Positions 1 to 64,000 of a stretch of DNA of 64,000 nucleotides are shown here, one piece after another. The notes under the pieces are model-generated. The model was not told the origin of the DNA and did no database searches. It worked only from the letters and a program-made list of their open reading frames with translations. The position numbers and the translations under genes were made by a program. Source of the DNA: Bacteroidaceae bacterium (GTDB lineage Bacteria; Bacteroidota; Bacteroidia; Bacteroidales; Bacteroidaceae); contig JAFZSP010000033.1 in the NCBI GenBank assembly GCA_017619335.1, forward strand, positions 124,001-188,000, given 5' to 3'. Positions within the stretch are counted from its first letter, which is position 1, and every line of letters starts with the position of its first letter.

Positions 1-1
1 C

Positions 2-811
2 ACCGGTATCCATTCATCCTTTGGGAATATCAACCTCGGCTGGACCCACTTCGGCGACTATATCTGTGCCAACAGCTATTCTGGTAAAAACATCCACATC
101 CAGGACGGAAAGACATTCATTTACAATAACGGCCAAGACCTCTTGGACAATACTTCCATTGGTGCCGACATCGCTGGCAAGTACCTCTTCCCTGCTGTCT
201 CCGAAGTCACCTTGCAGGCAAACAGTGACGATGAGGGCAATTACTGGACGACCTTCTACTGCGGACACACCAGCTTCATGGCCGATGCCAACACCACCAT
301 CTATAAGGGCTCTGTCGGTGAAGACAAGGTCCTGCTTTCAGCCGTAGAAGACATCCCAAAGGGGAATGCTGTTATCCTGAAATCCACAGAACCCGCCATC
401 ACCCTGACATTAACAGAGCCAAAGGCCGACTTCAAGGACAACGACCTGCAGGGAACAGATATCGATATGGCGCCTCCCGCTCATACATTTTGTATGTCCA
501 AAGGCGACAATGGCGAAGGCTTCTATCCCATCTCATCCACCGATGGCACCATCCCTGCCAACCGAGCCTATCTCACCATTGCCGACAGCCCCTGCACCTC
601 CATCGGATTGGACGACCCATTCAGCGGAGACGACGGCTATCCCCCCACCGGTATAGCCCCCCTCTCTCCACAGCGTGAAACGATTCTCTCCCCCTTGGGG
701 GAGACGGAGGGGGCTTCTCCCTATTTCGACCTCCAGGGCCGCCCCGTCAGCCGCCCCACCAGCCCCGGCCTCTATATATCCAAAGGAAAGAAAGTCAAGT
801 TTCGCAAGTAA
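2..811 (+). CDS. C-terminal part of a large secreted/surface protein (5' end outside window)
   Basis: The frame is open from the first bases and ends at TAA 809-811, so this is the last 269 residues of a longer protein. The start is not in the window. No enzymatic domain is recognised. The tail has the pattern YFDLQGRPV...GLYISKGKKV, a short C-terminal motif seen on many Prevotella/Bacteroides exported proteins and reminiscent of type IX sorting tails, so a cell-surface or secreted location is inferred. Two oddities are visible. Bases 655-715 form a C/T-rich palindrome read in frame (residues around SPQRETILSPLGETEG). The last codons K-F-R-K-stop coincide with the terminal repeat of the composite element that begins at 797. 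Confidence 0.8.
   Translation, partial: TGIHSSFGNINLGWTHFGDYICANSYSGKNIHIQDGKTFIYNNGQDLLDNTSIGADIAGKYLFPAVSEVTLQANSDDEGNYWTTFYCGHTSFMADANTTIYKGSVGEDKVLLSAVEDIPKGNAVILKSTEPAITLTLTEPKADFKDNDLQGTDIDMAPPAHTFCMSKGDNGEGFYPISSTDGTIPANRAYLTIADSPCTSIGLDDPFSGDDGYPPTGIAPLSPQRETILSPLGETEGASPYFDLQGRPVSRPTSPGLYISKGKKVKFRK
655..715. repeat. C/T-rich nested palindrome inserted in frame
   Basis: A GCCCCCCTC...GAGGGGGC-type outer stem encloses a tight CTCCCCC-TT-GGGGGAG hairpin. It belongs to the same loose family as the palindromes inside uvrA, mfd, pyrC and ilvD and in the intergenic regions near 1.5 kb and 56.5 kb. Here it is translated as part of the upstream surface protein without breaking the frame. 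Confidence 0.6.
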
Positions 812-1078
812 TGCCGTAGGCATTTGATAAGGGTTTGAAGGGTTTTATGCCATAGGCATTTGATAGGGGTAGCCAGCCAATTCATTGGCTGGTAAGGTGG
901 TCGCCAATGGAACGCGTGCCGTAGGTACGCGATAAGGATCTGTTGTCGCGTACCTAAAGGCACGCGTTTTCCTCGCCATTCCATACCAGCCATTGAAATG
1001 GCTGGCCGCTCGGCCCAAAGGGACGCTTGACCCTTCAAGAACCCTTATTACGCCCCTACGGGGCTTTGAATTACAGTG
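797..1078 (-). mobile_element. Composite palindromic element, copy A (MITE-like)
   Basis: Read on the minus strand, this copy aligns module by module with the copy at 56837-57108. The order is a GCCCC-GTA-GGGGC hairpin, a CCAGCCATTTCAATGGCTGG-type hairpin, an inverted pair GCGTGCC...GGTACGCGA / TCGCGTACC...GGCACGC, a second AGCCA-type hairpin, ATGCC-GTA-GGCAT hairpins, and a terminal TACTTGCGAAACTT. The terminal repeat at 797-815 overlaps the stop of the upstream gene. The other end is degraded and lacks the terminal repeat. No transposase is present. Confidence 0.7.
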
Positions 1079-1097
1079 TGTTGAGTCTCTGATTCGG

Positions 1098-1118
1098 TTC
1101 ATTTTACATTGTCCATTA
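1098..1118. repeat. 7-bp array
   Basis: Units TTCATTT, TACATTG and TCCATTA run in 7-bp register. The array overlaps the stop codon of the smalltalk gene. Confidence 0.5.
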
Positions 1119-1223
1119 AAATGGTCCACGGCCCATGCACGACGTGGTCGTCAGTGCGGTGACAATCGCCGTCAGGATGGTGATGACGATGTCCAGAATT
1201 CGCTTCCAAGTTTCCTTTTTCAT
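1116..1223 (-). CDS. Smalltalk-type small membrane peptide
   Basis: A 35-residue frame (ATG 1221-1223, TAA 1116-1118) begins MKKETWKRILDIVITILTAI and continues VTALTTTSCMGRGPF. It has a basic N-terminus, one hydrophobic helix of about 18 residues and a small C-terminal SCM motif. This matches the pattern of the Bacteroidota peptide family called smalltalk, whose function is unknown. The expected neighbours of that family (HU-like protein, N-acetylmuramoyl-L-alanine amidase) are not here, so it stands as an orphan inside a repeat-rich region. Its leader (1241-1275) and stop both sit in 7-bp arrays. Confidence 0.75.
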   Translation of the reverse strand: MKKETWKRILDIVITILTAIVTALTTTSCMGRGPF

Positions 1224-1240
1224 ACCAAATTAAGTTTTGC

Positions 1241-1275
1241 GTTTAGTGTTTAGTGTTGTTTGTGTTGTGTTTGAT
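1241..1275. repeat. 7-bp array upstream of smalltalk gene
   Basis: Units GTTTAGT, GTTTAGT, GTTGTTT, GTGTTGT, GTTTGAT. It lies 18 bases before the smalltalk start on the minus strand. Confidence 0.6.
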
Positions 1276-1285
1276 TGCGTGGATT

Positions 1286-1478
1286 GATGCCGTAGGCATC
1301 AGACAATGGTAGCCAGCCAATTCATTGGCTGGTAAGAGGTTGTATAATGGAATGCGTGCCGTAGGTACGCGAGAGGGATCTGTTGTCGCGTACCTAAAGG
1401 CACGCGTTTTTCCCCGCCCCTTCATACCAGCCGTTAAAACGGCTGGCTACCCCTATTGCGCCCCTCTGGGGCTTCCCT
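1286..1478 (-). mobile_element. Composite palindromic element, copy B (partial)
   Basis: It contains ATGCC-GTA-GGCAT, the AGCCAATTCATTGGCT hairpin, the GCGTGCC/GGTACGCGA inverted pair, the CCAGCCGTTAAAACGGCTGG hairpin and the GCCCCTCTGGGGC hairpin, in the same order and orientation as copy A. Terminal repeats are not visible. The minus frame again reads KTRAFRYATTD and PANELAGY. Confidence 0.65.
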
Positions 1479-1524
1479 TGTCTGCTCTCAGGGGCTTTGC
1501 CCTTCCGCTTCTACCCGGTTCCCT

Positions 1525-1605
1525 CGCCCCCCTCTTTGAAAGAGAGGGGTCGGGGGTGAGTCTTTTGGGGCCTCCCCTCCCTAAGGGAGGGGAGGGGGTG
1601 GGCCT
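1525..1605. repeat. C/T-rich palindromes, intergenic copy
   Basis: Two stems adjoin each other: CCCCCTCTTTGAAAGAGAGGGG with a GGGGGTGAGTC flank, and CCTCCCCTCCCTAAGGGAGGGGAGG. The first is nearly identical to the hairpins inside ilvD at 50994-51069, including the GGTGAGTC flank. Confidence 0.65.
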
Positions 1606-1779
1606 GTTTTTTGGGGTCTGCTGGTCGCATCGGCGTTTGCGTCTATTGGCTCCCGGGTTTGCCTTTATTCGCTGCGGCGTTTGCGTCCAGTGGCCTCGTG
1701 CGTTACCGATATTCGCGTCGGCCTGGGACTTCCCTCATTCGCGATGCAAATGAGGTGAAAGCCGAATGCGCAAGCACGT

Positions 1780-1986
1780 CCTGACACCTGACACCTGACA
1801 TCTGACATTGCGGAAAATCGATGTGAAAAATAAAGTGTCATCTGACTTTTACCTTATATTATATAATAATATAAATATTATTATATAATATAAGGTAAAC
1901 ATTAATCTCCATCTTTTCCACATAGAGCGTTTTAAATAATAGAAAACAGAAATGTCAGATGTCAGGTGTCAGGTGTCAGGTGTCAG
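1780..1986. repeat. Long inverted repeat of 7-bp units around a 50-bp palindrome
   Basis: The left arm 1780-1809 is built of CCTGACA units. The right arm 1951-1986 is its exact complement over 29 bases and carries one further unit. Between them, 1849-1898 is a perfect palindrome of 24-bp AT-rich arms beginning TTACCTTATATT with a 2-base centre. No gene is inside. It may be a cruciform or transcript hairpin, a miniature element, or an invertible segment; the sequence alone does not decide. Confidence 0.7.
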
Positions 1987-2111
1987 ACAATGCAGTAATG
2001 TTGAACACGCGCGCGTACCATCTTCTGATAAATGGGCCATCCGTGGCCTCGCGGAAGCGGCGACACGGTTGCTCGCCTCCTTGGTCATGTCTTTTTGACA
2101 TAATAAAAAAC

Positions 2112-2143
2112 GGGTTGCGGGAGCCTCGCGGCGGCCGCAACCC
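2112..2143. other. GC-rich hairpin
   Basis: Arms GGGTTGCGG and CCGCAACCC enclose a 14-base loop. No T-run follows. Function unknown. Confidence 0.4.
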
Positions 2144-2278
2144 TGCATCTTACGCTGTGAACACTGATCCCCACGCAGGGAACCAGCCACAACTTTTTTA
2201 AATTTGGCTGGGGAGCGGCGATTCACATCGCGGCCCCCAGATGAATAAATGTGATTAATTCTGGACCCTGTGTCCGGC

Positions 2279-2317
2279 ACATTTGCATGCCCCGGATAGG
2301 AATCCGGGTGCAAATGT
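2279..2317. other. Two-part hairpin
   Basis: Arms ACATTTGCA/TGCAAATGT surround an inner CCCGGAT-AGGA-ATCCGGG stem. It lies upstream of the promoter of the next gene and has no T-tract. Confidence 0.4.
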
Positions 2318-2368
2318 ACTGAAATTTAACATAAGTTTACCCCCCCCATCATATTTTTACATTTTTCC

Positions 2369-2399
2369 TTGCTTTTTTCGTCATTTTCCCCTATCTTTG
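2369..2399 (+). promoter_or_regulatory. Bacteroidota-type promoter for the 2624 gene
   Basis: TTG at 2369-2371 and TATCTTTG at 2392-2399 are 20 bases apart, matching the -33/-7 consensus of the main Bacteroidota sigma factor. It predicts a leader of about 220 bases before the start at 2624. Confidence 0.65.
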
Positions 2400-2623
2400 T
2401 ACCCGATTTCACAAAATCACAGCACTTTCACGCCCCAAAAGCACGGCAAAAGCACCAAAAAGAACGAAGTGTCCCCCAACACTGATGTCCCCACGTTCCG
2501 GATGGTGCAACTTTGACATAATAAGCAGCATCACATCTGGCCCCCAAGCTGGATGATATGATTTTACAATATATTCTTACTCAATTAATAAATTCTACAA
2601 ATTTTTAAATCGTACAACAAAAA

Positions 2624-4921
2624 ATGAAAAAAAATCTCTTAAAGAAAACATTGCTCCTGCTACTCGCCCTCGTAGCAGGTGGTGGAAGTGTGTGGGCGAC
2701 AGACCCTGACTTAACACTAGATTTTACGTCAGCTTGGACTGATGGTGGAACCAACTCAAGTAGTGAACAGGTCTTTACCAAGACTGTTGGAACAACCACC
2801 TACACCATTTCAGGTACTGGTGGGGCGAACTTCAAATTCAATACAGGATATTTTTTCTTTGGTAAGTCTGGAGCCTATATAAATTTGCCGACAGTTGGCT
2901 TTGATGTTGAAAAAATTGAAGTTGTTGGAAATAGTGGAGCATCAGCTAAGACAACAATGAACATCTATGTTGGGACAGATGCTGTTAGCACAGAAACAAC
3001 AGGTAGCACAGGGACTAACAGCTATACTATTGCATCAACCAAACAGACTGCTGGTACCCAATATATCTTAAAGGTTACGAATGCAAATAATGCTCAAGTA
3101 ACTTATATTAAATATTATAAGAAAGCCGCCGTTGATTTGACATCTTTTGCTTTTGATAATACCACTCCTTCTGTGACCTTGAGCAAGAGTGGTTCGACAT
3201 TCGATGCAAGTTATTCACAGGCTGTTACTGTAGCTCCTGCTGCTTATGACGGAACCATCTCATATTCTTTTGACGAAGGTAGCTCTACGTTTGATCTAAG
3301 CAAAGCTGACATTGATGGAGCAACCGGTGATGTCGAAATATCAGCCGATGCAAACATAGCTTCTGCTCAGACTATTGTTGTCAAAGCAAGTGCTACTGGA
3401 ACTGATAAATACAAAAAGCCGGCCGATGCCACCTATACGCTGACTGTTAACCCCGCTCCTGCTGGCGTTGGAACTCCTGAATTCTCACAGGCCGAAGGTA
3501 GTTATTATTATGGTACAACCTTCACCATCAGTTCTGCGAACTCAAATAAGATATACTATACAACAGATGGCTCTGACCCATCTAAGACGAATGGAACGCT
3601 CTATGATGGTGCCATCGCCATCACCTCTACAGTCACCGTGAAAGCTATCGGTTACGACGGCGATACAGCAGGTGAAATCGGTTCTGTGACCTATACACTG
3701 AAAGCTCCCGAGGTTCCCACGTTCTCTGTTTCCGGTGGTGGTGTGACAGAAGGTACTAGCGTAGTATTAGAAATGGGCGACGGTGGAACAAAGGTTGTCT
3801 ATACCACAGACGGCACAGATCCCACTGCCAGCTCTACAGAATATAGTTCTGCCATCACCATCAATTCACCAGTTACCATCAAGGCTGCAACAGTTGACGC
3901 TGGTAATAATCTGAGCACTGTTGTAACCAATGCCTATACGATAGTGGTAATTAAAGCAATAACTTTGTGGAGTGAAGACTTCGGCACATATAATGCAGAT
4001 GATGTTCCCAATGATAAATACACAATAGATAACGGTGGAGGAACAACAAAAATCTATGATGCCACATTGGCAGGTGGTACATCTCCAGAATTGCTAGTTG
4101 CAAAAAACAATGGATACCTTAAAGCTACTATTCCACTTGACAATAATGTTAGCCCATTGACATTGACTTACAAGGCTAACTATAACTACCTTGAGATTAG
4201 TGTAAAATCAAGCCCGATTGGAGCAACCGTAGGCGAAATCTCCTATGATAGTGAGAAAAAGACGGCAGCTGTAACTATTTCTCATGTGACAGAGAGTATG
4301 ACATCAATAGATATTACATTTACTAATTCCAATAAAAGCAGCAACTGCCGTCTGGATAACATCCTGCTGACCTACAACAAGCAATTTAATACAGAACCCG
4401 TCACTGTCACTGCTGCTGGTTACGCCACGTATGTAACACCTTATGCTATTGACTTCACAGGTGTCAAAGCTTACAAGGTTTCTGCCGTTGGCACCAACAA
4501 TGTTACTTTGGATGAGATTACAGAGGCTCCTGCTAATACACCTGTTGTTATCAAGGCTGCTGAAGGTTCTTATAACCTTGCAGTTCAAGCAAGCGCTACA
4601 GCTGTCACTGGCAACCTCCTTCAGGTTTCTGACGGCTCTGTCACTGGTAACGGCAGCACCATTTATGCTCTTGGAAATAAGACGCACGGTGTTGGCTTCT
4701 ACCCTGTAACAAACGGACAGGCTATTCCTGCAGGCAAGGCTTACCTGGTTGATGCAGGTGGCGGTGTGAAGGAATTCCTCGGCTTCGGCGATGATACAAC
4801 GACGAAGATCGAGAGCGTTAAGACTATCGAGAACGGCGTGATGTTCAACCTCGCTGGCCAGCGTGTGAACAAGGCACAGAAGGGAATCTTCATTGTGAAC
4901 GGAAAGAAGGTTGTCCGTTAA
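2624..4921 (+). CDS. Secreted multi-domain protein with chitobiase-like Ig repeats and sorting-type tail
   Basis: The protein has 765 residues. A signal peptide is clear (MKKNLLKKTLLLLLALVAGG, cleavage near VWA-TD). Two segments around residues 280-440 carry IYYTTDGSDPS and VVYTTDGTDPT, the signature of the chitobiase/beta-hexosaminidase C-terminal-like fold, which is a non-catalytic Ig-like module. Residues 450-590 look like another beta-sandwich. The C-terminus has MFNLAGQRV...GIFIVNGKKVVR, the short tail shared with other exported proteins in this window. No catalytic motif is recognised, so adhesion or carbohydrate contact outside the cell is only inferred. It is followed after 48 bases by a 58-residue peptide gene in the same direction. 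Confidence 0.8.
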   Translation: MKKNLLKKTLLLLLALVAGGGSVWATDPDLTLDFTSAWTDGGTNSSSEQVFTKTVGTTTYTISGTGGANFKFNTGYFFFGKSGAYINLPTVGFDVEKIEVVGNSGASAKTTMNIYVGTDAVSTETTGSTGTNSYTIASTKQTAGTQYILKVTNANNAQVTYIKYYKKAAVDLTSFAFDNTTPSVTLSKSGSTFDASYSQAVTVAPAAYDGTISYSFDEGSSTFDLSKADIDGATGDVEISADANIASAQTIVVKASATGTDKYKKPADATYTLTVNPAPAGVGTPEFSQAEGSYYYGTTFTISSANSNKIYYTTDGSDPSKTNGTLYDGAIAITSTVTVKAIGYDGDTAGEIGSVTYTLKAPEVPTFSVSGGGVTEGTSVVLEMGDGGTKVVYTTDGTDPTASSTEYSSAITINSPVTIKAATVDAGNNLSTVVTNAYTIVVIKAITLWSEDFGTYNADDVPNDKYTIDNGGGTTKIYDATLAGGTSPELLVAKNNGYLKATIPLDNNVSPLTLTYKANYNYLEISVKSSPIGATVGEISYDSEKKTAAVTISHVTESMTSIDITFTNSNKSSNCRLDNILLTYNKQFNTEPVTVTAAGYATYVTPYAIDFTGVKAYKVSAVGTNNVTLDEITEAPANTPVVIKAAEGSYNLAVQASATAVTGNLLQVSDGSVTGNGSTIYALGNKTHGVGFYPVTNGQAIPAGKAYLVDAGGGVKEFLGFGDDTTTKIESVKTIENGVMFNLAGQRVNKAQKGIFIVNGKKVVR

Positions 4922-4955
4922 CAATGAATGTAAAATGTTTAATGTAAAATTTCAA
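4921..4955. repeat. 7-bp array between the secreted protein and the small peptide
   Basis: Units ACAATGA, ATGTAAA, ATGTTTA, ATGTAAA, ATTTCAA lie between the TAA at 4919-4921 and the ATG at 4970. Confidence 0.6.
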
Positions 4956-4969
4956 AAGAATAACGCTAT

Positions 4970-5146
4970 ATGAAAAAGACATATATCCAACCCGAGTTAC
5001 TGATAGTGAAAACAGTTCATCATCTCCCTCTCTGTTCTTCACCTCTTGGAAAATACAATGATGAGACGCTCAACTCAGGCGACATCCTCGTGAAGTACAA
5101 CTGGGGTTCCTTCTGGGACGAGTGGGCTGGCGCCGCAGGCGAGTAA
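4970..5146 (+). CDS. 58-residue peptide of the MKK-x-Y-x-x-P type
   Basis: ATG 4970 to TAA 5146. It begins MKKTYIQPELLIVKTVHHLP and ends WGSFWDEWAGAAGE. The first 15 residues resemble those of the 92-residue peptide at 28830-29108 (MKKSKYVRPATTIV), while the rest differs. There is no membrane segment or clear signal peptide. It lies next to a large exported protein and just before a strong terminator, which supports a real transcript. Function is unknown; a chaperone, precursor peptide or anchor-associated role cannot be distinguished. Confidence 0.65.
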   Translation: MKKTYIQPELLIVKTVHHLPLCSSPLGKYNDETLNSGDILVKYNWGSFWDEWAGAAGE

Positions 5147-5178
5147 GCTCCTCAGAGATAACCTCTCATAGTACACAC

Positions 5179-5210
5179 CGCCCCGCAGTCACAAATGGTG
5201 CTGCGGGGCG
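5179..5210. terminator. Intrinsic terminator between convergent genes
   Basis: CGCCCCGCAG pairs with CTGCGGGGCG around a 12-base loop, followed by ATTATTTT on the plus strand. It closes the transcript of the secreted protein and its small peptide. Confidence 0.8.
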
Positions 5211-5264
5211 ATTATTTTGAATAAAATTTGAAAAGACGGCGGCAAGGTGTCACCAAAAACGGTT

Positions 5265-5375
5265 TTACAAGAGGCCGTTTAAACGCCTCCATCTTTTGCC
5301 AGCTGGAGTGTAGCAATAGATGATAAATATGATACCGGGAACTCCCAGAACCAATGCTGCTAAATATACTCCCAT
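5265..5375 (-). CDS. 36-residue membrane peptide, coupled to upstream gene
   Basis: ATG at 5373-5375, stop TAA at 5265-5267. The peptide is MGVYLAALVLGVPGIIFIIY followed by CYTPAGKRWRRLNGLL: one transmembrane helix and a basic cytoplasmic-type tail. The start lies one base after the stop of the upstream membrane protein (5377-5652), and an AGGAGAAG element precedes it by a few bases, so translational coupling is likely. It is too short for most annotation pipelines. Function unknown; a partner subunit of the upstream protein is a reasonable inference. Confidence 0.7.
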   Translation of the reverse strand: MGVYLAALVLGVPGIIFIIYCYTPAGKRWRRLNGLL

Positions 5376-5376
5376 A

Positions 5377-5652
5377 TTACTTCTCCTTTCTTTTATTTGT
5401 TAACAATAAACCTATCCATAATGCTATAAGGACAATAAACATACCTACCACATAAAGCATCGTTTTGTCCGTTACATCATTGAAGAGGGACGTAATAATC
5501 ACGCCCGTAAAAACGTATTTAGCCACATCGATAAGGAAGTTGGCCAGCTTCTCTTTTCGCTGGTTCACGATCGGCTTCGGTTCTTCCGCCGCCTCCAGTG
5601 GCGGATTCGGCTGCGGCTTCTGTGGCTTTGATTTCTCGCGTCTAACGGTCAT
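5377..5652 (-). CDS. Small two-helix membrane protein (DUF6722-like)
   Basis: The 91 residues start at MTVRREKSKPQ. This start was chosen because the promoter lies just upstream and the longer reading runs through it. A Pro/Lys-rich N-terminal segment (about 40 residues) precedes KLANFLIDVAKYVFTGVI and a second hydrophobic helix ending LLLTNKRKEK. The helix pattern resembles the Bacteroidales family DUF6722, which has no known function. It is co-transcribed with the 36-residue peptide downstream. Confidence 0.65.
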   Translation of the reverse strand: MTVRREKSKPQKPQPNPPLEAAEEPKPIVNQRKEKLANFLIDVAKYVFTGVIITSLFNDVTDKTMLYVVGMFIVLIALWIGLLLTNKRKEK

Positions 5653-5681
5653 TTTCTCAGCATTTATTGCTTTTGATGCCG

Positions 5682-5712
5682 CAAAGGTAGGTAATAAATC
5701 CTGAATGACAAA
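5682..5712 (-). promoter_or_regulatory. Bacteroidota-type promoter for the small membrane pair
   Basis: On the minus strand TTTG (5712-5709) and TACCTTTG (5689-5682) are 19 bases apart, 30 bases before the ATG at 5652. Confidence 0.65.
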
Positions 5713-5807
5713 GAAAAAGTGAAAAAAAGTGATGTGAAAGACGATTATCAATCAATTATTCCTCTCTTAGAGAAATATGGATACAGCGAGAGAGCTATTT
5801 GCACGGA

Positions 5808-6569
5808 TCAGAGGTAGTCTGTACTTCTTTGCTTTTTCAGCCTTTCGATTTCCTCTTGTTGCTGATTATAGGCATTGAGGGCACGTTGCTTCAGGTCCTC
5901 GTACTTGGTTTTCCATTCAGCAGCCTCTGCCTGTGCCTGAGCCAGTTGCTGCTGCAGGACGGGGACGGTCTGTTCCAGATCTACCAGGCGGCGGTCCTGC
6001 TGCTGGCGATAGCCGGTGCGGGCAGCATGCATCCGTTCCTTGATACCCCCTTGCGTGACAAAAGTCTTTTCCAGGCTCTCCATGTATTTGTTCATCATCG
6101 TATCAATCTGAAAACAAAGTGTCAGCCCCACATTCGCCATCTCCTCTGCCGACCATTTGTTAAAGAACGGCTCGTAGTCGCTCAGCAGGTTGTGGCTCTT
6201 GGTGAAGTCCTGCATCGGTTGGAAACGCTCGTCGCCAGCTGTCCACTGCCGTAACTGCCTCGACTTCAGGAAATCCTCATAGTCCTGCCGCAGCTCCCCA
6301 ATACTTGATCTGGCCACATTCAACAGCTTCAGCTCCATCTCTGTTGAGGTCTTGCCGTCCTCACTGCCCTCCACGATGTTCTGCTTCCCCGAACGAGCCG
6401 CCTGCACCATCTGATCCACTGTGCGGTCTCCATACTGCGGCAGGAACCGCTCGCAGAAGACGTAGGTCATCTGGTAGAGCACCTCCGACTTCTGGTAGAA
6501 CCAGAGGTCCTGCCATTTCGGCACCTGACGGAAGATGCTCTTGAAGGGTTTTTCGGTGACTTTGGGCAT
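5808..6569 (-). CDS. Four-helix bundle protein (23S IVP-like) with coiled-coil tail
   Basis: The 253 residues begin MPKVTEKPFKSIFRQVPKWQ. Residues 30-105 carry QMVQAARSGKQNIVEGS and ELKLLNVARSSIGELRQDYE, typical of the four-helix-bundle family related to the protein encoded by 23S rRNA intervening sequences. Residues 120-175 form the suffix region. From about 185 the sequence is a long charged coiled coil. The family has no established enzymatic role. The leader before its start contains a 9-bp tandem array. Confidence 0.8.
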   Translation of the reverse strand: MPKVTEKPFKSIFRQVPKWQDLWFYQKSEVLYQMTYVFCERFLPQYGDRTVDQMVQAARSGKQNIVEGSEDGKTSTEMELKLLNVARSSIGELRQDYEDFLKSRQLRQWTAGDERFQPMQDFTKSHNLLSDYEPFFNKWSAEEMANVGLTLCFQIDTMMNKYMESLEKTFVTQGGIKERMHAARTGYRQQQDRRLVDLEQTVPVLQQQLAQAQAEAAEWKTKYEDLKQRALNAYNQQQEEIERLKKQRSTDYL

Positions 6570-6613
6570 ATTACTTTGGGGGGGGTATAGTTTTTAATAG
6601 TTTTTGATAGAGG

Positions 6614-6691
6614 GTATAGAAACTATAGAAGCTATAGAGGCTATAGAAGCTATAGAAACTATAGAGGCTAAAGAGGCTATAGAGGCTATAG
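6614..6691. repeat. 9-bp tandem array CTATAGARR
   Basis: Eight full units and one partial unit run in exact 9-bp register (CTATAGAAG, CTATAGAGG, CTATAGAAA variants, one CTAAAGAGG). The last partial unit, 6686-6691, contains the stop codon of sulP (read on the minus strand). The array then forms the leader of the four-helix-bundle gene. Confidence 0.9.
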
Positions 6692-8395
6692 TTTTTTTTC
6701 CAGGACTTCTTGGGCGCGCTGGAGGGCGAGATTGATGTGGGGCAGGATGTTTTCCTCGCCGACGATGCGGCCGAAGTCATTGCGCATGAGGACTTCATGG
6801 ACCTTGGGGTTGACACCGGAGAGGATAACGTGGATCCCTTGCTGGCGGGACATCTGGACGAGGTTCTCCAGGTTGTGCATACCCGTGCTATCCACGAAAG
6901 GCACCTTTCTCATGCGGATGATGCGGACGCGGGGACGGCCGCCCATGCGGCCCATGATTTCCTCGAACCGGTTGGCGATGCCGAAGAAGAAGGGGCCGTT
7001 GATCTCATAGACCTCACAGCCGTCGGGGATGCGGAAATGCTCCAGGTTGGTGGCCTCGAAGTCCACTTCCGTGGCGGGGTCAATCTCGTCTGTGAGGACG
7101 CTGACCTGTGTGGTCTCTGCCATGCGACGCATGCAGAGGAGACAGGCGAGCATGAGGCCCACCTCGATAGCCACGGTGAGGTCGAAAATGACCGTCAGGA
7201 AGAAGGTGATGAGCAGGACGCTGATATCCGACTTGGGGTTCTTCAGCAGCTGACGGAACGTGCGCCAACCGCTCATGTTGTAGGCCACGATCACGAGCAC
7301 ACCTGCCAGGCACGCCATGGGGATGTACTGTGCATAGGGCATGAGAATCAGGAAGATGAGCAGGAGGACGAAGGCGTGAATGATACCCGAGACGGGAGTT
7401 CGACCGCCGTTGTTGATATTGGTCATCGTGCGTGCGATGGCTCCCGTGGCGGGGATTCCTCCGAATATGGGAGAGACGAGGTTGGCCACGCCCTGTGCGA
7501 TGAGTTCCTGGTTGCTGTCGTGCCGGTCACCGATCACACCGTCTGCCACGGTGGCGGAGAGCAGTGACTCGATGGCCCCCAGGACAGCAATGGTCACGGC
7601 GGGTCCGAAGAGCCCACGGATGACCTGCCACGAGAGGGCGGGCACCTCGGGTGCCGGCAGGGCGGCGTTGATGCGGAAACGGTCTCCGATGGTATCGACG
7701 CTCTCTGCCAAGCCATTGGCTTTCAGGATGAGAACGCCCACGGTCATCAGGATGATGGCCACGAGAGAGCCGGGAATCTTGTTGAGGGCGGAGAGGTGAC
7801 CACCGACGTACTTGACCTTCAGGATGAAGGGCCAGCAGGCGATGAGGACGACACTGCCTACGCCGACGATGGCGCTCCACGGGTCAATGGCGGTGAAGTG
7901 ACGGGCGTAGGCCGCCCAGCGCCCAAGGAAGTCGGCGGGCAGGGGGCCGCTGATGGTGAGTCCCAAGAGGTCCTTGACCTGCGTGGTGAAGATGGTGAGG
8001 GCGATGCCGCTGGTGAAACCCACGACGATGGGGTACGGAATGTACTTGATGATGGTGCCGAGGCGGAACACGCCTAATAATATAAGGAACGCGCCCGCGA
8101 GGAGCGTGGCCACCATGAGTCCCTGCATCCCATACTGCTGGATGATACCGGCGATGATGACGATGAAGGCTCCTGTGGGGCCTCCGATTTGTACGCGTGA
8201 ACCGCCCAGGACACTGATGATGAGACCGGCGACGATGGCGGTGATGATTCCCTGCTCGGGGGTGACGCCCGATGCTATACCGAATGCGATGGCCAGCGGC
8301 AGGGCAACGATGCCAACGATGATACCGGCCATCACATCCTTCATGAATGTCTCGCGGTTATAGTCCCGGAGACTCTGGAGAAGGACTGGTTTCAT
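6686..8395 (-). CDS. SulP-family anion transporter with STAS domain
   Basis: The 569 residues have a membrane domain of 10-14 helices from residue 20 to about 410 and a STAS domain from about 450 to 555 (PFFFGIANRFEEIMG, VPFVDSTGMHNLE). SulP proteins move sulfate, bicarbonate or other anions across the inner membrane; the exact substrate cannot be read here. The start abuts the stop of the upstream secreted-protein gene (8396), with no gap, so the two are probably co-transcribed. The stop lies in a 9-bp array. Confidence 0.9.
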   Translation of the reverse strand: MKPVLLQSLRDYNRETFMKDVMAGIIVGIVALPLAIAFGIASGVTPEQGIITAIVAGLIISVLGGSRVQIGGPTGAFIVIIAGIIQQYGMQGLMVATLLAGAFLILLGVFRLGTIIKYIPYPIVVGFTSGIALTIFTTQVKDLLGLTISGPLPADFLGRWAAYARHFTAIDPWSAIVGVGSVVLIACWPFILKVKYVGGHLSALNKIPGSLVAIILMTVGVLILKANGLAESVDTIGDRFRINAALPAPEVPALSWQVIRGLFGPAVTIAVLGAIESLLSATVADGVIGDRHDSNQELIAQGVANLVSPIFGGIPATGAIARTMTNINNGGRTPVSGIIHAFVLLLIFLILMPYAQYIPMACLAGVLVIVAYNMSGWRTFRQLLKNPKSDISVLLITFFLTVIFDLTVAIEVGLMLACLLCMRRMAETTQVSVLTDEIDPATEVDFEATNLEHFRIPDGCEVYEINGPFFFGIANRFEEIMGRMGGRPRVRIIRMRKVPFVDSTGMHNLENLVQMSRQQGIHVILSGVNPKVHEVLMRNDFGRIVGEENILPHINLALQRAQEVLEKKL

Positions 8396-9037
8396 TTACT
8401 TGCGGGTGACTTTGCGAACTTTACCGTCAGAGAAACGTGCGAGGGAGACGCCGCGTGGCTGCTGGAGCTTGCAGGAACGGCCGTCCAGGGTGAAATACTC
8501 CAGCACGACGGGCTTCTGTGAATCGGCGGCACCGACGTGAGCGGGGTCTGTCAGGGTGAAGACGATGTGGACGGTGAAGGACTCACTGCCTACCTTGGCG
8601 ACGATGGTGGATTCCATCTGTCCGTAGTGGAGGTCTTCCTCGTCCAGCACAGCGTCATACTGCAAGGGGATGGCGCCATTGGCGGGTACGGTGAAGTCCT
8701 TGTTGAAGGGCGTGCTGTTGACAATTTGGCAGCTGCCTCCCATGCACCATTGAATCTGGTAGGGTTTGAGTTCGTCCTTGGTGATGGTGAGTGTGGCCTT
8801 GCCGGAGAGTGCCTTGGCGGTGGCGTTGACGAATTTGACGCCTTTTGTAATGTCTGTGGCGGGATTGGTCTCGCAGGAATAACCACCCCAGGCGTCTTCC
8901 TCGGCCTCTATGGTGACGGTGGCGCCGTCTGCCAGGCGCTTGCCGTCAAAGGTGTAGTAGGCGGACTGGGCGTGGGCGGCGGTCGCCAGGCCAAAGGCGA
9001 GGGCGACGGTCATGCAAAGGTGTGTAATTTTTTTCAT
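8396..9037 (-). CDS. Secreted protein with short sorting-type tail
   Basis: 213 residues with a clear signal peptide (MKKITHLCMTVALAFGLATA, cleavage after AHA). The middle is a predicted beta-rich domain with two cysteines in WCMGGSC and no family recognised. The end has YFTLDGRSCKLQQPRGVSLA and a basic KVRKVTRK tail, comparable to the tails of the 2-811 and 2624 proteins. It follows the Omp28 lipoprotein gene by 12 bases in the same operon. Confidence 0.75.
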   Translation of the reverse strand: MKKITHLCMTVALAFGLATAAHAQSAYYTFDGKRLADGATVTIEAEEDAWGGYSCETNPATDITKGVKFVNATAKALSGKATLTITKDELKPYQIQWCMGGSCQIVNSTPFNKDFTVPANGAIPLQYDAVLDEEDLHYGQMESTIVAKVGSESFTVHIVFTLTDPAHVGAADSQKPVVLEYFTLDGRSCKLQQPRGVSLARFSDGKVRKVTRK

Positions 9038-9049
9038 ATTTGATGGGAG

Positions 9050-9859
9050 TTATGGGATTAATGCTTTCTCGGTGACTTGGAGGACACCGGCGGAGTTGTA
9101 GATGAAGGCGACGACGGCGAGGTGCTCTGGTTTCCAGTCGTCGGGGATGGTGGCAGTGAAGTCCTGGAGGATGGTTTCTGCCTCGGGGAGGGTGATGTCT
9201 GTTCCCCAGGTACCGTTGACGCTGGCGCGGAAGACGTGCTGGTGGACGTAGTTGGGATTGTTGCTGCCATCGGGCATGGCCTGCTGGGCAGTGATGTCAC
9301 TCTCTGTGATCCAGAGCTGTAGCTTGGCGTTCAGGTGTTCATTGCTGAGTGCCTGCACCGTGATATCGGCTTTTCTGCCGGCTTCCTGATAGTCACATAT
9401 CAAGATGAGCTCGATGGGCGATGGCTGCTGGACGGCAGTGCGTACCATCTCGTCCCACTTGTCGATGGTGGAGATACTGCCGGTGCGGTTGATGTAACCC
9501 GTGGGTTCCTCCTGGACGCCCCAGTGTTCATAATAGGTGTCGCCCTCCTCTGTGCGCAGTCCCAGGATCTTGCCACGTGAGAAGACGGCGAGGGGCCCGG
9601 AATGGATACCAACAGCGATGATGGCGGAGTCACCATATTCCTTCTTCAGCTGGGCGATCTTGTCGGCGGCGTTGGGGCAGTTGATGCAGCGCTGTCCGGT
9701 GAAGTCCTCGATGAGCACGGCACGGCGGCTGTCGGGGAGCTTCTCGTGGATGAGGCGGTCTTCCAAGGCAATACCGGTGCAGGCCGTCACACAGAGTGCG
9801 GCGAGGGCAATGAGTGCAATGTAAAATGTATGATGTAAAATGTATAAGGGTCTGCGCAT
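9050..9859 (-). CDS. Omp28-related outer-membrane lipoprotein
   Basis: 269 residues from ATG 9859; a TTG six bases earlier is a weaker start. The lipobox is LCVTAC near residue 26. The mature protein opens with VLIEDFTGQRCINCPNAADK, the thioredoxin-like CxxC segment typical of Omp28-type proteins, and continues with beta-sandwich sequence. It sits between the DUF6029 barrel and a secreted protein, the usual arrangement of this cluster in Bacteroidota, suggesting an envelope complex. The signal peptide residues YILHHTFYIAL are encoded by a 7-bp array (9816-9850), which is unusual. Confidence 0.8.
   Translation of the reverse strand: MRRPLYILHHTFYIALIALAALCVTACTGIALEDRLIHEKLPDSRRAVLIEDFTGQRCINCPNAADKIAQLKKEYGDSAIIAVGIHSGPLAVFSRGKILGLRTEEGDTYYEHWGVQEEPTGYINRTGSISTIDKWDEMVRTAVQQPSPIELILICDYQEAGRKADITVQALSNEHLNAKLQLWITESDITAQQAMPDGSNNPNYVHQHVFRASVNGTWGTDITLPEAETILQDFTATIPDDWKPEHLAVVAFIYNSAGVLQVTEKALIP
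9816..9850. repeat. 7-bp array encoding a lipoprotein signal peptide
   Basis: Units GCAATGT, AAAATGT, ATGATGT, AAAATGT, ATAAGGG are read in frame on the minus strand as the n/h-region of the Omp28 lipoprotein signal. Confidence 0.65.
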
Positions 9860-9862
9860 GGG

Positions 9863-9904
9863 CAATCAATGTATAATGGACAATGGAAAATGGAAAATGA
9901 TGAC
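9863..9904. repeat. 7-bp array in the Omp28 leader
   Basis: Units CAATCAA, TGTATAA, TGGACAA, TGGAAAA, TGGAAAA, TGATGAC fill the gap between the DUF6029 stop (9908) and the Omp28 start. Confidence 0.65.
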
Positions 9905-9907
9905 CTT

Positions 9908-11569
9908 TTAGAAGTTATAGTTATAGGAGAGGGTGAAGCCCTTGGTGGCGGGGACGTAGCGGCAGACACCACCAGTGCAGTTGAAGCCGGCGCGTGTGCG
10001 GCCGTAGCCGAGCTGGAAGCGGTGTGCGCCGGTGTTGAAGGTCACGCTGCCGAGGTAGTAGTGCTCGCGGGTCTCGCCGGCGTTATACATGTCACTGAGG
10101 GTGAACATCCAATGCGGCATCACGGAGAGTTCCAGCAGGCCAAAGGCCCAGTCGCCCTCGTCGTCCTTGGTGAACAGATACTGTGCCTCACCGCGCAGGG
10201 TGAAGGTCTTGTTGAAGCGATACTTGCCCTCGGCGATGACGATGTTACTGCGTATCATACCACCCTCGCCTTCCACAGCGGTCTTGTTGTAACGCTGGTT
10301 CATGTACATCAGGTTCAGCTTGAAGGCGTTGCTTATCTTCTTGTCTATCTGCACGTTCAAGTCCTGATAGTAGGTGTCGTCGCCCCATTTCCAGAAGGGC
10401 GAGCCGTAGCCGTCACTGCCCTGCGGGCGACCGTTGAGCAGGTGGGGATTGGTGGCCAGGCTGTGGACGTGGGAGAAGTTGACCTTCACGGTGGTGCCGT
10501 ACTTGCCGCCGAGGGCGGTGTGGCGGTCGAACTTGTAACTGCCTTCTGCCTGGTAGGCCCATTCGCCGTCGGGGTTGGTGGCGTAGGGGTACAGGGCTGC
10601 GAGGGCGTAAGTATGATCCATGGTGAACGCGGGCAGGTGGTTGATCATGGATGATGTGCCGTTCATGCTCCTGCGGCTGCGGAAGGACATGTTGTCACTG
10701 CGCTTGGCTTGCAGCAGCAAGCTCATGCCGCGCTTGGAATAGCTGCCGGAAAGCATGGCTACGTAGCCGCGGCGGTAGATGTAATCGTTGTCGAAGTTGG
10801 GGTCCTGACTCTTCTGGGCGTACTCTGCCAGGACGTTCCAGGCGCCGGACTGCAGACGGGCGCGGACGTCAAAGGCGTGCACGGTCGTCGGGAGGTTCAG
10901 ACGGTGGGCGGCATCGACGAAGATATCCTCATCCTTCTCATATTTATTCACGTAGGAGCCGCCGAGCGTCAGATAGGTGCCGCTCTCCTGGAGGGTAGGC
11001 AGCCACTCTTCCAGACTCAGCTCCGCGTCGGCACCACTCACCCACGCCTTGTTGTGCTCCCAGTAACGGCGCTGGCGTCCGCTGAGCACTTTCAGTGACA
11101 CGCCGGCGAAAGGTTTCACGGCCACATGGGCACCGCGCAGGGAGTTGTCAATGCCGAGGGAGCGCTCCTCGTAGGTGCGGAGGATGAATCCGGAGCCGAA
11201 CTGCTCATAGAAGTCACCTACGGTGATGGCGAGGTTCTGCCAGTGAGCGCGGGCGTAGATATGTGCCAGTCCCCAGCCCTTGAAGTCGTTCTCGAATCCC
11301 GGCAGGGGATGCTCATTCCATTCCAGCCGCAGGCCTGCATCCACATAACGGCTCTGAAGGCGCAGGTCGCCGTAGGTGTTGGCTAGGATCTTGTCGTCGT
11401 AGGTGCGGGCGCCGATGGCGGCATCCGCCTCGGGGCGCAACACGTCGGCCTGGATGCTTCCCGTCAGGGTGATCTTGTCACCGGCTTCCTGGGCCAGCGC
11501 CGACGGCCCCACAGCCAATGTGGCCAATAGGGCAAGGAGGGTCGCGTACCTAAAGGCACGCGTTTTCAC
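9908..11569 (-). CDS. DUF6029 outer-membrane beta-barrel protein
   Basis: I place the start at GTG 11567-11569, giving 553 residues whose N-terminus VKTRAFRYATLLALLATLAV is a good signal peptide cleaved after ALAQ. The longer ATG at 11650 would add 27 residues translated from a repeat. The mature protein alternates short aromatic-rich strands to a C-terminal Tyr-Asn-Phe and matches the pattern of DUF6029 barrels found beside Omp28 and TlpA genes. The function is unknown; transport or envelope redox partnership is inferred from context. The start codon and the first residues come from composite element copy C, so the native N-terminus was replaced or acquired. Confidence 0.75.
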   Translation of the reverse strand: MKTRAFRYATLLALLATLAVGPSALAQEAGDKITLTGSIQADVLRPEADAAIGARTYDDKILANTYGDLRLQSRYVDAGLRLEWNEHPLPGFENDFKGWGLAHIYARAHWQNLAITVGDFYEQFGSGFILRTYEERSLGIDNSLRGAHVAVKPFAGVSLKVLSGRQRRYWEHNKAWVSGADAELSLEEWLPTLQESGTYLTLGGSYVNKYEKDEDIFVDAAHRLNLPTTVHAFDVRARLQSGAWNVLAEYAQKSQDPNFDNDYIYRRGYVAMLSGSYSKRGMSLLLQAKRSDNMSFRSRRSMNGTSSMINHLPAFTMDHTYALAALYPYATNPDGEWAYQAEGSYKFDRHTALGGKYGTTVKVNFSHVHSLATNPHLLNGRPQGSDGYGSPFWKWGDDTYYQDLNVQIDKKISNAFKLNLMYMNQRYNKTAVEGEGGMIRSNIVIAEGKYRFNKTFTLRGEAQYLFTKDDEGDWAFGLLELSVMPHWMFTLSDMYNAGETREHYYLGSVTFNTGAHRFQLGYGRTRAGFNCTGGVCRYVPATKGFTLSYNYNF

Positions 11570-11659
11570 CGCCGTTGCATACCAGCCATTAAAATGGCTG
11601 GCTAACCCTATCACGCCCCTACGGGGCTGAGCATTACAGCTTGGTGTCATACTTGCGAA
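11541..11659 (-). mobile_element. Composite palindromic element, copy C (left half), fused to DUF6029 gene
   Basis: Reading the minus strand from 11659, TTTCGCAAGTATG, then CTGTAATGCTCAGCCCC, the GGGGC hairpin, the AGCCATTTTAATGGCT hairpin and GCGTGCCTTTAGGTACGCGAC align with the first 120 bases of copy D at 56841. At the end of GGTACGCGAC the sequence passes into the coding region of the DUF6029 gene. The right half is absent. Confidence 0.75.
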
Positions 11660-11669
11660 AGAATTCTAT

Positions 11670-12194
11670 TTATTTCTTTTCTTTCTTCTTGGCATTGCCG
11701 TCATTGCCGTTCAGCTTGCGCACGGTCTCGATGAGTTCCTCCTCGGCGCCGTCGGTGTAGCCGTTGTGCTTATAGACGATGTTGCCTTCACCGTCACAGA
11801 TGAAGACGAAGGGAATCAGCTGCACGCCCAGGGCACGGGCCAGCTCGCTGTTGGGATCCAGGAGGACGTCGTAGGTCCATCCGTGGCTATCGACGAGCGG
11901 CTTCACCTTGTTGGTGTTCTGAGCCTGGTCAATGCTGATGGCAAAAATCTTCACGCCGGTCTCTTCCTTCCAATCCTCATAGACCTCGGCGATGGCGTCC
12001 AGCTCACGGTTGCAGGGCTTGCACCACGTGGCGAAGAAATCCACGATGAAGGGCTTGCCGCCATTGTTGAGGGTATCCACCGAGATGGCCTTTCCGGCGA
12101 TGTCTTTGAGTTTAATCTTTGGCAGCTTCTGTGCCATGGTTTCTCCTGCAAAAGCGGTGAGCAGGACTATCAAAGCAAGTAAATAACGTTTCAT
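11670..12194 (-). CDS. TlpA-family periplasmic thioredoxin
   Basis: 174 residues from ATG 12192-12194, chosen because MKRYLLALIVLLTAFAGETMAQ is a signal peptide and the promoter is 40 bases upstream. The thioredoxin fold shows FFATWCKPCNREL, with the WCxxC redox centre, and the cis-Pro region near LGVQLIPFVFI. It probably reduces disulfides in the periplasm; the genes for DUF6029 and Omp28 (itself with CxxC) follow, suggesting the partner. The tail is Lys-rich (KKKEKK). Confidence 0.85.
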   Translation of the reverse strand: MKRYLLALIVLLTAFAGETMAQKLPKIKLKDIAGKAISVDTLNNGGKPFIVDFFATWCKPCNRELDAIAEVYEDWKEETGVKIFAISIDQAQNTNKVKPLVDSHGWTYDVLLDPNSELARALGVQLIPFVFICDGEGNIVYKHNGYTDGAEEELIETVRKLNGNDGNAKKKEKK

Positions 12195-12233
12195 CTTATC
12201 AAATTTTGGGTTTCTAAAGCTTTGTTTTGGGCG

Positions 12234-12265
12234 CAAAGTTAACGATTTCACCCGAAACGGGCAAA
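12234..12265 (-). promoter_or_regulatory. Bacteroidota-type promoter for the TlpA operon
   Basis: TTTG (12265-12262) and TAACTTTG (12241-12234) are 20 bases apart on the minus strand, 40 bases before the TlpA start. Confidence 0.7.
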
Positions 12266-12399
12266 GTAAACTGCAAAAAAAACCGAAAAATGCACGGTTT
12301 CTTGAGTTTTTCATTACCTTTGCACCCGAAAATCGTCTTTCGAGGCCGTTTTTACATCCTTTTCAGATCAATCATTCACTAATAAACCTTTTTATAACT

Positions 12400-13926
12400 A
12401 TGTTTGAAAATCAACCAAAAGGGCTTTACGCCCTCGCGCTTGCCAACACGGGCGAACGCTTCGGCTACTACACGATGATAGCCGTCTTCGCCCTCTTCCT
12501 GGGTGAGAACTTTGGTCTCTCGGAATCCGTCTCCGGTATTATCTACGGCGCCTTCCTCGGCCTCGTTTACTTCCTCCCCCTCGTGGGCGGTATCCTGGCC
12601 GACAAGTTCGGCTTCGGCCGTATGGTGACCATCGGCATCCTCATCATGTTCTTCGGCTACCTGCTGCTGGCCGTACCCCTCGGCGGAGGCAGTGTGGCAC
12701 TGGTCGGAATGTTTGCCGCCCTGCTGCTCATCAGCTTCGGCACAGGACTGTTCAAGGGTAACCTGCAAGTGATGGTGGGCAACCTCTATGACGAGGCGCA
12801 GTACGCCTCCCGTCGTGACTCGGGCTTCTCCATCTTCTACATGGCTATCAACATTGGCGCCCTCTTCGCTCCCACCGCCGCTGTGGAAATCATGAAGTGG
12901 GCACAGGAAGACCTGGGCTTCAGCCACGCAGACTCCTACCACTTCGCCTTCGCGGTGGCTTGTGTGTCGCTGATTCTCTCCATCGGCATCTACTATGCCT
13001 TCCGCAGCACCTTCCGCCACGTGGAGGGCGACAAGAAGAAGGATGCTGCCGCCGGAGCTGCTGCCACCGAAGAGCTCACTCCCGAAGAGACCCGCCAACG
13101 TATCACCGCCCTCGTCCTGGTGTTCGCCGTGGTCATCTTCTTCTGGATGGCTTTCCACCAGAACGGCCTCTCCCTCACCTACTTCGCCAACCAGTTCACC
13201 CAGAAGACCGCCGAGGGCGTGCACACCATGCCGTTCAACGTCTGGAACCTGGTGGCCATCATCTTCATTGTCTATGGTCTCTTCTCCTTCTTCCAGAGCA
13301 AGAAGGGTCAGACCCGCGCCATCGCCGCTGCCGTGGTGGCTGCCGCCGGTGGTTTCCTGGGCTGGCAGTACAGCCGTGCCACGGGTTCTGTGGATATCAG
13401 TGCTCCCATCTTCCAGCAGTTCAACCCCTTCTACGTGGTGGCCCTGACGCCTGTCAGCATGGCTATCTTCGGGTCGTTAGCTGCCAAGGGTAAGGAGCCC
13501 AAAGCCCCGCGCAAGATTGCCTACGGTATGATCGTGGCCGCCGTGGCCTTCTGCCTGATGATCTTCGCCTCCCAGGGTCTGCTGACGCCCAACGAGCAGA
13601 AAGCGGCCATCGAGGCTGGCACCGCCACTTATCCCGCCTCGCCCTATTGGCTCATCTCTGTCTATCTGGTCCTCACCTTCGGTGAGTTGCTGCTCTCCCC
13701 GATGGGTATCAGCTTCGTCAGCAAGGTGGCTCCTCCGAAGTACAAGGGAATGATGATGGGTGGCTGGTTCGTGGCCACGGCCATCGGCAACCTCCTCGTC
13801 TCCGTGGGCGGCATCCTCTGGGGCGGTCTCTCCCTCACCACCGTGTGGTTGGTCTTCGCAGGCCTCTGCATCCTCAGCGCACTCTTCATGTTTGTGATGA
13901 TGAAGCGCCTGGAGAAGGTGGCGTGA
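12400..13926 (+). CDS. POT-family proton-coupled peptide transporter
   Basis: 508 residues with 12-14 hydrophobic helices. Residues 12-22 read NTGERFGYYTM, the ExxERFxYY-type motif of helix 1 used for proton coupling in di/tripeptide transporters. A soluble Ala/Glu-rich loop lies near residue 215-235. A -7 type box TACCTTTG is at 12315-12322 but without a good -33 element. It converges on the aquaporin gene with a hairpin between them. Confidence 0.88.
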   Translation: MFENQPKGLYALALANTGERFGYYTMIAVFALFLGENFGLSESVSGIIYGAFLGLVYFLPLVGGILADKFGFGRMVTIGILIMFFGYLLLAVPLGGGSVALVGMFAALLLISFGTGLFKGNLQVMVGNLYDEAQYASRRDSGFSIFYMAINIGALFAPTAAVEIMKWAQEDLGFSHADSYHFAFAVACVSLILSIGIYYAFRSTFRHVEGDKKKDAAAGAAATEELTPEETRQRITALVLVFAVVIFFWMAFHQNGLSLTYFANQFTQKTAEGVHTMPFNVWNLVAIIFIVYGLFSFFQSKKGQTRAIAAAVVAAAGGFLGWQYSRATGSVDISAPIFQQFNPFYVVALTPVSMAIFGSLAAKGKEPKAPRKIAYGMIVAAVAFCLMIFASQGLLTPNEQKAAIEAGTATYPASPYWLISVYLVLTFGELLLSPMGISFVSKVAPPKYKGMMMGGWFVATAIGNLLVSVGGILWGGLSLTTVWLVFAGLCILSALFMFVMMKRLEKVA

Positions 13927-14010
13927 ATGGAAACCCCAAAGGGGTGACAGAACACAGGCAGGGGTTGCGCTACGCTTCACCCCTGCCTGTGGTCTGTCGT
14001 CCCGTCGGGA
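13927..14010. terminator. Compound hairpin between convergent genes (bidirectional terminator-like repeat)
   Basis: An ACCCC-AAA-GGGGT hairpin is followed by a long stem (13946-13998) pairing GACAGAACACAGGCAGGGGT with its near complement across a 13-base loop, then GTCCC-GTC-GGGAC. There is no long T-run. The hairpin-of-hairpins design looks like a dispersed palindromic element used as a terminator. Confidence 0.6.
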
Positions 14011-14682
14011 CTATTCCTGCCTGTCACAACCGATGAGACCCCAAATACCGGCGGCACAGATGGCGCCAATGAAAGGACCCACGATGAAAATCCACAGGTT
14101 GGCCAGAGCGGTGCCACCCTGGAACACGGCGGGAGCGATGCTGCGTGCGGGGTTCACGCTGGTACCGGTGTAACGGATGCAGACGAGGTGCACGAGCACG
14201 AGTGAAAGACCGATGGCCAGACCGGCGAAGTTGCCTGCACCTTTCTTGGCATCGGTGGTACCCAGAACCACGAGGACGAAGACGCAGGTGAAGATGATCT
14301 CTGCCAACAGACCACCAACGACGGTGACGCCGTCCTGCAGGTCGTTGGCACCGGTGCCCGTGAGACCGCTGTTGGAGGTCAGCAGGTACAGGAGTGCAGA
14401 GCCGATAAAGGCGCCAATCACCTGGAACAGCATGTACAAGGCAGCATCCTTACCGCTGATGCGTTTGGTGAGGAAGCAGCCCAGGGTGATGGCGGGGTTG
14501 ATGTGGCAGCCACTGATGCCGCCGATGGCGTAAGCCATAGCCACCACTGCCAGACCGAAGGCCAGCGCTGTGCCGATTACAGTTTCAGGGTCGCCATTGT
14601 TGCAACCGAGGCTCACGGCCACGCCGCAGCCCATCAAAACGAGTACCATGGTACCCACCATTTCTGCTAAATACTTTTTCAT
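14011..14682 (-). CDS. aqpZ: Aquaporin Z-like water channel
   Basis: 223 residues, six helices and the two half-helices HINPAITLG and SVNPARSIAP. The histidine in the fifth helix (SLVLVHLVCIRY) and the arginine after the second NPA fit the narrow selectivity filter of water-specific aquaporins rather than glycerol facilitators. The location is the inner membrane. A TATCTTTG -7 box (14753-14746, minus) and a loose 7-bp array lie upstream. Confidence 0.9.
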   Translation of the reverse strand: MKKYLAEMVGTMVLVLMGCGVAVSLGCNNGDPETVIGTALAFGLAVVAMAYAIGGISGCHINPAITLGCFLTKRISGKDAALYMLFQVIGAFIGSALLYLLTSNSGLTGTGANDLQDGVTVVGGLLAEIIFTCVFVLVVLGTTDAKKGAGNFAGLAIGLSLVLVHLVCIRYTGTSVNPARSIAPAVFQGGTALANLWIFIVGPFIGAICAAGIWGLIGCDRQE

Positions 14683-14690
14683 ACTTTTAG

Positions 14691-14730
14691 GTTTTTAAGT
14701 GTTTAAGGGGTTAATAAAGGGGTTAAAAAA
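14691..14730. repeat. Degenerate 7-bp array in the aquaporin leader
   Basis: GTTTTTA/AGTGTTT/AAGGGGT/TAATAAA-like units occur directly upstream of the start at 14682. The register is weaker than in other arrays. Confidence 0.4.
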
Positions 14731-14801
14731 ATCGTTTTGCGGGGGCAAAGATAGCATTTATTTATGAAAGATGTATCACGAGAAGGCAAAAACTTGCTTT
14801 T

Positions 14802-17723
14802 TCATCGTAATTTTTCCCGTAAAAAGCGCCCTGTATGGCTCTCGGGACAGGCTGCCACCTGCTCTGGCGTGCCAGCGCAGACGAGGTTGCCGCCGGCCGC
14901 GCCGCCCTCGGGACCGAGATCTATCACGTGGTCGGCCATCGCGATGACATCCATGTTGTGCTCAATGACCAAAATGGTGTGTCCGCGCAGTATCAGAGCG
15001 TCAAAGGAGCTGAGGAGGCGGCGGATGTCGTGGAAGTGCAGGCCCGTGGTGGGCTCGTCAAAGATGAAGAGCGTGGGCTCCTGCTTCTCCTGGCCGATGT
15101 AATAGGCCAGTTTCACGCGCTGGTTCTCACCGCCGGAGAGCGTGCTGGAAGACTGGCCGAGTTTGATGTAACCGAGCCCCACGTCCTGCAAGGGCTGCAG
15201 GCGGCGCACAATCTTCTTCTCCCCGTGGAGACCGAAGAACTCAATAGCCTGATTGACAGTCATATTCAGGACATCGTTGATGTTCTGTTCATGGAATTGG
15301 ACATCCAAAAGGTCACTCTTGAAACGCTTGCCGTGACAGCTCTCGCACGGGAGCACGAGGTCGGCCATGAACTGCATCTCGATGGTGACGGTGCCCTCCC
15401 CCTTGCACTCTTCACAGCGTCCGCCTTCGGTGTTGAAAGAGAAGTGACTGGCGGTGAAGCCCATCTGCTTGGCCAGCGGTTGTTCGGCAAAAAGACGACG
15501 GATTTCATCGTAGGCCTTCACATAGATAACAGGATTGGAACGGGAACTCTTCCCGATGGGGTTCTGATCCACAAACTCCACCGCCTTGATGGCCGTGACG
15601 TCGCCGCCCAAGCCGGTGAACTCGCCCGGGCGGTCGGCCACCTCGTCCAGTTGCCGTTTCATGGCCCGGTAGAGGATATCACGCACGAGGCTGCTCTTGC
15701 CGGAACCGGAAACGCCCGTCACCACCGTCAACACGTTCAAGGGGAAGCGGACGTTGATGCCCCGCAGGTTGTTGGCGCGGGCGCCCTTGACCTCGATGAA
15801 GCGGTTCCAGGGACGACAGACCCACCCCTTACCCTCCCTGCCAGGGAGGGAGTGGTCACCATTGAGAGTCTCCAATCCTAATAGCCATTGAAGGGTGTGG
15901 GATTTTCCGTTTTTTCCGGTATTTCCGGTATTTCCGGAGGTTCCGGATATTCCGGATTTTCCGGAGTATTTCTGGGGCGGTGCCCCCTTCCATACTACTT
16001 CCCCACCTAACCGTCCCGCCTCGGGACCAATATCTATAATGTAGTCGGCAGCACGGATGATTTCCTCATCGTGTTCCACCACGACCACCGTGTTCCCGAG
16101 GTTCACCAAATGTCGAAGCACGGAGATGAGGCGGGCCGTGTCACGAGCGTGCAGGCCTATACTGGGTTCGTCCAAAACGTAGAGGCTACCCACTAGCGAG
16201 CTGCCGAGGGACGTGGCGAGGTTAATGCGCTGACTCTCACCACCGGAGAGGCTGTTGGAACGGCGTCCGAGGGTGAGGTAACCGAGCCCCACGTCCAAGA
16301 GGAACTGCAGGCGGTTGCGAATCTCCTCCAGCAGGCGCTGGGCTATCTGCTGCTCGTGCTCATCCAGCGTCAAGGCCTGCACCCATTTCATCAGTTCCGT
16401 GATGGGCAAATCCACCAGGTCGGTGATGGCGCGTCCGGCGATTTTCACGTAGGTGGCCTCCTGCCGCAGCCGCGTGCCGTGACAGGTGGGGCACTCCGTC
16501 TTGCCGGTGTAGCGGGCCAACATCACGCGGTTCTGAATCTTGTAACGCTGCTCACGCAGACTGTCAAAGAAGGCGTCGATACACACGTCATGCCGTTGCC
16601 ACCGTTCCTCCAAAGAAGCGTTGGGGTAACGGCCGTGCCACAGCAGGTTCTTCTCTTCCTGCGTGAGATCATAATAAGGTGTAAAGATAGGAAAACGGAT
16701 GGTCTCTGCCTGCCGGATGAACTCCGTGCGCCACTCCCCCAGTTTGTCGCCGCGCCAGCACAGCACGCAACCATCATAGATACTCTTGCTGCTGTCAGGA
16801 ATCACCAGATGAGGATCTATACCCTGCACGTTTCCCCAGCCCTGACAAGTGGGGCAGGCGCCCATCGGGGAATTGAAGGCAAAGAGCTGATCTGTAGGCT
16901 CTTCAAACGTCATACCATCAGCCTCAAAGCGCGTGGAGAAGGTGTGCTCAATACCGGCAGGAAGGAAGCGCAGCGTGAGCTCCCCGCCGCCCTCAAAGAA
17001 GGCGGTCTCCGCAGAATCCACGAGGCGGGACACCACATCTTTGGCATCAGAGACTGACAGGCGATCTATCATCAGACGTATGGAGCCTAAGTTTCCGTTA
17101 CTATCCGTTACTTTTCCGTTATTATCCGTTACTCTTCCGTTTAAATAATCCTCTATGTGGACCATCTCGCCATTAATGTCCAAGCGGGAGTAACCCTCCT
17201 GCAGGTAAGCGCGGAGCTGCTCCTCTAAAGAGCGGCCCTCCGTCAGACGGACAGGACAGAGGACGGTGAAACGAGTACCAGGCGAGTAAGAGAGGGCACA
17301 ACGCACCACGTCCTCGGTGGTGTGTTTCTTCACCTCCGCACCACTCACGGGGCTGATGGTGTGCCCGATGCGAGCGAAGAGAAGTCGCAGATACTCATAG
17401 ATTTCCGTACTGGTGCCAACGGTGGAGCGGGGGTTACGGCTGATGACTTTCTGCTCAATGGCGATGGCAGGGGGGATACCGCTGATGTAGTCACATTCCG
17501 GTTTACTCATTCGACCCAGGAACTGGCGTGCATAACTGTTCAGGCTCTCCACATAACGCCGCTGCCCCTCTGCGTACAAGGTGTCAAAAGCCAGCGACGA
17601 CTTGCCCGAACCGCTCAGACCCGTGATGACCACGAGGCGGTTGCGGGGAATATCCACGGTGACGTTCTTCAGGTTGTTGACCCGCGCTTTCTCTATATGG
17701 ATAAAGTCATCTGAGGCTCCCAT
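14802..17723 (-). CDS. uvrA: Excinuclease ABC subunit A
   Basis: 973 residues; a DNA damage-recognition ATPase of nucleotide excision repair. Walker A motifs are [13 protein letters not shown] (residue about 35) and [16 protein letters not shown] signatures are [10 protein letters not shown] and [10 protein letters not shown]. The C-terminal zinc module CEECKGEG...CESCHGKR is complete, but the first zinc site has only CPTC, its partner pair being replaced by an EADGMTF segment. The protein is longer than usual because of three in-frame repeats: a 21-bp-period array (17092-17142), a 9-bp array (15905-15966) and a palindrome (15818-15858). It follows the GHL10 gene by 3 bases. Confidence 0.93.
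15818..15858. repeat. C/T-rich palindrome in uvrA
   Basis: CCCTCCCTGCCAGGGAGGG core with CCACCCC/AGTGG flanks, translated in frame on the minus strand as [12 protein letters not shown]. Confidence 0.65.
15905..15966. repeat. 9-bp tandem array TTCCGGNNN in uvrA
   Basis: TTCCG recurs at 15905, 15914, 15923, 15932, 15941, 15950 and 15959, exactly every 9 bases. On the minus strand it encodes three-residue repeats [21 protein letters not shown], an interdomain linker before the second ATPase half. Confidence 0.9.
17092..17142. repeat. 21-bp-period array in uvrA
   Basis: TCCGTT recurs at alternating 10 and 11 bases, encoding GRVTDNN and GKVTDSN seven-residue repeats in the UvrA insertion domain. 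Confidence 0.75.
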
Positions 17724-17726
17724 GGA

Positions 17727-19244
17727 TCACAGCTTGACGGTTTTCTTGACAGGCTTGCTCTCGTTCTGGAGACGGTCCAGGGCGGTGACGGCGAAAGTCC
17801 ACTTCGTCTGGCCGTCCTCGTAGGGCAGGCGGATGAATGTGTTGGGCGTGATGCAATAGATACAAGCCGGCTCGTCGGTGTTCACGCGAGCGCCTTTCGG
17901 AAAACGATACACCACATACTGCCGTGCCTCGTCCATCTCGGACTTGGCCTTGGGGGCAGTCCAGAAGAGGATGTAACCGTCTTCTGTCCAGACGGGTTTG
18001 AGCTTGCGCACCTTGCCTGGAGCCTTACCGTCAATCCAGGGCATGAGGGGCTGCAGCGCCGGCAGACGGTGATAGACCTGGCGCAGCATGGTGCCGTAAC
18101 TACCCTTGTTATCGGCCACGGCACGTGCATACCACTGACAGCTGCCATCAATACCGGGAAGACCGCGCTGGAGACGCATCTTGGCCGTCAGTTGGTGGTG
18201 CTGCGGGTTCTGCAGATCCAGGTGGGAGACGGTGCGGTCCACGTCCTGCCCAATGATGAGGGGACGGTTGTGGGGCTGTGCACTCCACCAGCGGATGAGG
18301 GTCTCATAGTCGGCAGCTTTGTGACCTATCTCCCAGTAAATCTGCGGAATGTTGTAGTCTATCCACCCTTGCGCGTCCCACAGGAGAACATCTGCATAGA
18401 GATCGTCATAGTTCTGAAGGCCCGTGGTGGCAGAGCCTTGTGCCCACGAGCGCTGGTTGCGGTAAATGCCGAAGGGCGAGACGCCGAACTTCACCCACGG
18501 CTTGGTGGCGCGGATGGTTTCGAAGAGCTCGCGGATAAAGGTGTTGACATTCTCACGACGCCAGTCACCGCGGTCACGGCCACCGCCGTAGGCAGCGTAG
18601 GCAGCATCATCTGGGATGGCCACGCCTGCCACAGGATAGGGATAGAAATAATCATCAATATGGAGGCCGTCCACGTCGTACCGGCTGACGATATCCTGCG
18701 CCACCTGACAGATAAACGCGCGATTCTCAGGCAGTCCTGGGTCAAAAATCTTCAGACCGTCATAGTCAAAGCAGCGCTCGGGGTGCTGAATGGCATAATG
18801 GGTGGTGGCCAGCGCCTGAGTCCCCTTTGTCTTGGCACGATAGGGGTTGATCCAGGCGTGCAATTCCATACCTCGGGCGTGGCACTGCTCAATCATCCAC
18901 TGCAGCGGGTCCCAGTAGGGCGACGGCGGCGTGCCCTGCTGGCCGGTGAGGTAACGGCTCCAAGGCTCCAGGGAGCTGGCGTAGAGTGCATCGCCCTCCA
19001 CACGAACCTGAAAGAGAATGGCATTGATACCATCGGCCTGCAATTCGTTGAGCTCACGGGTGAGTTCGGCCTGCATCGCATCACGACCGACGCCCTGCCA
19101 TTGACCGTTCACGGCCTGAATCCAGGCTCCGCGGAACTCTCGTTTGGGCTGCCCGGAGACGCTCTCCTGAGCTTGGGCACAACTGACGGTGAGGAGCGCC
19201 GTCAGTACCAATAAGAGGGATTTGGGAAATAACTTAATTTTCAT
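17727..19244 (-). CDS. GHL10/DUF187-type glycoside hydrolase-like lipoprotein
   Basis: 505 residues from ATG 19242-19244; the further-upstream start has no signal peptide. [20 protein letters not shown] leads to a possible lipobox TVSC. The domain starts with [11 protein letters not shown] and includes the conserved [14 protein letters not shown] segment (residue about 200) typical of this TIM-barrel family acting on polysaccharides or peptidoglycan in the envelope. A fibronectin-like C-terminal segment follows (residues 400-500). uvrA is 3 bases downstream. A -7 box TACCTTTG (19309-19302) lies upstream on the minus strand. Confidence 0.83.
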
Positions 19245-19392
19245 GTTTATTTCTTGGGTGAATATTCCTTCTTTTGGACGTTGTTTGTCCATTTCCGTGG
19301 GCAAAGGTAGTGTTTCTTTGGCAATAAATTGGCATCAGAAGCAGAAAACTTGCACTTGGGATGGTTAAATAAAGCTAAAAACGGCTCTGACG

Positions 19393-19424
19393 TTTGGTTT
19401 CGTGGGCTTTTGTCAGTAGTTTTG
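19393..19424 (+). promoter_or_regulatory. Bacteroidota-type promoter
   Basis: TTTG (19393-19396) and TAGTTTTG (19417-19424) are 20 bases apart, 36 bases before the start at 19461. Confidence 0.7.
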
Positions 19425-19460
19425 CACAAAAATAACACCTTATTTATAAAAAAGAAACAC

Positions 19461-19946
19461 ATGAAACGAATGATTCTGGGTCTCTTGATGGCCCTCGCAG
19501 TGCTACCAGCAAGCGCACAGTTTGAAGCTGGAACCAAGTACATCAACACATCGCTCTCCGGTCTTGGACTGAGCTACAGCAAGAACGAGAAGGTGCATTT
19601 TGACCTGCGCCTGGCAGGTGGTTATTTCCTCTCGGATAATTGCATGGTGTTGGCCGGTATCGATTATGCCCATCAGCCCCACTGGGACCAGGTTGCACTG
19701 GACTTCGGCGGTCGCTATTACCTGCACGATGTAGGCGTGTTCCTGGGTTGCGGACTGAAGTATGCTCACACACAGGAGACCACGGGCAAGTTTGACAACT
19801 TCTTCTTCGTGCCCGAAGTGGGTTACGCCTTCTATGTCAACCATTTCATTGCCATAGAGCCGTCCGTCTATTACAATATGTCTTTCAACGACTTCTCCGA
19901 CAGCTCCAAAGTCGGCCTCCGCATCGGCTTAGGTTTTTACTTTTAA
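19461..19946 (+). CDS. Small outer-membrane beta-barrel protein
   Basis: 161 residues. The ATG at 19461 was chosen because MKRMILGLLMALAVLPASAQ is a signal peptide and the promoter lies just before it. The mature part alternates amphipathic strands with loops and ends GLRIGLGFYF, the aromatic end typical of eight-stranded outer-membrane barrels. Function unknown. The next gene starts 40 bases later on the same strand. Confidence 0.8.
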   Translation: MKRMILGLLMALAVLPASAQFEAGTKYINTSLSGLGLSYSKNEKVHFDLRLAGGYFLSDNCMVLAGIDYAHQPHWDQVALDFGGRYYLHDVGVFLGCGLKYAHTQETTGKFDNFFFVPEVGYAFYVNHFIAIEPSVYYNMSFNDFSDSSKVGLRIGLGFYF

Positions 19947-19986
19947 CGAGCTTATTATCTTATAATCCTAACTAACGAAATAAATT

Positions 19987-21978
19987 ATGAAGACTAATCT
20001 CAGTTCCCAAATCACGCTGGACCGCGTGTCACCACGTTACTACCGTCCAGACGGCACCATCGAGCGCTCCGTGCTCACCCGTTTCGAAAAACTGCCCACC
20101 GACATTTACGCCTCCATCGAAGAAGGCGCCCAGGAAGTGGCACTGAAAGTGGCCGCCACCATTCGCCAGCGCCAACGTGAAATCCGTGCTTGCACCATTG
20201 CCATTTCCGGCGGTGCCACCCTCACCGAAGTCTTTAACCAACTGGTGAGGATGCACGAGGAAGAGCGCCTGAGCTTCCAGAATGTCGTAGTCTTTGTGGC
20301 CTACGAGTACTATCCACTTCCCGCCGACAGCGTCCAGTCCAATATGAAGGCGCTGAAAGAGCAATTCCTGGACCGCGTCGATATACCCGCCCAAAACATT
20401 TATCCCATCGACGGCACCGTGCCGCAGGAGCGTGTCACAGAACACTGCATGGCCTATGAGAAAATCATAGAGCAGATGGGCGGCATTGATATCTGTCTGT
20501 TGGGTATAGGACGCATGGGCAACATCGCTATGAACGTCACTGGTTCCCAGCGCAATAGCCACACGCGTCTGGTGTTGCTCGACGCCACATGCCGCGAGGA
20601 AGCAGTGAAAGTATTCGGGTCTGAACAAAACGTGCCTGTCTGCGCCATCACCATGGGTATCAGTACGCTGCGCCAGGCCAAGAAGATTTTCCTGCTGGCC
20701 TGGGGCGAAACCAAGGCCGAGGTGATCCGCAATGCCGTGGAAGGTGAGATGACAGACACGCAGAGTGCCACCTTCCTGCAAATGCACAACAACGTGCAGG
20801 TGGTGCTGGACCTCTCGTCCGCAGCCAACCTCACCCGCATCCGCCGTCCCTGGCTCGTCACCTCCTGTGACTGGGACGACAAACTCATCCGCTCCGCCAT
20901 CGTCTGGCTCTGCCAGAAGACCAACAAACCCATCCTCAAGCTCACCAACAAGGACTACAACGAGCACGGACTGGGCGAACTGCTGGCGATTTACGGCTCT
21001 GCCTACGAGGTGAACATCAAGATTTTCAACGACCTGCAACACACCATCACCGGCTGGCCCGGCGGCAAGCCCAATGCCGACGACACCAACCGTCCCGAGC
21101 GCGCCAAGCCGGCACAGAAGCGTATTATCATCTTCTCGCCCCACCCCGACGACGATGTCATCTCCATGGGCGGCACCCTGCAGCGACTGGTGAAACAGAA
21201 GCACGAGGTACACGTGGCTTACGAAACCAGCGGTAATATCGCCGTGGGCGACGAGGAAGTGTTCCGCTTCATGCATTTTGTCCAGGGCTTCAACCAACTC
21301 TTCGACGAGGGCAAGAACGAAGTCATCAACGCACGCGACGCAGAATTCCGTGCCTTCATCACCAACAAGAAACCCGAAGACTTTGACACCCGCGACATTC
21401 TGGAAGTGAAGGGACTCATCCGTCGCGGCGAAGCCCGCTTGGCTTCACTCTACAGTGGCATTCCACTCGAACGTGTCCACTTCCTGAACCTGCCGTTCTA
21501 TGAGACCGGCCGCATTCAGAAAGACCCCATCTCGGAGAAAGATGTGGAAATCGTGCGTGCCCTCCTGCAGGAAGTCCAGCCGCACCAGATCTTCGTGGCA
21601 GGCGATCTGGCCGACCCGCACGGCACCCACCGCGTCTGCACAGACGCCGTCCTGGCAGCCATCGACCTGGAAAAGGAAGCCGGTGCCAAGTGGCTGAAAG
21701 ACTGCCGTATCTGGATGTATCGCGGTGCCTGGGCAGAATGGGAGATTGAACATATCGAGATGGCAGTGCCCATCAGTCCCGAGGAACTGCGTGCCAAGAG
21801 AAACGCCATCCTCAAGCACCAGAGCCAGATGGAGTCTGCACCCTTCCTGGGCAACGACGAGCGCCTCTTCTGGCAGCGCGCTGAGGACCGCAACCACGCC
21901 ACTGCCGACCTCTACAACCGACTGGGTCTGGCTGCCTACGAAGCGATGGAAGCGTTCGTGCAGTACCACCCACTATAA
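19987..21978 (+). CDS. Two-domain protein: NagB-like isomerase/deaminase domain plus PIG-L deacetylase domain
   Basis: 663 residues. Residues 1-270 match the glucosamine-6-phosphate deaminase fold; residues 375-660 are a PIG-L/LmbE zinc deacetylase with SPHPDDDVISMGG and DPHGTHRVC. This two-domain form is known in Bacteroidales. The NagB half looks altered in its active site: the usual FNxDEY is VAYEYY, and GxxGHIAFNEP is GRMGNIAMNVT, so the base, the histidine and the glutamate are missing. It may have lost deaminase activity and kept sugar-phosphate binding, while the deacetylase half keeps its metal ligands. ilvN starts 6 bases downstream. Confidence 0.82.
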   Translation: MKTNLSSQITLDRVSPRYYRPDGTIERSVLTRFEKLPTDIYASIEEGAQEVALKVAATIRQRQREIRACTIAISGGATLTEVFNQLVRMHEEERLSFQNVVVFVAYEYYPLPADSVQSNMKALKEQFLDRVDIPAQNIYPIDGTVPQERVTEHCMAYEKIIEQMGGIDICLLGIGRMGNIAMNVTGSQRNSHTRLVLLDATCREEAVKVFGSEQNVPVCAITMGISTLRQAKKIFLLAWGETKAEVIRNAVEGEMTDTQSATFLQMHNNVQVVLDLSSAANLTRIRRPWLVTSCDWDDKLIRSAIVWLCQKTNKPILKLTNKDYNEHGLGELLAIYGSAYEVNIKIFNDLQHTITGWPGGKPNADDTNRPERAKPAQKRIIIFSPHPDDDVISMGGTLQRLVKQKHEVHVAYETSGNIAVGDEEVFRFMHFVQGFNQLFDEGKNEVINARDAEFRAFITNKKPEDFDTRDILEVKGLIRRGEARLASLYSGIPLERVHFLNLPFYETGRIQKDPISEKDVEIVRALLQEVQPHQIFVAGDLADPHGTHRVCTDAVLAAIDLEKEAGAKWLKDCRIWMYRGAWAEWEIEHIEMAVPISPEELRAKRNAILKHQSQMESAPFLGNDERLFWQRAEDRNHATADLYNRLGLAAYEAMEAFVQYHPL

Positions 21979-21984
21979 ATCATT

Positions 21985-22542
21985 ATGGATCAAGAAACAA
22001 CCAAGTTATACACCATCCTCGTTTATTCAGAGAACATCGCAGGTGTCCTCAATCAGATTACAGCCGTCTTCACACGTCGGCAGGTGAATATCGAGAGTCT
22101 GAACGTCAGCGCCTCCTCCACGCCCGGCGTGCACAAATACACCATCACGTGCTACTGCACAGAAGAGATGGTGAAGATGCTGAAGAAGCAGATAGAGAAA
22201 CGTATAGACGTGCTGCAAGCTCGTTATTACACAGACGAAGATATCTTCATGCTGGAGTCCTCACTGCTGAAAGTCTCCACACCCACCGTGCTGGAAAACT
22301 CGGAAGTGTGTCAGATTGTGCGACACCACGGGGCACGATTCGTGGAGGTGAATCCCACCTACTGCGCCGTGGAAAAAACGGGTATGACAGAAGACATCCT
22401 GAAACTTTTCGAGGACTTGAACCGCTTAGGTGTAGTACGCCAGTTTGCCCGCTCGGGCCGCATCTGCATCACCAGAGGCACGCGCGAGCAGCTGGATGAC
22501 TACCTGGCCGAACGAGAGAAGGAGAATAATGGAAAAAATTGA
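21985..22542 (+). CDS. ilvN: Acetolactate synthase small (regulatory) subunit
   Basis: 185 residues with an N-terminal ACT domain (TKLYTILVYSENIAGVLNQI, RRQVNIESLNVSAS) and the C-terminal IlvN domain. It binds valine and stimulates the IlvB catalytic subunit in branched-chain amino acid synthesis. The catalytic gene is not adjacent: ilvB lies at 48505-50214 on the other strand. It overlaps the following thioesterase gene by 14 bases. Confidence 0.9.
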   Translation: MDQETTKLYTILVYSENIAGVLNQITAVFTRRQVNIESLNVSASSTPGVHKYTITCYCTEEMVKMLKKQIEKRIDVLQARYYTDEDIFMLESSLLKVSTPTVLENSEVCQIVRHHGARFVEVNPTYCAVEKTGMTEDILKLFEDLNRLGVVRQFARSGRICITRGTREQLDDYLAEREKENNGKN

Positions 22543-23293
22543 GACCTACCGCTTTACGGTGGAACCCTTCCACGTGGATTTCACGGGTCATCTGTTTTTA
22601 GGGGTGCTCGGCAACCATCTGTTGAATGCTGCCGGGCACCACTCCCACAACCGCGGATGGGGTATAGACCACCTGAACGAAGCGCATTACACCTGGGTAC
22701 TCTCGCGCCTGAGTATCGAACTCAGCGAAACGCCGGCACAGTATGAGCACGTGGAAGTGGAGACGTGGGTGGAGAGCGTGATGAAGCTGTTCACCGAACG
22801 TAACTTCCTGATTCGCAACGCTGATGACGGCCGCATTTATGGTTATGCCCGTTCCGTCTGGGCGATGATAGACACGGCCACGCGGCAGCCCTCCAATCTC
22901 CTGGCCCTCAAAGACGGTGACATTCTCCATTACATCCTCAGCGCCGAGGAGAAGCCCTGCCCCATCGCCAAGCACGGTCGAGTGCGGGTCACCTCGACAG
23001 AACCACAGCGGGAAGTACCTACATTCTACAGCGATGTTGATATCAATGGACACATCAACTCGGTGAAGTACATAGAGCACATTCTCGACCTCTTCCCCCG
23101 TGAGCAGTTTGAGCAGCATCGCCTGCACCGCTTCGAGATTGCCTACAAAGCCGAGAGTTACTTGGGTGACGCCCTCTTCTTCTTCACCGAAGAAGTTGAC
23201 GGTGAGCATCATATAGAAATCCGGAAGCACGTGGGTCAGCCCGAGAAGCCTGCCGGAGAGACTGTGGTGCAGGCCAAGGTCATCTGGAAATAA
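22529..23293 (+). CDS. Acyl-ACP thioesterase
   Basis: 254 residues from ATG 22529, inside the end of ilvN. Two hot-dog folds are recognisable: residues 1-130 (YRFTVEPFHVDFTGHLFLGV) and 150-250, with the DVDINGHINSVKYIEHI segment holding the conserved Asn-His pair of the plant FatA-like family. It releases fatty acids from acyl carrier protein in the cytoplasm. In Bacteroides such a gene belongs to the ilvD-ilvB-ilvN-fat-ilvC run, which is broken here. Confidence 0.88.
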   Translation: MEKIETYRFTVEPFHVDFTGHLFLGVLGNHLLNAAGHHSHNRGWGIDHLNEAHYTWVLSRLSIELSETPAQYEHVEVETWVESVMKLFTERNFLIRNADDGRIYGYARSVWAMIDTATRQPSNLLALKDGDILHYILSAEEKPCPIAKHGRVRVTSTEPQREVPTFYSDVDINGHINSVKYIEHILDLFPREQFEQHRLHRFEIAYKAESYLGDALFFFTEEVDGEHHIEIRKHVGQPEKPAGETVVQAKVIWK

Positions 23294-23312
23294 TGAGGTC
23301 CGTGGACTCGAA

Positions 23313-24974
23313 ATGATGGAACCGCTGAGTTACTTGCATCCATTGGACAGCGGCTCAGAGACGCTGCCGGCAGCTTTCACCTTTCCTTTCCGCTACACGC
23401 CGCACCCGCTCTGCCGGCGCGCGGCCATCGTTGTGCAGGAGAAGCTGAAAGAAATGGGCGTGACAGAAGGAAAGATGTATGGCGTGCTGGTGGGATCACT
23501 GAATAATAACGGAAAAGAACACGGAAGAGAAACATTGTACTTCCTGGCCGCCTACTCCGGACAACTGGATGGCAGCTACTCACATCCGTGGTTTGTGCCG
23601 CCCATCGTCGATTACCTGGATCCCGAGAGCCATTTCCAACTGGAACAGAAGGAGATCGTGGCGTTGAGTCAGCAAATGGAGGAACTGAAAAGCAGTGCCC
23701 AGCGCAGGGAATGGCAACATCGGGTGCAGCTGTTGAACACAGAGAGGGAGGCGGCAGTGGCGCAGGCGAAACGCCTTTATGAGGAAGGGAAACAGCAGCG
23801 GGAAGCGCTGCGTGCAGCCGCCAAGCAAGCAGGAACGGACAGCTTCGATGAGGCGGCCCTCATCCACGAGAGCCAGCAGCAGAAGGCTGATATTCAGCGG
23901 GCTAAACGGCGGCACAAAGAAGAAACAGAACAGTTGGAAGGTCAGTTGGCAGCCTTGAACCAGACGGTGCATGAGCTGTATGAACAACGCAAGCGCCGCA
24001 GCGAAGCCCTGCAACAATGGCTTTTCCGCCAGTTCGTGTTCCTGAACGGACGCGGAAAAAGGCAGAACCTGACAGACATTTTCCAGTCCCACTTCATTCC
24101 TTCAGGAGCTGGAGAGTGCTGTGCGCCCAAGCTTCTCCAGACCGCTTACCAACTGGGAATGAAACCATTGGCGATGGCAGAATTCTGGTGGGGCAGCTCG
24201 TCGCCCAGTCATTACAGGGAGCCGGGGGCGTTCTTCCCCGCCTGCCGCAGCAAGTGTCACCCCATCCTGGGGCACATGCTCCAGGGTTTAACCGTGGAAC
24301 CCGATCCTGCCGACCACTATAATAACAAGATACTCGCACCCGTGCGCGTGATGTGGGAGGATGAGGACTTGGCCGTCGTGCTGAAACCCGAAGGCTGGGT
24401 GAGCATCCCCGGCAAGTCCGACCAACCCTGCCTGCTGGACGAGTGCTACCGCCTGTGGCCGAACATCACCGGTTCCGTCATCGTGCATCGGCTGGACCAG
24501 GACACAAGCGGCGTGATGGTGATTGCCAAGAACCAGCGGGCACATCGGGCACTCAGCCTCCTCTTTGAACGGCGGGAAGTGCAGAAGCGCTACATCGCAC
24601 TGATAGAGACGGAGCGGGTTTTTCCTTCCAGCCGCTTCACCATTACCCTACCCTTGGGTCCCGACCTCGAGAATATGCCACATCGTCACGTGGATTACGT
24701 CCACGGCAAGGAAGCCGTCACACTCTGCGAGGTCTTGGGACAGGAAGAGAAGGACGGGCGGATGGTCACCCGCATGGCCTTTTATCCAAAAACGGGGCGG
24801 ACACATCAGTTACGTGTCCACTCCGCTTCTGTCGATGGGCTGAACGCCCCTATCGTTGGTGACCGCCTCTACGGGCAGGTGGCCGACCGATTGTATCTAC
24901 ACGCAGAAACCATTGACTTTGAGCATCCTTTCACGCACGAGCGGATGCATATTCAAGCGCCTGCGCCCTTCTGA
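23313..24974 (+). CDS. RluA-family pseudouridine synthase with long N-terminal coiled coil
   Basis: 553 residues. The catalytic domain is C-terminal, with GWVSIPGKSDQPCLLDE and IVHRLDQDTSGVMVIAKN, where the Asp of HRLD is the nucleophile. Residues 120-235 form a Gln/Glu/Arg-rich coiled coil and residues 240-330 a Cys/His-bearing segment (GAGECCAPKLLQTAY). The target RNA site is not predictable. ATG 23316 is an equally good start. It converges with the esterase gene after 3 bases. Confidence 0.88.
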   Translation: MMEPLSYLHPLDSGSETLPAAFTFPFRYTPHPLCRRAAIVVQEKLKEMGVTEGKMYGVLVGSLNNNGKEHGRETLYFLAAYSGQLDGSYSHPWFVPPIVDYLDPESHFQLEQKEIVALSQQMEELKSSAQRREWQHRVQLLNTEREAAVAQAKRLYEEGKQQREALRAAAKQAGTDSFDEAALIHESQQQKADIQRAKRRHKEETEQLEGQLAALNQTVHELYEQRKRRSEALQQWLFRQFVFLNGRGKRQNLTDIFQSHFIPSGAGECCAPKLLQTAYQLGMKPLAMAEFWWGSSSPSHYREPGAFFPACRSKCHPILGHMLQGLTVEPDPADHYNNKILAPVRVMWEDEDLAVVLKPEGWVSIPGKSDQPCLLDECYRLWPNITGSVIVHRLDQDTSGVMVIAKNQRAHRALSLLFERREVQKRYIALIETERVFPSSRFTITLPLGPDLENMPHRHVDYVHGKEAVTLCEVLGQEEKDGRMVTRMAFYPKTGRTHQLRVHSASVDGLNAPIVGDRLYGQVADRLYLHAETIDFEHPFTHERMHIQAPAPF

Positions 24975-24977
24975 ATC

Positions 24978-27044
<2,067 letters not shown>

Positions 27045-27139
27045 TCATAAAGACAATTCTCCGCATTAATGAGACAATTGTGGAAAAAGACGAGCTACTT
27101 CCTCATTGTCAACGGCTCATTTCTCTTGGAGTGGATGCC

Positions 27140-28780
27140 TCATTCATTCACTACCGTCCAGCCTTCGGGGATGCCGCTGACGCCTGTCGGCCAGCTTGTC
27201 ATCGACGCGGCTTTGGTGAACGTGCCTGTGGCGGCTACGCCATCAAGCCAACCGGATGTACATGCAGTCAAAGGAATATCGGTGGCCAGACACTTGATAC
27301 TGTTCAGGCTGGTGCAACCGTTGAACATACGAATGTAGCACAAATTTGCAAGCGTAGTGGCCGGCAGGTCGGGCGCTTTTGTCAGATTGGTGCAGCCATC
27401 AAACATGCGAGCGTAACATTGGTCTGCTAACGTTGTAGCCGGCAGGTCAGGCGCTTTGGTAAGATTGATACAGTGAGAGAACATAGAAAAGTAACACTGT
27501 TGTGCAAGTGTCGTAGCCGGCAGGTCGGGCGCTTTGGTCAGATTGCGGCAGCTTAAGAACATATTATAATAGCATTGAGAAGTCAGTGTCGTAGCGGGTA
27601 GCACCAATTCGTTAGTTGGATGACTGTATAATGCAGTTTGATCACGAAACAATTGGAAAAATACTGCATCGGCTTTCAATTCTGTAGCTGTAGCAAAAGT
27701 CGATGATTCAAGCAAGCTCATGATATTGCCGTAGATATAACCACTGCCTGCTAAGGTGAACATGTTATCTATGCCACTTTTGCTAAAAGATGTATTGTCA
27801 CCATAAAACGACACCTTTTCACCAGGTTCATCGAGATCGAGGGTAACGCCTGCTGAGCAGTCTGTCAACTCGCCGCCGTTCAGGCTGTACTGCAAGTTGA
27901 TGCTTTGCCCCTGATTATTGAAGGTGACTCTGACTGACTCCTTGGCCTCGAAGGTGAGCGGGATGGTTCTGGGAGAAATGCGGGAATAGGAGGTGGTCAG
28001 CGTGGGCTGATAGAACAAACCGGCCTCGAGGTTGGCGTTGGAGGTCTTTTGATAGATGCCTATGCAGTTATCCACCTCGAACTTCATGCTGTTCTTGCTG
28101 GGCTTCATAGCCACATAGACGGCTGATTGCGGAGAGTGCGTGCGGACGGTAATCACCTCGGTCGTGGAGAGATCGGTGATGGTGACCTTCGTGATGGTAC
28201 TTATGAGCTTGTCGTGCTCGTCTTTGAACTGGAACTTGCAGATGGCGAATTGGTTCTTGAGCGTGACGGTGCCATTGGGCTGGGCCGTGTGGCCGTCCCT
28301 GACAATCTTGCCCTCGGCGGTGGATACGTCGAACCGGCTGCTGAGGGTGGCGAGCGTGCCGTCCTGGTTGGCGAGGAGGTCGCTGCGCAGTCCGCTGCCA
28401 TCGGCTGCTGACGAGGGATAAATGAAGGTGACGGCCTGGTTGTTGGGGATGTCACCCGGGAGTGTGGCGGTGACGGTGGCGCTGCCTGCTCCATCCACGG
28501 CGGTCACCGTGGCGATGTATTTCTCGCCGCCATAGACGATGGAAATCTGCTCGTTCACCTGCCACGAGGCAGTCAGCGTGCCGTCGCCCGGGTCAGTGAG
28601 GGCTCGGGTTTCCGGGTTCTTCACGCCGAAAATGGCAGTGAAGCGTACGCTGTCAGCTGCCGAGGTGTCGGGATCAGCTGGAGTGGTGAGCTCGTTGTTG
28701 TCACTGCTACATGCCACGAAGGTCAGGGTCGAGAGCAACAAGGCGAACAAGTGCTTGAGGTGAAGGATGTTTGTCTTCAT
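27140..28780 (-). CDS. Fimbrillin-like/BspA-type leucine-rich repeat lipoprotein
   Basis: 546 residues. Lipobox FVAC at about residue 24. Residues 30-290 resemble the Bacteroidales fimbrillin-like domain (NPETRALTDPGDGTLTASW). Residues 395-510 hold about five repeats of 24 residues with the core LPATTLAxxCYxxMFxGCxN and LTKAPD, the BspA-like surface leucine-rich type, likely for adhesion on the outer membrane surface. Near-identical repeats at DNA level could recombine. It is preceded, 49 bases upstream in the same direction, by the 92-residue Gly-rich peptide gene. Confidence 0.83.
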   Translation of the reverse strand: MKTNILHLKHLFALLLSTLTFVACSSDNNELTTPADPDTSAADSVRFTAIFGVKNPETRALTDPGDGTLTASWQVNEQISIVYGGEKYIATVTAVDGAGSATVTATLPGDIPNNQAVTFIYPSSAADGSGLRSDLLANQDGTLATLSSRFDVSTAEGKIVRDGHTAQPNGTVTLKNQFAICKFQFKDEHDKLISTITKVTITDLSTTEVITVRTHSPQSAVYVAMKPSKNSMKFEVDNCIGIYQKTSNANLEAGLFYQPTLTTSYSRISPRTIPLTFEAKESVRVTFNNQGQSINLQYSLNGGELTDCSAGVTLDLDEPGEKVSFYGDNTSFSKSGIDNMFTLAGSGYIYGNIMSLLESSTFATATELKADAVFFQLFRDQTALYSHPTNELVLPATTLTSQCYYNMFLSCRNLTKAPDLPATTLAQQCYFSMFSHCINLTKAPDLPATTLADQCYARMFDGCTNLTKAPDLPATTLANLCYIRMFNGCTSLNSIKCLATDIPLTACTSGWLDGVAATGTFTKAASMTSWPTGVSGIPEGWTVVNE

Positions 28781-28829
28781 TGTATTCTATTGCTAATTAT
28801 TATTGTTTACAAATGAGGGAGGGCAGGGA

Positions 28830-29108
28830 TCAGAATCCGCTGCCGCCGGAGCCGTAGCCGGAACCGCCGCTGAAGCTGCCATCTTCAAATCCGCTGCCGC
28901 CAGCGCCGTAGCCGGAGCGCCCGCCTAAACTGGCATCTACCCATCCGTTGCTGCCGGGGCCGAAGCCGATGCGTCCGTTGATGAGGTTATTGATGAATCC
29001 GTCTTCGCCAGCATCATACATAGAGCGCCCACTGAGACCCATCAGTGGTGACTGCTGGTGTAACCCGACAATAGTCGTCGCTGGTCTCACATACTTGGAT
29101 TTCTTCAT
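28830..29108 (-). CDS. Gly-rich 92-residue peptide of the MKK-x-x-Y-x-x-P type
   Basis: It begins MKKSKYVRPATTIVGLHQQS, like the 58-residue peptide at 4970. From residue 37 it consists of three 18-residue repeats, each starting with GF or GW and ending in a GxGxGS turn (for example GFEDGSFSGGSGYGSGGS). There is no classical signal peptide or membrane helix. It precedes the BspA-like lipoprotein gene and probably shares its transcript. A -7 type box TACTTTTG is at 29157-29150. Function unknown; a secreted or surface-associated glycine-loop peptide is inferred from composition and neighbours. Confidence 0.7.
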   Translation of the reverse strand: MKKSKYVRPATTIVGLHQQSPLMGLSGRSMYDAGEDGFINNLINGRIGFGPGSNGWVDASLGGRSGYGAGGSGFEDGSFSGGSGYGSGGSGF

Positions 29109-29163
29109 ATTTCTGGGTAATATTTGAATTATTGTTCAATTTTTGGGTTCAAAAGTAGTATAT

Positions 29164-31647
29164 TTATCCTTGGATGATGCGGACGTCGCGCTGCGGGAAT
29201 GGGATTTCTATGTGGTTGGCATTGAGGGTCTCATAGATGGTTTCCTTGATGCGACCCGTGAGGGCGTACTTCTGTTCCACCATCATCCAGATACAAACGA
29301 AGAGATTGACACTGTTGTCGCCGAAGTCGGAGAAGACCACGTTGATGGGACGGGAGGGGTCGGCCAAGGGCTGCCCTGCGGCATCTTTTTCCTGACAAAG
29401 GGGTGTGAGGGCCTCCACGAGCAGGCGGCGAACGGTGGCGACATCAGTGCCGTAGGCCACGCCGACGGGAATCTTGATGAGCTCGTAACTGTGATTGCGC
29501 GTCATGTTCTTGAAGTTCTTGCTGAAGAGGGCCTTGTTCAAGAATGCGATGACGCAGCCATCAGCAGTGACGACCTGTGTGCTCTGGTAGGTGATGCTCT
29601 CCACCTTGCCCGTAATGCCGTCACATTCAATGTAATCTCCCACGCGCAGACGACCTGTCATCAGTGAGAGGCCATAGAAGAAGTTCTCGATAAGGTCCTG
29701 CATGGCGAATCCCAAACCCGTGGCCAGGCCGGCGGTGACGATGGAGATGCCACTCTTGGGCACATTCAGGATGACAAGCGCCACGATGAAATAAATACCC
29801 CAGCTAACGATGGCAATGACGTTGCGTGCAAGGGTTTGATTGAAAGCATCATCCGTGGTCGTCTGCTCACGGAAATAGGAGTAAAAACCATGAATGGCGT
29901 AGTTCAGGTAACGGAAGACAAACCAGAGTCCTGCCACGAGGCAGAGCTTGAAGAGTGACACCTGAATGAGGTCGGGCTGATTGATGAAATGGTAGTAGAA
30001 AGCATCCTGACAAATACTGGTCATCTCAAAGATTTCTGCTGCCCAGTAAATACTGACGAAGATGGAGCCCACCGCCAGGAGGGGAACGACGGTGAGATTG
30101 ATGAAGTCATAGAACCAAGTCTGTGTGATGTCTTTCTCGGGTATGTGATGGCGCTGCTCGTAGGCATTCATCAAATCGTAGAAGCAAGTGATGGTGGTGA
30201 TGGCCGCAAACTGCAGCGTCCACCAGACCAGGATCTGCACCGCCAACAGCGTATAGCCCACCCACGAAGTGATGCAGGCAACCACCATGACGACGGAAGT
30301 GATATTGGAATAAATCACATCCGACAGCGGTAGTCCGCCCTTGTGACGTCGCACCATCCACAGCTGCCACAGCGTGAAGATAAGCAGCACGAAGGGGAAT
30401 ATGAGGTTCAGGATGCTATTGGGAATGAGAACGATGCGCAGGAGAATGACGAAGGAGGAGAGAACCATCAGGGGTGTGTAGATGAGTGCGGCGTGACGCA
30501 TTTGCTGACCTCGCAGACGGATGTAAAGGGAGAGGAAGATGACCTCAAGGAGCCAAGCCATCGAGATGATGAGGGAGGTGCTCATCTGGATGAAATTCCG
30601 ATGCACCAGAGAGCGAACAATCATCACGAAAATGGCAAAGAGCGCGAAGCCTACGAGGAACGTTAGCATCTGACGACGAATCTTGCTCACAGCAGGCCGC
30701 CAACGACGAGGCAGCAACCAGCGCAGCCCCACGTAGGCAAGGAGGAGGGCAATGGAAAGATAGATGAGTACAAAGAGGCTGATGAACAACACTGGCATTC
30801 CACGCCATTCAGAGAAATTGCGCTCATGGGAGCGGAAGGGCAGATACTTGTTCTCCACCGAGCGCTGCGCCTGTTTCCAGTAACGCGGGAAGTGAAACAG
30901 GATGGAGACGTAATTGTGGCCGCCATTGCGGAAGATATTGTCTTGCAACAGTTTATAACGGGACTGGGCAAAGTCGTTCAGCTGCTCCACTTTCTCCTGC
31001 ACACTATTATAATAGGTGCTCTCAGCCTCTAACCCTTCCAGAAAAGCCTGCATACCATGGCGCAACGAATCAGCATAGCCCAAGCAAGCACGACGGTCAA
31101 TAAGCTGCTGACCAGAGAGATACAAGGGCTCTCGGGTCATGACTTCGGCGTTCTCTTCCAGCGAGTCTATCGCATTGAGCAGCACGCTGTCACTCTCTGT
31201 CAAGGCGTCCTCTTCCAATACGGGCGGAATACTCTGGAGCGAGATGATCAGCGCGTCATAACGCTCAATCTCGTGACGCATTTGGTCAATGATTTTCTCG
31301 TAGGGAAGCATCCGCCCACTACGATCACTCAGCTGGCGGTGCAGATCCACGGCCTGCTGGCAGGCGTAGGCCATATCGAAAGTGTTCTCTGTGGATTGAG
31401 AATACAGCATCAGCCCGATTTGCTCACACTGATTCATATAGGCCACTAACTGCTGGTGCTGAGCCGCTCCCTGCTGCTCATAACGAGCCATGAAAGCCTG
31501 ATGCTTTTCATAATTGGAGGCCAGCTCTGCCCGCAACACGCCCAAGGTGCGAGCAAGGTCCCTTTCCTTCAGCACTGCATCAGCTGGCTGCACTGCCAAC
31601 AGGGCCAGCAGCAAGCACGTGACGATACCGCGCAAATTCCGTGTCAT
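29164..31647 (-). CDS. Large MscS-family mechanosensitive channel
   Basis: 827 residues. A signal peptide (MTRNLRGIVTCLLLALLAVQ) is followed by an extended periplasmic coiled-coil region to about residue 270, then roughly eight to ten membrane helices and the MscS pore/beta domain near 625-740 (GLATGLGFAMQDLIENFFYG, GRLRVGDYIECDGITGKVES). This is the MscK/MscM-like layout: an inner-membrane tension-gated channel that protects against osmotic shock. It lies 44 bases after pfkA. Confidence 0.85.
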   Translation of the reverse strand: MTRNLRGIVTCLLLALLAVQPADAVLKERDLARTLGVLRAELASNYEKHQAFMARYEQQGAAQHQQLVAYMNQCEQIGLMLYSQSTENTFDMAYACQQAVDLHRQLSDRSGRMLPYEKIIDQMRHEIERYDALIISLQSIPPVLEEDALTESDSVLLNAIDSLEENAEVMTREPLYLSGQQLIDRRACLGYADSLRHGMQAFLEGLEAESTYYNSVQEKVEQLNDFAQSRYKLLQDNIFRNGGHNYVSILFHFPRYWKQAQRSVENKYLPFRSHERNFSEWRGMPVLFISLFVLIYLSIALLLAYVGLRWLLPRRWRPAVSKIRRQMLTFLVGFALFAIFVMIVRSLVHRNFIQMSTSLIISMAWLLEVIFLSLYIRLRGQQMRHAALIYTPLMVLSSFVILLRIVLIPNSILNLIFPFVLLIFTLWQLWMVRRHKGGLPLSDVIYSNITSVVMVVACITSWVGYTLLAVQILVWWTLQFAAITTITCFYDLMNAYEQRHHIPEKDITQTWFYDFINLTVVPLLAVGSIFVSIYWAAEIFEMTSICQDAFYYHFINQPDLIQVSLFKLCLVAGLWFVFRYLNYAIHGFYSYFREQTTTDDAFNQTLARNVIAIVSWGIYFIVALVILNVPKSGISIVTAGLATGLGFAMQDLIENFFYGLSLMTGRLRVGDYIECDGITGKVESITYQSTQVVTADGCVIAFLNKALFSKNFKNMTRNHSYELIKIPVGVAYGTDVATVRRLLVEALTPLCQEKDAAGQPLADPSRPINVVFSDFGDNSVNLFVCIWMMVEQKYALTGRIKETIYETLNANHIEIPFPQRDVRIIQG

Positions 31648-31691
31648 TACTGAGTTATCTGAGGAGTCCGAGAATGGAAGAAGTTACTGAT

Positions 31692-32669
31692 TTACAGAGA
31701 GAGCAGTTCCAGCGCAGTGATGAGTTCACGCTTCAGTGGCTTGTCACTCTTGACTGCATTGGAGAAGGGCACATACACCACCTCGTCGTTCTTGATGCCT
31801 ACCATCACATTACGCTGTCCATCCAACAGTGCGTTGATGGCACCTACGCCCAAGCGGGAAGCCAAAATGCGGTCTCCTGCCGAAGGCGAACCGCCACGCT
31901 GCAAATGACCTAAGATGGAAACGCGGACATCAAACTCGGGGTATTCATTGCGCACGCGCTCAGCATAATACATGGCGCCGCACTTGGGACTCTCAGAGAC
32001 AATCACAATACTGCTGGACTTGCTCTTGCGAATGCCACGTCCGATGAAATGTGCCAACTGGTCCACTGCAGTGGAGTCCTCGGGGATGATGGCTGCCTCG
32101 GCACCGGCGGCGATGGCAGAGTTCTGTGCCAAGAAGCCGGCGTCACGACCCATTACTTCCACAAAGAAAATACGCTCATGACTGTTGGCCGTATCGCGGA
32201 TTTTGTCCACGCATCCCATAATGGTGTTCAGGGAGGTGTCATAGCCAATGGTTAAGTCCGTGCCATTCAAGTCATTGTCGATGGTTCCGGGCAGGCCGAT
32301 GCAAGGGACGTCATACTCAGAGGCAAAGAGGCGGGCACCCGTCAAGGAGCCATTACCACCAATGATGACCAGTGCATCTATACCCTGTGCCACCATATTA
32401 TCATAGGCGCGCTTGCGCCCTTCCTCGGTCATGAAATCCTTGGAACGAGCTGTTTTCAAGATGGTGCCTCCACGGCCAATAATGCCAGAGACACTCTCCG
32501 TGGTGAACTCACGGATTTCATTGTGGATGAGGCCTTCATAACCTCGATAAATACCTTTGACGGTGAAGCCGTTGGCAATGGCTGCACGTGTGACAGCACG
32601 AATGGCGGCGTTCATGCCAGGTGCATCGCCGCCAGACGTTAAGATTCCAATACAATTGATTTTCCGCAT
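31692..32669 (-). CDS. pfkA: ATP-dependent 6-phosphofructokinase
   Basis: 325 residues, normal length. Motifs: [31 protein letters not shown] (catalytic Asp), [22 protein letters not shown]. The enzyme phosphorylates fructose 6-phosphate in glycolysis. One oddity: the nucleotide-site GGDGS is GGNGS (AAT at codon near 105), so the usual aspartate contacting Mg-ATP is asparagine. The Gly after it is kept, so this is not the pyrophosphate-type GGDD signature. Confidence 0.92.
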
Positions 32670-32701
32670 ATTGGTTAAGAGTTTGGTTGGTTCAGTGAGT
32701 G

Positions 32702-33661
32702 TTAACGACCTCCACGTCCGCCGCCACGAGAGCTGCCACCGCCACCACGGGAACTGCCGCTGCTGACAGAGCCGCCGCTGGAGCGGGTGGTACCCACATT
32801 TCCGCTACGCCCAGCAGAGCTGCCGGAACTGCGAGAGGAACTGGAGGTGCTGACCGTGCGGCCACTGCCCTCGGAACGTCCACGACCGGAGGTGGAGGGA
32901 GTCACGCTGGTGGTGCGACCCTCATTGGTCACAGTGCCGCGACTGGTGTTGGGGTTCACAGGGGGCTGATAGCCGCTGTTCTGGTGACCGCTGTTCTGGG
33001 GCTGATAGCCACCTTGATGGCCGCCATTCTGAGACTGATGGCCACCTTGATGGCCGCCATTCTGAGACTGATGGCCTCCGGGTTGACCGCCTTGATGAGG
33101 CTGATTGCCAATCGTGTAGCCGGGGCTTCCTCCGCGCTGGCCGCCATTGCCTCCCATACGTCCAGTACCATTCACGTGGGTGTAGGAAGGAACGGTGGGA
33201 GCACCGTAATGACGATCTGCGTAGAAGCTGTGAGGACCGTGGTTGTGACCTCCGTGGTAGGTGCCATAGATGGCGGGACGATCAAAGAAGAAGTGGTGGC
33301 TGTGGGGGTAACGGCTACGCAGGTACAGGGAGAAGCGTGCGCCGGAAATCCAGTACATCGGACGATAGAAGTCCGTGATTTCCAGATAGAGTTCCCACTG
33401 CCAGGCCGACAGCACGTAACGCAGGTCACTGTTGCGACGCATCCAAAAGATGCCATCCAGATCTGCAGGACCGTCCAAGGCCAGGAGGTAATCCAGGTTG
33501 ATTTCATAGACGGCATCAAACTGAGCGGAACTCAGATTGAGTTCGTAGGCCATCTTATCGGTGAGGAAGAGGGCTTCCTTGCGAGCTCTCGAGAAGCTCA
33601 TGGCTGCGGCGGAGGTGAACACCATCACCATCACTGCCAGGGTTGTCATTATGCGCTTCAT
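32702..33661 (-). CDS. Secreted protein with Gly/Ser/Gln-rich repeat tail
   Basis: 319 residues. A signal peptide ([20 protein letters not shown]) precedes a compact helical domain, residues 20-115 ([20 protein letters not shown]), of unknown family common in Bacteroidales. Residues 130-230 contain repeats such as GGHQSQN and GGYQPQN (30-base repeats in DNA), and the last 90 residues are almost only Ser, Gly, Arg and Thr, ending [15 protein letters not shown]. The tail is likely disordered. pfkA follows after 32 bases. Confidence 0.7.
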
Positions 33662-33810
33662 AGTTGTCAGAATAATTTAAAATGGTGGAACATTCTTGTT
33701 AATCTATGTCAGTTTTTCTTGTTTGACAGTGCAAAGGAACACATTTTTCTGCACATGACAAAGGGAAAAATCCGAAAAGCGGAAGGAAAAGCCCTATTCG
33801 TGAAAGGGAA

Positions 33811-33856
33811 GCGCCCGCACACGCCCTACTATATAATAAGGTACGTGCGCGGGCGC
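33811..33856. terminator. Hairpin downstream of rpsA
   Basis: GCGCCCGCAC pairs with GTGCGCGGGCGC, with a 2-base bulge, around an AT-rich loop. It lies 30 bases after the rpsA stop; the T-tract is weak. Confidence 0.6.
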
Positions 33857-33886
33857 AAGAGATTATTTGATGAGCAGAAGGCAGGA

Positions 33887-35698
33887 TTATTCCTCGCCCT
33901 TCTCCATCTTGGCCTTCAATGCAGCCAGTGCATCGATGTCACCGAGGGTGGTGCTGGCAGCCTGGTTCTGAATAACGGGCTGCTCCTCACGAGCTGCCTT
34001 GGCGGGACGCTTGGTGGCAGCGGCGGCGCGCTCTGCCTTGCGGGCTTCGCGGGCTTCACGACGAGCCTCGTCCTCATAGATACGGCTGTGGCTCAGGATG
34101 ATGCGCTTGCTCTCCTTGTTGAATTCAATGACCTTGAACTCCAGCTTCTCGCCCTGCTGAGCCTGGCTTCCATCCTCCTTGACGAGGTGCTTGGGAGTGG
34201 CAAAGCCCTCCACGCCGTACTCCAGCTGGATGACAGCGCCCTTGTCCAACATCTCGGTAATGGTGCCTTCGTGCACGCTATCCACAGTGAAGACAGTCTC
34301 GAAGACATCCCAGGGATTTTCCTCCAGCTGCTTGTGGCCGAGGGAGAGACGACGGTTGTCCTTATCGATTTCCAGGACCACAACTTCGATGTCCTCACCA
34401 ATCTTGGTGAACTCGCTCGGGTGCTTAATCTTCTTGGTCCAGGAGAGGTCGCTGATGTGGATGAGACCATCCACGCCCTCTTCGATCTCCACGAACACAC
34501 CGAAGTTGGTGAAGTTGCGGACGCGAGCGTGATGACGGCTGCCAACGGGATAACGCTGTTCGATGTTCTCCCAGGGATCTTCCTTCAGTTGCTTGATACC
34601 CAGAGACATCTTGCGCTCCTCGCGGTCCAAAGTGAGGATGACGGCTTCCACCTCGTCGCCCACCTTCATGAAGTCCTGAGCGCTGCGCAGGTGCTGACTC
34701 CAAGACATCTCACTCACGTGGATGAGACCTTCCACACCAGGTGCAACCTCGATGAATGCACCATAGTCGGCCATCACGACAACCTTACCCTTGACGTGGT
34801 CGCCCACCTTGAGGTTCTGATCCAGAGCGTCCCAAGGATGCGGAGTGAGCTGTTTCAGACCCAGAGCGATGCGCTTCTTCTCCTCGTCGAAATCCAGAAT
34901 AACGACGTTGAGCTTCTGGTCAAGTTCCACCACCTCGTGAGGATCGCTGACGCGGCCCCAGCTGAGGTCTGTGATATGGATGAGACCATCCACGCCGCCG
35001 AGGTCGATGAACACACCATAAGAGGTGATATTCTTGACGGTACCCTCGAGCACCTGACCCTTCTCCAGGCGGGAGATGATTTCCTTCTTCTGTGCTTCCA
35101 GTTCGGCCTCGATGAGAGCCTTGTGGCTTACAACGACGTTGCGATAGTCCTGATTGATCTTCACAATCTTGAACTCCATGGTCTTGCCCACGAAGACGTC
35201 GTAGTCACGGATGGGCTTCACGTCAATCTGGCTGCCGGGCAAGAATGCCTCGATACCGAAGACGTCAACAATCATGCCACCCTTGGTGCGGCACTTGACA
35301 AAGCCCTTGACGATTTCCTCACTCTCCAGAGCGGCGTTGACGCGCTCCCAGCTCTTGGTGGCGCGGGCCTTCTTGTGAGAGAGGAGCAGTTGTCCTTTCT
35401 TGTCTTCTTGATTCTCAATGTAAACCTCCACGGTGTCACCCACCTTGAGGTCGGGGTTGTAGCGGAACTCGCTGACAGGGATGATACCATCGCTCTTGTA
35501 GCCGATATTCACGACCACTTCGCGCTTGTTGATGCTGATAACGGTTCCATCGACCACATCGTGGTCATTGACGCCTGTGAGACTCTTCTCATAGGCCTTT
35601 TCTTGTTCTTCCAGACTTTGAGCGGTCTGGGCGCTGCCTTTCTCGTAACCTTCCCAATCGAAGTCTGCGAGGGGCAGGACATTTGTTAAGTTTGACAT
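33887..35698 (-). CDS. rpsA: 30S ribosomal protein S1
   Basis: 603 residues with about six S1 RNA-binding domains between residues 50 and 545, for example GVFIDLGGVDGLIHITDLSW and GAFIEVAPGVEGLIHVSEMS. The C-terminal 60 residues are Ala/Arg/Lys-rich (AREARKAERAAAATKRPAKA). It holds mRNA on the small subunit. Bacteroidota ribosomes rely little on Shine-Dalgarno pairing, which is relevant to the AT-rich 7-bp arrays upstream of many starts here. It has its own promoter. Confidence 0.95.
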   Translation of the reverse strand: MSNLTNVLPLADFDWEGYEKGSAQTAQSLEEQEKAYEKSLTGVNDHDVVDGTVISINKREVVVNIGYKSDGIIPVSEFRYNPDLKVGDTVEVYIENQEDKKGQLLLSHKKARATKSWERVNAALESEEIVKGFVKCRTKGGMIVDVFGIEAFLPGSQIDVKPIRDYDVFVGKTMEFKIVKINQDYRNVVVSHKALIEAELEAQKKEIISRLEKGQVLEGTVKNITSYGVFIDLGGVDGLIHITDLSWGRVSDPHEVVELDQKLNVVILDFDEEKKRIALGLKQLTPHPWDALDQNLKVGDHVKGKVVVMADYGAFIEVAPGVEGLIHVSEMSWSQHLRSAQDFMKVGDEVEAVILTLDREERKMSLGIKQLKEDPWENIEQRYPVGSRHHARVRNFTNFGVFVEIEEGVDGLIHISDLSWTKKIKHPSEFTKIGEDIEVVVLEIDKDNRRLSLGHKQLEENPWDVFETVFTVDSVHEGTITEMLDKGAVIQLEYGVEGFATPKHLVKEDGSQAQQGEKLEFKVIEFNKESKRIILSHSRIYEDEARREAREARKAERAAAATKRPAKAAREEQPVIQNQAASTTLGDIDALAALKAKMEKGEE

Positions 35699-35771
35699 AA
35701 AGTTAATTAATAAAAAAGAAAATTGGTGTTAACAGAGTGAGACATTATGTTGTTTTCTCTGAAAGTGGTCG

Positions 35772-35801
35772 CAAAGGTACAAAATATTTCACAATTCTCA
35801 A
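35772..35801 (-). promoter_or_regulatory. Bacteroidota-type promoter for rpsA
   Basis: TTG (35801-35799) and TACCTTTG (35779-35772) are 19 bases apart, 73 bases before the rpsA start. The -33 element lies inside a 7-bp array. Confidence 0.65.
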
Positions 35802-35818
35802 TTCATAATTCACAATTA
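35791..35818. repeat. 7-bp array at the rpsA promoter
   Basis: Units ACAATTC, TCAATTC, ATAATTC, ACAATTA. Confidence 0.65.
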
Positions 35819-35896
35819 TTTTTCATTACCACGACTTTTCCCTGCATTTTCTGCGAAAAGACCCTCAAAAACAGCAATTGGCCACGGTTTCACGCA

Positions 35897-35945
35897 GCCA
35901 ATTGCCAATTATTCATTGTTAATTATTAATTTTTAATTATGAATT
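35897..35945. repeat. 7-bp array, seven units
   Basis: GCCAATT, GCCAATT, ATTCATT, GTTAATT, ATTAATT, TTTAATT, ATGAATT in exact 7-bp register, directly after the zinc-ribbon gene stop (35954, minus strand). Confidence 0.85.
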
Positions 35946-35953
35946 AAGAGCTC

Positions 35954-36784
35954 TCAGTCCTCCTTCTTCTCGGCGGTCTTGCGGCGACGGCGCTTGGGTT
36001 TCTCCTCTGCACCTTTGGGAGTCAACTGCACACCTGCGAGTTCGGGATCAATCATGATGCGTCCACAATACTCACAAACGATAATCTTCTTGCGCATGCG
36101 AATATCAAGCTGACGCTGGGGAGGAATCTTGTTGAAGCAACCGCCACAGGCATCACGCTGCACATAAACAACACCCAGACCGTTGCGGGAGTTGCGGCGG
36201 ATGCGCTTGAAAGCAGAGAGCAGACGCGGATCAATCGTGGCCTCCAGGTTCTTGCTGCGCTCGCGGAGCTTCTCTTCCTCGGCACGGGTCTCGGAGATAA
36301 TCTCGTCCAGCTCGCTCTTCTTGATGTCCAGGTCGGTGCGACGTTCTGTGACAGTATCTGAACAACGGCGGATTTCCTCCTGCTTGCGTTCAATCTGGTC
36401 GGCAGCCTCGCGGATTTTCTTCTCGTTCAGCTGGTCGTCTAATTGGAGGTACTCGATTTCCTTGGTCAGGTTCTCATACTCGCGGTTGTTGCGGACATTA
36501 TCCATCTGCTGGGTATAACGCTCAATGTTGGCGTTATTGTCCTGGATGCTGATGCGGCGGCGTGTCATTTCTTCCTTCAGGCCTGCAATGTCGGCCTGCA
36601 TTTTCTCAATGCGGGTGGTGAGGCCCTCGATTTCGTCTTCCAGATCCTGCACTTCCAAGGGCAGTTCGCCACGAAGGATTTTGATGCGGTCTATCTCTGA
36701 GAGCATACTCTGCAGCTGATAGAGGTTTTTCAGTTTGTCTTCCACAGAGAAGTCCTGTGGGTCTTTTCTTGATTCTCTTGCCAT
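35954..36784 (-). CDS. Coiled-coil protein with C4 zinc ribbon (DUF164/CT398-like)
   Basis: 276 residues from ATG 36784; upstream codons are repeat-derived. Residues 15-195 form a long charged coiled coil. Near residues 220-250, CGGCFNKIPP and CEYCGRIM provide four zinc ligands. The tail is basic (KPKRRRRKTAEKKED). This family often neighbours the Nif3-like gene, as here, 37 bases apart. It is probably a nucleic-acid or protein-binding factor; the exact role is unknown. Confidence 0.83.
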   Translation of the reverse strand: MARESRKDPQDFSVEDKLKNLYQLQSMLSEIDRIKILRGELPLEVQDLEDEIEGLTTRIEKMQADIAGLKEEMTRRRISIQDNNANIERYTQQMDNVRNNREYENLTKEIEYLQLDDQLNEKKIREAADQIERKQEEIRRCSDTVTERRTDLDIKKSELDEIISETRAEEEKLRERSKNLEATIDPRLLSAFKRIRRNSRNGLGVVYVQRDACGGCFNKIPPQRQLDIRMRKKIIVCEYCGRIMIDPELAGVQLTPKGAEEKPKRRRRKTAEKKED

Positions 36785-36789
36785 ATTTA

Positions 36790-36824
36790 GTAAAATGTAA
36801 AATGTAGAATGTAAAATGAATCTA
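36790..36824. repeat. 7-bp array between Nif3-like and zinc-ribbon genes
   Basis: GTAAAAT, GTAAAAT, GTAGAAT, GTAAAAT, GAATCTA. It starts 5 bases before the zinc-ribbon ATG and ends in the Nif3-like stop codon (minus strand). Confidence 0.8.
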
Positions 36825-37622
36825 TAGTATGTGTATGGGATTGGTGCGCACTTCTGTGTCATAGACAGACAGGTTGGGGGCTGCAGCTTCTATGACGCGG
36901 CGCAAAATATCACGCGTGTATTGCTCACTCTCGTAGTGCCCCAAGACAGCAATCTGCACCTGCTGCTCGTGGCCGTGCCAGATGTGATAATGCATCTCAC
37001 CGGTGAGGAAGGCATCTGCCTCAGCAGCAATGGCGGCATCCAACATGAAATCGCCTGCTCCGCCACAGATGGCCACGCTCTGTATGGGACGCTCCAACAG
37101 CTGGTTGTGCTGCAAGGCTTCCACACCAAAGGCCTGTTTGACGCGCTGCAAGAAAGCCAACGAATCCTCTGCCTCAGGCAGATAGCCCAAAACACCGCTG
37201 CCGGCTTTCACTTGATTACCGCCGGGCAGGGAGACGGTGCGTGGCTCCAGGAACTGCACATCGATGAGTCCCAAGCGCTCCGCAATGCAGAAGTTCACGC
37301 CATCCTCGGCATTGTCCAAGTTGGTGTGGGCAGCATAGATGCAGAGGTCGTTCTTCACCGCCATTCTGACACAACGTTCCACCAGCGTGTGGTTGGTCAC
37401 ATGTTTGAGCCCATGAAAGAGCAACGGATGGTGACACACCACTAAGTTGCATCCCAAATCCACCGCCTCGGCGAGGACGTCCTCCGTCACGTCGAGACAC
37501 AATAATACCCCCGAGACCTCCGCCTCTGTCAATCCACATTGCAGGCCCGCATTATCATAGCTTTCCTGCAAGGGCAGAGGCGCGAATCGCTCAAGGGCTG
37601 CAATGATTTCCTTGATTTTCAC
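36822..37622 (-). CDS. Nif3-like dinuclear metal-centre protein
   Basis: 266 residues from GTG 37620-37622, reading VKIKEIIAALERFAPLPLQE, which matches the family N-terminus; the longer ATG frame runs through promoter sequence. Metal ligands are seen in VVCHHPLLFHG and LTGEMHYHIWHG. Family members form hexamers with two metals and are sometimes labelled GTP cyclohydrolase 1 type 2, but the substrate is uncertain. A -7 box TACCTTTG is at 37654-37647. Confidence 0.88.
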   Translation of the reverse strand: MKIKEIIAALERFAPLPLQESYDNAGLQCGLTEAEVSGVLLCLDVTEDVLAEAVDLGCNLVVCHHPLLFHGLKHVTNHTLVERCVRMAVKNDLCIYAAHTNLDNAEDGVNFCIAERLGLIDVQFLEPRTVSLPGGNQVKAGSGVLGYLPEAEDSLAFLQRVKQAFGVEALQHNQLLERPIQSVAICGGAGDFMLDAAIAAEADAFLTGEMHYHIWHGHEQQVQIAVLGHYESEQYTRDILRRVIEAAAPNLSVYDTEVRTNPIHIL

Positions 37623-37657
37623 GTTTGTTTTGCGCTTTTGCGGGTGCAAAGGTACAA

Positions 37658-37692
37658 AAAAGTTTAAAGTTATAAGTCCAAAGTTGAAAGTT
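37658..37692. repeat. 7-bp array in the divergent promoter region
   Basis: AAAAGTT, TAAAGTT, ATAAGTC, CAAAGTT, GAAAGTT. Confidence 0.8.
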
Positions 37693-37728
37693 TTTTCCCT
37701 TTCGTGTCCTTTTTTCAATCTTTTTATG

Positions 37729-37736
37729 TATTTTTG
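37729..37736 (+). promoter_or_regulatory. Probable -7 element for the DUF308 gene
   Basis: TATTTTTG lies 74 bases before the start. The -33 region (TTTC near 37700) is only a partial match. Confidence 0.45.
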
Positions 37737-37763
37737 CCCCGAGAAACAACCATCAACACCTTT

Positions 37764-37805
37764 ATTAATTGTCAATAGTCCATTGTCCATTATCAATTAT
37801 ACATT
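37764..37805. repeat. 7-bp array forming the DUF308 leader
   Basis: ATTAATT, GTCAATA, GTCCATT, GTCCATT, ATCAATT, ATACATT end four bases before the ATG at 37810; no Shine-Dalgarno sequence is present. Confidence 0.85.
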
Positions 37806-37809
37806 CAAT

Positions 37810-38550
37810 ATGCGCCTTCTCACCACTTACATTCTTCGCGCCCTGTGCGCCCTGGCCGTAGGCTTCCTGCTGGTCAGCAATCCCACGGAAATGACGGCTG
37901 TGCTGGTTCAAATTATTGGCGGCCTCTTCATCCTGTCCGGAATCATCGCCTTCATAGGCTATTTCATCACCAGATTCCGCACCCATCAAGCCCGTCAGCG
38001 CCTGGCAGCCCTGGCTGACGTCTCGGCAGCAGAGATTCACATCCCTTCACCATCCACCATCAGCCTCATCGTGGGAGTCGGTTCTGTGGCGTTGGGTGTG
38101 TTCCTCATTCTGAACCCATCGTTGTTTATCCACATTCTCATGTATGTGCTGGGTGCCCTTTTGGTGCTGTTAGGATTCTACCAACTGACCACCCTCATCG
38201 TTGCACGCCGCGTGGCACCGTTGTCATTCTCTCTCTTTGTGCTGCCCGTACTGGTGGCAGCTGCTGGCGTTTTTGTAGTCTGCAAGCCATTACAAGCTGC
38301 TGCCCTACCCTTCGTCATCTTGGGTGTTGCCTATATCTTATATGGTGTCACAGAGCTCTTCTACGGTCTGCGGCTCTACCGCTTCCAGCGGCAATGGGAA
38401 GCAGATCAGGCTGCCATTCAGGATGTCAAAGAAGCCCAGGCAGAAGACATCACAGACGCCGTCTATACAGAAGATAGCCCAACAGATTCACAGGACTTTA
38501 CTGTGCCATCATCCCCTGCATCTCTTCCATCACCTGACAAGCCTCTTTAA
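37810..38550 (+). CDS. DUF308 (HdeD-like) membrane protein
   Basis: 246 residues from ATG 37810 (MRLLTTYILRALCALAVGFL). Six hydrophobic helices are arranged as repeated helix pairs with NPxxxxxxLxxxxGxxxLxxG features (VSNPTEMTAVLVQIIGGLFI, LNPSLFIHILMYVLGALLVL). The last 50 residues are acidic and probably cytoplasmic. Function is not established. Its 3' end overlaps the mfd 3' end by 53 bases on the opposite strand. Confidence 0.83.
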   Translation: MRLLTTYILRALCALAVGFLLVSNPTEMTAVLVQIIGGLFILSGIIAFIGYFITRFRTHQARQRLAALADVSAAEIHIPSPSTISLIVGVGSVALGVFLILNPSLFIHILMYVLGALLVLLGFYQLTTLIVARRVAPLSFSLFVLPVLVAAAGVFVVCKPLQAAALPFVILGVAYILYGVTELFYGLRLYRFQRQWEADQAAIQDVKEAQAEDITDAVYTEDSPTDSQDFTVPSSPASLPSPDKPL

Positions 38551-41500
38551 CGCTGTTCACTCCTCTGATGAGCATAGAGCGACGCCCTTTTACCTCGTCC
38601 AACTGACAGTCCGCTGCATGCAAGGAGAAATAGGTGATGCACTGCCCGAAAGCAGGTGACTGGAAGAAGGGTGAATCGTCGTCTTTCACGAAATAGAGAC
38701 GCAGACGGCCATTCTTCAACATCACTCGTTCGGCACCGAAATACTTGCCCAGTCGGCGCAACTTGACCACACGTATCAGCTCCTCGGCTTCCTCGGGAAT
38801 AGGCCCGAATCGGTCGAGGAGTCGGCGTCTGTAGGCCTCCACAGCCTCATCGGTCTCCAGCCCGTCCAACTCACGGTAGAGCAACATACGTTCTGTACTT
38901 CCCGGGACAAAGCGCTCAGGGAAAGACATCTGCATATCACTCTCCAATTGACACTCATCCACGAAATCTTCACCACTCACGACCTCGCCTGTTCTCACCT
39001 GTTCGGCATATAACTCCTTGAATTCCTCGTTCTTGAGCTCCTTTACTGCCTCGCTGAGAATCTTCTGATAGGTCTCATAGCCCAGGTCTGCGATGAAGCC
39101 GCTCTGCTCGGCGCCCAGGAGGTTGCCCGCACCACGTATGTCCAGGTCTTGCATGGCAATGTGTATCCCCGAGCCCAAATCCGAGAAGTTCTCGATGGCT
39201 TGCAGACGGCGACGGCTCTCCTGCGGCAGCGCTGCCAAAGGCGGTGCCAGCAGGTAGCAGAAAGCTTTCTTGTTGCTTCGTCCCACGCGGCCACGCATCT
39301 GGTGCAAGTCGGAAAGACCGAAGTTCTGCGCACTACAGATGATAATGGTGTTGGCATTGGGAATATCTAAGCCGCTCTCGATAATGGTGGTGGAGATAAG
39401 CACATCATAGTCGTAGGAAGCAAAGGCAATCATCACCCGTTCCAGTTCCTCTGTAGGCATCTGCCCGTGCCCCACAGCCACGCGCGCGTCGGGTACATAT
39501 TTATGTATGAGGGTTTCCAGCTCGGGCAGTCCGGAGATTCGATTGTTCACGATGAACACCTGTCCGTTGCGGCTCATCTCGAAGTTCACAGCCTCGGCGA
39601 TGACTTCCGGGGAGAAAGTATGCACCTCTGTCTGTATGGGATAGCGATTGGGCGGCGGGGTTTGGATAACACTGAGGTCACGTGCTCCCATCAGCGAGAA
39701 CTGCAGGGTGCGAGGAATCGGAGTAGCGGTGAGTGTCAGGGTATCCACGTTCACCTTCATCTGGCGCAGCTTTTCCTTGGTGGCAACACCGAATTTCTGT
39801 TCCTCGTCAATGATGAGCAGTCCCAAGTCCTTGAACTTCACGCTCTTGCCAATGAGTTTATGGGTTCCCACAAGGATGTCAATCTTTCCTGCAGCCAAGT
39901 CCTCCAATATTTCCTTCGTCTGCTTGGCTGTTCGGGCTCGAGTGAGGTAATCCACACGCACCGGCAAGTCCTTGAGACGGTCGGAGAAGGTGTGGAAGTG
40001 TTGATAGGCCAACACCGTCGTGGGTACCATCAAGGCTGTCTGTTTGCCATCCACTGCCGCCTTAAATGCTGCACGTACAGCCACTTCCGTCTTTCCGAAG
40101 CCCACGTCTCCGCAGATCAGGCGGTCCATCGGACGGCTTCGTTCCATATCAGCTTTTACGTCATTGGTGGCCTTCAACTGATCAGGGGTGTCTTCATAGA
40201 GGAAGCTGGCCTCCAGTTCGTGCTGCATGTAACTGTCTGGGCTGAAACGGAAGCCTTTCTCTTCACGCCGACGGCTGTAGAGCTGGATGAGGTCGCGAGC
40301 TATATCCTTGATCTTGGTCTTTGTGCGCTCCTTCATACGCTCCCAGGCACCTGTGCCAAGGCGGCTGATACGAGGCGGTTCGCCCTCCTTGCCCTTGTAC
40401 TTCGAGACCTTGTGCAGGGCGTGGATGGATACATAGACCACATCGTCGTGGTCGTAGGTGATTTTGATCATCTCCTGAAGGTGCCCGTCGGCCTGTGGTA
40501 CGCGGATGAGTCCTCCGAAACGTCCTATTCCATGATCCACATGCACCACATAGTCTCCCACCTCAAACTCCTGCAACTCCTTGAGCGACAGGGCCACCTT
40601 GCCGCCTCTGGCGCGATCACTGCGAAGGTTATATTTATGGAATCTGTCAAAGATTTGGTGATCTGTGAAGCAGCAGATTTTCAGCTTGTTATCCGCAAAT
40701 CCCTCATGCAATGTTTTAGAGACAGGCGTGAAGGGGATGTGGGTCTCCTCAAAGATGGCCTTCAGGCGGTCTGTCTGCTTAGCAGAATCCGCTAAGATGT
40801 AAATGGTGTAGCCCTGTGCCAAGTAGTCCTTGAAGGTCTTACCCACCAGCTCGAAGTTCTTGTGGAAGATGGGTTGGGCGGTGGTGGAGAAGGACAAAGA
40901 GGCCCCTCCCCTGGTTGTTCCCTTGTTAGTGAGAGGAGAAGGCTGGGCAGCGGCCGTGAATTCCACTCGTCTGAAATCTGTAAAGCCACTTTCAAAAGTC
41001 TGAGCATCAATGAGTAGTAAGTCTTTACTGAGAGGCGTTACATCTGTGCGAGACGCATTTCCCTCCTTGGCAGAAGATGTGAGGGGACGGGTCTCTCTTT
41101 CTTCAACAATTGCCTGCTGACTGAAGCCCTCTTCCCAAATTTGTCCGATGCGCTCTGTCACAAAGGTAAAGTCCTTGGCCACCAGCACGGTATCCTCTGG
41201 CAACAGGCGGCACAGCGGCACACGTTCCTCCTGTTCTCCGCTCAACTCTGGAACTAAGGAAATCAGCTCCCGCTGACCACGACTCAGCTGGCTTTCCACC
41301 TCAAAAGTGCGGATAGAATCCACCTCATCTCCGAAGAAATCAATGCGATAGGGGTACTCACTGGAAAACGAAAACACATCCACTAAAGATCCCCTGACAG
41401 AAAACTGCCCAGGTTCATAGACATAATCGGTCCGTTGAAAGCCGAATGACATCAATGTCTCTTCCACAAAAGAGAGGTCCACCCGCTCTCCTACCCTCAA

Positions 41501-41956
41501 CTGCAGTGTTCTCTCATCCAGTGTCTTGCGGGACACCACGCGCTCTGCCAACGCCTCGGGGTAGGTGACGATGAAGAAATCATTCATCATCAATCTCGAC
41601 AGCACCTCCGTGCGCAGGATTTCGCTGGCAGCGTCACGCTGTCCGAATTTCACGGCCCTGCGAAAAGAGGAAGGAAAGAACAGCACCTGCTGCTCGTCCA
41701 GCACCTGAACCATATCATGGTAGAAGTAACCCGCTTCCTCGGCATCATTCAGCACAAACAACAATGGTGGGAGGACAGCACCATCCTCTGCTTCCGAGGG
41801 CTGTTTTACAGCCTTCAACGCTGCAAACGCCAGTGCTGCCGAACTGCCTTGAAGGCCTGTGAGCTGCACCGCATTCTTATCACCGGTGAGCACCCTTTTC
41901 AAGGCACGCACCTGTGGGTGTCGAGCATAAAGCGCCTGTAAGTCTTTTATTTCCAT
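38498..41956 (-). CDS. mfd: Transcription-repair coupling factor
   Basis: 1152 residues. It has the UvrB-like N-terminal module (1-250), the RNA polymerase-interaction domain (about 455-540, VGDYVVHVDHGIGRFGGLIR) and a RecG-like translocase with MDRLICGDVGFGKTEVAVRA (Walker A) and DEEQ (LLIIDEEQKFG), then the C-terminal TRCF domain. It releases stalled RNA polymerase and recruits UvrA, also encoded in this window. Residues 300-365 contain two repeat-derived inserts (40895-40945 and 41035-41095). It follows the sialidase-like gene by 7 bases. Confidence 0.95.
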   Translation of the reverse strand: MEIKDLQALYARHPQVRALKRVLTGDKNAVQLTGLQGSSAALAFAALKAVKQPSEAEDGAVLPPLLFVLNDAEEAGYFYHDMVQVLDEQQVLFFPSSFRRAVKFGQRDAASEILRTEVLSRLMMNDFFIVTYPEALAERVVSRKTLDERTLQLRVGERVDLSFVEETLMSFGFQRTDYVYEPGQFSVRGSLVDVFSFSSEYPYRIDFFGDEVDSIRTFEVESQLSRGQRELISLVPELSGEQEERVPLCRLLPEDTVLVAKDFTFVTERIGQIWEEGFSQQAIVEERETRPLTSSAKEGNASRTDVTPLSKDLLLIDAQTFESGFTDFRRVEFTAAAQPSPLTNKGTTRGGASLSFSTTAQPIFHKNFELVGKTFKDYLAQGYTIYILADSAKQTDRLKAIFEETHIPFTPVSKTLHEGFADNKLKICCFTDHQIFDRFHKYNLRSDRARGGKVALSLKELQEFEVGDYVVHVDHGIGRFGGLIRVPQADGHLQEMIKITYDHDDVVYVSIHALHKVSKYKGKEGEPPRISRLGTGAWERMKERTKTKIKDIARDLIQLYSRRREEKGFRFSPDSYMQHELEASFLYEDTPDQLKATNDVKADMERSRPMDRLICGDVGFGKTEVAVRAAFKAAVDGKQTALMVPTTVLAYQHFHTFSDRLKDLPVRVDYLTRARTAKQTKEILEDLAAGKIDILVGTHKLIGKSVKFKDLGLLIIDEEQKFGVATKEKLRQMKVNVDTLTLTATPIPRTLQFSLMGARDLSVIQTPPPNRYPIQTEVHTFSPEVIAEAVNFEMSRNGQVFIVNNRISGLPELETLIHKYVPDARVAVGHGQMPTEELERVMIAFASYDYDVLISTTIIESGLDIPNANTIIICSAQNFGLSDLHQMRGRVGRSNKKAFCYLLAPPLAALPQESRRRLQAIENFSDLGSGIHIAMQDLDIRGAGNLLGAEQSGFIADLGYETYQKILSEAVKELKNEEFKELYAEQVRTGEVVSGEDFVDECQLESDMQMSFPERFVPGSTERMLLYRELDGLETDEAVEAYRRRLLDRFGPIPEEAEELIRVVKLRRLGKYFGAERVMLKNGRLRLYFVKDDDSPFFQSPAFGQCITYFSLHAADCQLDEVKGRRSMLIRGVNSVKEACQVMEEMQGMMAQ
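40895..41095. repeat. Two in-frame palindromic inserts in mfd
   Basis: One segment (40895-40945) reads GGCCCCTCCCCTGG...GAGAGGAGAAGGCT; the other (41035-41095) reads CCCTCCTTGGCAGAAGATG...GGGGACGGGTCTC. Both resemble the C/T-rich family and give low-complexity peptide QPSPLTNKGTTRGGA and TSSAKEGNASRTDVTPLSKD in a region usually short. Confidence 0.55.
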
Positions 41957-41963
41957 CGGGTTG

Positions 41964-43049
41964 TCAATCCTCCAACAGAACTTGAGCGTATTTTATTTTC
42001 TTCCTGTTCCAGGTGTAAATAATGTGCAGGGCACCGTCGGCCTCGATAATACTGGGGTAGGAGAACTCGCCCGCCTCATCTTCCAAGGTGAGCACATCTT
42101 GCCACTGCAGGCCGTCACGGGAAAGCGCCAACGTCAGGGGCGTACGCAGTCCGAACTCCGCGCTGCGGGCTTTGCCCACAGGGTTATAAACCATCGCGAA
42201 AAGGCCGTTGCTGAGCGTCACGCAGTCGATGCCGGAATTATTGTTGGGGATTTCTGTCAGCTGTTCAGGTTCCCAGGAAAGACCGCCATCATGGCTGCGC
42301 GTGGAGGAGAGGAAACCGTTCTTCGTGCGGCACAAGGCCTGCAACGAGCCGTCCTCGTGGATGAGGATGGTTGGTTGGATGGAGACGATGGTGTCTGCCG
42401 AGGGGACCGTGATGTATTGCCAACTTTTTCCGCCGTCATCAGACACTTCAAAATGAATCTGCCAGCGCACACTCTCGTCACTGGAAGGAGCAATAATGCG
42501 GTTTCCGACAGAGACAGGCTTGTTCTTGATGGCGCCCAAGAAGGGGAAGTCGCCCTGTGGGCCTTGAAAACGCCCCAACTGTTCGGGTTCACTCCACGTG
42601 CGCCCACCGTCACGACTGCGCATCAGGTGTCCCACCCAGTCCTTGATGTAGATACCTGTCTTGTAGAACAGTAGCAGTTCTCCGTTGTCTCCTGGCACCT
42701 GATAAAGGACGGGGTTCCAGCACGGGTGCTGCACAGTGTCACCCACTTCGCCCTGAGCCACACAGACAGGTGCTGTCCACGTGGTATCATTCTTTCCCTT
42801 ACGGCAGAGCCAGATACAGACATCATTGCTGCCCTCATGATTGCCGCCGAAGAAAGCGGCCACCAAATCTCCGTCGGGCAGTGCCTCGATAGTGGCAGCG
42901 TGGCAGGAAGGGAAAGGAGCGTTTTCATACAGGAACTGACTGCACACAAGGCGGCAGGGAATTTCTGCCAGATTGGAGTCGGCAGCAGGCCGACGGGCAC
43001 ACTGTGTCAGGCAGAAAAGAAGAGCAATCAATAAAGTAAAATGTTTCAT
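41964..43049 (-). CDS. Sialidase-like BNR-repeat lipoprotein
   Basis: 361 residues. Lipobox LTQC near residue 17. Three Asp-box motifs are visible: SRDGGRTWSE, SDDGGKSWQY and SHDGGLSWEP, defining a six-bladed propeller of the BNR_2 exo-sialidase type. The bacterial FRIP motif is not obvious, so the true sugar may differ from sialic acid. It is anchored to the envelope. A -7 box TAACTTTG (43085-43078) lies upstream. It is upstream of mfd in an apparent operon. Confidence 0.8.
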   Translation of the reverse strand: MKHFTLLIALLFCLTQCARRPAADSNLAEIPCRLVCSQFLYENAPFPSCHAATIEALPDGDLVAAFFGGNHEGSNDVCIWLCRKGKNDTTWTAPVCVAQGEVGDTVQHPCWNPVLYQVPGDNGELLLFYKTGIYIKDWVGHLMRSRDGGRTWSEPEQLGRFQGPQGDFPFLGAIKNKPVSVGNRIIAPSSDESVRWQIHFEVSDDGGKSWQYITVPSADTIVSIQPTILIHEDGSLQALCRTKNGFLSSTRSHDGGLSWEPEQLTEIPNNNSGIDCVTLSNGLFAMVYNPVGKARSAEFGLRTPLTLALSRDGLQWQDVLTLEDEAGEFSYPSIIEADGALHIIYTWNRKKIKYAQVLLED

Positions 43050-43133
43050 TTCTGATGATAGTTTGTCAAATAGGCCACAAAGTTACAAATTATTTCTGAG
43101 ATTTGATGCCTGAAAACCCAGAAAATGAAAAAA

Positions 43134-43168
43134 GTGAATTGTGAATTATGAATTATTAATTGTGGATG
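43134..43168. repeat. 7-bp array upstream of rhaD promoter
   Basis: GTGAATT, GTGAATT, ATGAATT, ATTAATT, GTGGATG. Confidence 0.8.
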
Positions 43169-43188
43169 GTGTTTTTTTCCCGATTTTC

Positions 43189-43219
43189 TTTGCCATTCGC
43201 CAAATAATCACTATTTTTG
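43189..43219 (+). promoter_or_regulatory. Bacteroidota-type promoter for rhaD
   Basis: TTTG (43189-43192) and TATTTTTG (43212-43219) are 19 bases apart, 37 bases before the start. Confidence 0.7.
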
Positions 43220-43256
43220 CAGCGAAAAAGACATCACAATAAAACATTTACTACTC

Positions 43257-44069
43257 ATGGAAAGTATTCTCACAGGACGCCCCGCACTGAAAAAAGTCGT
43301 GGAGAGCGTGGCCGAGGTGGCCGGTTACCTCTGGCAGAAAGGATGGGCCGAGCGCAACGGCGGCAACATTACCGTAAACATTACAGAACAGGTGGACGAT
43401 GCCGTGCGGCAGCTGCCGGCCATTTCTCCCGTCTATCAGATTGGTACTACCCTGCCCCACCTGCAGGGATGCTATTTTTACTGTAAAGGAACCAATATGC
43501 GTATGCGAGACCTGGCCCGCTGGCCGATGGACAACGGCAGCGTCATTCGCATTCTGGACGACTGCGCCAGCTACGTCATCATCGCCGACAAGCCGGTGAA
43601 ACCCACCAGCGAGCTGCCCTCCCACCTGGCCGTGCACAACTACTTGCTGGCCAAGGGTTCGCCCTACCGCGCCAGCGTACACACCCACCCCATTGAACTC
43701 GTGGCGCTGACCCACAACAAATGCTTCATGGAGAAAGACGTGGCCACCCGCCTGCTGTGGTCTATGATACCCGAGACAAAGGCCTTCTGCCCGCGCGGAC
43801 TCGGGATGGTGCCCTATATGCTGCCCTCCAGCGTGGAACTGGCCGACGCCACCATCCGTGCGCTTGATGATGACTATGATGTGGTGATGTGGGAGAAGCA
43901 TGGCGTCTTCGCGGTGGATGTGGATGTGATGGCCGCCTTCGACCAAATCGATGTCCTCAACAAGTCGGCCCTCATCTACATCGCAGCCAAGAATATGGGG
44001 TTCGAACCCGACGGCATGAGCGATGCACAGATGAAGGAGCTCTCCGACGTTTTTGGCCTGCCCAAATAG
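43257..44069 (+). CDS. rhaD: Rhamnulose-1-phosphate aldolase
   Basis: 270 residues, normal length. WAERNGGNITVNIT is the phosphate-binding N-terminal part, SVHTHPIELVAL carries the two zinc histidines and WEKHGVFAVDVD the third. It splits rhamnulose 1-phosphate into dihydroxyacetone phosphate and lactaldehyde. The kinase and isomerase genes are not in the window, so this is a separated piece of the rhamnose pathway. Confidence 0.92.
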   Translation: MESILTGRPALKKVVESVAEVAGYLWQKGWAERNGGNITVNITEQVDDAVRQLPAISPVYQIGTTLPHLQGCYFYCKGTNMRMRDLARWPMDNGSVIRILDDCASYVIIADKPVKPTSELPSHLAVHNYLLAKGSPYRASVHTHPIELVALTHNKCFMEKDVATRLLWSMIPETKAFCPRGLGMVPYMLPSSVELADATIRALDDDYDVVMWEKHGVFAVDVDVMAAFDQIDVLNKSALIYIAAKNMGFEPDGMSDAQMKELSDVFGLPK

Positions 44070-44105
44070 GCCTCCCTTCACAAGAGATCAATACAATCAA
44101 GGATA

Positions 44106-45005
44106 TTAACTATCCAGAAAAGGACGAAGCTCTTCGGGGTTTCGTCCTTTGCGACGTGCATAGTCGAGAAGTTGGTCTTCGCCGATGTGACCCACGGCGA
44201 AATAATGTGCCTCGGGGTGTGCAATCATTAGTCCGCTGACGCTGGCGTGAGGCTGCATGGCACCGTTCTCTGTGAGCCGGATGCCTATGGCAAAGAAGTC
44301 TATGAGGCGATTGAGGTCGAAATTGAGACTCTGGTCGGGAAGTGAAGGGTATCCCACAGCGGGACGGATACCCTGGAAACGTTCAGCATGAAGATCGGCG
44401 ATGGAGAGGTTCTCATCGGGTGCGTACCCCCAGTAGAACCGGCGGATGGCCTGGTGTGCCCGTTCGATGGCCGCTTCAGCAAGACGGTCGGCCAGGGTCT
44501 GACAGAGGAGGTGGCGGTAGTCGTCCTCGCCGCGGAAAGACTGCTCTATCGCCTCGTCTGCCGAAGCAGCAAAGACCCCAATCCGGTCTGTCTTACCCTC
44601 TTCATTAACGGGGCGGATGAAGTCGGCCAGGCAAAGGAAGGGCGGCGTCTGCTGACGCAGGAAAGAGAGGCGTGAATGATTTATTTTGCATTGTTCATTA
44701 TGAATTAGAACATCTTCCCCGTCGCTGTTACAGGGGAAAAGATCGAAGCGGACGTGCGTGCTGAAACCCTGTTCGCCCAAGTAGGTCAACATCCGTTGCG
44801 CTTCCTTGTGGAGTTGCATGGCTTCTGCGGCTCGTGGCCGGTCTTCTTGAGGAAAGTTGGCCAACCACATAGCCCTGCAGGAGTCACAGCCATGCACTTG
44901 GGCAATGGCAGCAAAGCGAGCAGGAAACCCCCAGGCGTGGAAGAAATAGGACCAGTTGATGTAGTCCGCAACGTCTTGAATGGAATAGTGAAGAGTCTGT
45001 GGCAT
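44106..45005 (-). CDS. Free-standing methionine synthase (MetH) reactivation domain protein
   Basis: 299 residues corresponding to the C-terminal S-adenosylmethionine-binding activation domain of B12-dependent methionine synthase, without the catalytic or cobalamin modules. FQGIRPAVGYPSLPDQS is the family RPAxGYP segment, although the usual CPDH is LPDQ. Residues 98-108 (LIHNEQCKINH) come from a 7-bp array. It starts 2 bases after pyrC. It may reactivate a split MetH encoded elsewhere. Confidence 0.8.
   Translation of the reverse strand: MPQTLHYSIQDVADYINWSYFFHAWGFPARFAAIAQVHGCDSCRAMWLANFPQEDRPRAAEAMQLHKEAQRMLTYLGEQGFSTHVRFDLFPCNSDGEDVLIHNEQCKINHSRLSFLRQQTPPFLCLADFIRPVNEEGKTDRIGVFAASADEAIEQSFRGEDDYRHLLCQTLADRLAEAAIERAHQAIRRFYWGYAPDENLSIADLHAERFQGIRPAVGYPSLPDQSLNFDLNRLIDFFAIGIRLTENGAMQPHASVSGLMIAHPEAHYFAVGHIGEDQLLDYARRKGRNPEELRPFLDS
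44119..44150. terminator. Hairpin at the convergent rhaD / MetH-activation ends
   Basis: AAAGGACGAA pairs with TTCGTCCTTT around a 12-base loop. It lies inside the last codons of the minus-strand gene and 50 bases after the rhaD stop, where it can serve as its terminator. Confidence 0.6.
44684..44711. repeat. 7-bp array inside the MetH-activation gene
   Basis: TTTTGCA, TTGTTCA, TTATGAA, TTAGAAC, read in frame in a surface-loop position. Confidence 0.5.
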
Positions 45006-45007
45006 GA

Positions 45008-46351
45008 TCAGCGTGAGAAGCGAAGCGCTTGTGCGTGTTGATTGCCATCCGCAAACACACCTTTATTATATATAAGGCGTCCGTTGCAGTAGGTCTGTTG
45101 AACTTGCCAGTGGAAAGAACGCCCTTCGAGGGGACTCCATCCGCAGCGGCTGACAACGTCCTTCGTTTTCAGTGTCCAAGGTTGGCGACGCAGCAGGACA
45201 AGGTCTGCCTTCAGGCCTTCACGGATGTAGCCGCGGTCGCGGATATCAAACAGGCGCGCCGGATTGTGACACATGAGTTCCACGAGCCGAGGCAGGCTGA
45301 GAACGCCTTCTTCCATCAGCTCCAGCATAGCGACCAAGGAGAACTGCACCATTGGCATACCAGAAGCAGCGCGCTTGCAGCCGCCTTCTTTTTCGGAAAG
45401 CAGATGCGGTGCATGATCTGTGGCAACGAGGGTGATGCGTCCGTCTGTGAGGGCGTTGCGGAGAGCATCGCGGTCGGCGCGGGTCTTCACAGCGGGATTG
45501 CACTTGATGCGGGTGCCCAGTGTGGTATAGTCTTCATCGCAGAAAAAGAGGTGAGACAGGCAGGCCTCAAGGGAGATGCCTTTAGCCCCTCCTGTTAGAG
45601 AGGGGAACTCCAATTCTTCCTTGGTGGTTATGTGGGCGATGTGGAGGGGCTTTTGGTATTTGAGGGCCAGCTCCACAGCTTGTCGGGAAGAAGCGATGCA
45701 GGCTTCACGGCTTCTGATTTCGGGATGATGGCAGACATCAGGATCCTCACCGTAGAGGACTTGTGCGCGCCGCATGTTCTCGGCAATGATGGAAGAGTCC
45801 TCACAATGGGTCATGATGAGAAGGGGTGACAGACGGAAGACATCTTCCAGCGCCTGACCATGATCCACAAGCATTCCTCCTGTGCTGCTTCCCATAAAGA
45901 GTTTCACGGCAGGCACGCGTGTCACATCCAACAGAGGCAATAGGTGAGCATTGGTGTTGGTGGCACCGAAATGAAAAGCATAGTTGACAAAGGCATGTAT
46001 GGCACCCAGGGCTTGTCGCTCTGCAAGCAGTTCGAGCGTTGTTGTCTGCGGCACGACATTTGGCATGTCCATGATGGAGGTGACGCCTCCTGCGGCGGCG
46101 GCATGGCTCTCGGTAGAGAGATCGCCCTTATGGGTCAGCCCCGGTTCGCGCGTATGGACATGGTCATCGATGACACCGGGAAGAAGCAGAGTCACTTCCT
46201 CCGGCCTCTCTAAAAGAGAGGGAACTTGTGTCAATGGAATAACCTCCTTGTTGGTAATCTGAGCGATAAACTCATCCTCAATGAGGACATCAGCCCGACG
46301 AATCTTCCCATCGGACACATAAAGGACATCCTTGAAAGACTGCTTGTTCAT
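45008..46351 (-). CDS. pyrC: Dihydroorotase
   Basis: 447 residues from ATG 46351, which forms an ATGA overlap with the upstream glycosyltransferase stop. Zinc-site motifs: PGVIDDHVHTREPG, carbamylated lysine in AVKLFMGSSTGG, IMTHCED, PLHIAHITT and VATDHAPH. It closes the dihydroorotate ring in pyrimidine synthesis. Two in-frame palindromes (46205-46222 and 45586-45606) give VPSLLERPEEV and EFPSLTGGA in places where relatives have shorter loops. Confidence 0.92.
   Translation of the reverse strand: MNKQSFKDVLYVSDGKIRRADVLIEDEFIAQITNKEVIPLTQVPSLLERPEEVTLLLPGVIDDHVHTREPGLTHKGDLSTESHAAAAGGVTSIMDMPNVVPQTTTLELLAERQALGAIHAFVNYAFHFGATNTNAHLLPLLDVTRVPAVKLFMGSSTGGMLVDHGQALEDVFRLSPLLIMTHCEDSSIIAENMRRAQVLYGEDPDVCHHPEIRSREACIASSRQAVELALKYQKPLHIAHITTKEELEFPSLTGGAKGISLEACLSHLFFCDEDYTTLGTRIKCNPAVKTRADRDALRNALTDGRITLVATDHAPHLLSEKEGGCKRAASGMPMVQFSLVAMLELMEEGVLSLPRLVELMCHNPARLFDIRDRGYIREGLKADLVLLRRQPWTLKTKDVVSRCGWSPLEGRSFHWQVQQTYCNGRLIYNKGVFADGNQHAQALRFSR
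45586..45606. repeat. C/T-rich palindrome in pyrC
   Basis: CCCCTCCTGTTAGAGAGGGG, in frame. Confidence 0.55.
46205..46222. repeat. C/T-rich palindrome in pyrC, N-terminal
   Basis: CCTCTC-TAAAA-GAGAGGG, in frame, just before the metal-binding PGVIDDHVH segment. Confidence 0.55.
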
Positions 46352-47091
46352 GCTTTCGGGTACTTGCGGAACCACCCGTCCCAGCGCAGTCTCATGACGC
46401 CAAAGGCAGCCTCGGAAAAGATACCTCCGGACATTTTACTTGTGCCCAGCTCACGGTTGACGAAGATGACGGGTACCTCCTTAATGCGGAAGCCGCACTG
46501 ATGGGCCGTGAATTTCATCTCTATCTGGAAGGCGTAGCCCTTGAAGCGAATCTTGTCCAACTCAATGGTTTCCAACACACGACGGCGGTAACAAACAAAG
46601 CCCGCCGTGGTGTCATGTACGTCCAATCGTGTAATGAAGCGCACGTATTTGGAAGCGAAATAGCTCATCAACACGCGCCCCATGGGCCAGTTGACCACAT
46701 TGACTCCGGTGATGTAGCGCGAACCGACGGACATGTCATAACCCTCATCCTTACAGGCAGCCAACAGACGCGGCAGGTCGGACGGAGCATGGCTGAAATC
46801 GGCATCCATCTCAAAGATGTATTCATAGCCGTGCTCCAGTGCCCACTTGAATCCGGCAATGTAGGCGGTACCGAGCCCCAGTTTCCCCTTCCTTTCCACG
46901 AGGAAGAGACGATCCTGGAACTCATCGGCCATCAGGCGTTTCACGATGCTTGCCGTGCCGTCGGGCGAGCCGTCGTCTATCACCAGAACGTTGAAGTCGT
47001 GCTCCGTACGCCCGGTGACGGCCCGGATGATATTCTCGATGTTTTCTTTCTCGTTGTAGGTTGGGATGATGACAATGCTGTCTGCTTGCAT
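46348..47091 (-). CDS. Polyprenol-phosphate mannosyltransferase (DPM1-like, GT2)
   Basis: 247 residues. GT-A fold with IVIIPTYNEKENIENI, VIDDGSPDGT, the metal site EMDADFSHAP and GLGTAYIAGF. It should transfer a sugar, typically mannose, from a nucleotide to a polyprenyl phosphate at the inner membrane; there is no C-terminal membrane domain. The stop overlaps the pyrC start by four bases. Confidence 0.88.
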   Translation of the reverse strand: MQADSIVIIPTYNEKENIENIIRAVTGRTEHDFNVLVIDDGSPDGTASIVKRLMADEFQDRLFLVERKGKLGLGTAYIAGFKWALEHGYEYIFEMDADFSHAPSDLPRLLAACKDEGYDMSVGSRYITGVNVVNWPMGRVLMSYFASKYVRFITRLDVHDTTAGFVCYRRRVLETIELDKIRFKGYAFQIEMKFTAHQCGFRIKEVPVIFVNRELGTSKMSGGIFSEAAFGVMRLRWDGWFRKYPKA

Positions 47092-47126
47092 GGTGTTATA
47101 ATAGTTAATTCGTTATGTCGGAGGTA

Positions 47127-48476
47127 TCAGAAGCGGAAGTCCAGGCCCAGGCCGACCACGTTGTTGGTGCGTGAATAGGTCTCACGGCCATAGGTTGCCT
47201 GTTTCTCGTAGTCACTGTAGATGCTGATGAAGTAGCCGGCGTTCAGGCGCAGCTTTTCATTGATGTTCCAGGCGCCGCCAAGTCCGATGCTATAGCTGTC
47301 ACAGGCGAATGAAGTGTTCTGCTGGTAGCCATCGGAGAGACCGTAATCAGTGCGCTGACCGCCACAACTGACCGTGAATTTCTCATTGATATCATACTCC
47401 ACGCCTGCCAGTATTTCGTGGGTGCCGTGGGTGAGTTCCTTCTGACGGTCGTTGGCCATCTTGGCGTTCTTGTCATCAAAGAAATGATATTCCAGGGTGG
47501 CACGGAGTTTGGGCGTGAACTCATAACCCGCTGCAACAGAGAGCAGTGCTGGCATGTCATAACGGGTGCGGACACCGTCCTGGTAAGGAGCCGTATAGGC
47601 ACCGAGTTTCTGCTGGAGTTCACCGAGTTTTGCCTGGGCGTAAGGGTCATTGGCCATCATATAAGCCATGAGGTTCTGTCCCAGTCCGGCATCCAGCACA
47701 TTGGTGTCGTTCTTGGGATTGACCTTGGTGCGGAACTCATAGCGGGCTGTCAGCGTGAGGGGGCCCTGGTGAAAATTGACACTGACCATCGGAGTGAAAC
47801 CCCATCCTTTCTGATCCACGTCGAGCAGCAGTGCTGCCAATTCACCAAAGGCGGGATGGTCAATGGCTTTCACATGTCCGCGGTAATAACCATCGTAATA
47901 GTTGGCTCGGATTCCTGCGGCCGCAGAGAGGCAGTCGAGGATTTTGTAGGTAAAGTTGAACTGTGCGCCGTAAATATACTGCTTACCCTTCATCTCGGCG
48001 TCGAGTTTGTATGTATTGGGCTGTATGCCGTTATTGGCCAGCAGTCCGCTCATCAGCACATTAAACATGGGTACACCGTTGTCGTATTTCACGAAACCGC
48101 CGCTTCCTACAATTCCAATCATGGTGCTGAGGGCCCAGCGGTCTTTCTTGTAGCTGGCAAAGAGTGCAGGCACGATGGGTGCAGAAGCCACGCCCTCATA
48201 CTTGGTGCCGTCCAATGTAATATCACGGTTCTGCCAGGGTTTCTGGAAGTTCAGAGAGAGCTGCCATCCTTCACGTCCCCAGGCAAGACCGGCGGGGTTG
48301 CTGTAGGCGGCATCGATATCGAAGGTGGCACCACGTGCCATCATGCGGTCAAAGGCGATGTGGTAGTTGGTGTTGGTCATCAGTCCGCCGGCAGTGACGG
48401 TGGGAAACTCCACGTTGAGTGTGAAGAGTTGGAAATGCGCTGCGCAGAGCAGCAGGACAAATAGACGTTTTTTCAT
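47127..48476 (-). CDS. OmpP1/FadL-family outer-membrane transporter
   Basis: 449 residues. The N-terminus MKKRLFVLLLCAAHFQLFTL is a signal peptide with an unusual end; the mature part AGGLMTNTNYHIAFDRMMARG continues with DAAYSNPAGLAW, the FadL NPAG(L) hatch motif. The rest is a 14-strand-type barrel ending GLGLDFRF. FadL proteins admit hydrophobic compounds through the outer membrane. It is 28 bases after ilvB. Confidence 0.82.
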   Translation of the reverse strand: MKKRLFVLLLCAAHFQLFTLNVEFPTVTAGGLMTNTNYHIAFDRMMARGATFDIDAAYSNPAGLAWGREGWQLSLNFQKPWQNRDITLDGTKYEGVASAPIVPALFASYKKDRWALSTMIGIVGSGGFVKYDNGVPMFNVLMSGLLANNGIQPNTYKLDAEMKGKQYIYGAQFNFTYKILDCLSAAAGIRANYYDGYYRGHVKAIDHPAFGELAALLLDVDQKGWGFTPMVSVNFHQGPLTLTARYEFRTKVNPKNDTNVLDAGLGQNLMAYMMANDPYAQAKLGELQQKLGAYTAPYQDGVRTRYDMPALLSVAAGYEFTPKLRATLEYHFFDDKNAKMANDRQKELTHGTHEILAGVEYDINEKFTVSCGGQRTDYGLSDGYQQNTSFACDSYSIGLGGAWNINEKLRLNAGYFISIYSDYEKQATYGRETYSRTNNVVGLGLDFRF

Positions 48477-48504
48477 ACCTTCAGGGATTTATAGGTGAAT
48501 ATGA

Positions 48505-50214
48505 TTATTTTACTTCCAAAAGCATTTCATTGATGTTGGCACCGGGAGGAGTCATTGGCAGTACATCATCGTCCTCGAGGATGGCACACTCCAGGATGTA
48601 TGGGCCAGGTGTGGCAAGCATCTTTTCCACAGCAGCAGTGAGCCTGTCCCGCTGGGTGACAGCCTCGTAGGGGATGCCGTAGCCCTGTGCGATGGCTTCG
48701 TAACAGGGATTCATCATGCGGGTGAAAGATTTGCGCCGGTTCCAGAACATGTCCTGCCACTGACGGACATTGCCCAAGTAGTTGTTGTTCAGGAGAATCA
48801 TCTTCACGGGAGCCTGCTGTTCCATAATGGTACCCAGCTCCTGGATGGACATCTGGAAACCGCCGTCACCCATGAAGCAGACAACGGTGCGGTCTGGGGC
48901 ACCAAAGGTGGCACCAATGGCGGCTGGCATACCATACCCCATCGTGCCAAGACCACCGCTGGTGCAGAGGCTCCGGCGTTTGGGATAGCGGAAGTAGCGT
49001 GTGGCAAACAGCTGATTCTGACCCACATCGGTGACCAGGACGGCATCGCCCTGCGTGGCTTCGGCCACAGCGTTCACCACTTCGCCCATCAGCAGCGGAC
49101 CCTCCGTGGGATGAATGGCGGGCTCGATGACTTTCACGCGTTCCTTCTCGTCCAACGGCTTGAAAGACGCGCGCCACGCCGTGTGTTCGTTCTTCTTCAA
49201 CAGGGCCGTCACGGCAGGCAGCGATTCCTTACAGTCGGCCACCACAGCCACATCGGCCTTGACGTTCTTGTTGATTTCACTCTTGTCTATATCGAAATGG
49301 ATGACCTTGGCCTGACGGGCGTAGGTCTTCAAGCTACCGGTCACACGGTCACTGAATCGCATCCCTATGGCGATGAGGACGTCACATTCCTGCTCTTTCA
49401 GGTTGACAGCATAATTGCCATGCATCCCCAACATACCCACATTCAGCGGATGAGTGCTGGGTAAAGCGCTGAGTCCGAGCATCGTACGACCTGCTGGTAT
49501 ATCAGCTTTCTCTAAGAAGGCCAGCAACTCGTCCTGTGCATTGCCCAGCTCCACGCCCTGTCCAACGAGGGCCAGCGGTTTCTTGGCATTGTTGATGAGG
49601 TCGGCGGCGGCAAGCACAGCTTCGGGGTCCACTTTCGGATAGGGGACGTAGGAACGCACGAAGTCTGCCTTCTGCGGATGAAACTCCACCAACTCCGTCT
49701 GTGCGTTCTTGGGGAAGTCCAGCACCACAGGGCCGGGTCGCCCACTGCGAGCGATGTAGAAAGCCCGGCTCACCGCCCAGGCGATGTCTTCGGCGTGACG
49801 AATCTGGTAGCTCCACTTGGAGATAGGCTGTGCCACGCCCACGAGATCGACCTCCTGGAAGAAGTCTGTTCCCAGGGCCGAGATAGGTACCTGCCCGGCA
49901 ATGACCACAATCGGCGTGGAGTCCAGCATGGCATCTGCCACGCCCGTCAAGGTGTTGGTTGCACCTGGGCCGCTGGTGACGAGAGCCACACCCACCTGTC
50001 CGCTGACGCGGGCAAAGCCCTCGGCGGCATGAGTGGCGGCCTGCTCGTGACGCACGAGAATGTGGTCAAAGGCTTTCTTCTCGCCACGGGTATAATCATA
50101 CAAGGCGTCATACACGGGCATGATGGAACCACCGGGGTAACCGAAGATGGTCTTTACTCCCTCGTGCTGCAAGGCCCGCATGAGCGCTTCGCTGCCTGTT
50201 ATCTTTTCATTCAT
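48505..50214 (-). CDS. ilvB: Acetolactate synthase large (catalytic) subunit
   Basis: 569 residues. TIFGYPGGSIMPVYDAL and VRHEQAATHAAEGFAR hold the catalytic glutamate; MGDGGFQMSIQELGTIMEQQ with LLNNNYLGNVRQWQ is the thiamine diphosphate/Mg site. It condenses pyruvate in valine/leucine/isoleucine synthesis. ilvD is upstream across an 86-base gap filled by a 9-bp array. The regulatory subunit gene ilvN is not downstream but 26 kb away. Confidence 0.94.
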   Translation of the reverse strand: MNEKITGSEALMRALQHEGVKTIFGYPGGSIMPVYDALYDYTRGEKKAFDHILVRHEQAATHAAEGFARVSGQVGVALVTSGPGATNTLTGVADAMLDSTPIVVIAGQVPISALGTDFFQEVDLVGVAQPISKWSYQIRHAEDIAWAVSRAFYIARSGRPGPVVLDFPKNAQTELVEFHPQKADFVRSYVPYPKVDPEAVLAAADLINNAKKPLALVGQGVELGNAQDELLAFLEKADIPAGRTMLGLSALPSTHPLNVGMLGMHGNYAVNLKEQECDVLIAIGMRFSDRVTGSLKTYARQAKVIHFDIDKSEINKNVKADVAVVADCKESLPAVTALLKKNEHTAWRASFKPLDEKERVKVIEPAIHPTEGPLLMGEVVNAVAEATQGDAVLVTDVGQNQLFATRYFRYPKRRSLCTSGGLGTMGYGMPAAIGATFGAPDRTVVCFMGDGGFQMSIQELGTIMEQQAPVKMILLNNNYLGNVRQWQDMFWNRRKSFTRMMNPCYEAIAQGYGIPYEAVTQRDRLTAAVEKMLATPGPYILECAILEDDDVLPMTPPGANINEMLLEVK

Positions 50215-50235
50215 TGTTTCTGGGCTGTCTGTTAT

Positions 50236-50297
50236 TTCTAGTATCTCTAGTTTTACTAGTTTACTAGTATTACTAGTATTTCTAGCTTTTCTAGTGT
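50236..50297. repeat. 9-bp array containing CTAG in the ilvD-ilvB gap
   Basis: CTAG occurs at 50238, 50247, 50256, 50264, 50273, 50282 and 50291, spacing 9 (once 8). It lies between the ilvD stop and the ilvB start on the minus strand. Confidence 0.85.
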
Positions 50298-50300
50298 TTC

Positions 50301-52160
50301 TTAGTCAATGATTCTCACGCCGCCTTTGTCGGCACTGGCAACACTCTGGGCGTAGGCGCGGAGTGCTTTGGAAACCACACGCTTGCGCTGCAAGGGACGC
50401 TGGGGACGGGCAGCCAGTTCGTCCTCACTGAGGCGAACGTTAATGCTGCGGGCTGGAATGTCAATATCAATGATATCTCCATCCACGATCTTTCCGATGT
50501 TGCCTCCATTGGCAGCCTCGGGAGAGATGTGGCCGATGGAGAGGCCGCTGGTGCCGCCGCTGAAACGGCCGTCGGTGATGAGGGCGCACTCTTTACCCAT
50601 GTGCATACTCTTTATATAAGAGGTGGGGTACAGCATTTCCTGCATCCCGGGACCGCCCTTGGGACCTTCATGGGTGATGACGACAACGTCTCCCTTCTTC
50701 ACTCGCCCGCCAAGGATGCCTTCACAGGCATCTTCCTGTGAATCAAATACCACGGCAGGCCCCGAGAACTTCCAGATACTTTCATCCACACCTGCCGTCT
50801 TCACCACGCAGCCGTCCTGTGCGATGTTGCCGAAGAGCACAGCCATGCCACCGTCCTTCGTGTAGGCGTGTTCGATGTCTCGGATGCAGCCTGTGGCACG
50901 GTCGGTGTCTAAGCTCTTGTAATAGGTTTCCTGTGCGCCTAACTCATTGCAGAACTTGCCGGCAGGGGCAGAGAGGTAAAGACTCACCCCCCACCCCTCT
51001 CTTTCAAAGAGGGGAGTGTCAGCAGTCATCATCATTTGCTCTGTTTCACCCCTCTTTGAAAGAGAGGGGACGAGGGTGAGTCTTTTTATATCCTCCCCCA
51101 ACGTCATTCCATTCACGCGTTTGCAGTCTAAATGCAACAGTCCTCCCTTGGCCAACTCGCCCAGGATTCCAAGGATGCCGCCAGCACGGTTGCAGTCTTC
51201 CACGCTGTATTTCTGTGTGTTGGGAGCCAACTTGCAGAGACAGGGAACACGGCGGCTAAGGGCATCAATATCTTTCATGGTGAAATCCACGTTCCCCTCC
51301 TGCGCCACGGCCAACAGATGGAGAATGGTGTTCGTGCTGCCGCCCATAGCGATGTCCAAGGTCATCGCATTGAGGAAAGCCTCACGGGTGGCGATGCTCC
51401 TGGGCAACACCGACTCATCACCTTCTTCATAGTAGGCCAGGGCGTTCTTGACGATCTGCCGTGCGGCCTGCTTCATCAGCTCCACGCGGTTCTTGTGGGT
51501 AGCCAGAACGGTGCCGTTGCCTGGCAGTGAGAAGCCGATGGCCTCGGTCAGGGAGTTCATGGAGTTGGCGGTGAACATACCGGAACAACAGCCGCAACCC
51601 GGGCAGGCACGCTGCTCCACTTCGGCCAGTTCCTCGTCGGAGACCGTGGGGTCGGCACCTTTCACCATGGCGGCGATGAGGTCCAGGTTCTCCCCTTTGT
51701 ACTTGCCGGCCTCCATGGGTCCTCCGCTCACGAAGACGGCGGGAATATTCAGGCGCATGGCAGCCATCATCATACCCGGGGTGATCTTGTCGCAGTTGGA
51801 GATGCAGATCATGGCGTCGGCCTTGTGGGCATTGACCATGTATTCCACCGAGTCGGCGATGATGTCGCGCGAGGGCAGCGAATACAGCATCCCGTCGTGC
51901 CCCATGGCGATGCCGTCGTCAATGGCGATGGTGTTGAACTCGGCGGCATAGCAACCGAGGCTCTCTATTTCCTTTTTGACGATTTGTCCAGCCTCGTGCA
52001 GGTGGGTGTGCCCCGGCACGAACTGGGTGAAGCTATTGACGATGGCAATAATAGGTTTGCCGAATTGTTCGCGTTTCATACCGTTGGCCACCCACAGTGC
52101 GCGGGCTCCTGCCATCCGGCGTCCTTCGGTGCAGACTGCGCTGCGAAGTTGATGTTTCAT
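50301..52160 (-). CDS. ilvD: Dihydroxy-acid dehydratase with a repeat-derived insert
   Basis: 619 residues. Iron-sulfur ligands in [10 protein letters not shown] and [33 protein letters not shown] near the end. It makes the 2-keto acids of branched-chain amino acid synthesis. Between [10 protein letters not shown] and [12 protein letters not shown] about 36 residues replace the usual 20, because a 102-base double-hairpin element (50981-51082) is read in frame ([23 protein letters not shown]). The rest of the protein is intact, so activity is likely kept. Confidence 0.94.
50981..51082. repeat. 102-bp double-hairpin element in ilvD
   Basis: GACTCACCC and GGGTGAGTC form the outer stem; CCCCTCTCTTTCAAAGAGGGG (50994-51014) and its reverse-order partner (51049-51069) form two inner hairpins. 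The length is 34 codons, so the frame is preserved. The same hairpin and GGTGAGTC flank occur near 1530. Confidence 0.85.
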
Positions 52161-52185
52161 AACGTTGTTTGTCTGATTTTGGGCG

Positions 52186-52217
52186 CAAAATTACGCTAAA
52201 ACGCGCGCAAAAACAAA
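52186..52217 (-). promoter_or_regulatory. Bacteroidota-type promoter for ilvD
   Basis: TTTG (52217-52214) and TAATTTTG (52193-52186) are 20 bases apart, 26 bases before the ilvD start. Confidence 0.7.
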
Positions 52218-52299
52218 TTTATCTGTCGTTTTATGTGTCAGGATGAAGAAAAAAGTGTAACTTTGCGCGCAAAATGACAAAGAAGCACTCATCTTTAAG

Positions 52300-52362
52300 C
52301 TCCAAACACTCAACTTTAAACTCAAACTCTAAACACTAAACTCTAAACACTAAACTCAACAA
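52300..52362. repeat. 7-bp array forming the slyD leader
   Basis: Nine units including CTCAAAC, TCTAAAC, ACTAAAC, TCTAAAC, ACTAAAC, TCAACAA end two bases before the ATG at 52365. A TAACTTTG -7 box lies at 52258-52265. Confidence 0.85.
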
Positions 52363-52364
52363 CA

Positions 52365-52922
52365 ATGTCCCAACGCTATATCAAAGTGGCCTATCGCATG
52401 TTCACCTGCACGGCCGCCAGTCATAAGTTGCTTTACGAAACCGAAGCCACCAAACCCGTCGGCTTTGTCACGGGAATGGGCCTGATGATTGATGCATTCG
52501 AGCAGCGCCTCACCCAGCTGCGTGAAGGCGAACAGTTTGATTTCACACTCTCCGCCGCCGAAGCTTTTGGCGAGCGGGATGAAGACCTGGTGCGTGCAGT
52601 ACCCCGCAAGGTTTTCGAGGTTCGCGGAAAGTTCATCGAGGAAGAAGTCTATCCGGGTGCCGAAGTACCACTCATGAACAGTGAGGGTGACCATTTCATG
52701 GGCACCATCGTAAAAGTGACGGACACCGAGGTGACGGTGGATTTGAACAACCCGCTGGCAGGCAAGGCCCTGCAGTTCACGGGCACCGTCTTCACCAATC
52801 GCGAGGCCACCCTCAAGGAAATCGAAGAGACCTCCAAAATCCTCTCTGGCGAATGTGACTGTTCCAATTGCGGAGGCTGCGGAGGCGGTGGCTGTGGAGG
52901 CGGTGGCTGCGGAGGCTGTTAA
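52365..52922 (+). CDS. slyD: SlyD-like FKBP peptidyl-prolyl isomerase with Cys/Gly metal tail
   Basis: 185 residues. FKBP halves (VGFVTGMGLMIDAFEQRLTQ, EGEQFDFTLSAAEAFGERDE) flank the insert-in-flap chaperone domain (about 65-130). The last 25 residues contain CDCSNCGGCGGGGCGGGGCG, a cysteine/glycine tail that should bind nickel, zinc or similar metals in the manner of SlyD's His/Cys tail. It acts in the cytoplasm in folding and metal delivery. Confidence 0.88.
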   Translation: MSQRYIKVAYRMFTCTAASHKLLYETEATKPVGFVTGMGLMIDAFEQRLTQLREGEQFDFTLSAAEAFGERDEDLVRAVPRKVFEVRGKFIEEEVYPGAEVPLMNSEGDHFMGTIVKVTDTEVTVDLNNPLAGKALQFTGTVFTNREATLKEIEETSKILSGECDCSNCGGCGGGGCGGGGCGGC

Positions 52923-52925
52923 TTG

Positions 52926-52960
52926 CAAATTTGACATTCTAATATTTGAAATTTGACATT
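52926..52960. repeat. 7-bp array in the aroC leader
   Basis: CAAATTT, GACATTC, TAATATT, TGAAATT, TGACATT end five bases before the aroC ATG. Confidence 0.75.
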
Positions 52961-52965
52961 CAAGC

Positions 52966-54042
52966 ATGAACACCTTCGGTACCCTTTTTCGCCTCACCAC
53001 CTTTGGTGAGAGTCACGGCGCCGCCATCGGAGGCGTCATCGATGGCTGTCCCGCTGGTTTGCAGTTGGACTTGGACTTCATACAGAGCGAGTTGGATCGC
53101 CGTCGCCCCGGACAGAGCCGGCTCACCACTTCCCGCAAGGAGGGAGACCGTGTGGAGCTATTATCTGGAGTGATGGATAGTGTCACCACCGGCACGCCCA
53201 TCGGATTCATCGTTCGCAATGAAAATCAACACTCCGCGGACTACGACGACCTGCGCGACGTCTTCCGCCCCTCACACGCAGACTACACCTATTATATAAA
53301 ATACGGCCTCCGCGACCATCGTGGCGGAGGGCGCAGTTCGGCACGCGAGACCATCAGCCGCGTCGTTGCCGGCGCCATCGCCAAGCTCGCCCTGCGGCAG
53401 CTCGGCATCGAGGTGAAGGCATGGACACAGCAGGTTGGCGCCATCGCCTGCAGCCGCGACTGGGCCAGCCTGGACCTCAGTCTCATAGAGTCCAACGACG
53501 TCCGCTGTCCCGACCCTGCCGTTGCCCACCAGATGGAAGAGCTCATCCTGCAAGTGAAAGCCGATGGCGACACCATCGGCGGCGTCATCGCCGGTGTCAT
53601 CACGGGCTGCCCCGCAGGCCTCGGAGAACCGGTCTTCGGCAAGCTCCACGCACAGTTGGGCGCTGCCATGCTTTCCATCAACGCCGTCAAAGGTTTTGAA
53701 TATGGCGACGGCTTCGCCATGGCAGAGAAAAGGGGAAGTGAGGTGAATGACATTTTTGCCGGTGCTTCGCGGCGCGAAGCACTGATAAACTCCAACCACT
53801 CCGGAGGCATCCAAGGCGGCATCAGCAACGGACAGCCCATTCCTTTCCGAGTGGCCTTCAAGCCTGTGGCCACCCTCCTGCGCCCACAAGAAACCATTGA
53901 CATTCATGGCAACCCCGTCACCATCCATCCCCGTGGCCGCCACGATCCCTGCGTGCTGCCCCGTGCAGTCCCCATCGTGGAAGCCATGGCAGCCATCACC
54001 ATCCTGGATGCTTATCTCTTGAATAAAACATCTCATCTATAA
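52966..54042 (+). CDS. aroC: Chorismate synthase
   Basis: 358 residues, normal length. [36 protein letters not shown] and [17 protein letters not shown] are the three family signatures. It converts EPSP to chorismate with reduced FMN, the last common step to aromatic amino acids. It lies between slyD and cstA on the plus strand. Confidence 0.96.
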
Positions 54043-54082
54043 TCGTTTAGCGTTCGGCGGTTCATCCGTCGAAAAAAGTATT

Positions 54083-55579
54083 ATGTTTACATTTATCATT
54101 GCTTTAATTGCCCTCATTTTGGGTTACGTCCTCTACGGAGCTTTCGTTGAACACGTATTCGGCATTCAGCCGGAGCGCGAAGCACCATCCTATCGTTTGC
54201 AGGACGGTGTGGACTACATCCCCATGCCCACATGGCGTGTCTATCTGATTCAGTTCCTGAACATTGCAGGCACGGGACCCATCTTCGGAGCCATCATGGG
54301 CATCCTCTTCGGCCCTGCCGCCTACCTGTGGATTGTCTTCGGCTGCATCTTCATGGGTGCTGTCCATGACTACCTTTGCGGCATGATTTCCCTGCGTCAG
54401 GACGGCGCATCACTGCCCGAGTTGGTGGGCAACGAACTGGGCGACACAGCCCGCGTGGGAATGCGTGTGCTCTCCATCGTCCTGTTGGTCCTCGTGGGCA
54501 CCGTCTTTGTCACCACCTCTGCCGGCCTGCTTTCTACGATGACCAGCGGTGCCTGGGGCATGGACTTCACGGCCTGGCGCTGGATGTGGCTGGGATTCGT
54601 GTTCCTCTACTGCGTACTGGCCACGCTGCTGCCCATCGACACCCTCATTGGTCGGCTCTATCCCCTCTTCGGTGCCGCCCTGCTCATCATGGCCATCGGC
54701 GTGGGCTTCGGCATCTTCACCCAGACGGGTCTGCTACCAGAACTGACAGACGCCCCCTTCACCACCCACCATCCCAAGGGGCTGCCCATCTTCCCCTTCC
54801 TGTGCATCACCATTGCCTGCGGAGCCATCAGCGGCTTCCACGGCACACAATCACCCCTGATGTCACGCTGCCTGCAGAACGAGCGTCGCGGACGCCTCGT
54901 CTTCTACGGCGCCATGATCACTGAAGGTATCGTGGCCCTCATCTGGGCTGCCGCTGCCATCAAGTTTGCCAGCGCTTTCTCTGCCAGCACCGCTCATCCC
55001 GCCGGCTCGCCCGATGCCTACGAGGGTCTCATGCAACTGCTGACAGATGACGGTAATACCTCCAGCAATCCCGCCCTACTCGTCAACATGATTTGCACCA
55101 CTTGGATGGGACGCATCGGAGCCATTCTGGCCGTCCTCGGCGTGGTGGCAGCACCCATCACCTCTGGCGACACCGCCTACCGCTCGGCCCGACTCATCGT
55201 GGCAGACTTCATGCATCTGGGACAGAAGAAGGTGCTCAACCGCCTCGTGCTGGCACTGCCCCTCTTCGCCATCTCGGCCGCCCTGGTCTTCGTGGATTTC
55301 GATGTGCTGTGGCGTTACTTCGCATGGACCAACCAGACGCTGGCCACCTGCTTCCTCTGGACAGCCGCCGTGTGGCTCTGCAACCATCGCCGCAATGCAT
55401 GGATTGCCTTCCTGCCAGCGGTGTTCATGACCGTTGTGGTCACTTCCTACATCCTTGCTGCCCCAGAGGGCTTCCGCCTGCCCTACGTGCCATCACTCAT
55501 CGCCGGCTTCATCCTGGCCAGCGCCCTCGCAGTGTGGTTCCTCCGTTTCATGTTTAATCAGAAGAAGAAAGCATTATGA
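54083..55579 (+). CDS. Carbon starvation CstA-family membrane transporter
   Basis: 498 residues, the short form compared with about 700 in E. coli CstA. About 12-14 helices. GTGPIFGAIMGILFGPAAYL and VHDYLCGMISLRQDGASLPE are the conserved N-terminal core; FHGTQSPLMSRCLQNE and a SGDTAYRSARL segment follow. Family members import pyruvate or peptides. Its stop overlaps the start of the peroxidase gene. Confidence 0.9.
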   Translation: MFTFIIALIALILGYVLYGAFVEHVFGIQPEREAPSYRLQDGVDYIPMPTWRVYLIQFLNIAGTGPIFGAIMGILFGPAAYLWIVFGCIFMGAVHDYLCGMISLRQDGASLPELVGNELGDTARVGMRVLSIVLLVLVGTVFVTTSAGLLSTMTSGAWGMDFTAWRWMWLGFVFLYCVLATLLPIDTLIGRLYPLFGAALLIMAIGVGFGIFTQTGLLPELTDAPFTTHHPKGLPIFPFLCITIACGAISGFHGTQSPLMSRCLQNERRGRLVFYGAMITEGIVALIWAAAAIKFASAFSASTAHPAGSPDAYEGLMQLLTDDGNTSSNPALLVNMICTTWMGRIGAILAVLGVVAAPITSGDTAYRSARLIVADFMHLGQKKVLNRLVLALPLFAISAALVFVDFDVLWRYFAWTNQTLATCFLWTAAVWLCNHRRNAWIAFLPAVFMTVVVTSYILAAPEGFRLPYVPSLIAGFILASALAVWFLRFMFNQKKKAL

Positions 55580-56253
55580 TACAGTCTTTCCGCCACTTGC
55601 TACCGCTGGCAGCCCTCTCCGCCATGGCCATCATGACGGCCTGCACCGCCAAGTTCAAGACAAACGGCTCTGATGCCGATTCCATCACCCAAAACAATAC
55701 AACAATGAAAACTATTTACGACTTCACCGTTCAAGACAAGAAAAAGAACGATGTCAGCCTCTCACAGTTCCAGGGGCAAGTACTTCTCGTCGTCAACACC
55801 GCCAGCCGCTGCGGCTTCACCCCGCAGTACGAGGCACTGGAAGCCATGTATGAGCGCCTCCACGACCGCGGCCTGGAAATCCTCGACTTCCCCTGCAACC
55901 AGTTCGGCCAGCAGGCTCCCGGCACCGACGAGGAAATCACCCAGTTCTGCCAACTAACCTACGGCACCAAGTTCCCACAGTTCACCAAGGCCGATGTCAA
56001 TGGACCGGAAGAGATGCCCCTCTACACTTGGCTCAAGGAGCAGAAGGGTTTCGAGGGCTTCGACGAGGGCAACCAGCTGACACCCCTGCTGAACGACATG
56101 CTCGCGAAGGCTGACCCCGACTTCGCCTCCAAACCGGATATCAAATGGAACTTCACCAAGTTCCTCATCGACCGTGAAGGTCATGTCGTGGCCCGCTTCG
56201 AGCCCACGCATGACATGGCCGATGTGGAGCGCCAGGTGGAAGCACTGCTCTGA
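55576..56253 (+). CDS. Glutathione peroxidase-family thiol peroxidase, lipoprotein form
   Basis: 225 residues, ATGA overlap with cstA. The first 22 residues end in a lipobox MTAC, so an envelope location is predicted; an internal ATG at 55705 (MKTIYDFTV) would give the usual soluble enzyme. Active site: NTASRCGFTPQY (cysteine in place of selenocysteine), FPCNQFGQQ and WNFTKFLID. It should reduce peroxides with thioredoxin-type donors. Confidence 0.9.
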   Translation: MIQSFRHLLPLAALSAMAIMTACTAKFKTNGSDADSITQNNTTMKTIYDFTVQDKKKNDVSLSQFQGQVLLVVNTASRCGFTPQYEALEAMYERLHDRGLEILDFPCNQFGQQAPGTDEEITQFCQLTYGTKFPQFTKADVNGPEEMPLYTWLKEQKGFEGFDEGNQLTPLLNDMLAKADPDFASKPDIKWNFTKFLIDREGHVVARFEPTHDMADVERQVEALL

Positions 56254-56366
56254 GCTCATTCTGTCAGTTCTTGAACCACAAACGGTTGCTGGCGACCGAG
56301 ATAACGTTATCTGGAGCTTTAGATACGGGCATCTCCGCGGTTAGATGCCTTTATCTAAAGCCTTTT

Positions 56367-56432
56367 CAACCATTATCTGGAGCCTCAGCAACGGTTATCT
56401 TGAGCCTCAACAACGGTTATCTGGGGTTCAAG
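56367..56432. repeat. 22-bp tandem array
   Basis: Three adjacent units of the type CAACGGTTATCTGGAGCCTCAG at 56367, 56389 and 56411; degenerate TTATCTGGAGC-like copies extend back to about 56300. Confidence 0.85.
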
Positions 56433-56492
56433 AACTTAATCCCAAAATGTCAAAGAACGCGGTAAAAGGATTTTTTTACGTCTTTTCAGGCT

Positions 56493-56541
56493 AAGCCCCC
56501 CTCTAAGACCCCCTATATAGGGGGGTCAAAGAGGAGGGGCT
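56493..56541. repeat. C/T-rich palindrome, first copy
   Basis: AAGCCCC...GACCCCCTATATAGGGGGGTC...GGGGCTT, near-perfect. Confidence 0.75.
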
Positions 56542-56722
56542 TTCGCCTAAGACTCCTCGCTTTTACGATGCAAAATTACAGAAAGAATAAAAAGGCGTTT
56601 TCCCTACACGGAAACAAAAGGAGGGAAACACCCAATTCTTTAAACTTTTTTAAGATTAATTAAACACACAACACTTTTTATTCTGCCTTTCATTCTTCAC
56701 TCTTACGAAATGTAAGGGCATT

Positions 56723-56769
56723 AGCCTCCCCCTAAGACCCCTATATAAGGGGGTCTAAGGGGAGAGGCT
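56723..56769. repeat. C/T-rich palindrome, second copy
   Basis: AGCCTCCCCCTAAGACCCC-TATATA-AGGGGGTCTAAGGGGAGAGGCT-type stem, homologous to the copy 230 bases upstream. Confidence 0.75.
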
Positions 56770-56836
56770 TGCGCCCAAGTCGGCGGCAGCAGGGTCTGAA
56801 AGTCCATTTTTTGCTGTATCAGTTAAATTAAAAATT

Positions 56837-57108
56837 CAAGTTTCGCAAGTATGCCAACAAACTGTAATATAATGCCCCATAGGGGCATAATAAGGGTAGC
56901 CAGCCATTTCAATGGCTGGTATGCAATGGCAGGAAAAACGCGTGCCTTTAGGTACGCGACAACAGATCCCTATCGCGTACCTACGGCACGCTATCTATTA
57001 AAATCCTCAATACCAGCCATTAAAATGGCTGGCTACCCTTCTCAAATGCCTACGGCATAAAACCCTTCAAACCCCTATCAAATCCCTACGGCATTACTTG
57101 CGAAACTT
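56837..57108 (+). mobile_element. Composite palindromic element, copy D (most complete)
   Basis: The 272-base copy is bounded by inverted AAGTTTCGCAAGTA(A)TGCC ends (56838-56855 and 57090-57108). Inside are GCCCC-ATA-GGGGC, AGCCATTTCAATGGCT, the GCGTGCC/GGTACGCGA-TCGCGTACC/GGCACGC pair, AGCCATTAAAATGGCT and ATGCCTACGGCAT hairpins. An open frame 56851-57060 reads SHFNGWY and KTRAFRYATTDPYRVPTAR, also found in copies A-C. No transposase; a non-autonomous miniature element is inferred. Confidence 0.78.
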
Positions 57109-57177
57109 TAGTTAAAAACATATATGCCTATGGGCCGAGATAACAATAAAAGAACATGATGACATAGGATATGTACA

Positions 57178-57396
57178 CTATGTCCCGCCCTTGTGCCGAT
57201 TGGCACGGGAGCGACGGATGTCGGCTTTCTTCTTGGCAGACGCGGAGCCGTGGGCACCGGTGATGTAGCCTTTCTTCTTGGCTTTGGTCTTCACCTTGCC
57301 GGAGTCGTCACGTTTGGGGCCTTTTGCGGCGCCCTTGAAGGTAACGCCATGGAGGATGACACTCTCGATGTCGTCACCACCGTATTGATTACTCAT
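57178..57396 (-). CDS. 72-residue basic protein, unknown
   Basis: The protein MSNQYGGDDIESVILHGVTF continues with a Lys/Arg-rich segment and ends RRSRANRHKGGT. It is soluble, basic and low in hydrophobics, suggesting nucleic acid contact, but no family is recognised. The start lies 11 bases after the AICAR transformylase stop on the same strand, so it is probably co-transcribed. The opposite frame is equally open but lacks a leader. Confidence 0.55.
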   Translation of the reverse strand: MSNQYGGDDIESVILHGVTFKGAAKGPKRDDSGKVKTKAKKKGYITGAHGSASAKKKADIRRSRANRHKGGT

Positions 57397-57407
57397 AGTG
57401 CGGATCT

Positions 57408-58592
57408 TTAATGGTGGAAGAGTCTTACGCCGGTGAATGTCATGGCGATGCCATAGCGGTCACAGGTCTCTATGACGTGGTCGTCACGGACGCTGCCGCC
57501 AGCCTGGGCCACATACTGAACGCCGGATTTGTGGGCACGTTCGATGTTGTCGCCAAAGGGGAAGAAGGCGTCACTGCCGAGGCTGACGCCACTGAGCTGA
57601 GCAATCCACTCGGCCTTCTGCTCACGGGTGAGGACGGCGGGGCGCTCGGTGAAGAAACGTTGCCACTCTCCGTCACGCAGGACGTCATCATGATCCTCGG
57701 AGATATAGATGTCGATGGTGTTGTCACGGTCGGCACGGCGAATGCCGGGGACGAAGGGCAGTGCCATCACCTGCGGGTGCTGCCGCAGCCACCAGATGTC
57801 GGCCTTCTGTCCGGCCAGGCGCGTGCAGTGGATGCGGCTCTGCTGACCGGCTCCGATGCCGATGGCCTGTCCGTCCTTCACATAGCAGACGCTGTTGGAC
57901 TGTGTGTATTTCAGGGTGATGAGTGCGATGATGAGGTCACGGCGTGCCTCGGCGGGGAAGTCCTTGTTCTGCGTGGGGATATTGGCGAAGAGGGCGGGGT
58001 CGTCTAACTTCACCTCGTTGCGTCCCTGCTCGAAGGTGATGCCATAGACCTGCTTGCGCTCGATGGGTTCGGGGCGGTAGTCGGGGTCCATCTGGATGAC
58101 ATTGTAGGTGCCCTTGCGCTTCTCCTGGAGGATGGCGAGCGCCTCGGGGGTGTAGGCGGGAGCGATGACGCCGTCACTGACTTCGCGCTTGATGAGGAGG
58201 GCCGTGGCCTCGTCGCAGGTGTCGCTGAGGGCGATGAAGTCGCCGTAGGAACTCATGCGGTCGGCCCCGCGTGCACGGGCGTAAGCTGTGGCGATGGGTG
58301 AGAGCTCGAAGGGCACGTCATCCACCCAGTAGATGTGGCGGAGCGTGTCGCTCATGGGCAGTCCCACGGCCGCTCCTGCGGGTGAGACATGCTTGAAGGA
58401 GGCTGCTGCGGGCAGGCCTGTGGCGGCCTTGAGCTCGCGGACAAGCTGCCAGGCGTTGAAAGCATCGAGGAAGTTGATGTAGCCTGGACGGCCACTGAGA
58501 ACTTGGATGGGCAGTTCGCTGCCGTCGGCCATGAAGATGCGCGAGGGCTTCTGATTGGGGTTGCACCCGTACTTGAGTTGGAGTTCTGTCAT
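57408..58592 (-). CDS. Free-standing AICAR transformylase (PurH C-terminal-type)
   Basis: 394 residues from ATG 58590-58592 (MTELQLKYGCNPNQKPSRIF). It corresponds to the formyltransferase half of bifunctional PurH, without the IMP cyclohydrolase domain. AASFKHVSPAGAAVG holds the catalytic Lys-His pair and SNSVCYVKDGQAIGIGAGQQ the folate-site segment. It formylates AICAR in purine synthesis; the cyclohydrolase must be elsewhere. A -7 box TATCTTTG is at 58635-58628. Confidence 0.88.
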   Translation of the reverse strand: MTELQLKYGCNPNQKPSRIFMADGSELPIQVLSGRPGYINFLDAFNAWQLVRELKAATGLPAAASFKHVSPAGAAVGLPMSDTLRHIYWVDDVPFELSPIATAYARARGADRMSSYGDFIALSDTCDEATALLIKREVSDGVIAPAYTPEALAILQEKRKGTYNVIQMDPDYRPEPIERKQVYGITFEQGRNEVKLDDPALFANIPTQNKDFPAEARRDLIIALITLKYTQSNSVCYVKDGQAIGIGAGQQSRIHCTRLAGQKADIWWLRQHPQVMALPFVPGIRRADRDNTIDIYISEDHDDVLRDGEWQRFFTERPAVLTREQKAEWIAQLSGVSLGSDAFFPFGDNIERAHKSGVQYVAQAGGSVRDDHVIETCDRYGIAMTFTGVRLFHH

Positions 58593-58779
58593 ATTGTTTT
58601 GTGGGTTCGTTGGATGAAATTGCGTGGCAAAGATACGCATAAAAAACGGAATCTGCACATTTTTCGGCGATTTTAACAAAAGAAAGTACCCTTTGCTTCC
58701 ATATTATTAATAATTATCATTACCTTTGTACCCGCAAATGGGAAAAAACAGTCACTGTTCACACTAAAATTCGAATAAA

Positions 58780-59631
58780 ATGAAGAAGTCTCTTATCCTC
58801 CTCTGCCTGCTCGCTGCCACCACCCTGGCACAGGCAGGACGCATCGTGACAGACAGCATCCAGAGCAAAGTCCTGGGTGCCACCGTGAAGTACAATGTCT
58901 ATCTGCCCTCGGGTTTCGAAAACTCACAGGACCGCCTGCCTGTGGTCTATCTGCTGCATGGCCTGACCGACACCTACACTGCCTGGGCCCAGAAAGGCGG
59001 CATGAAAGATATCGCCGATGAAATCATTGGCTGCGGCGAGGCCGTGCCCATGGTCATCATCATGCCCAACGCCGGCGGGCCGGACGTGAACAAGGTCCAG
59101 AACGGATATTTCAATATGCCCGAATGGCCGTATGAAGACTTCTTCTTCAACGAGCTGATGCCCACGGCCGAGAGCAAGTACCGCTGTATCAGTGACAAAG
59201 AGCACCGCGCCATCATGGGACTGTCCATGGGTGGAGGCGGCAGCGTGGGCTACTGCCAGGGTCACCCCGACAAGTTCTCCTCCTGCTATGCCATGAGCCC
59301 GTGGTTGGACAGCGAGGACGGGAGCCTGAGTCCTCAAGGTGAGAAGACAAAGATGTACTACACCGCGCTGGCCGTGCACGAGCACTCGGCACTGGCGTTC
59401 ATGGACAACGCCGACGACGCCACCAAGGCGAAGCTGAACACCCTGAAATGGTTCCTGGACTGCGGCGATGACGATTTCCTGCTGAACACCACCTTCGAGC
59501 TGTACAAGAAGATGCGTTTCTCACGCCTCAACGTGGAGCTGCGTGTGCGCAACGGCGTTCACAACTGGGAATACTGGCGCGCAGCACTCCGCATGTCTCT
59601 GCCCTTTGCCTCCCGCAACTTCGCAAAATAA
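58780..59631 (+). CDS. Secreted CE1-type esterase
   Basis: 283 residues. Signal peptide MKKSLILLCLLAATTLAQAG. Alpha/beta hydrolase with PVVYLLHGLTDTYTAW (oxyanion), GLSMGGGGSVG (nucleophile Ser), CGDDD and a C-terminal GVHNWEYW histidine. It resembles the putative esterase family including feruloyl and acyl esterases and the CE1 module at 24978. The next lipoprotein gene follows after 6 bases. TACCTTTG at 58721-58728 is a likely -7 element. Confidence 0.85.
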   Translation: MKKSLILLCLLAATTLAQAGRIVTDSIQSKVLGATVKYNVYLPSGFENSQDRLPVVYLLHGLTDTYTAWAQKGGMKDIADEIIGCGEAVPMVIIMPNAGGPDVNKVQNGYFNMPEWPYEDFFFNELMPTAESKYRCISDKEHRAIMGLSMGGGGSVGYCQGHPDKFSSCYAMSPWLDSEDGSLSPQGEKTKMYYTALAVHEHSALAFMDNADDATKAKLNTLKWFLDCGDDDFLLNTTFELYKKMRFSRLNVELRVRNGVHNWEYWRAALRMSLPFASRNFAK

Positions 59632-59637
59632 TGACGT

Positions 59638-60087
59638 ATGAAAAATAAAGGATTCCTGTGGCCGCTGCTGTTGCTGGCGGCCGCACTCATAGGCAGCTTC
59701 TGTGTCCAAGGCTGCAAATCGGATGACGGACCATCGCTGGCAGAGTTGCTGCCAGGGAAGTGGTATCTGCAAGATTATACAATTGTTGTCGATGGCGACA
59801 GCAGCACGTATCTGACGGTGGATTACTTCGTATTCGGCACCAACGGCCGTTTCCACGTGTATGACCTGTACCAGACCGATGTGCTGGACAGCGGCAAATA
59901 TGAGGCAGGCAATGACTATATCCGCTTCGAATATGAACGCGGTGACGAGGATTACCTGTTGCTGTGGAGCGTCCAGTCGTTCTCCGAGAAAGAGGTGCTC
60001 GCCAGCTATCACGACCAGTCGTCAAAGCGTGATATTCAAGCGTCTGTGAAGATTGGCAAGGAGAAAGTGGATCGGACAAACAAGTAA
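59638..60087 (+). CDS. Lipocalin-like lipoprotein
   Basis: 149 residues. Lipobox VQGC near residue 26. The mature part is all-beta: LAELLPGKWYLQDYTIVVDG, VFGTNGRFHVYD, SGKYEAGNDYIRF, a pattern like the lipocalin-like families of Bacteroidota. Ligand unknown. It follows the CE1 esterase closely and converges on the DUF4249 gene with an 8-base gap. Confidence 0.7.
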   Translation: MKNKGFLWPLLLLAAALIGSFCVQGCKSDDGPSLAELLPGKWYLQDYTIVVDGDSSTYLTVDYFVFGTNGRFHVYDLYQTDVLDSGKYEAGNDYIRFEYERGDEDYLLLWSVQSFSEKEVLASYHDQSSKRDIQASVKIGKEKVDRTNK

Positions 60088-60095
60088 CCCCTCCC

Positions 60096-60896
60096 CTACT
60101 CTTCCTCCTCCACATCGGAGAAGTGGAAGATGACATCGTGGGTGATTTCATGGTAGGCCGAGAAGTAGCCCAGGCACCCTCCCGAGAAATTGGTGAGGGG
60201 GTTGGTGCCGTTGCCATCCATCACCTGCATGGAGTAGAGATAGTCGTAGGCCGCACGATCTATGGCGCGGACGACCAGATGGATGCGGTCCCCATCCTGC
60301 AGGGCATCGCTGTCTGAGGTGCCCTCGCGCATACAGGAGAAGAGCTGCTGGAGTTCGGCGCCAGGATTGGCCTTGTCTGTCATCACGGCCCAGCGATAGC
60401 CTATTCCGTTGCGGTACAGGTGCATGAAGTAGTAGTTGGTCTTGCCGGGAATATCTTGCAACTTGAGGTCTCCGAAGAGGATACGCTCCGACATGAATTT
60501 CTGCCAGACAAAACGGAAACTGTTCATCTGCGGACGATCCTGCATGGTGGATGAAGCCGTGAAATGATGCCCGTCCACCTCCACACTGAGGTCGTAGGTG
60601 GTACCCGCTTTTCCGCCAAAGGAAGTGTAATATATGCCTTTGCCACGATGGATGAGCTTGTAACGGAGGCTGTCTCCGGAGCTGATATAAACAGTGGCGG
60701 TGGTCAAGCCCTTGTCGTTGTCGTTGTCTGTCATGTCCTGCGTGGTAGAGACCTTGACGCTGGTGGTGGACTGGCTCAGATGTGCCTCCACCACGTACAG
60801 CGGGTCGGCGGTGTGGTAATCAATGTCGATGTCCTTCTCGCAACCCGCGAGAAGCACAGACAGACATGCGATGAAGAGACACTTCCTTGTTTGCAT
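60096..60896 (-). CDS. DUF4249 lipoprotein
   Basis: 266 residues. Lipobox LLAGC near residue 19. The rest matches the DUF4249 pattern (ADPLYVVEAHLSQSTTSVKV, ATVYISSGDSLRYKL, YDLSVEVDGHHFTASSTM). These outer-membrane lipoproteins are usually encoded beside a TonB-dependent receptor, as here (20 bases upstream), and are thought to be its surface partner. The substrate is unknown. Confidence 0.83.
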   Translation of the reverse strand: MQTRKCLFIACLSVLLAGCEKDIDIDYHTADPLYVVEAHLSQSTTSVKVSTTQDMTDNDNDKGLTTATVYISSGDSLRYKLIHRGKGIYYTSFGGKAGTTYDLSVEVDGHHFTASSTMQDRPQMNSFRFVWQKFMSERILFGDLKLQDIPGKTNYYFMHLYRNGIGYRWAVMTDKANPGAELQQLFSCMREGTSDSDALQDGDRIHLVVRAIDRAAYDYLYSMQVMDGNGTNPLTNFSGGCLGYFSAYHEITHDVIFHFSDVEEEE

Positions 60897-60916
60897 AATA
60901 TTGTGAATGAGGGGGC

Positions 60917-63079
60917 TCAGAACCTCAACGTGTAGGCCACGGACGGCATGATGCCGAAGAGGCTGTACTGCTTGGCACGGGTGCGGGCACCGTTCTCGCT
61001 GTCCTCGAAGTTGATGATGAAGGGATTGTAACGGTTGTAGAGGTTGTAGATGCTGAAATTCAGCTCATGACGCAGCCGCCCCACCTGCTTTGTCCAGGTG
61101 GCACTGACGTCCAGATGGTGATTATCCGGCGCACGGTAGCCGTTGCGCTCGGCATAATAATAGATGTAGTTGTCCTCGATGACATACTTTCCGCTGGGTG
61201 CCGTGAAAGCCTGCCCGGAATTATAGGTCCATGCGCCACTGAGCGTCCATTGCGGTGTGAGGCGGTAGTTGGCGATGAGGTTGATGTCATGCCGGCGGTC
61301 GTTGTTGGCATCATACCAGCGCCCTTCATTGATGCCGGGAATCTTGGCCTGTGACCAGGAAAGCGTGTAGGCCAGCCAGCCTGTGAGGCGCCCGCTGTTC
61401 TTGCGCAGACAGAACTCGGCCCCATAGCCGCGACCTTTGCCCGCCAGCACCAGGCGTTCCAGCTCTATCTCGGAGCTGAAACTCTTACCGTCACGATAAT
61501 CCAACACGTTCTGAATGTTGCGATAATAGCCCTCCAAGGAGATGTCAAAATCCTGCGCCGGCGTCATGGCGAAGATGCCAAGACTCACCTGATCTGCCAC
61601 CTCGGGACGCAGGAGGTTGCTGCTGGAAATATAACGGTCAAAGGGCGTTGCCAGACTCTGGTTGCGCAGCGCGTGGAGGTTCTGCGTGGTGCGACAGTAG
61701 CCTGCCTTGAGGCTCATCTGGGGATGCAGTCGCCAGTTGGCACTCAGACGGGGTTCCAGATTCACGTATGTCTTCACGAATTCACCGCGTTTCTTATTGA
61801 AAAGACGGATGATGTCACCCTGCTCGTTAAGGTCGTAGTACATGGCTCCACCGAGTGCCGAGAAGGCATCTATGCGCAGTCCTGCCGAGAGGCTGAACTG
61901 GTCTGTAACATCAGCTACGGCGTTCACCCACAAGGCGTTGTCCCAGCTGGTGCGGGACTCCCGCTCGTGGACGTTGACCTCGTGCCACTCGGCAGACTTC
62001 ACGTCCATCAGCATGGACTGCACACCCGTGTGGAGCTGTGTCGGCCCCCACTGGAACTGGAAGCTCTGACGCAAGCCGCCCTGCCGGATGTGCCCCGTGA
62101 AGGAGGCATTCAACCCCAGCACATCCATCGCATTGTCGGTGGAGTAGTCAGAATAGAGTGCTGTCGTGTGGGAGAGTGCATTGTCACCGAACAAATGACG
62201 CCAGGAAAGGCTGAGGGCACGATTGCTCCAACCCATGTCCAACTTGTCCTCCATGGCCGTGCGGTCACGCCCTCGGAAGAAGGTGAGGGAGAGACTGTTC
62301 CGGGCATCATGGACATAGTGCAACTTGGCATTCAGGTCATAGAAATAGAGGGTATTACCCCTGAAATCAGGGAAGCACTGCAGCAGCGCATCCATATAGG
62401 AGCGGCGGGCCGTCAGCAGCAGTGACATCTTTTTCTCTATGACGGGTCCTTCCACCACCGCCTTGGCCGCCAAGAGGCCGATGGTGGCGCTGCCATGCCA
62501 GCCCTCCAGGGTGCCAGTGCGGGCCGTGGTGGTGAAGACTGCCGAGGAAGCACCGCCATACTGCGCGGGTATCAAGCCCTTGTAGAGGGTGGCCGTGGCC
62601 AGGGCGTCGTCGTTGAAAGCAGAAAACAATCCCGCTAAATGGCCGAGATTATAAACTGGGGCATCATCGATGAGCACGAGGTTCTGTGCCGAGGTGCCGC
62701 CACGCACCTGAAAAGTGCTGGAGGCATCACTCTCGGACTTCACGCCCGGCAGCAACTGCAGGGAACGCATGATGTCCCGTTCGCCAAAGAGCTGGGGCGT
62801 GGCAGTGAGTTCGCTGACGTTCACCTGTTCGGCACCAATCTGTATTTTGCCGATGCGCTCAGCAGCCCGCTGGGTGGTCACCACGACTTCACGCATTTTG
62901 CGTTGTCGTGTGGAAAGCGTGTCCTGTGCAGAGAGAGGCAGCGAGGAAGCCATCAGCATCGCCCACAAAAGAAGTCTCCCCCACTGCCAAATAGCGGTGA
63001 CAGAAACAAAGGACCGTTCCTGACCTGGACGAACCAGCCAGGAACGGTCTGTGTGGGTGATGAAATACAATCTATTCAA
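60917..63079 (-). CDS. TonB-dependent outer-membrane receptor
   Basis: Up to 720 residues. The plug domain begins near REVVVTTQRAAERIGKIQIG and includes MRSLQLLPGVKSESDASSTF and VRGGTSAQNLVLIDDAP; the barrel ends PSVAYTLRF. No carboxypeptidase-like N-terminal domain is present. The start is uncertain: the only early candidate is TTG 63077-63079, upstream of an 11-bp hairpin, and the probable signal sequence is IWQWGRLLLWAMLMASSLPL just before SAQ. It works with the DUF4249 lipoprotein. Confidence 0.85.
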   Translation of the reverse strand: MNRLYFITHTDRSWLVRPGQERSFVSVTAIWQWGRLLLWAMLMASSLPLSAQDTLSTRQRKMREVVVTTQRAAERIGKIQIGAEQVNVSELTATPQLFGERDIMRSLQLLPGVKSESDASSTFQVRGGTSAQNLVLIDDAPVYNLGHLAGLFSAFNDDALATATLYKGLIPAQYGGASSAVFTTTARTGTLEGWHGSATIGLLAAKAVVEGPVIEKKMSLLLTARRSYMDALLQCFPDFRGNTLYFYDLNAKLHYVHDARNSLSLTFFRGRDRTAMEDKLDMGWSNRALSLSWRHLFGDNALSHTTALYSDYSTDNAMDVLGLNASFTGHIRQGGLRQSFQFQWGPTQLHTGVQSMLMDVKSAEWHEVNVHERESRTSWDNALWVNAVADVTDQFSLSAGLRIDAFSALGGAMYYDLNEQGDIIRLFNKKRGEFVKTYVNLEPRLSANWRLHPQMSLKAGYCRTTQNLHALRNQSLATPFDRYISSSNLLRPEVADQVSLGIFAMTPAQDFDISLEGYYRNIQNVLDYRDGKSFSSEIELERLVLAGKGRGYGAEFCLRKNSGRLTGWLAYTLSWSQAKIPGINEGRWYDANNDRRHDINLIANYRLTPQWTLSGAWTYNSGQAFTAPSGKYVIEDNYIYYYAERNGYRAPDNHHLDVSATWTKQVGRLRHELNFSIYNLYNRYNPFIINFEDSENGARTRAKQYSLFGIMPSVAYTLRF
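63012..63049. terminator. Hairpin at the start of the TonB receptor gene
   Basis: GACCGTTCCTG pairs with CAGGAACGGTC, with an inner CTGG/CCAG stem. On the minus strand it follows the stop of the 63086 gene by about 37 bases and precedes CTTTGTTT. It is either its terminator or a leader hairpin of the receptor. Confidence 0.6.
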
Positions 63080-63085
63080 TCAGTG

Positions 63086-64000
63086 TTACTTCTGAAAACG
63101 CTTGACAGCAGCAGCAAACTCCTCGTCGGTGAGCTTGTTCCAGTCAGCAGCCTTCAGAGGAGTGGGCTTGAAGGAATTGCGGATGAGACGCGGAGCGGCG
63201 TACACTTCTTCACCGGAATCATCAATATCGTTGGCATTGGTAATGGTGAAACGCATGACGGGCGTGTGGTCACCACTGCCGGAACCGACGGGATAGATGC
63301 CAGCAACGGGATTCTTGCCTGCAAAGCGCTCGTCATCAATCTCATTGACCAGCAATTCGTTGTTGTAACGGGCAATGACCTGCCAGTCTGTCACGAGACT
63401 GGACTGGTCACACTGGCTCCACATATCCACCTGCACTTCATAGGTGCCATTCATCACGAGGGATGCGGGGATAAAGATGTTCTCGTTGTTCACATTGTCA
63501 ATGGAGCATCCTGCGTTGGAGTCCAGGTCAAGGCCATAGGACAAAATTTCACCGTCCTCGGTCTCATAGCTGCCGCCACGGTTGCCGTAGTAGATGCGCT
63601 CTCCATTGGGCAGGATGAGATGCAGGTCAACATCCTTCTGGGTGGTGAAGAAGAGGTTCACATTCAGGTCACCGAGTTCTGTCTGGGTTTCCACGAAGGA
63701 GATAACGATTTCAATGGGCTTGGTCACCTCGCCCTGGTCGTCCTTAGCAGAGACGAGCAGCGTGATTTCGTCCTCAAGCTGTGTGCTGAACATCAGCGCG
63801 ATCTTATAGAGGTCACCCTCTGTCAGGCCTGTGCCGCCCTCACCTGTGCCGGGTTCAGCCGGACCGGTTGTGGGAATGAAGAGGATGTAGCCGGGAACAC
63901 CTGCTGCACCAATGTAGAATTCGGTATAGACCTTGGAGGTGTTGACCTGAATCTGGTTGGTACCGCCCTTGATAGCGTGGGTGTTAACGCTCAGGCCCTG
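63086..64000 (-). CDS. C-terminal part of a surface protein (5' end outside window)
   Basis: The frame is open to the window edge; 304 residues are visible. The central DVDLHLILPNGERIYYGN followed by LDLDSNAGCSIDNVNNENI resembles the DxDLHxxxPxGxxIYYxN core of DUF2135/YfaP-like beta-sandwich domains. Upstream lie beta-strand modules and a Gly/Thr-rich linker (EPGTGEGGTG). The C-terminus is helical (EEFAAAVKRFQK) and lacks the sorting-type tail seen elsewhere here. Exported location is inferred. Confidence 0.65.
   Translation of the reverse strand, partial: QGLSVNTHAIKGGTNQIQVNTSKVYTEFYIGAAGVPGYILFIPTTGPAEPGTGEGGTGLTEGDLYKIALMFSTQLEDEITLLVSAKDDQGEVTKPIEIVISFVETQTELGDLNVNLFFTTQKDVDLHLILPNGERIYYGNRGGSYETEDGEILSYGLDLDSNAGCSIDNVNNENIFIPASLVMNGTYEVQVDMWSQCDQSSLVTDWQVIARYNNELLVNEIDDERFAGKNPVAGIYPVGSGSGDHTPVMRFTITNANDIDDSGEEVYAAPRLIRNSFKPTPLKAADWNKLTDEEFAAAVKRFQK

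Follow-up and report, generated by a model that had tools for sequence, protein, structure and literature searches.

Dispersed intergenic palindromes of the REP/REPIN type are associated with Y1 transposases (RAYT), and proteins of the HU type are known to bind cruciform DNA. Among the MITEs, BrickBuilt of Porphyromonas gingivalis possesses short terminal inverted repeats resembling those of known IS elements as well as internal 23-nt repeats, according to the available part of the corresponding publication (PMC4596501). PINSR of Prevotella intermedia, a dispersed element of 188 bp that was judged to be non-coding, has no terminal inverted repeats according to the accessible text of PMC4755523. 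Furthermore, the part of PMC8604942 at hand describes template switching as a process homogenising the arms of inverted repeats.

In this study, a double palindrome was analyzed that is located in a stretch of 64,000 nucleotides from the genome of a Bacteroidaceae bacterium (assembly GCA_017619335.1, contig JAFZSP010000033.1, positions 124,001 to 188,000 of the forward strand), referred to as the window. It belongs to a family of short non-coding elements that occupy intergenic positions in relatives of Bacteroides and Prevotella from gut and rumen. The element is conserved by its architecture and occurs in the GTDB family holding Prevotella communis and Bacteroides ilei. No earlier description of it was found in the open papers searched, and a search of PMC2267715 for names of Bacteroidota yielded none.

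Architecture of the Element within the Window

The outer arms of the element (window positions 1780–1809 and 1951–1980) comprise 30 nt each, are 100% complementary and lie 141 nt apart. The left arm (1780–1809, plus strand) is composed of four heptamer units of the form CCTGACA/TCTGACA followed by TT and represents the exact complement of the right arm, an inverted array of about five heptamer units on the minus strand (1951–1987). Expressed as 7-bp arrays, 4.0 units were counted at 1780–1807 and 5.1 units at 1952–1987, the right array thus being approximately one unit longer. Between the arms, a spacer of 38 bp (1810–1847) leads to the AT palindrome of the core (1848–1899), which is built as 25+2+25 (1848–1872 and 1875–1899) and is followed by a second spacer of 51 bp (1900–1950). 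The two spacers pair partially with each other in the predicted fold. The initial annotation had correctly described the arms as exactly complementary 7-bp arrays, and it had recognised both the outer inverted repeat and the perfect AT palindrome; the lengths it gave for the arms (29 bp) and the core (24+2+24) were slightly too small.

Folding of positions 1780–1986 as single-stranded DNA resulted in a predicted stability of −58.8 kcal/mol, compared to an average of −14.79 for 200 shuffled sequences (z −13.88), none of which was equally stable. The other strand, treated as RNA, gave a value of −98 (z −14.79). No open reading frame of at least 50 aa is located wholly within 1780–1986, so that, as in MITEs, there is no gene inside.

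Adjacent to the right arm, a flank at 1988–2016 is common to further copies of the element in the source genome (contigs C74 and C16, partly C6) and was duplicated together with it. On the opposite, outward side, imperfect 22-bp repeats of the type GCAAACGC..GCGAA extend over 1625–1712 on the minus strand; such repeats were also observed on the outward side of the copies on C13, C70 and C35. Other arrays with 7- or 9-bp units are common in the window (6607–6691, 9818–9899, 35788–35946, 36790–36818, 43134–43164 and 52286–52357). Inverted pairing of these arrays around a core was covered only by a tile control, which was negative.

Copies of the Element in the Source Genome

The source genome (3.59 Mb in 103 contigs, with the window located on contig C40) was searched for further copies. 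A full-length copy (96%) was identified on C74, and a further one on C70 (92%) covers most of the element. Another copy is probably split by a contig break between C6 and C13, whose ends share sequence and are not joined. Moreover, partial copies are located at the ends of contigs C36, C35 and C16, and a lone array was found on C37. In the C70 copy, a C/G pair near the core ends reads A/T on both arms; the same change was observed on the one arm of the C36 copy, whose contig ends inside the core.

The double palindrome of the window therefore is one copy of a dispersed family. The initial annotation had named the lack of any other copy, of inversion and of transcripts as the outcome that would reduce the locus to a chance product of array duplication, and the further copies exclude this origin. 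Short tandem arrays are indeed common in the window, which would favor such a product; it is contradicted not only by the copies but also by the controls for fold, pattern, arms and HU-HIG upstream regions, leaving practically no probability for it.

A second palindromic repeat beginning with CTCAAGTTTCGCAAGTA interrupts the copies on C70 (L004/L042) and C6/C13 (L020/L003) at the same point, with TCTATTA on both sides. A sequence similar to this repeat is present at approximately 792–832 of the window, where it overlaps the 3′ end of an ORF ending at 811. Contigs C16, C35 and C36 end inside the element, while C6 and C13 end in the repeat inserted into it. The element may therefore matter for genome assembly, since it may cause assemblies to break.

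In all informative copies, the shared outer flank is accompanied by one and the same inner spacer, namely at four of four left ends (C40, C74, C16 and C6) and at six of six right ends (C40, C74, C13, C70, C36 and C35). The left flank of C70 differs, is uninformative for orientation and was left out. Likewise, at four of four loci represented in two species each (L135/L140, L189/L195, L206/L207 and L116/L150), one orientation runs through the element in both species. The perfect inverted arms would suit an invertible switch, as had been considered initially, but a single orientation at 10 of 10 informative ends in the source genome and at the four two-species loci makes inversion between the arms extremely improbable.

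Distribution and Common Plan in Related Genomes

Elements of the family follow a common plan of about 190–210 bp, consisting of a tandem array of 7–9 bp units, a spacer, an AT palindrome, a second spacer and the same array inverted. A first BLAST search within the genus revealed matches in 14 of 139 genomes (the source genome included), mostly to the core. Loci L052–L054, L057, L063, L066 and L067 proved to be true elements, in which arrays quite unlike those of the window surround the matched core; the matches L056, L058, L060–L062 and L064 were without the plan. The core pattern TTATATTATAT-N(0-30)-ATATAATATAA was present in 37 of 139 genomes of the genus, compared to three of 139 for the non-complemented reverse control. 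In the family, it was detected in 38 of 399 genomes representing eight of 30 genera. Since the reverse control matched 12 of these 399 genomes, isolated matches beyond the genus carry less weight than the following test of the flanks.

For this test, 100 loci were taken (L100–L222 being pattern matches among the matches listed), of which 93 remained after removal of loci with less than 100 bp on a side. A score of at least 33, corresponding to the 95th percentile of swapped flanks, served as cut-off for inverted arms and was reached by 84 of the 93 loci among the matches listed. Left arms exceeded the 95th percentile of tandem-repeat controls in 86 of 93 cases, array periods were mostly 8 (39 loci), 7 (22) or 9 bp (15), and the medians amounted to 36 and 37 bp for the spacers and 40 bp for the core, all among the matches listed.

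When 84,980 species genomes were screened for a longer core, at least 117 stretches were obtained, from which 80 loci (by their titles, 66 from Bacteroidales and 14 from other taxa) were used; 59 and 13 of them, respectively, offered at least 100 bp per side. Among the matches listed, inverted arms were found at 55 of 59 Bacteroidales loci versus one of 13 others, and a clear period of 6–10 bp at 48 of 59 versus one of 13. Compared to the other core matches, the element is thus in excess in Bacteroidales. Hosts among the matches listed include P. communis E15-14, Bacteroides ilei, Mediterranea, Marseilla and Caecibacteroides. An order-level search with a longer pattern matched none of 198 genomes (three of them from the same family), a weak negative because this pattern also misses the genome of the window. 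No match was obtained in the phages searched and no exact match in viral contigs, and a plasmid search produced two matches, both short, in Kovacikia and Cupriavidus.

In the merged sets, inverted arms, corresponding to the terminal inverted repeats of MITEs, are present at 126 of 138 unique Bacteroidales places among the matches listed. The arrays are site-specific, with 69 types distinguished by shared 12-mers among these 126 elements, again among the matches listed. The arms are, however, not sequence-free: those of 98 of 126 elements among the matches listed contain CA[GTA]T[TA], in contrast to 31 on average in shuffled sequences, which hints at a sequence-reading factor.

Allowing up to two mismatches, the motif TTCAGGAAAAGACA was matched 20 times in 107 loci. 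For twelve of these matches, including those in L106, L105, L112, L133, L153, L147 and L197, the distance to the core is 60–83 bp, which places the motif close to the outer end of the array. In several loci the motif is preceded by GAGTCAACC.

The description as a miniature element in the initial annotation fits these findings, as several dispersed copies exist and the locus belongs to a class of nested inverted repeats with many members. A strong rival explanation regards the family as a purely selfish, non-autonomous, MITE-like element whose inverted arrays are its ends, which is moved in trans, lands between genes and whose effects on genes are incidental. Similar copies occur several times in one genome, and L108 and L159, which stem from different species, share a 191-bp unit (92% identity) bounded by the outer ends of the arrays, their flanks being unrelated. 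Furthermore, 40 outward ORFs beside elements without an HU-HIG gene appeared unrelated to each other by eye. However, no target-site duplication was seen by eye at the three loci L103, L108 and L159, the stretch shared by L127, L141 and L143 extends past the arrays and includes a promoter-like box, no partner enzyme was recognised in the neighboring gene clusters, and arm sequences vary between elements, unlike ends that are bound by one transposase. On balance, we consider a selfish element possible and the foremost alternative, with the odds against it.

Sequence Turnover under a Constant Shape

The two arms of an element were 0.933 identical on average (84 elements among the matches listed). 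Arms of different elements averaged 0.47–0.66 identity when their spacers were less than 0.7 identical, and 0.71–0.91 above this value. In L133, L135, L136, L188 and L126, the unit reads GTTGCAG, GCTACAG, GTTTCAG or GTGACAG and is altered along both arms, one arm of L126 departing in part from the unit change.

The interior of the palindrome changes even among related copies: of 19 pairs compared, 18 differed, the exception being L223/L294, which are alike. Copies at L135 and L140, from two species, agree at 140 of 140 positions in arms and spacers, their core interiors reading TA and AT. For three further loci in two species each, the corresponding values are 139 of 140 with interiors of 3 versus 12 nt (L116/L150), 139 of 140 with 9 versus 27 nt (L189/L195) and 137 of 140 with 14 versus 16 nt (L206/L207). 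Four different core interiors were observed in L127, L141, L143 and L144. These rapidly changing interiors are mostly palindromic, being self-complementary at 545 of 590 half-positions and perfect in 58 of 92 cases among the matches listed.

Template switching between the inverted arms would account for both the matching of the arms and the turnover of the core. In L144, the left flank repeats the right one in inverted form, with arms of 85 nt, which is the product expected from such switching. Template switching alone, however, leaves the presence of 7–9 bp tandem units with a constant spacing to the core unexplained.

Genomic Placement and Promoter-Like Boxes

The elements are intergenic and often located upstream of outward promoter-like boxes. 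Among the matches listed, the box TANNTTTGC was found in outward direction on 96 of 200 sides versus 13 of 200 in inward direction, some sides being short. Outward boxes are commonest 120–180 bp from the core. The boxes were assigned according to what we take to be the Bacteroidota promoter consensus. In the window, an outward box TATCTTTGT (2392–2400, plus strand), which is promoter-like by its match to this presumed consensus, precedes an ORF at 2624–4921.

The orientation of the boxes bears on the idea that the element acts as RNA, i.e., as a nested hairpin in a transcript with a protective, attenuating or regulatory role. The very stable predicted fold and the pairing of arms across divergent sequences are in line with this idea. 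However, the promoter-like boxes predominantly point away from the element, and no Rfam family reached its gathering score over positions 600–2700 of the window, where only sub-threshold matches, mostly to microRNA models, were obtained. A function as RNA is therefore considered improbable.

HU-HIG and Smalltalk Genes in the Neighborhood

One gene family recurs beside the elements, namely HU-HIG, which encodes a particular HU-type DNA-binding protein. An HU-HIG-like ORF was detected near 28 of 166 loci among the matches listed, every one reading away from the element; the underlying profile was seeded with two proteins, and the assignment to PF18291 was checked in Pfam for these two. Expressed as unique places, HU-HIG was found near 26 of 151, and near 17 of 65 with long flanks, which leaves 125 and 48 places, respectively, without an HU-HIG ORF in reach (all among the matches listed).

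Upstream regions of HU-HIG genes were examined for a palindrome with inverted arms, the core motif being unused. Such a structure was present in 17 of 78 regions from 11 genomes versus none of 443 control tiles, bearing in mind that nine of the 12 genomes considered had been chosen for having elements and that six of the 17 positives were already known via the pattern. The dataset consisted of 80 regions (those of long proteins and stronger matches, ordinary-sized HU being omitted), which came from 11 genomes out of the 12; two regions were too short. Positive regions were obtained for G357, taken to be P. communis (8/16), G123 (3/9), G104 (2/8), G444, taken to be B. ilei (1/6), G418 (1/10), G210 (1/4) and G011 (1/5), the last of which is without core-pattern matches. 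No element was found upstream of HU-HIG in the source genome (0/9), G015 (0/5), G099 (0/4) and G088 (0/2). Regions upstream of other genes contained an element in only two of 106 cases (Fisher p 1.1e-5), with the element that had brought each locus in being omitted from this control. Both control positives represent the second element of L458, one of whose two genes is itself HU-HIG. Elements are thus in excess upstream of HU-HIG genes.

A smalltalk protein of 31–32 aa (NF033879) is encoded downstream of HU-HIG in P. communis. Over approximately 1 kb, five such cassettes (L452–L456) have 81–94% identity; a single element is common to L452 and L456, and the other cassettes stand behind three further unrelated arrays. 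The HU-HIG proteins of L454, L455 and L456 are approximately 99% alike by normalised alignment score and lie behind unrelated arrays, indicating that proteins and arrays do not form matched pairs. In addition, similarity of HU-HIG proteins did not correlate with similarity of arrays (Mantel r −0.07, p 0.77, for 18 of 44 HU-HIG proteins), which fits recognition of structure rather than of sequence. A sequence-specific pairing of each HU-HIG protein with its own array was rejected on the basis of these two results.

The occurrence of the cassettes L452–L456 at several dispersed sites of G357 gives the impression of a mobile gene pair. By eye, repeats resembling the 22-bp type of the window were noticed in the 5′ leaders of their HU-HIG genes.

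Within the window, a smalltalk ORF of 35 aa (1119–1223, minus strand; NF033879, E 2.8e-11) is located 630 bp from the core and reads away from the element. HU-HIG matches were absent from contig C40, with 11 occurring elsewhere in the genome. Smalltalk ORFs were found near 13 of 166 loci among the matches listed, all in outward direction and all accompanied by an HU-HIG match, so that the window, featuring smalltalk alone, represents an exception.

The combination of 7–9 bp arrays, an AT core and HU-HIG neighbors also recalls iteron-type origins or incompatibility-like sites. In such sites, the arrays would act as iterons, the AT palindrome would melt with assistance by HU, and array diversity would avoid cross-talk between co-resident copies; elements L150–L158 of genome G104 indeed possess mostly different arrays. 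However, large ORFs, which we take to be primase/VirE-like, occur near only three of 66 and two of 20 loci, copies are single and chromosomal, and similar HU-HIG cassettes follow unrelated arrays. An origin-like role accordingly appears very improbable.

Proposed Role of the Element

Taken together, we propose that the element is a dispersed cruciform or hairpin module whose shape would be maintained by copying from arm to arm and which may be read by an HU-type protein, an explanation to which we assign a probability of roughly 45%. The putative cruciform put forward by the initial annotation would agree with the dispersed copies and with membership in an extensive class of nested inverted repeats. 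In the proposed sequence of events, arms and core would fold into a nested hairpin or cruciform in single-stranded or negatively supercoiled DNA. Pairing of the arms would then permit template switching during replication, by which a change in one arm is copied into its partner; slippage would spread a changed unit along the array, so that the sequence drifts while the shape persists. Folding, template switching and slippage are regarded as likely. As a guess from gene neighborhood only, selection may act on shape and position, with a structure-specific HU-type protein, such as the HU-HIG encoded at many loci, binding the cruciform and tuning the neighboring promoter. The numerous places without HU-HIG (125 of 151), the source genome, in which the link consists solely of the smalltalk gene, and the CA[GTA]T[TA] motif common to most arms argue against this role.

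In a broader and rather unlikely version, the elements would form a class in which shape is the hereditary identity, each site having an array and a palindrome interior of its own that are rewritten symmetrically by hairpin-mediated copying. Architecture, spacing and position next to promoters would be under selection because HU-HIG-type proteins read the cruciform, resulting in a structure-addressed regulon of the Prevotella/Bacteroides family.

Since searches for repeat families usually rely on shared sequence, a family conserved by architecture is missed by them and would stay unannotated. Moreover, hairpin-mediated mutation in gut bacteria is naturally recorded in the fast and mostly symmetric change of the core. 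For the multi-copy HU-HIG and smalltalk protein families, the link to the element would also provide a candidate target on DNA.

Comparison with Known Systems

Like the dispersed intergenic palindromes of the REP/REPIN type, the elements are palindromic, dispersed and located between genes. An association with RAYT was rejected, since Y1_Tnp was present in 16 of 37 pattern-carrying and 46 of 102 other genomes (overlap determined by hand); in G015, which features seven pattern matches, no Y1_Tnp was found. MITEs such as BrickBuilt are likewise short and dispersed and combine inverted ends with internal tandem repeats. In contrast to BrickBuilt, as far as it is described in the available part of PMC4596501, the ends of the present element are themselves arrays of 7–9 bp units with site-specific sequence, arranged around a palindromic core. 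PINSR resembles the element in size, dispersal, apparent lack of coding capacity and occurrence in Prevotella, but the element possesses inverted arms, a feature that PINSR lacks in the accessible text of PMC4755523. The HU-HIG/smalltalk pairs (PF18291, NF033879) often have elements just upstream, as in P. communis; these pairs, however, are protein genes, and most elements were not found beside them. Finally, inverted repeats homogenised by template switching share the correction from arm to arm with the family described here. Whereas that process, in the part of PMC8604942 at hand, concerns mutation in ordinary yeast sequence, in the present case a whole class of elements seems to have been shaped by it.

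Follow-up and report, generated by a model that had tools for sequence, protein, structure and literature searches.

A half-element of a REP/TIR-type mobile unit is fused in frame to the signal peptide of a DUF6029 gene and recurs with the same boundary and frame in three other genes

The locus and the element junction

In the window (the whole 64,000-nucleotide stretch of DNA analyzed; its genome is designated G000, and G018, G115, G154 and similar labels denote related genomes), the gene for a DUF6029 outer-membrane-type protein follows a thioredoxin/TlpA-like gene on the minus strand (Table 1). A search of the DUF6029 protein against NCBIfam returned no family. A 120-bp copy of a repeat element lies upstream of the hydrophobic signal core and continues directly into the DUF6029 reading frame. 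From GTG 11567-11569 to position 11541, the element encodes the leader codons V-K-T-R-A-F-R-Y-A and two bases of the following T codon. Similarity to the element stops at GCGAC; the first complete codon beyond it is CTC (11539-11537), which encodes the leading L of LLALLATLAV. A preliminary description had placed the beginning of the signal core exactly where similarity to the element ends, and comparison of the copies bears this out. It had also assigned GTG and all of K-T-R-A-F-R-Y-A-T to the element, which is correct through the A; the T codon takes only two of its bases from the repeat. Elsewhere in the window, a 9-bp tandem repeat (ATAGAAGCT-type, 6598-6700) is found where a minus-strand, sulphate-permease-like gene (6686-8395) has its 3' end.

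Table 1 Features at the junction between the element and the DUF6029 gene
Feature	Position	Strand	Description
DUF6029 outer-membrane-type protein gene	9908..11569	-	PF19494, E 4e-194
Signal core LLALLATLAV	11510..11539	-	Hydrophobic by hydropathy; native, not repeat-derived
Solitary half-element	11541..11660	-	Outer end TTTCGCAAGTATG at 11660, inner end GCGAC at 11541; boundaries by copy comparison
Hairpin GCGTGCCTTTAGGTACGC	11544..11561	-	Codes most of the leader's TRAFRYA
GTG, favoured start	11567..11569	-	In frame; would give MKTRAFRYAT-LLALLATLAV-GPSALA, then Q
ACG	11573..11575	-	In-frame ATG in many family copies
REP-like hairpin CCAGCCATTTTAATGGCTGG	11582..11601	-	Just 5' of the likely start; repeat search and RNA fold
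GTG, alternative start	11612..11614	-	In frame, within element
ATG, alternative start	11648..11650	-	In frame, within element; 30 codons before RAFRYAT
Thioredoxin/TlpA-like gene	11670..12314	-	Named from sequence; same neighbour in orthologues
ATA, proposed remnant of ancestral ATG	11671..11673	-	Would have overlapped the upstream gene's stop; suggestive only

A repeat family linked to a Y1 transposase

Genome-wide statements about the element rest on pattern and BLAST searches for which the flanks were fetched. With the window copy as a 119-nt query, 60 matching pieces were found in the same genome, including about 40 other copies of full or near-full length, the best of them 87% identical over 119 nt. 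The terminal motif ACGCGTGCCTTTAGGTACGCGAC occurs at 89 sites in G000 (two mismatches at most), compared with 0 for a reversed control, and the 74 distinct contexts comprise 59 paired elements, 13 solitary ones and 2 at contig edges. The usual copy is an inverted pair: the outer end CTCAAGTTTCGCAAGTATG is followed by the hairpins GCCCCGTAGGGGC, GTAGCCAGCC...GGCTGG and GCGTGCCTTTAGGTACGC, a short centre AACAGATCCCTAT, and the mirror half. Six solitary half-elements (L055, L077, L082, L098, L099, L100) share a downstream AACTAAAAAAATTTTTTTCTTCAGAAAACACTAC-type tail and form a separate sub-family.

In G000, a half-element immediately precedes a Y1_Tnp gene (PF01797, E 1e-29), and in G115 and G154 inverted half-elements stand on both sides of a clearly similar Y1_Tnp-like gene, with GCGAC pointing inward. 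With a Y1/IS200-like transposase gene bordered in this way, the half-element represents a single terminus of a REP/TIR-type mobile unit linked to that transposase. On this view, the paired copies would be derivatives that lost the transposase by internal deletion, and the solitary copies would be isolated ends. Short A+T-rich direct repeats are present at the outer ends of some paired copies (e.g., ATTGAATAAATAA, TGATTAAATAAA). Such repeats are not an expected product of a Y1 enzyme, so the linked transposase is a candidate mover only.

The element has inverted-pair palindromic units, GTAG at the hairpin foot and a flanking Y1_Tnp (HUH) gene in common with the REP/REPIN and TIR repeats of Y1 transposases (RAYT, TIRYT; PMC3733652, PMC6006769), and its palindromes are likewise high-copy. 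In the transposase, DHVH and YVENQHEHH are similar to the Y---Q--HH signature given for subclass 1.2. That subclass is reported to be low-copy and in general to lack typical end structures (PMC6006769), whereas the element here has about 90 dispersed motif copies. At three loci (L110, L161, L166), a Y---Q--HH Y1 transposase lies between REP-like half-elements; the neighbour gene is the same in G000 and G154, suggesting vertical inheritance. Identity with the Acido-Lenti-1 RNA (RF01687) was considered and rejected: the match (11582-11628, plus strand) scores 31 bits against a gathering threshold of 37 and is on the strand opposite the element, and ten other loci holding element copies gave no match.

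The inner end of the element also has coding features. In 55 of 63 G000 copies, an in-frame ATG (MARKTRAFRYAT) lies within 8 codons of the terminal hairpin, and the commonest leader in the family is MA(R/G)KTRAFRYAT; at the DUF6029 gene, the ATG of this leader is ACG, with GTG two codons on. The RAFRYAT frame is open over 90 nt in 28 of the 63 copies, compared with 3 and 0 in the other frames, a bias that may be compositional.

Orthologues and the pre-insertion state

The DUF6029 gene lies downstream of a thioredoxin/TlpA-like gene in most relatives. The KTRAFRYAT leader is absent from every orthologue read at its N-terminus, where the leaders are unrelated to it, including that of the closest genome, G018. 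The G018 orthologue (85%) begins (TTG)KNSLFIKGLLVALLTAMAAEGQVAAQ, and others begin MKRLLAYLFAW..., MKRALLFLTACC... and MKRIALLIFNFSFLIA...; G018 has a single copy of the element motif. We looked for the observation that the preliminary description had named as contradicting it, namely KTRAFRYAT in orthologues that lack the element, and found element-free orthologues without that leader. Compared with G018, the gene has a dN of 0.089 and a dS of 0.90 (dN/dS about 0.1); it is intact and under purifying selection.

Sequence to the left of the element retains a possible trace of the older start. The segment AAAGAAATAAATAGAATTC aligns in register with AAAGAAATGAAGAGACTTC from the L006 orthologue, where the ATG and the upstream gene's stop codon overlap (16/19 positions, 0 of 500 shuffles), the alignment spanning 19 nt and being the one good match among ten orthologues. 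This suggests that the element was inserted at codon 4-5 of the old n-region without deletion and that the ATG later decayed to ATA. The reading frame from the old ATG position runs into a TGA within the element, so the old start would be unusable anyway. By inspection, two further fused genes, L115 and L065, have similar likely start remnants (TTGTATAGA versus orthologue ATGAAATATAGA; ATGAAAAAAAAAG). We also weighed an origin in which sequence separating a paired element from the gene was deleted, and set it aside; insertion fits better, given the likely start remnants to the left of the element.

Recurrent fusions and candidate start codons

Four signal-peptide genes carry the fusion, three in G000 and one in G115; all end at GCGAC and all use the RAFRYAT frame. 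In addition to the DUF6029 gene, with its solitary half-element before the signal core, they are L115/L059 in G000 (MAGKTRAFRYATMCFLALCLPLLSQAQ..., an exported protein of 383 aa from RAF, no Pfam family), L065 in G000 (MARKTRAFRYATTLCALLLLTTLPSSA..., an abhydrolase/Big_7 protein) and L223/L246 in G115 (...NTRAFRYATTALCLLFALLQPLRAQ, a GH16 protein). The leader is missing from the orthologues of all four. ORFs of at least 100 aa leaving the inner end of the 63 G000 copies number 4 in the RAFRYAT frame, versus 1 and 0 in the other frames, and these four are the three signal-peptide genes and the transposase. For 13 random solitary insertions, we roughly expect about 0.01 such fusions versus the 3 seen, an estimate reasoned from about 500 signal-peptide genes × 30 nt, one strand, one frame and 3.6 Mb rather than counted from annotation. 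Selection among insertions surely contributes to the excess.

A genus-wide pattern scan requiring T at the third base after GCGAC yielded mostly paired elements and no extra fusions. A GTDB-wide pattern scan detected the motif in further rumen Prevotellaceae/Bacteroidales and no convincing long signal-peptide fusion. L196, a candidate lipoprotein-leader fusion, was ruled out, its frame stopping after 26 codons. Two other arrangements were encountered. L112 (G000:C93:6629-8051) is a different coding insertion, in which a solitary copy lies in another frame inside a long ORF (339+ aa) with a repetitive TTAANEGTTASNEG tail; at L176 (G115:C13), a paired element lies in frame directly 5' of the gene for a signal-peptide protein, which retains an ATG of its own (MSFFPFRRSLCAALFFIFHFSLFTLSAQ). 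The gene preceding the L115 fusion (G000:C18) reads ...HPWHPNIRYFGEMAGRVCIN... and resembles a bacterial E2 ubiquitin-conjugating-like protein; the orthologues in G071, G077 and G022 are likewise preceded by similar sequence.

Chimeric assembly at a repeat would be one source of such junctions, since the genome is a 103-contig draft MAG with several element copies at contig ends. We consider this highly improbable, as both flanks at the DUF6029 gene are neighbours found in orthologues and four independent junctions in two species share the same end base and frame. It is also improbable that the element is only a 5' untranslated insertion, with the gene silenced or starting at a TTG or GTG within the core. 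REPs have been reported at ORF N-termini with the caution that many may be untranslated, their true starts lying downstream (Di Nocera et al. 2013, PMC3733652). At the DUF6029 gene, however, no start downstream of the element preserves the whole signal peptide, and both the low dN/dS and the recurrence in one frame only argue against an untranslated insertion.

Initiation inside the element, with an element-coded n-region, is the preferred reading and is probable, irrespective of the codon used. The preliminary description had called GTG 11567-11569 the only sensible start. This goes too far, as ATG 11648-11650 and GTG 11612-11614 also join the DUF6029 frame with no intervening stop. With all three candidates inside the element, the attribution of the start to the element holds, though not its assignment to one particular codon. 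Initiation at GTG 11567-11569 is the likeliest case, with roughly an even chance. It would yield an n-region of 11 residues with a net charge of +3, and simple measures of the predicted leader (this basic n-region, a 9-mer hydropathy of 2.68 and cleavage between ALA and Q) agree with a Sec signal peptide. RNA folding places this GTG in the linker between two element hairpins, unpaired in the centroid structure and partly paired in the minimum-energy structure.

Otherwise, translation may begin at the outer ATG 11648-11650 (or GTG 11612-11614) and read through about 37 (or 25) mostly element-coded residues before the core, as in in-frame Rickettsia palindromic elements. This sub-case of element-supplied initiation, which overlaps the preferred reading, is a serious contender at somewhat under an even chance. 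ATG is generally a stronger start than GTG, and the outer ATG is likewise in frame in the two other G000 fusions. The GH16 fusion of G115 has no in-frame ATG closer than about 16 codons upstream; read-through is the sole possible reading there, and the predicted protein must use a long n-region rather than the short element leader. This keeps the long version plausible for the DUF6029 gene. Against it, an n-region of 38 residues (net +5) is unusually long, whereas the short version matches the length of the nearest orthologue's leader (27 residues). Moreover, the outer ATG sits in the element's own terminal repeat, and its conservation is no evidence of use.

Based on these comparisons, we propose that a half-element of a Y1/IS200-linked REP/TIR unit landed among the codons for the n-region of the DUF6029 signal peptide. 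Such a half-element would bring a start codon and a short basic leader in the frame leaving its inner end, and the insertion would therefore have replaced the charged n-region while sparing export. Decay to ATA would then have removed the ancestral ATG, which had overlapped the upstream gene's stop codon, and initiation would now lie inside the element. The earlier suggestion that a mobile repeat was domesticated as an export leader is supported by the leader-free orthologues, the purifying selection and the three further same-frame fusions.

Precedents exist for repeat-derived coding or leader sequence. An ERIC/RU-2 repeat provides residues 1-30 of a predicted 41-aa signal in the 144-aa Yersinia protein YPO1552, whose relatives also have unrelated signal sequences (Delihas 2007, PMC2759123). 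That case involves another element and phylum; here, the n-region only is affected, in four genes with the same boundary and frame, and the old start has apparently decayed. Rickettsia palindromic elements (RPEs) are in-frame insertions in protein genes (PMC10969869, PMC3733652). As with RPEs, four conserved genes here contain an in-frame palindromic element that their orthologues lack. However, RPEs insert at many positions of many genes, whereas the fusions found here all affect signal-peptide n-regions, with the element as a possible source of the start. A literature search, conducted mostly outside subscription journals, found no paper on a REP end repeatedly supplying a start codon and n-region. 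What is added here is the one-frame, one-boundary recurrence in four unrelated exported proteins of two species, an identified transposase-linked end, and a pre-insertion state visible in orthologues.

More speculatively, and in our view unlikely, the inner end might be a portable initiation and n-region cassette. Equipped with an ATG and basic codons, it could enter signal peptides without loss of function and time and again become the start of an exported protein, perhaps with shared hairpin-controlled translation. In Bacteroidales, starts assigned automatically close to such repeats can be wrong. One mobile repeat family has repeatedly rewritten, always in one frame, the 5' ends of genes for exported proteins, and orthologues reveal the state before insertion; whether a REP-type element was exapted as start codon and export leader thereby becomes directly testable.
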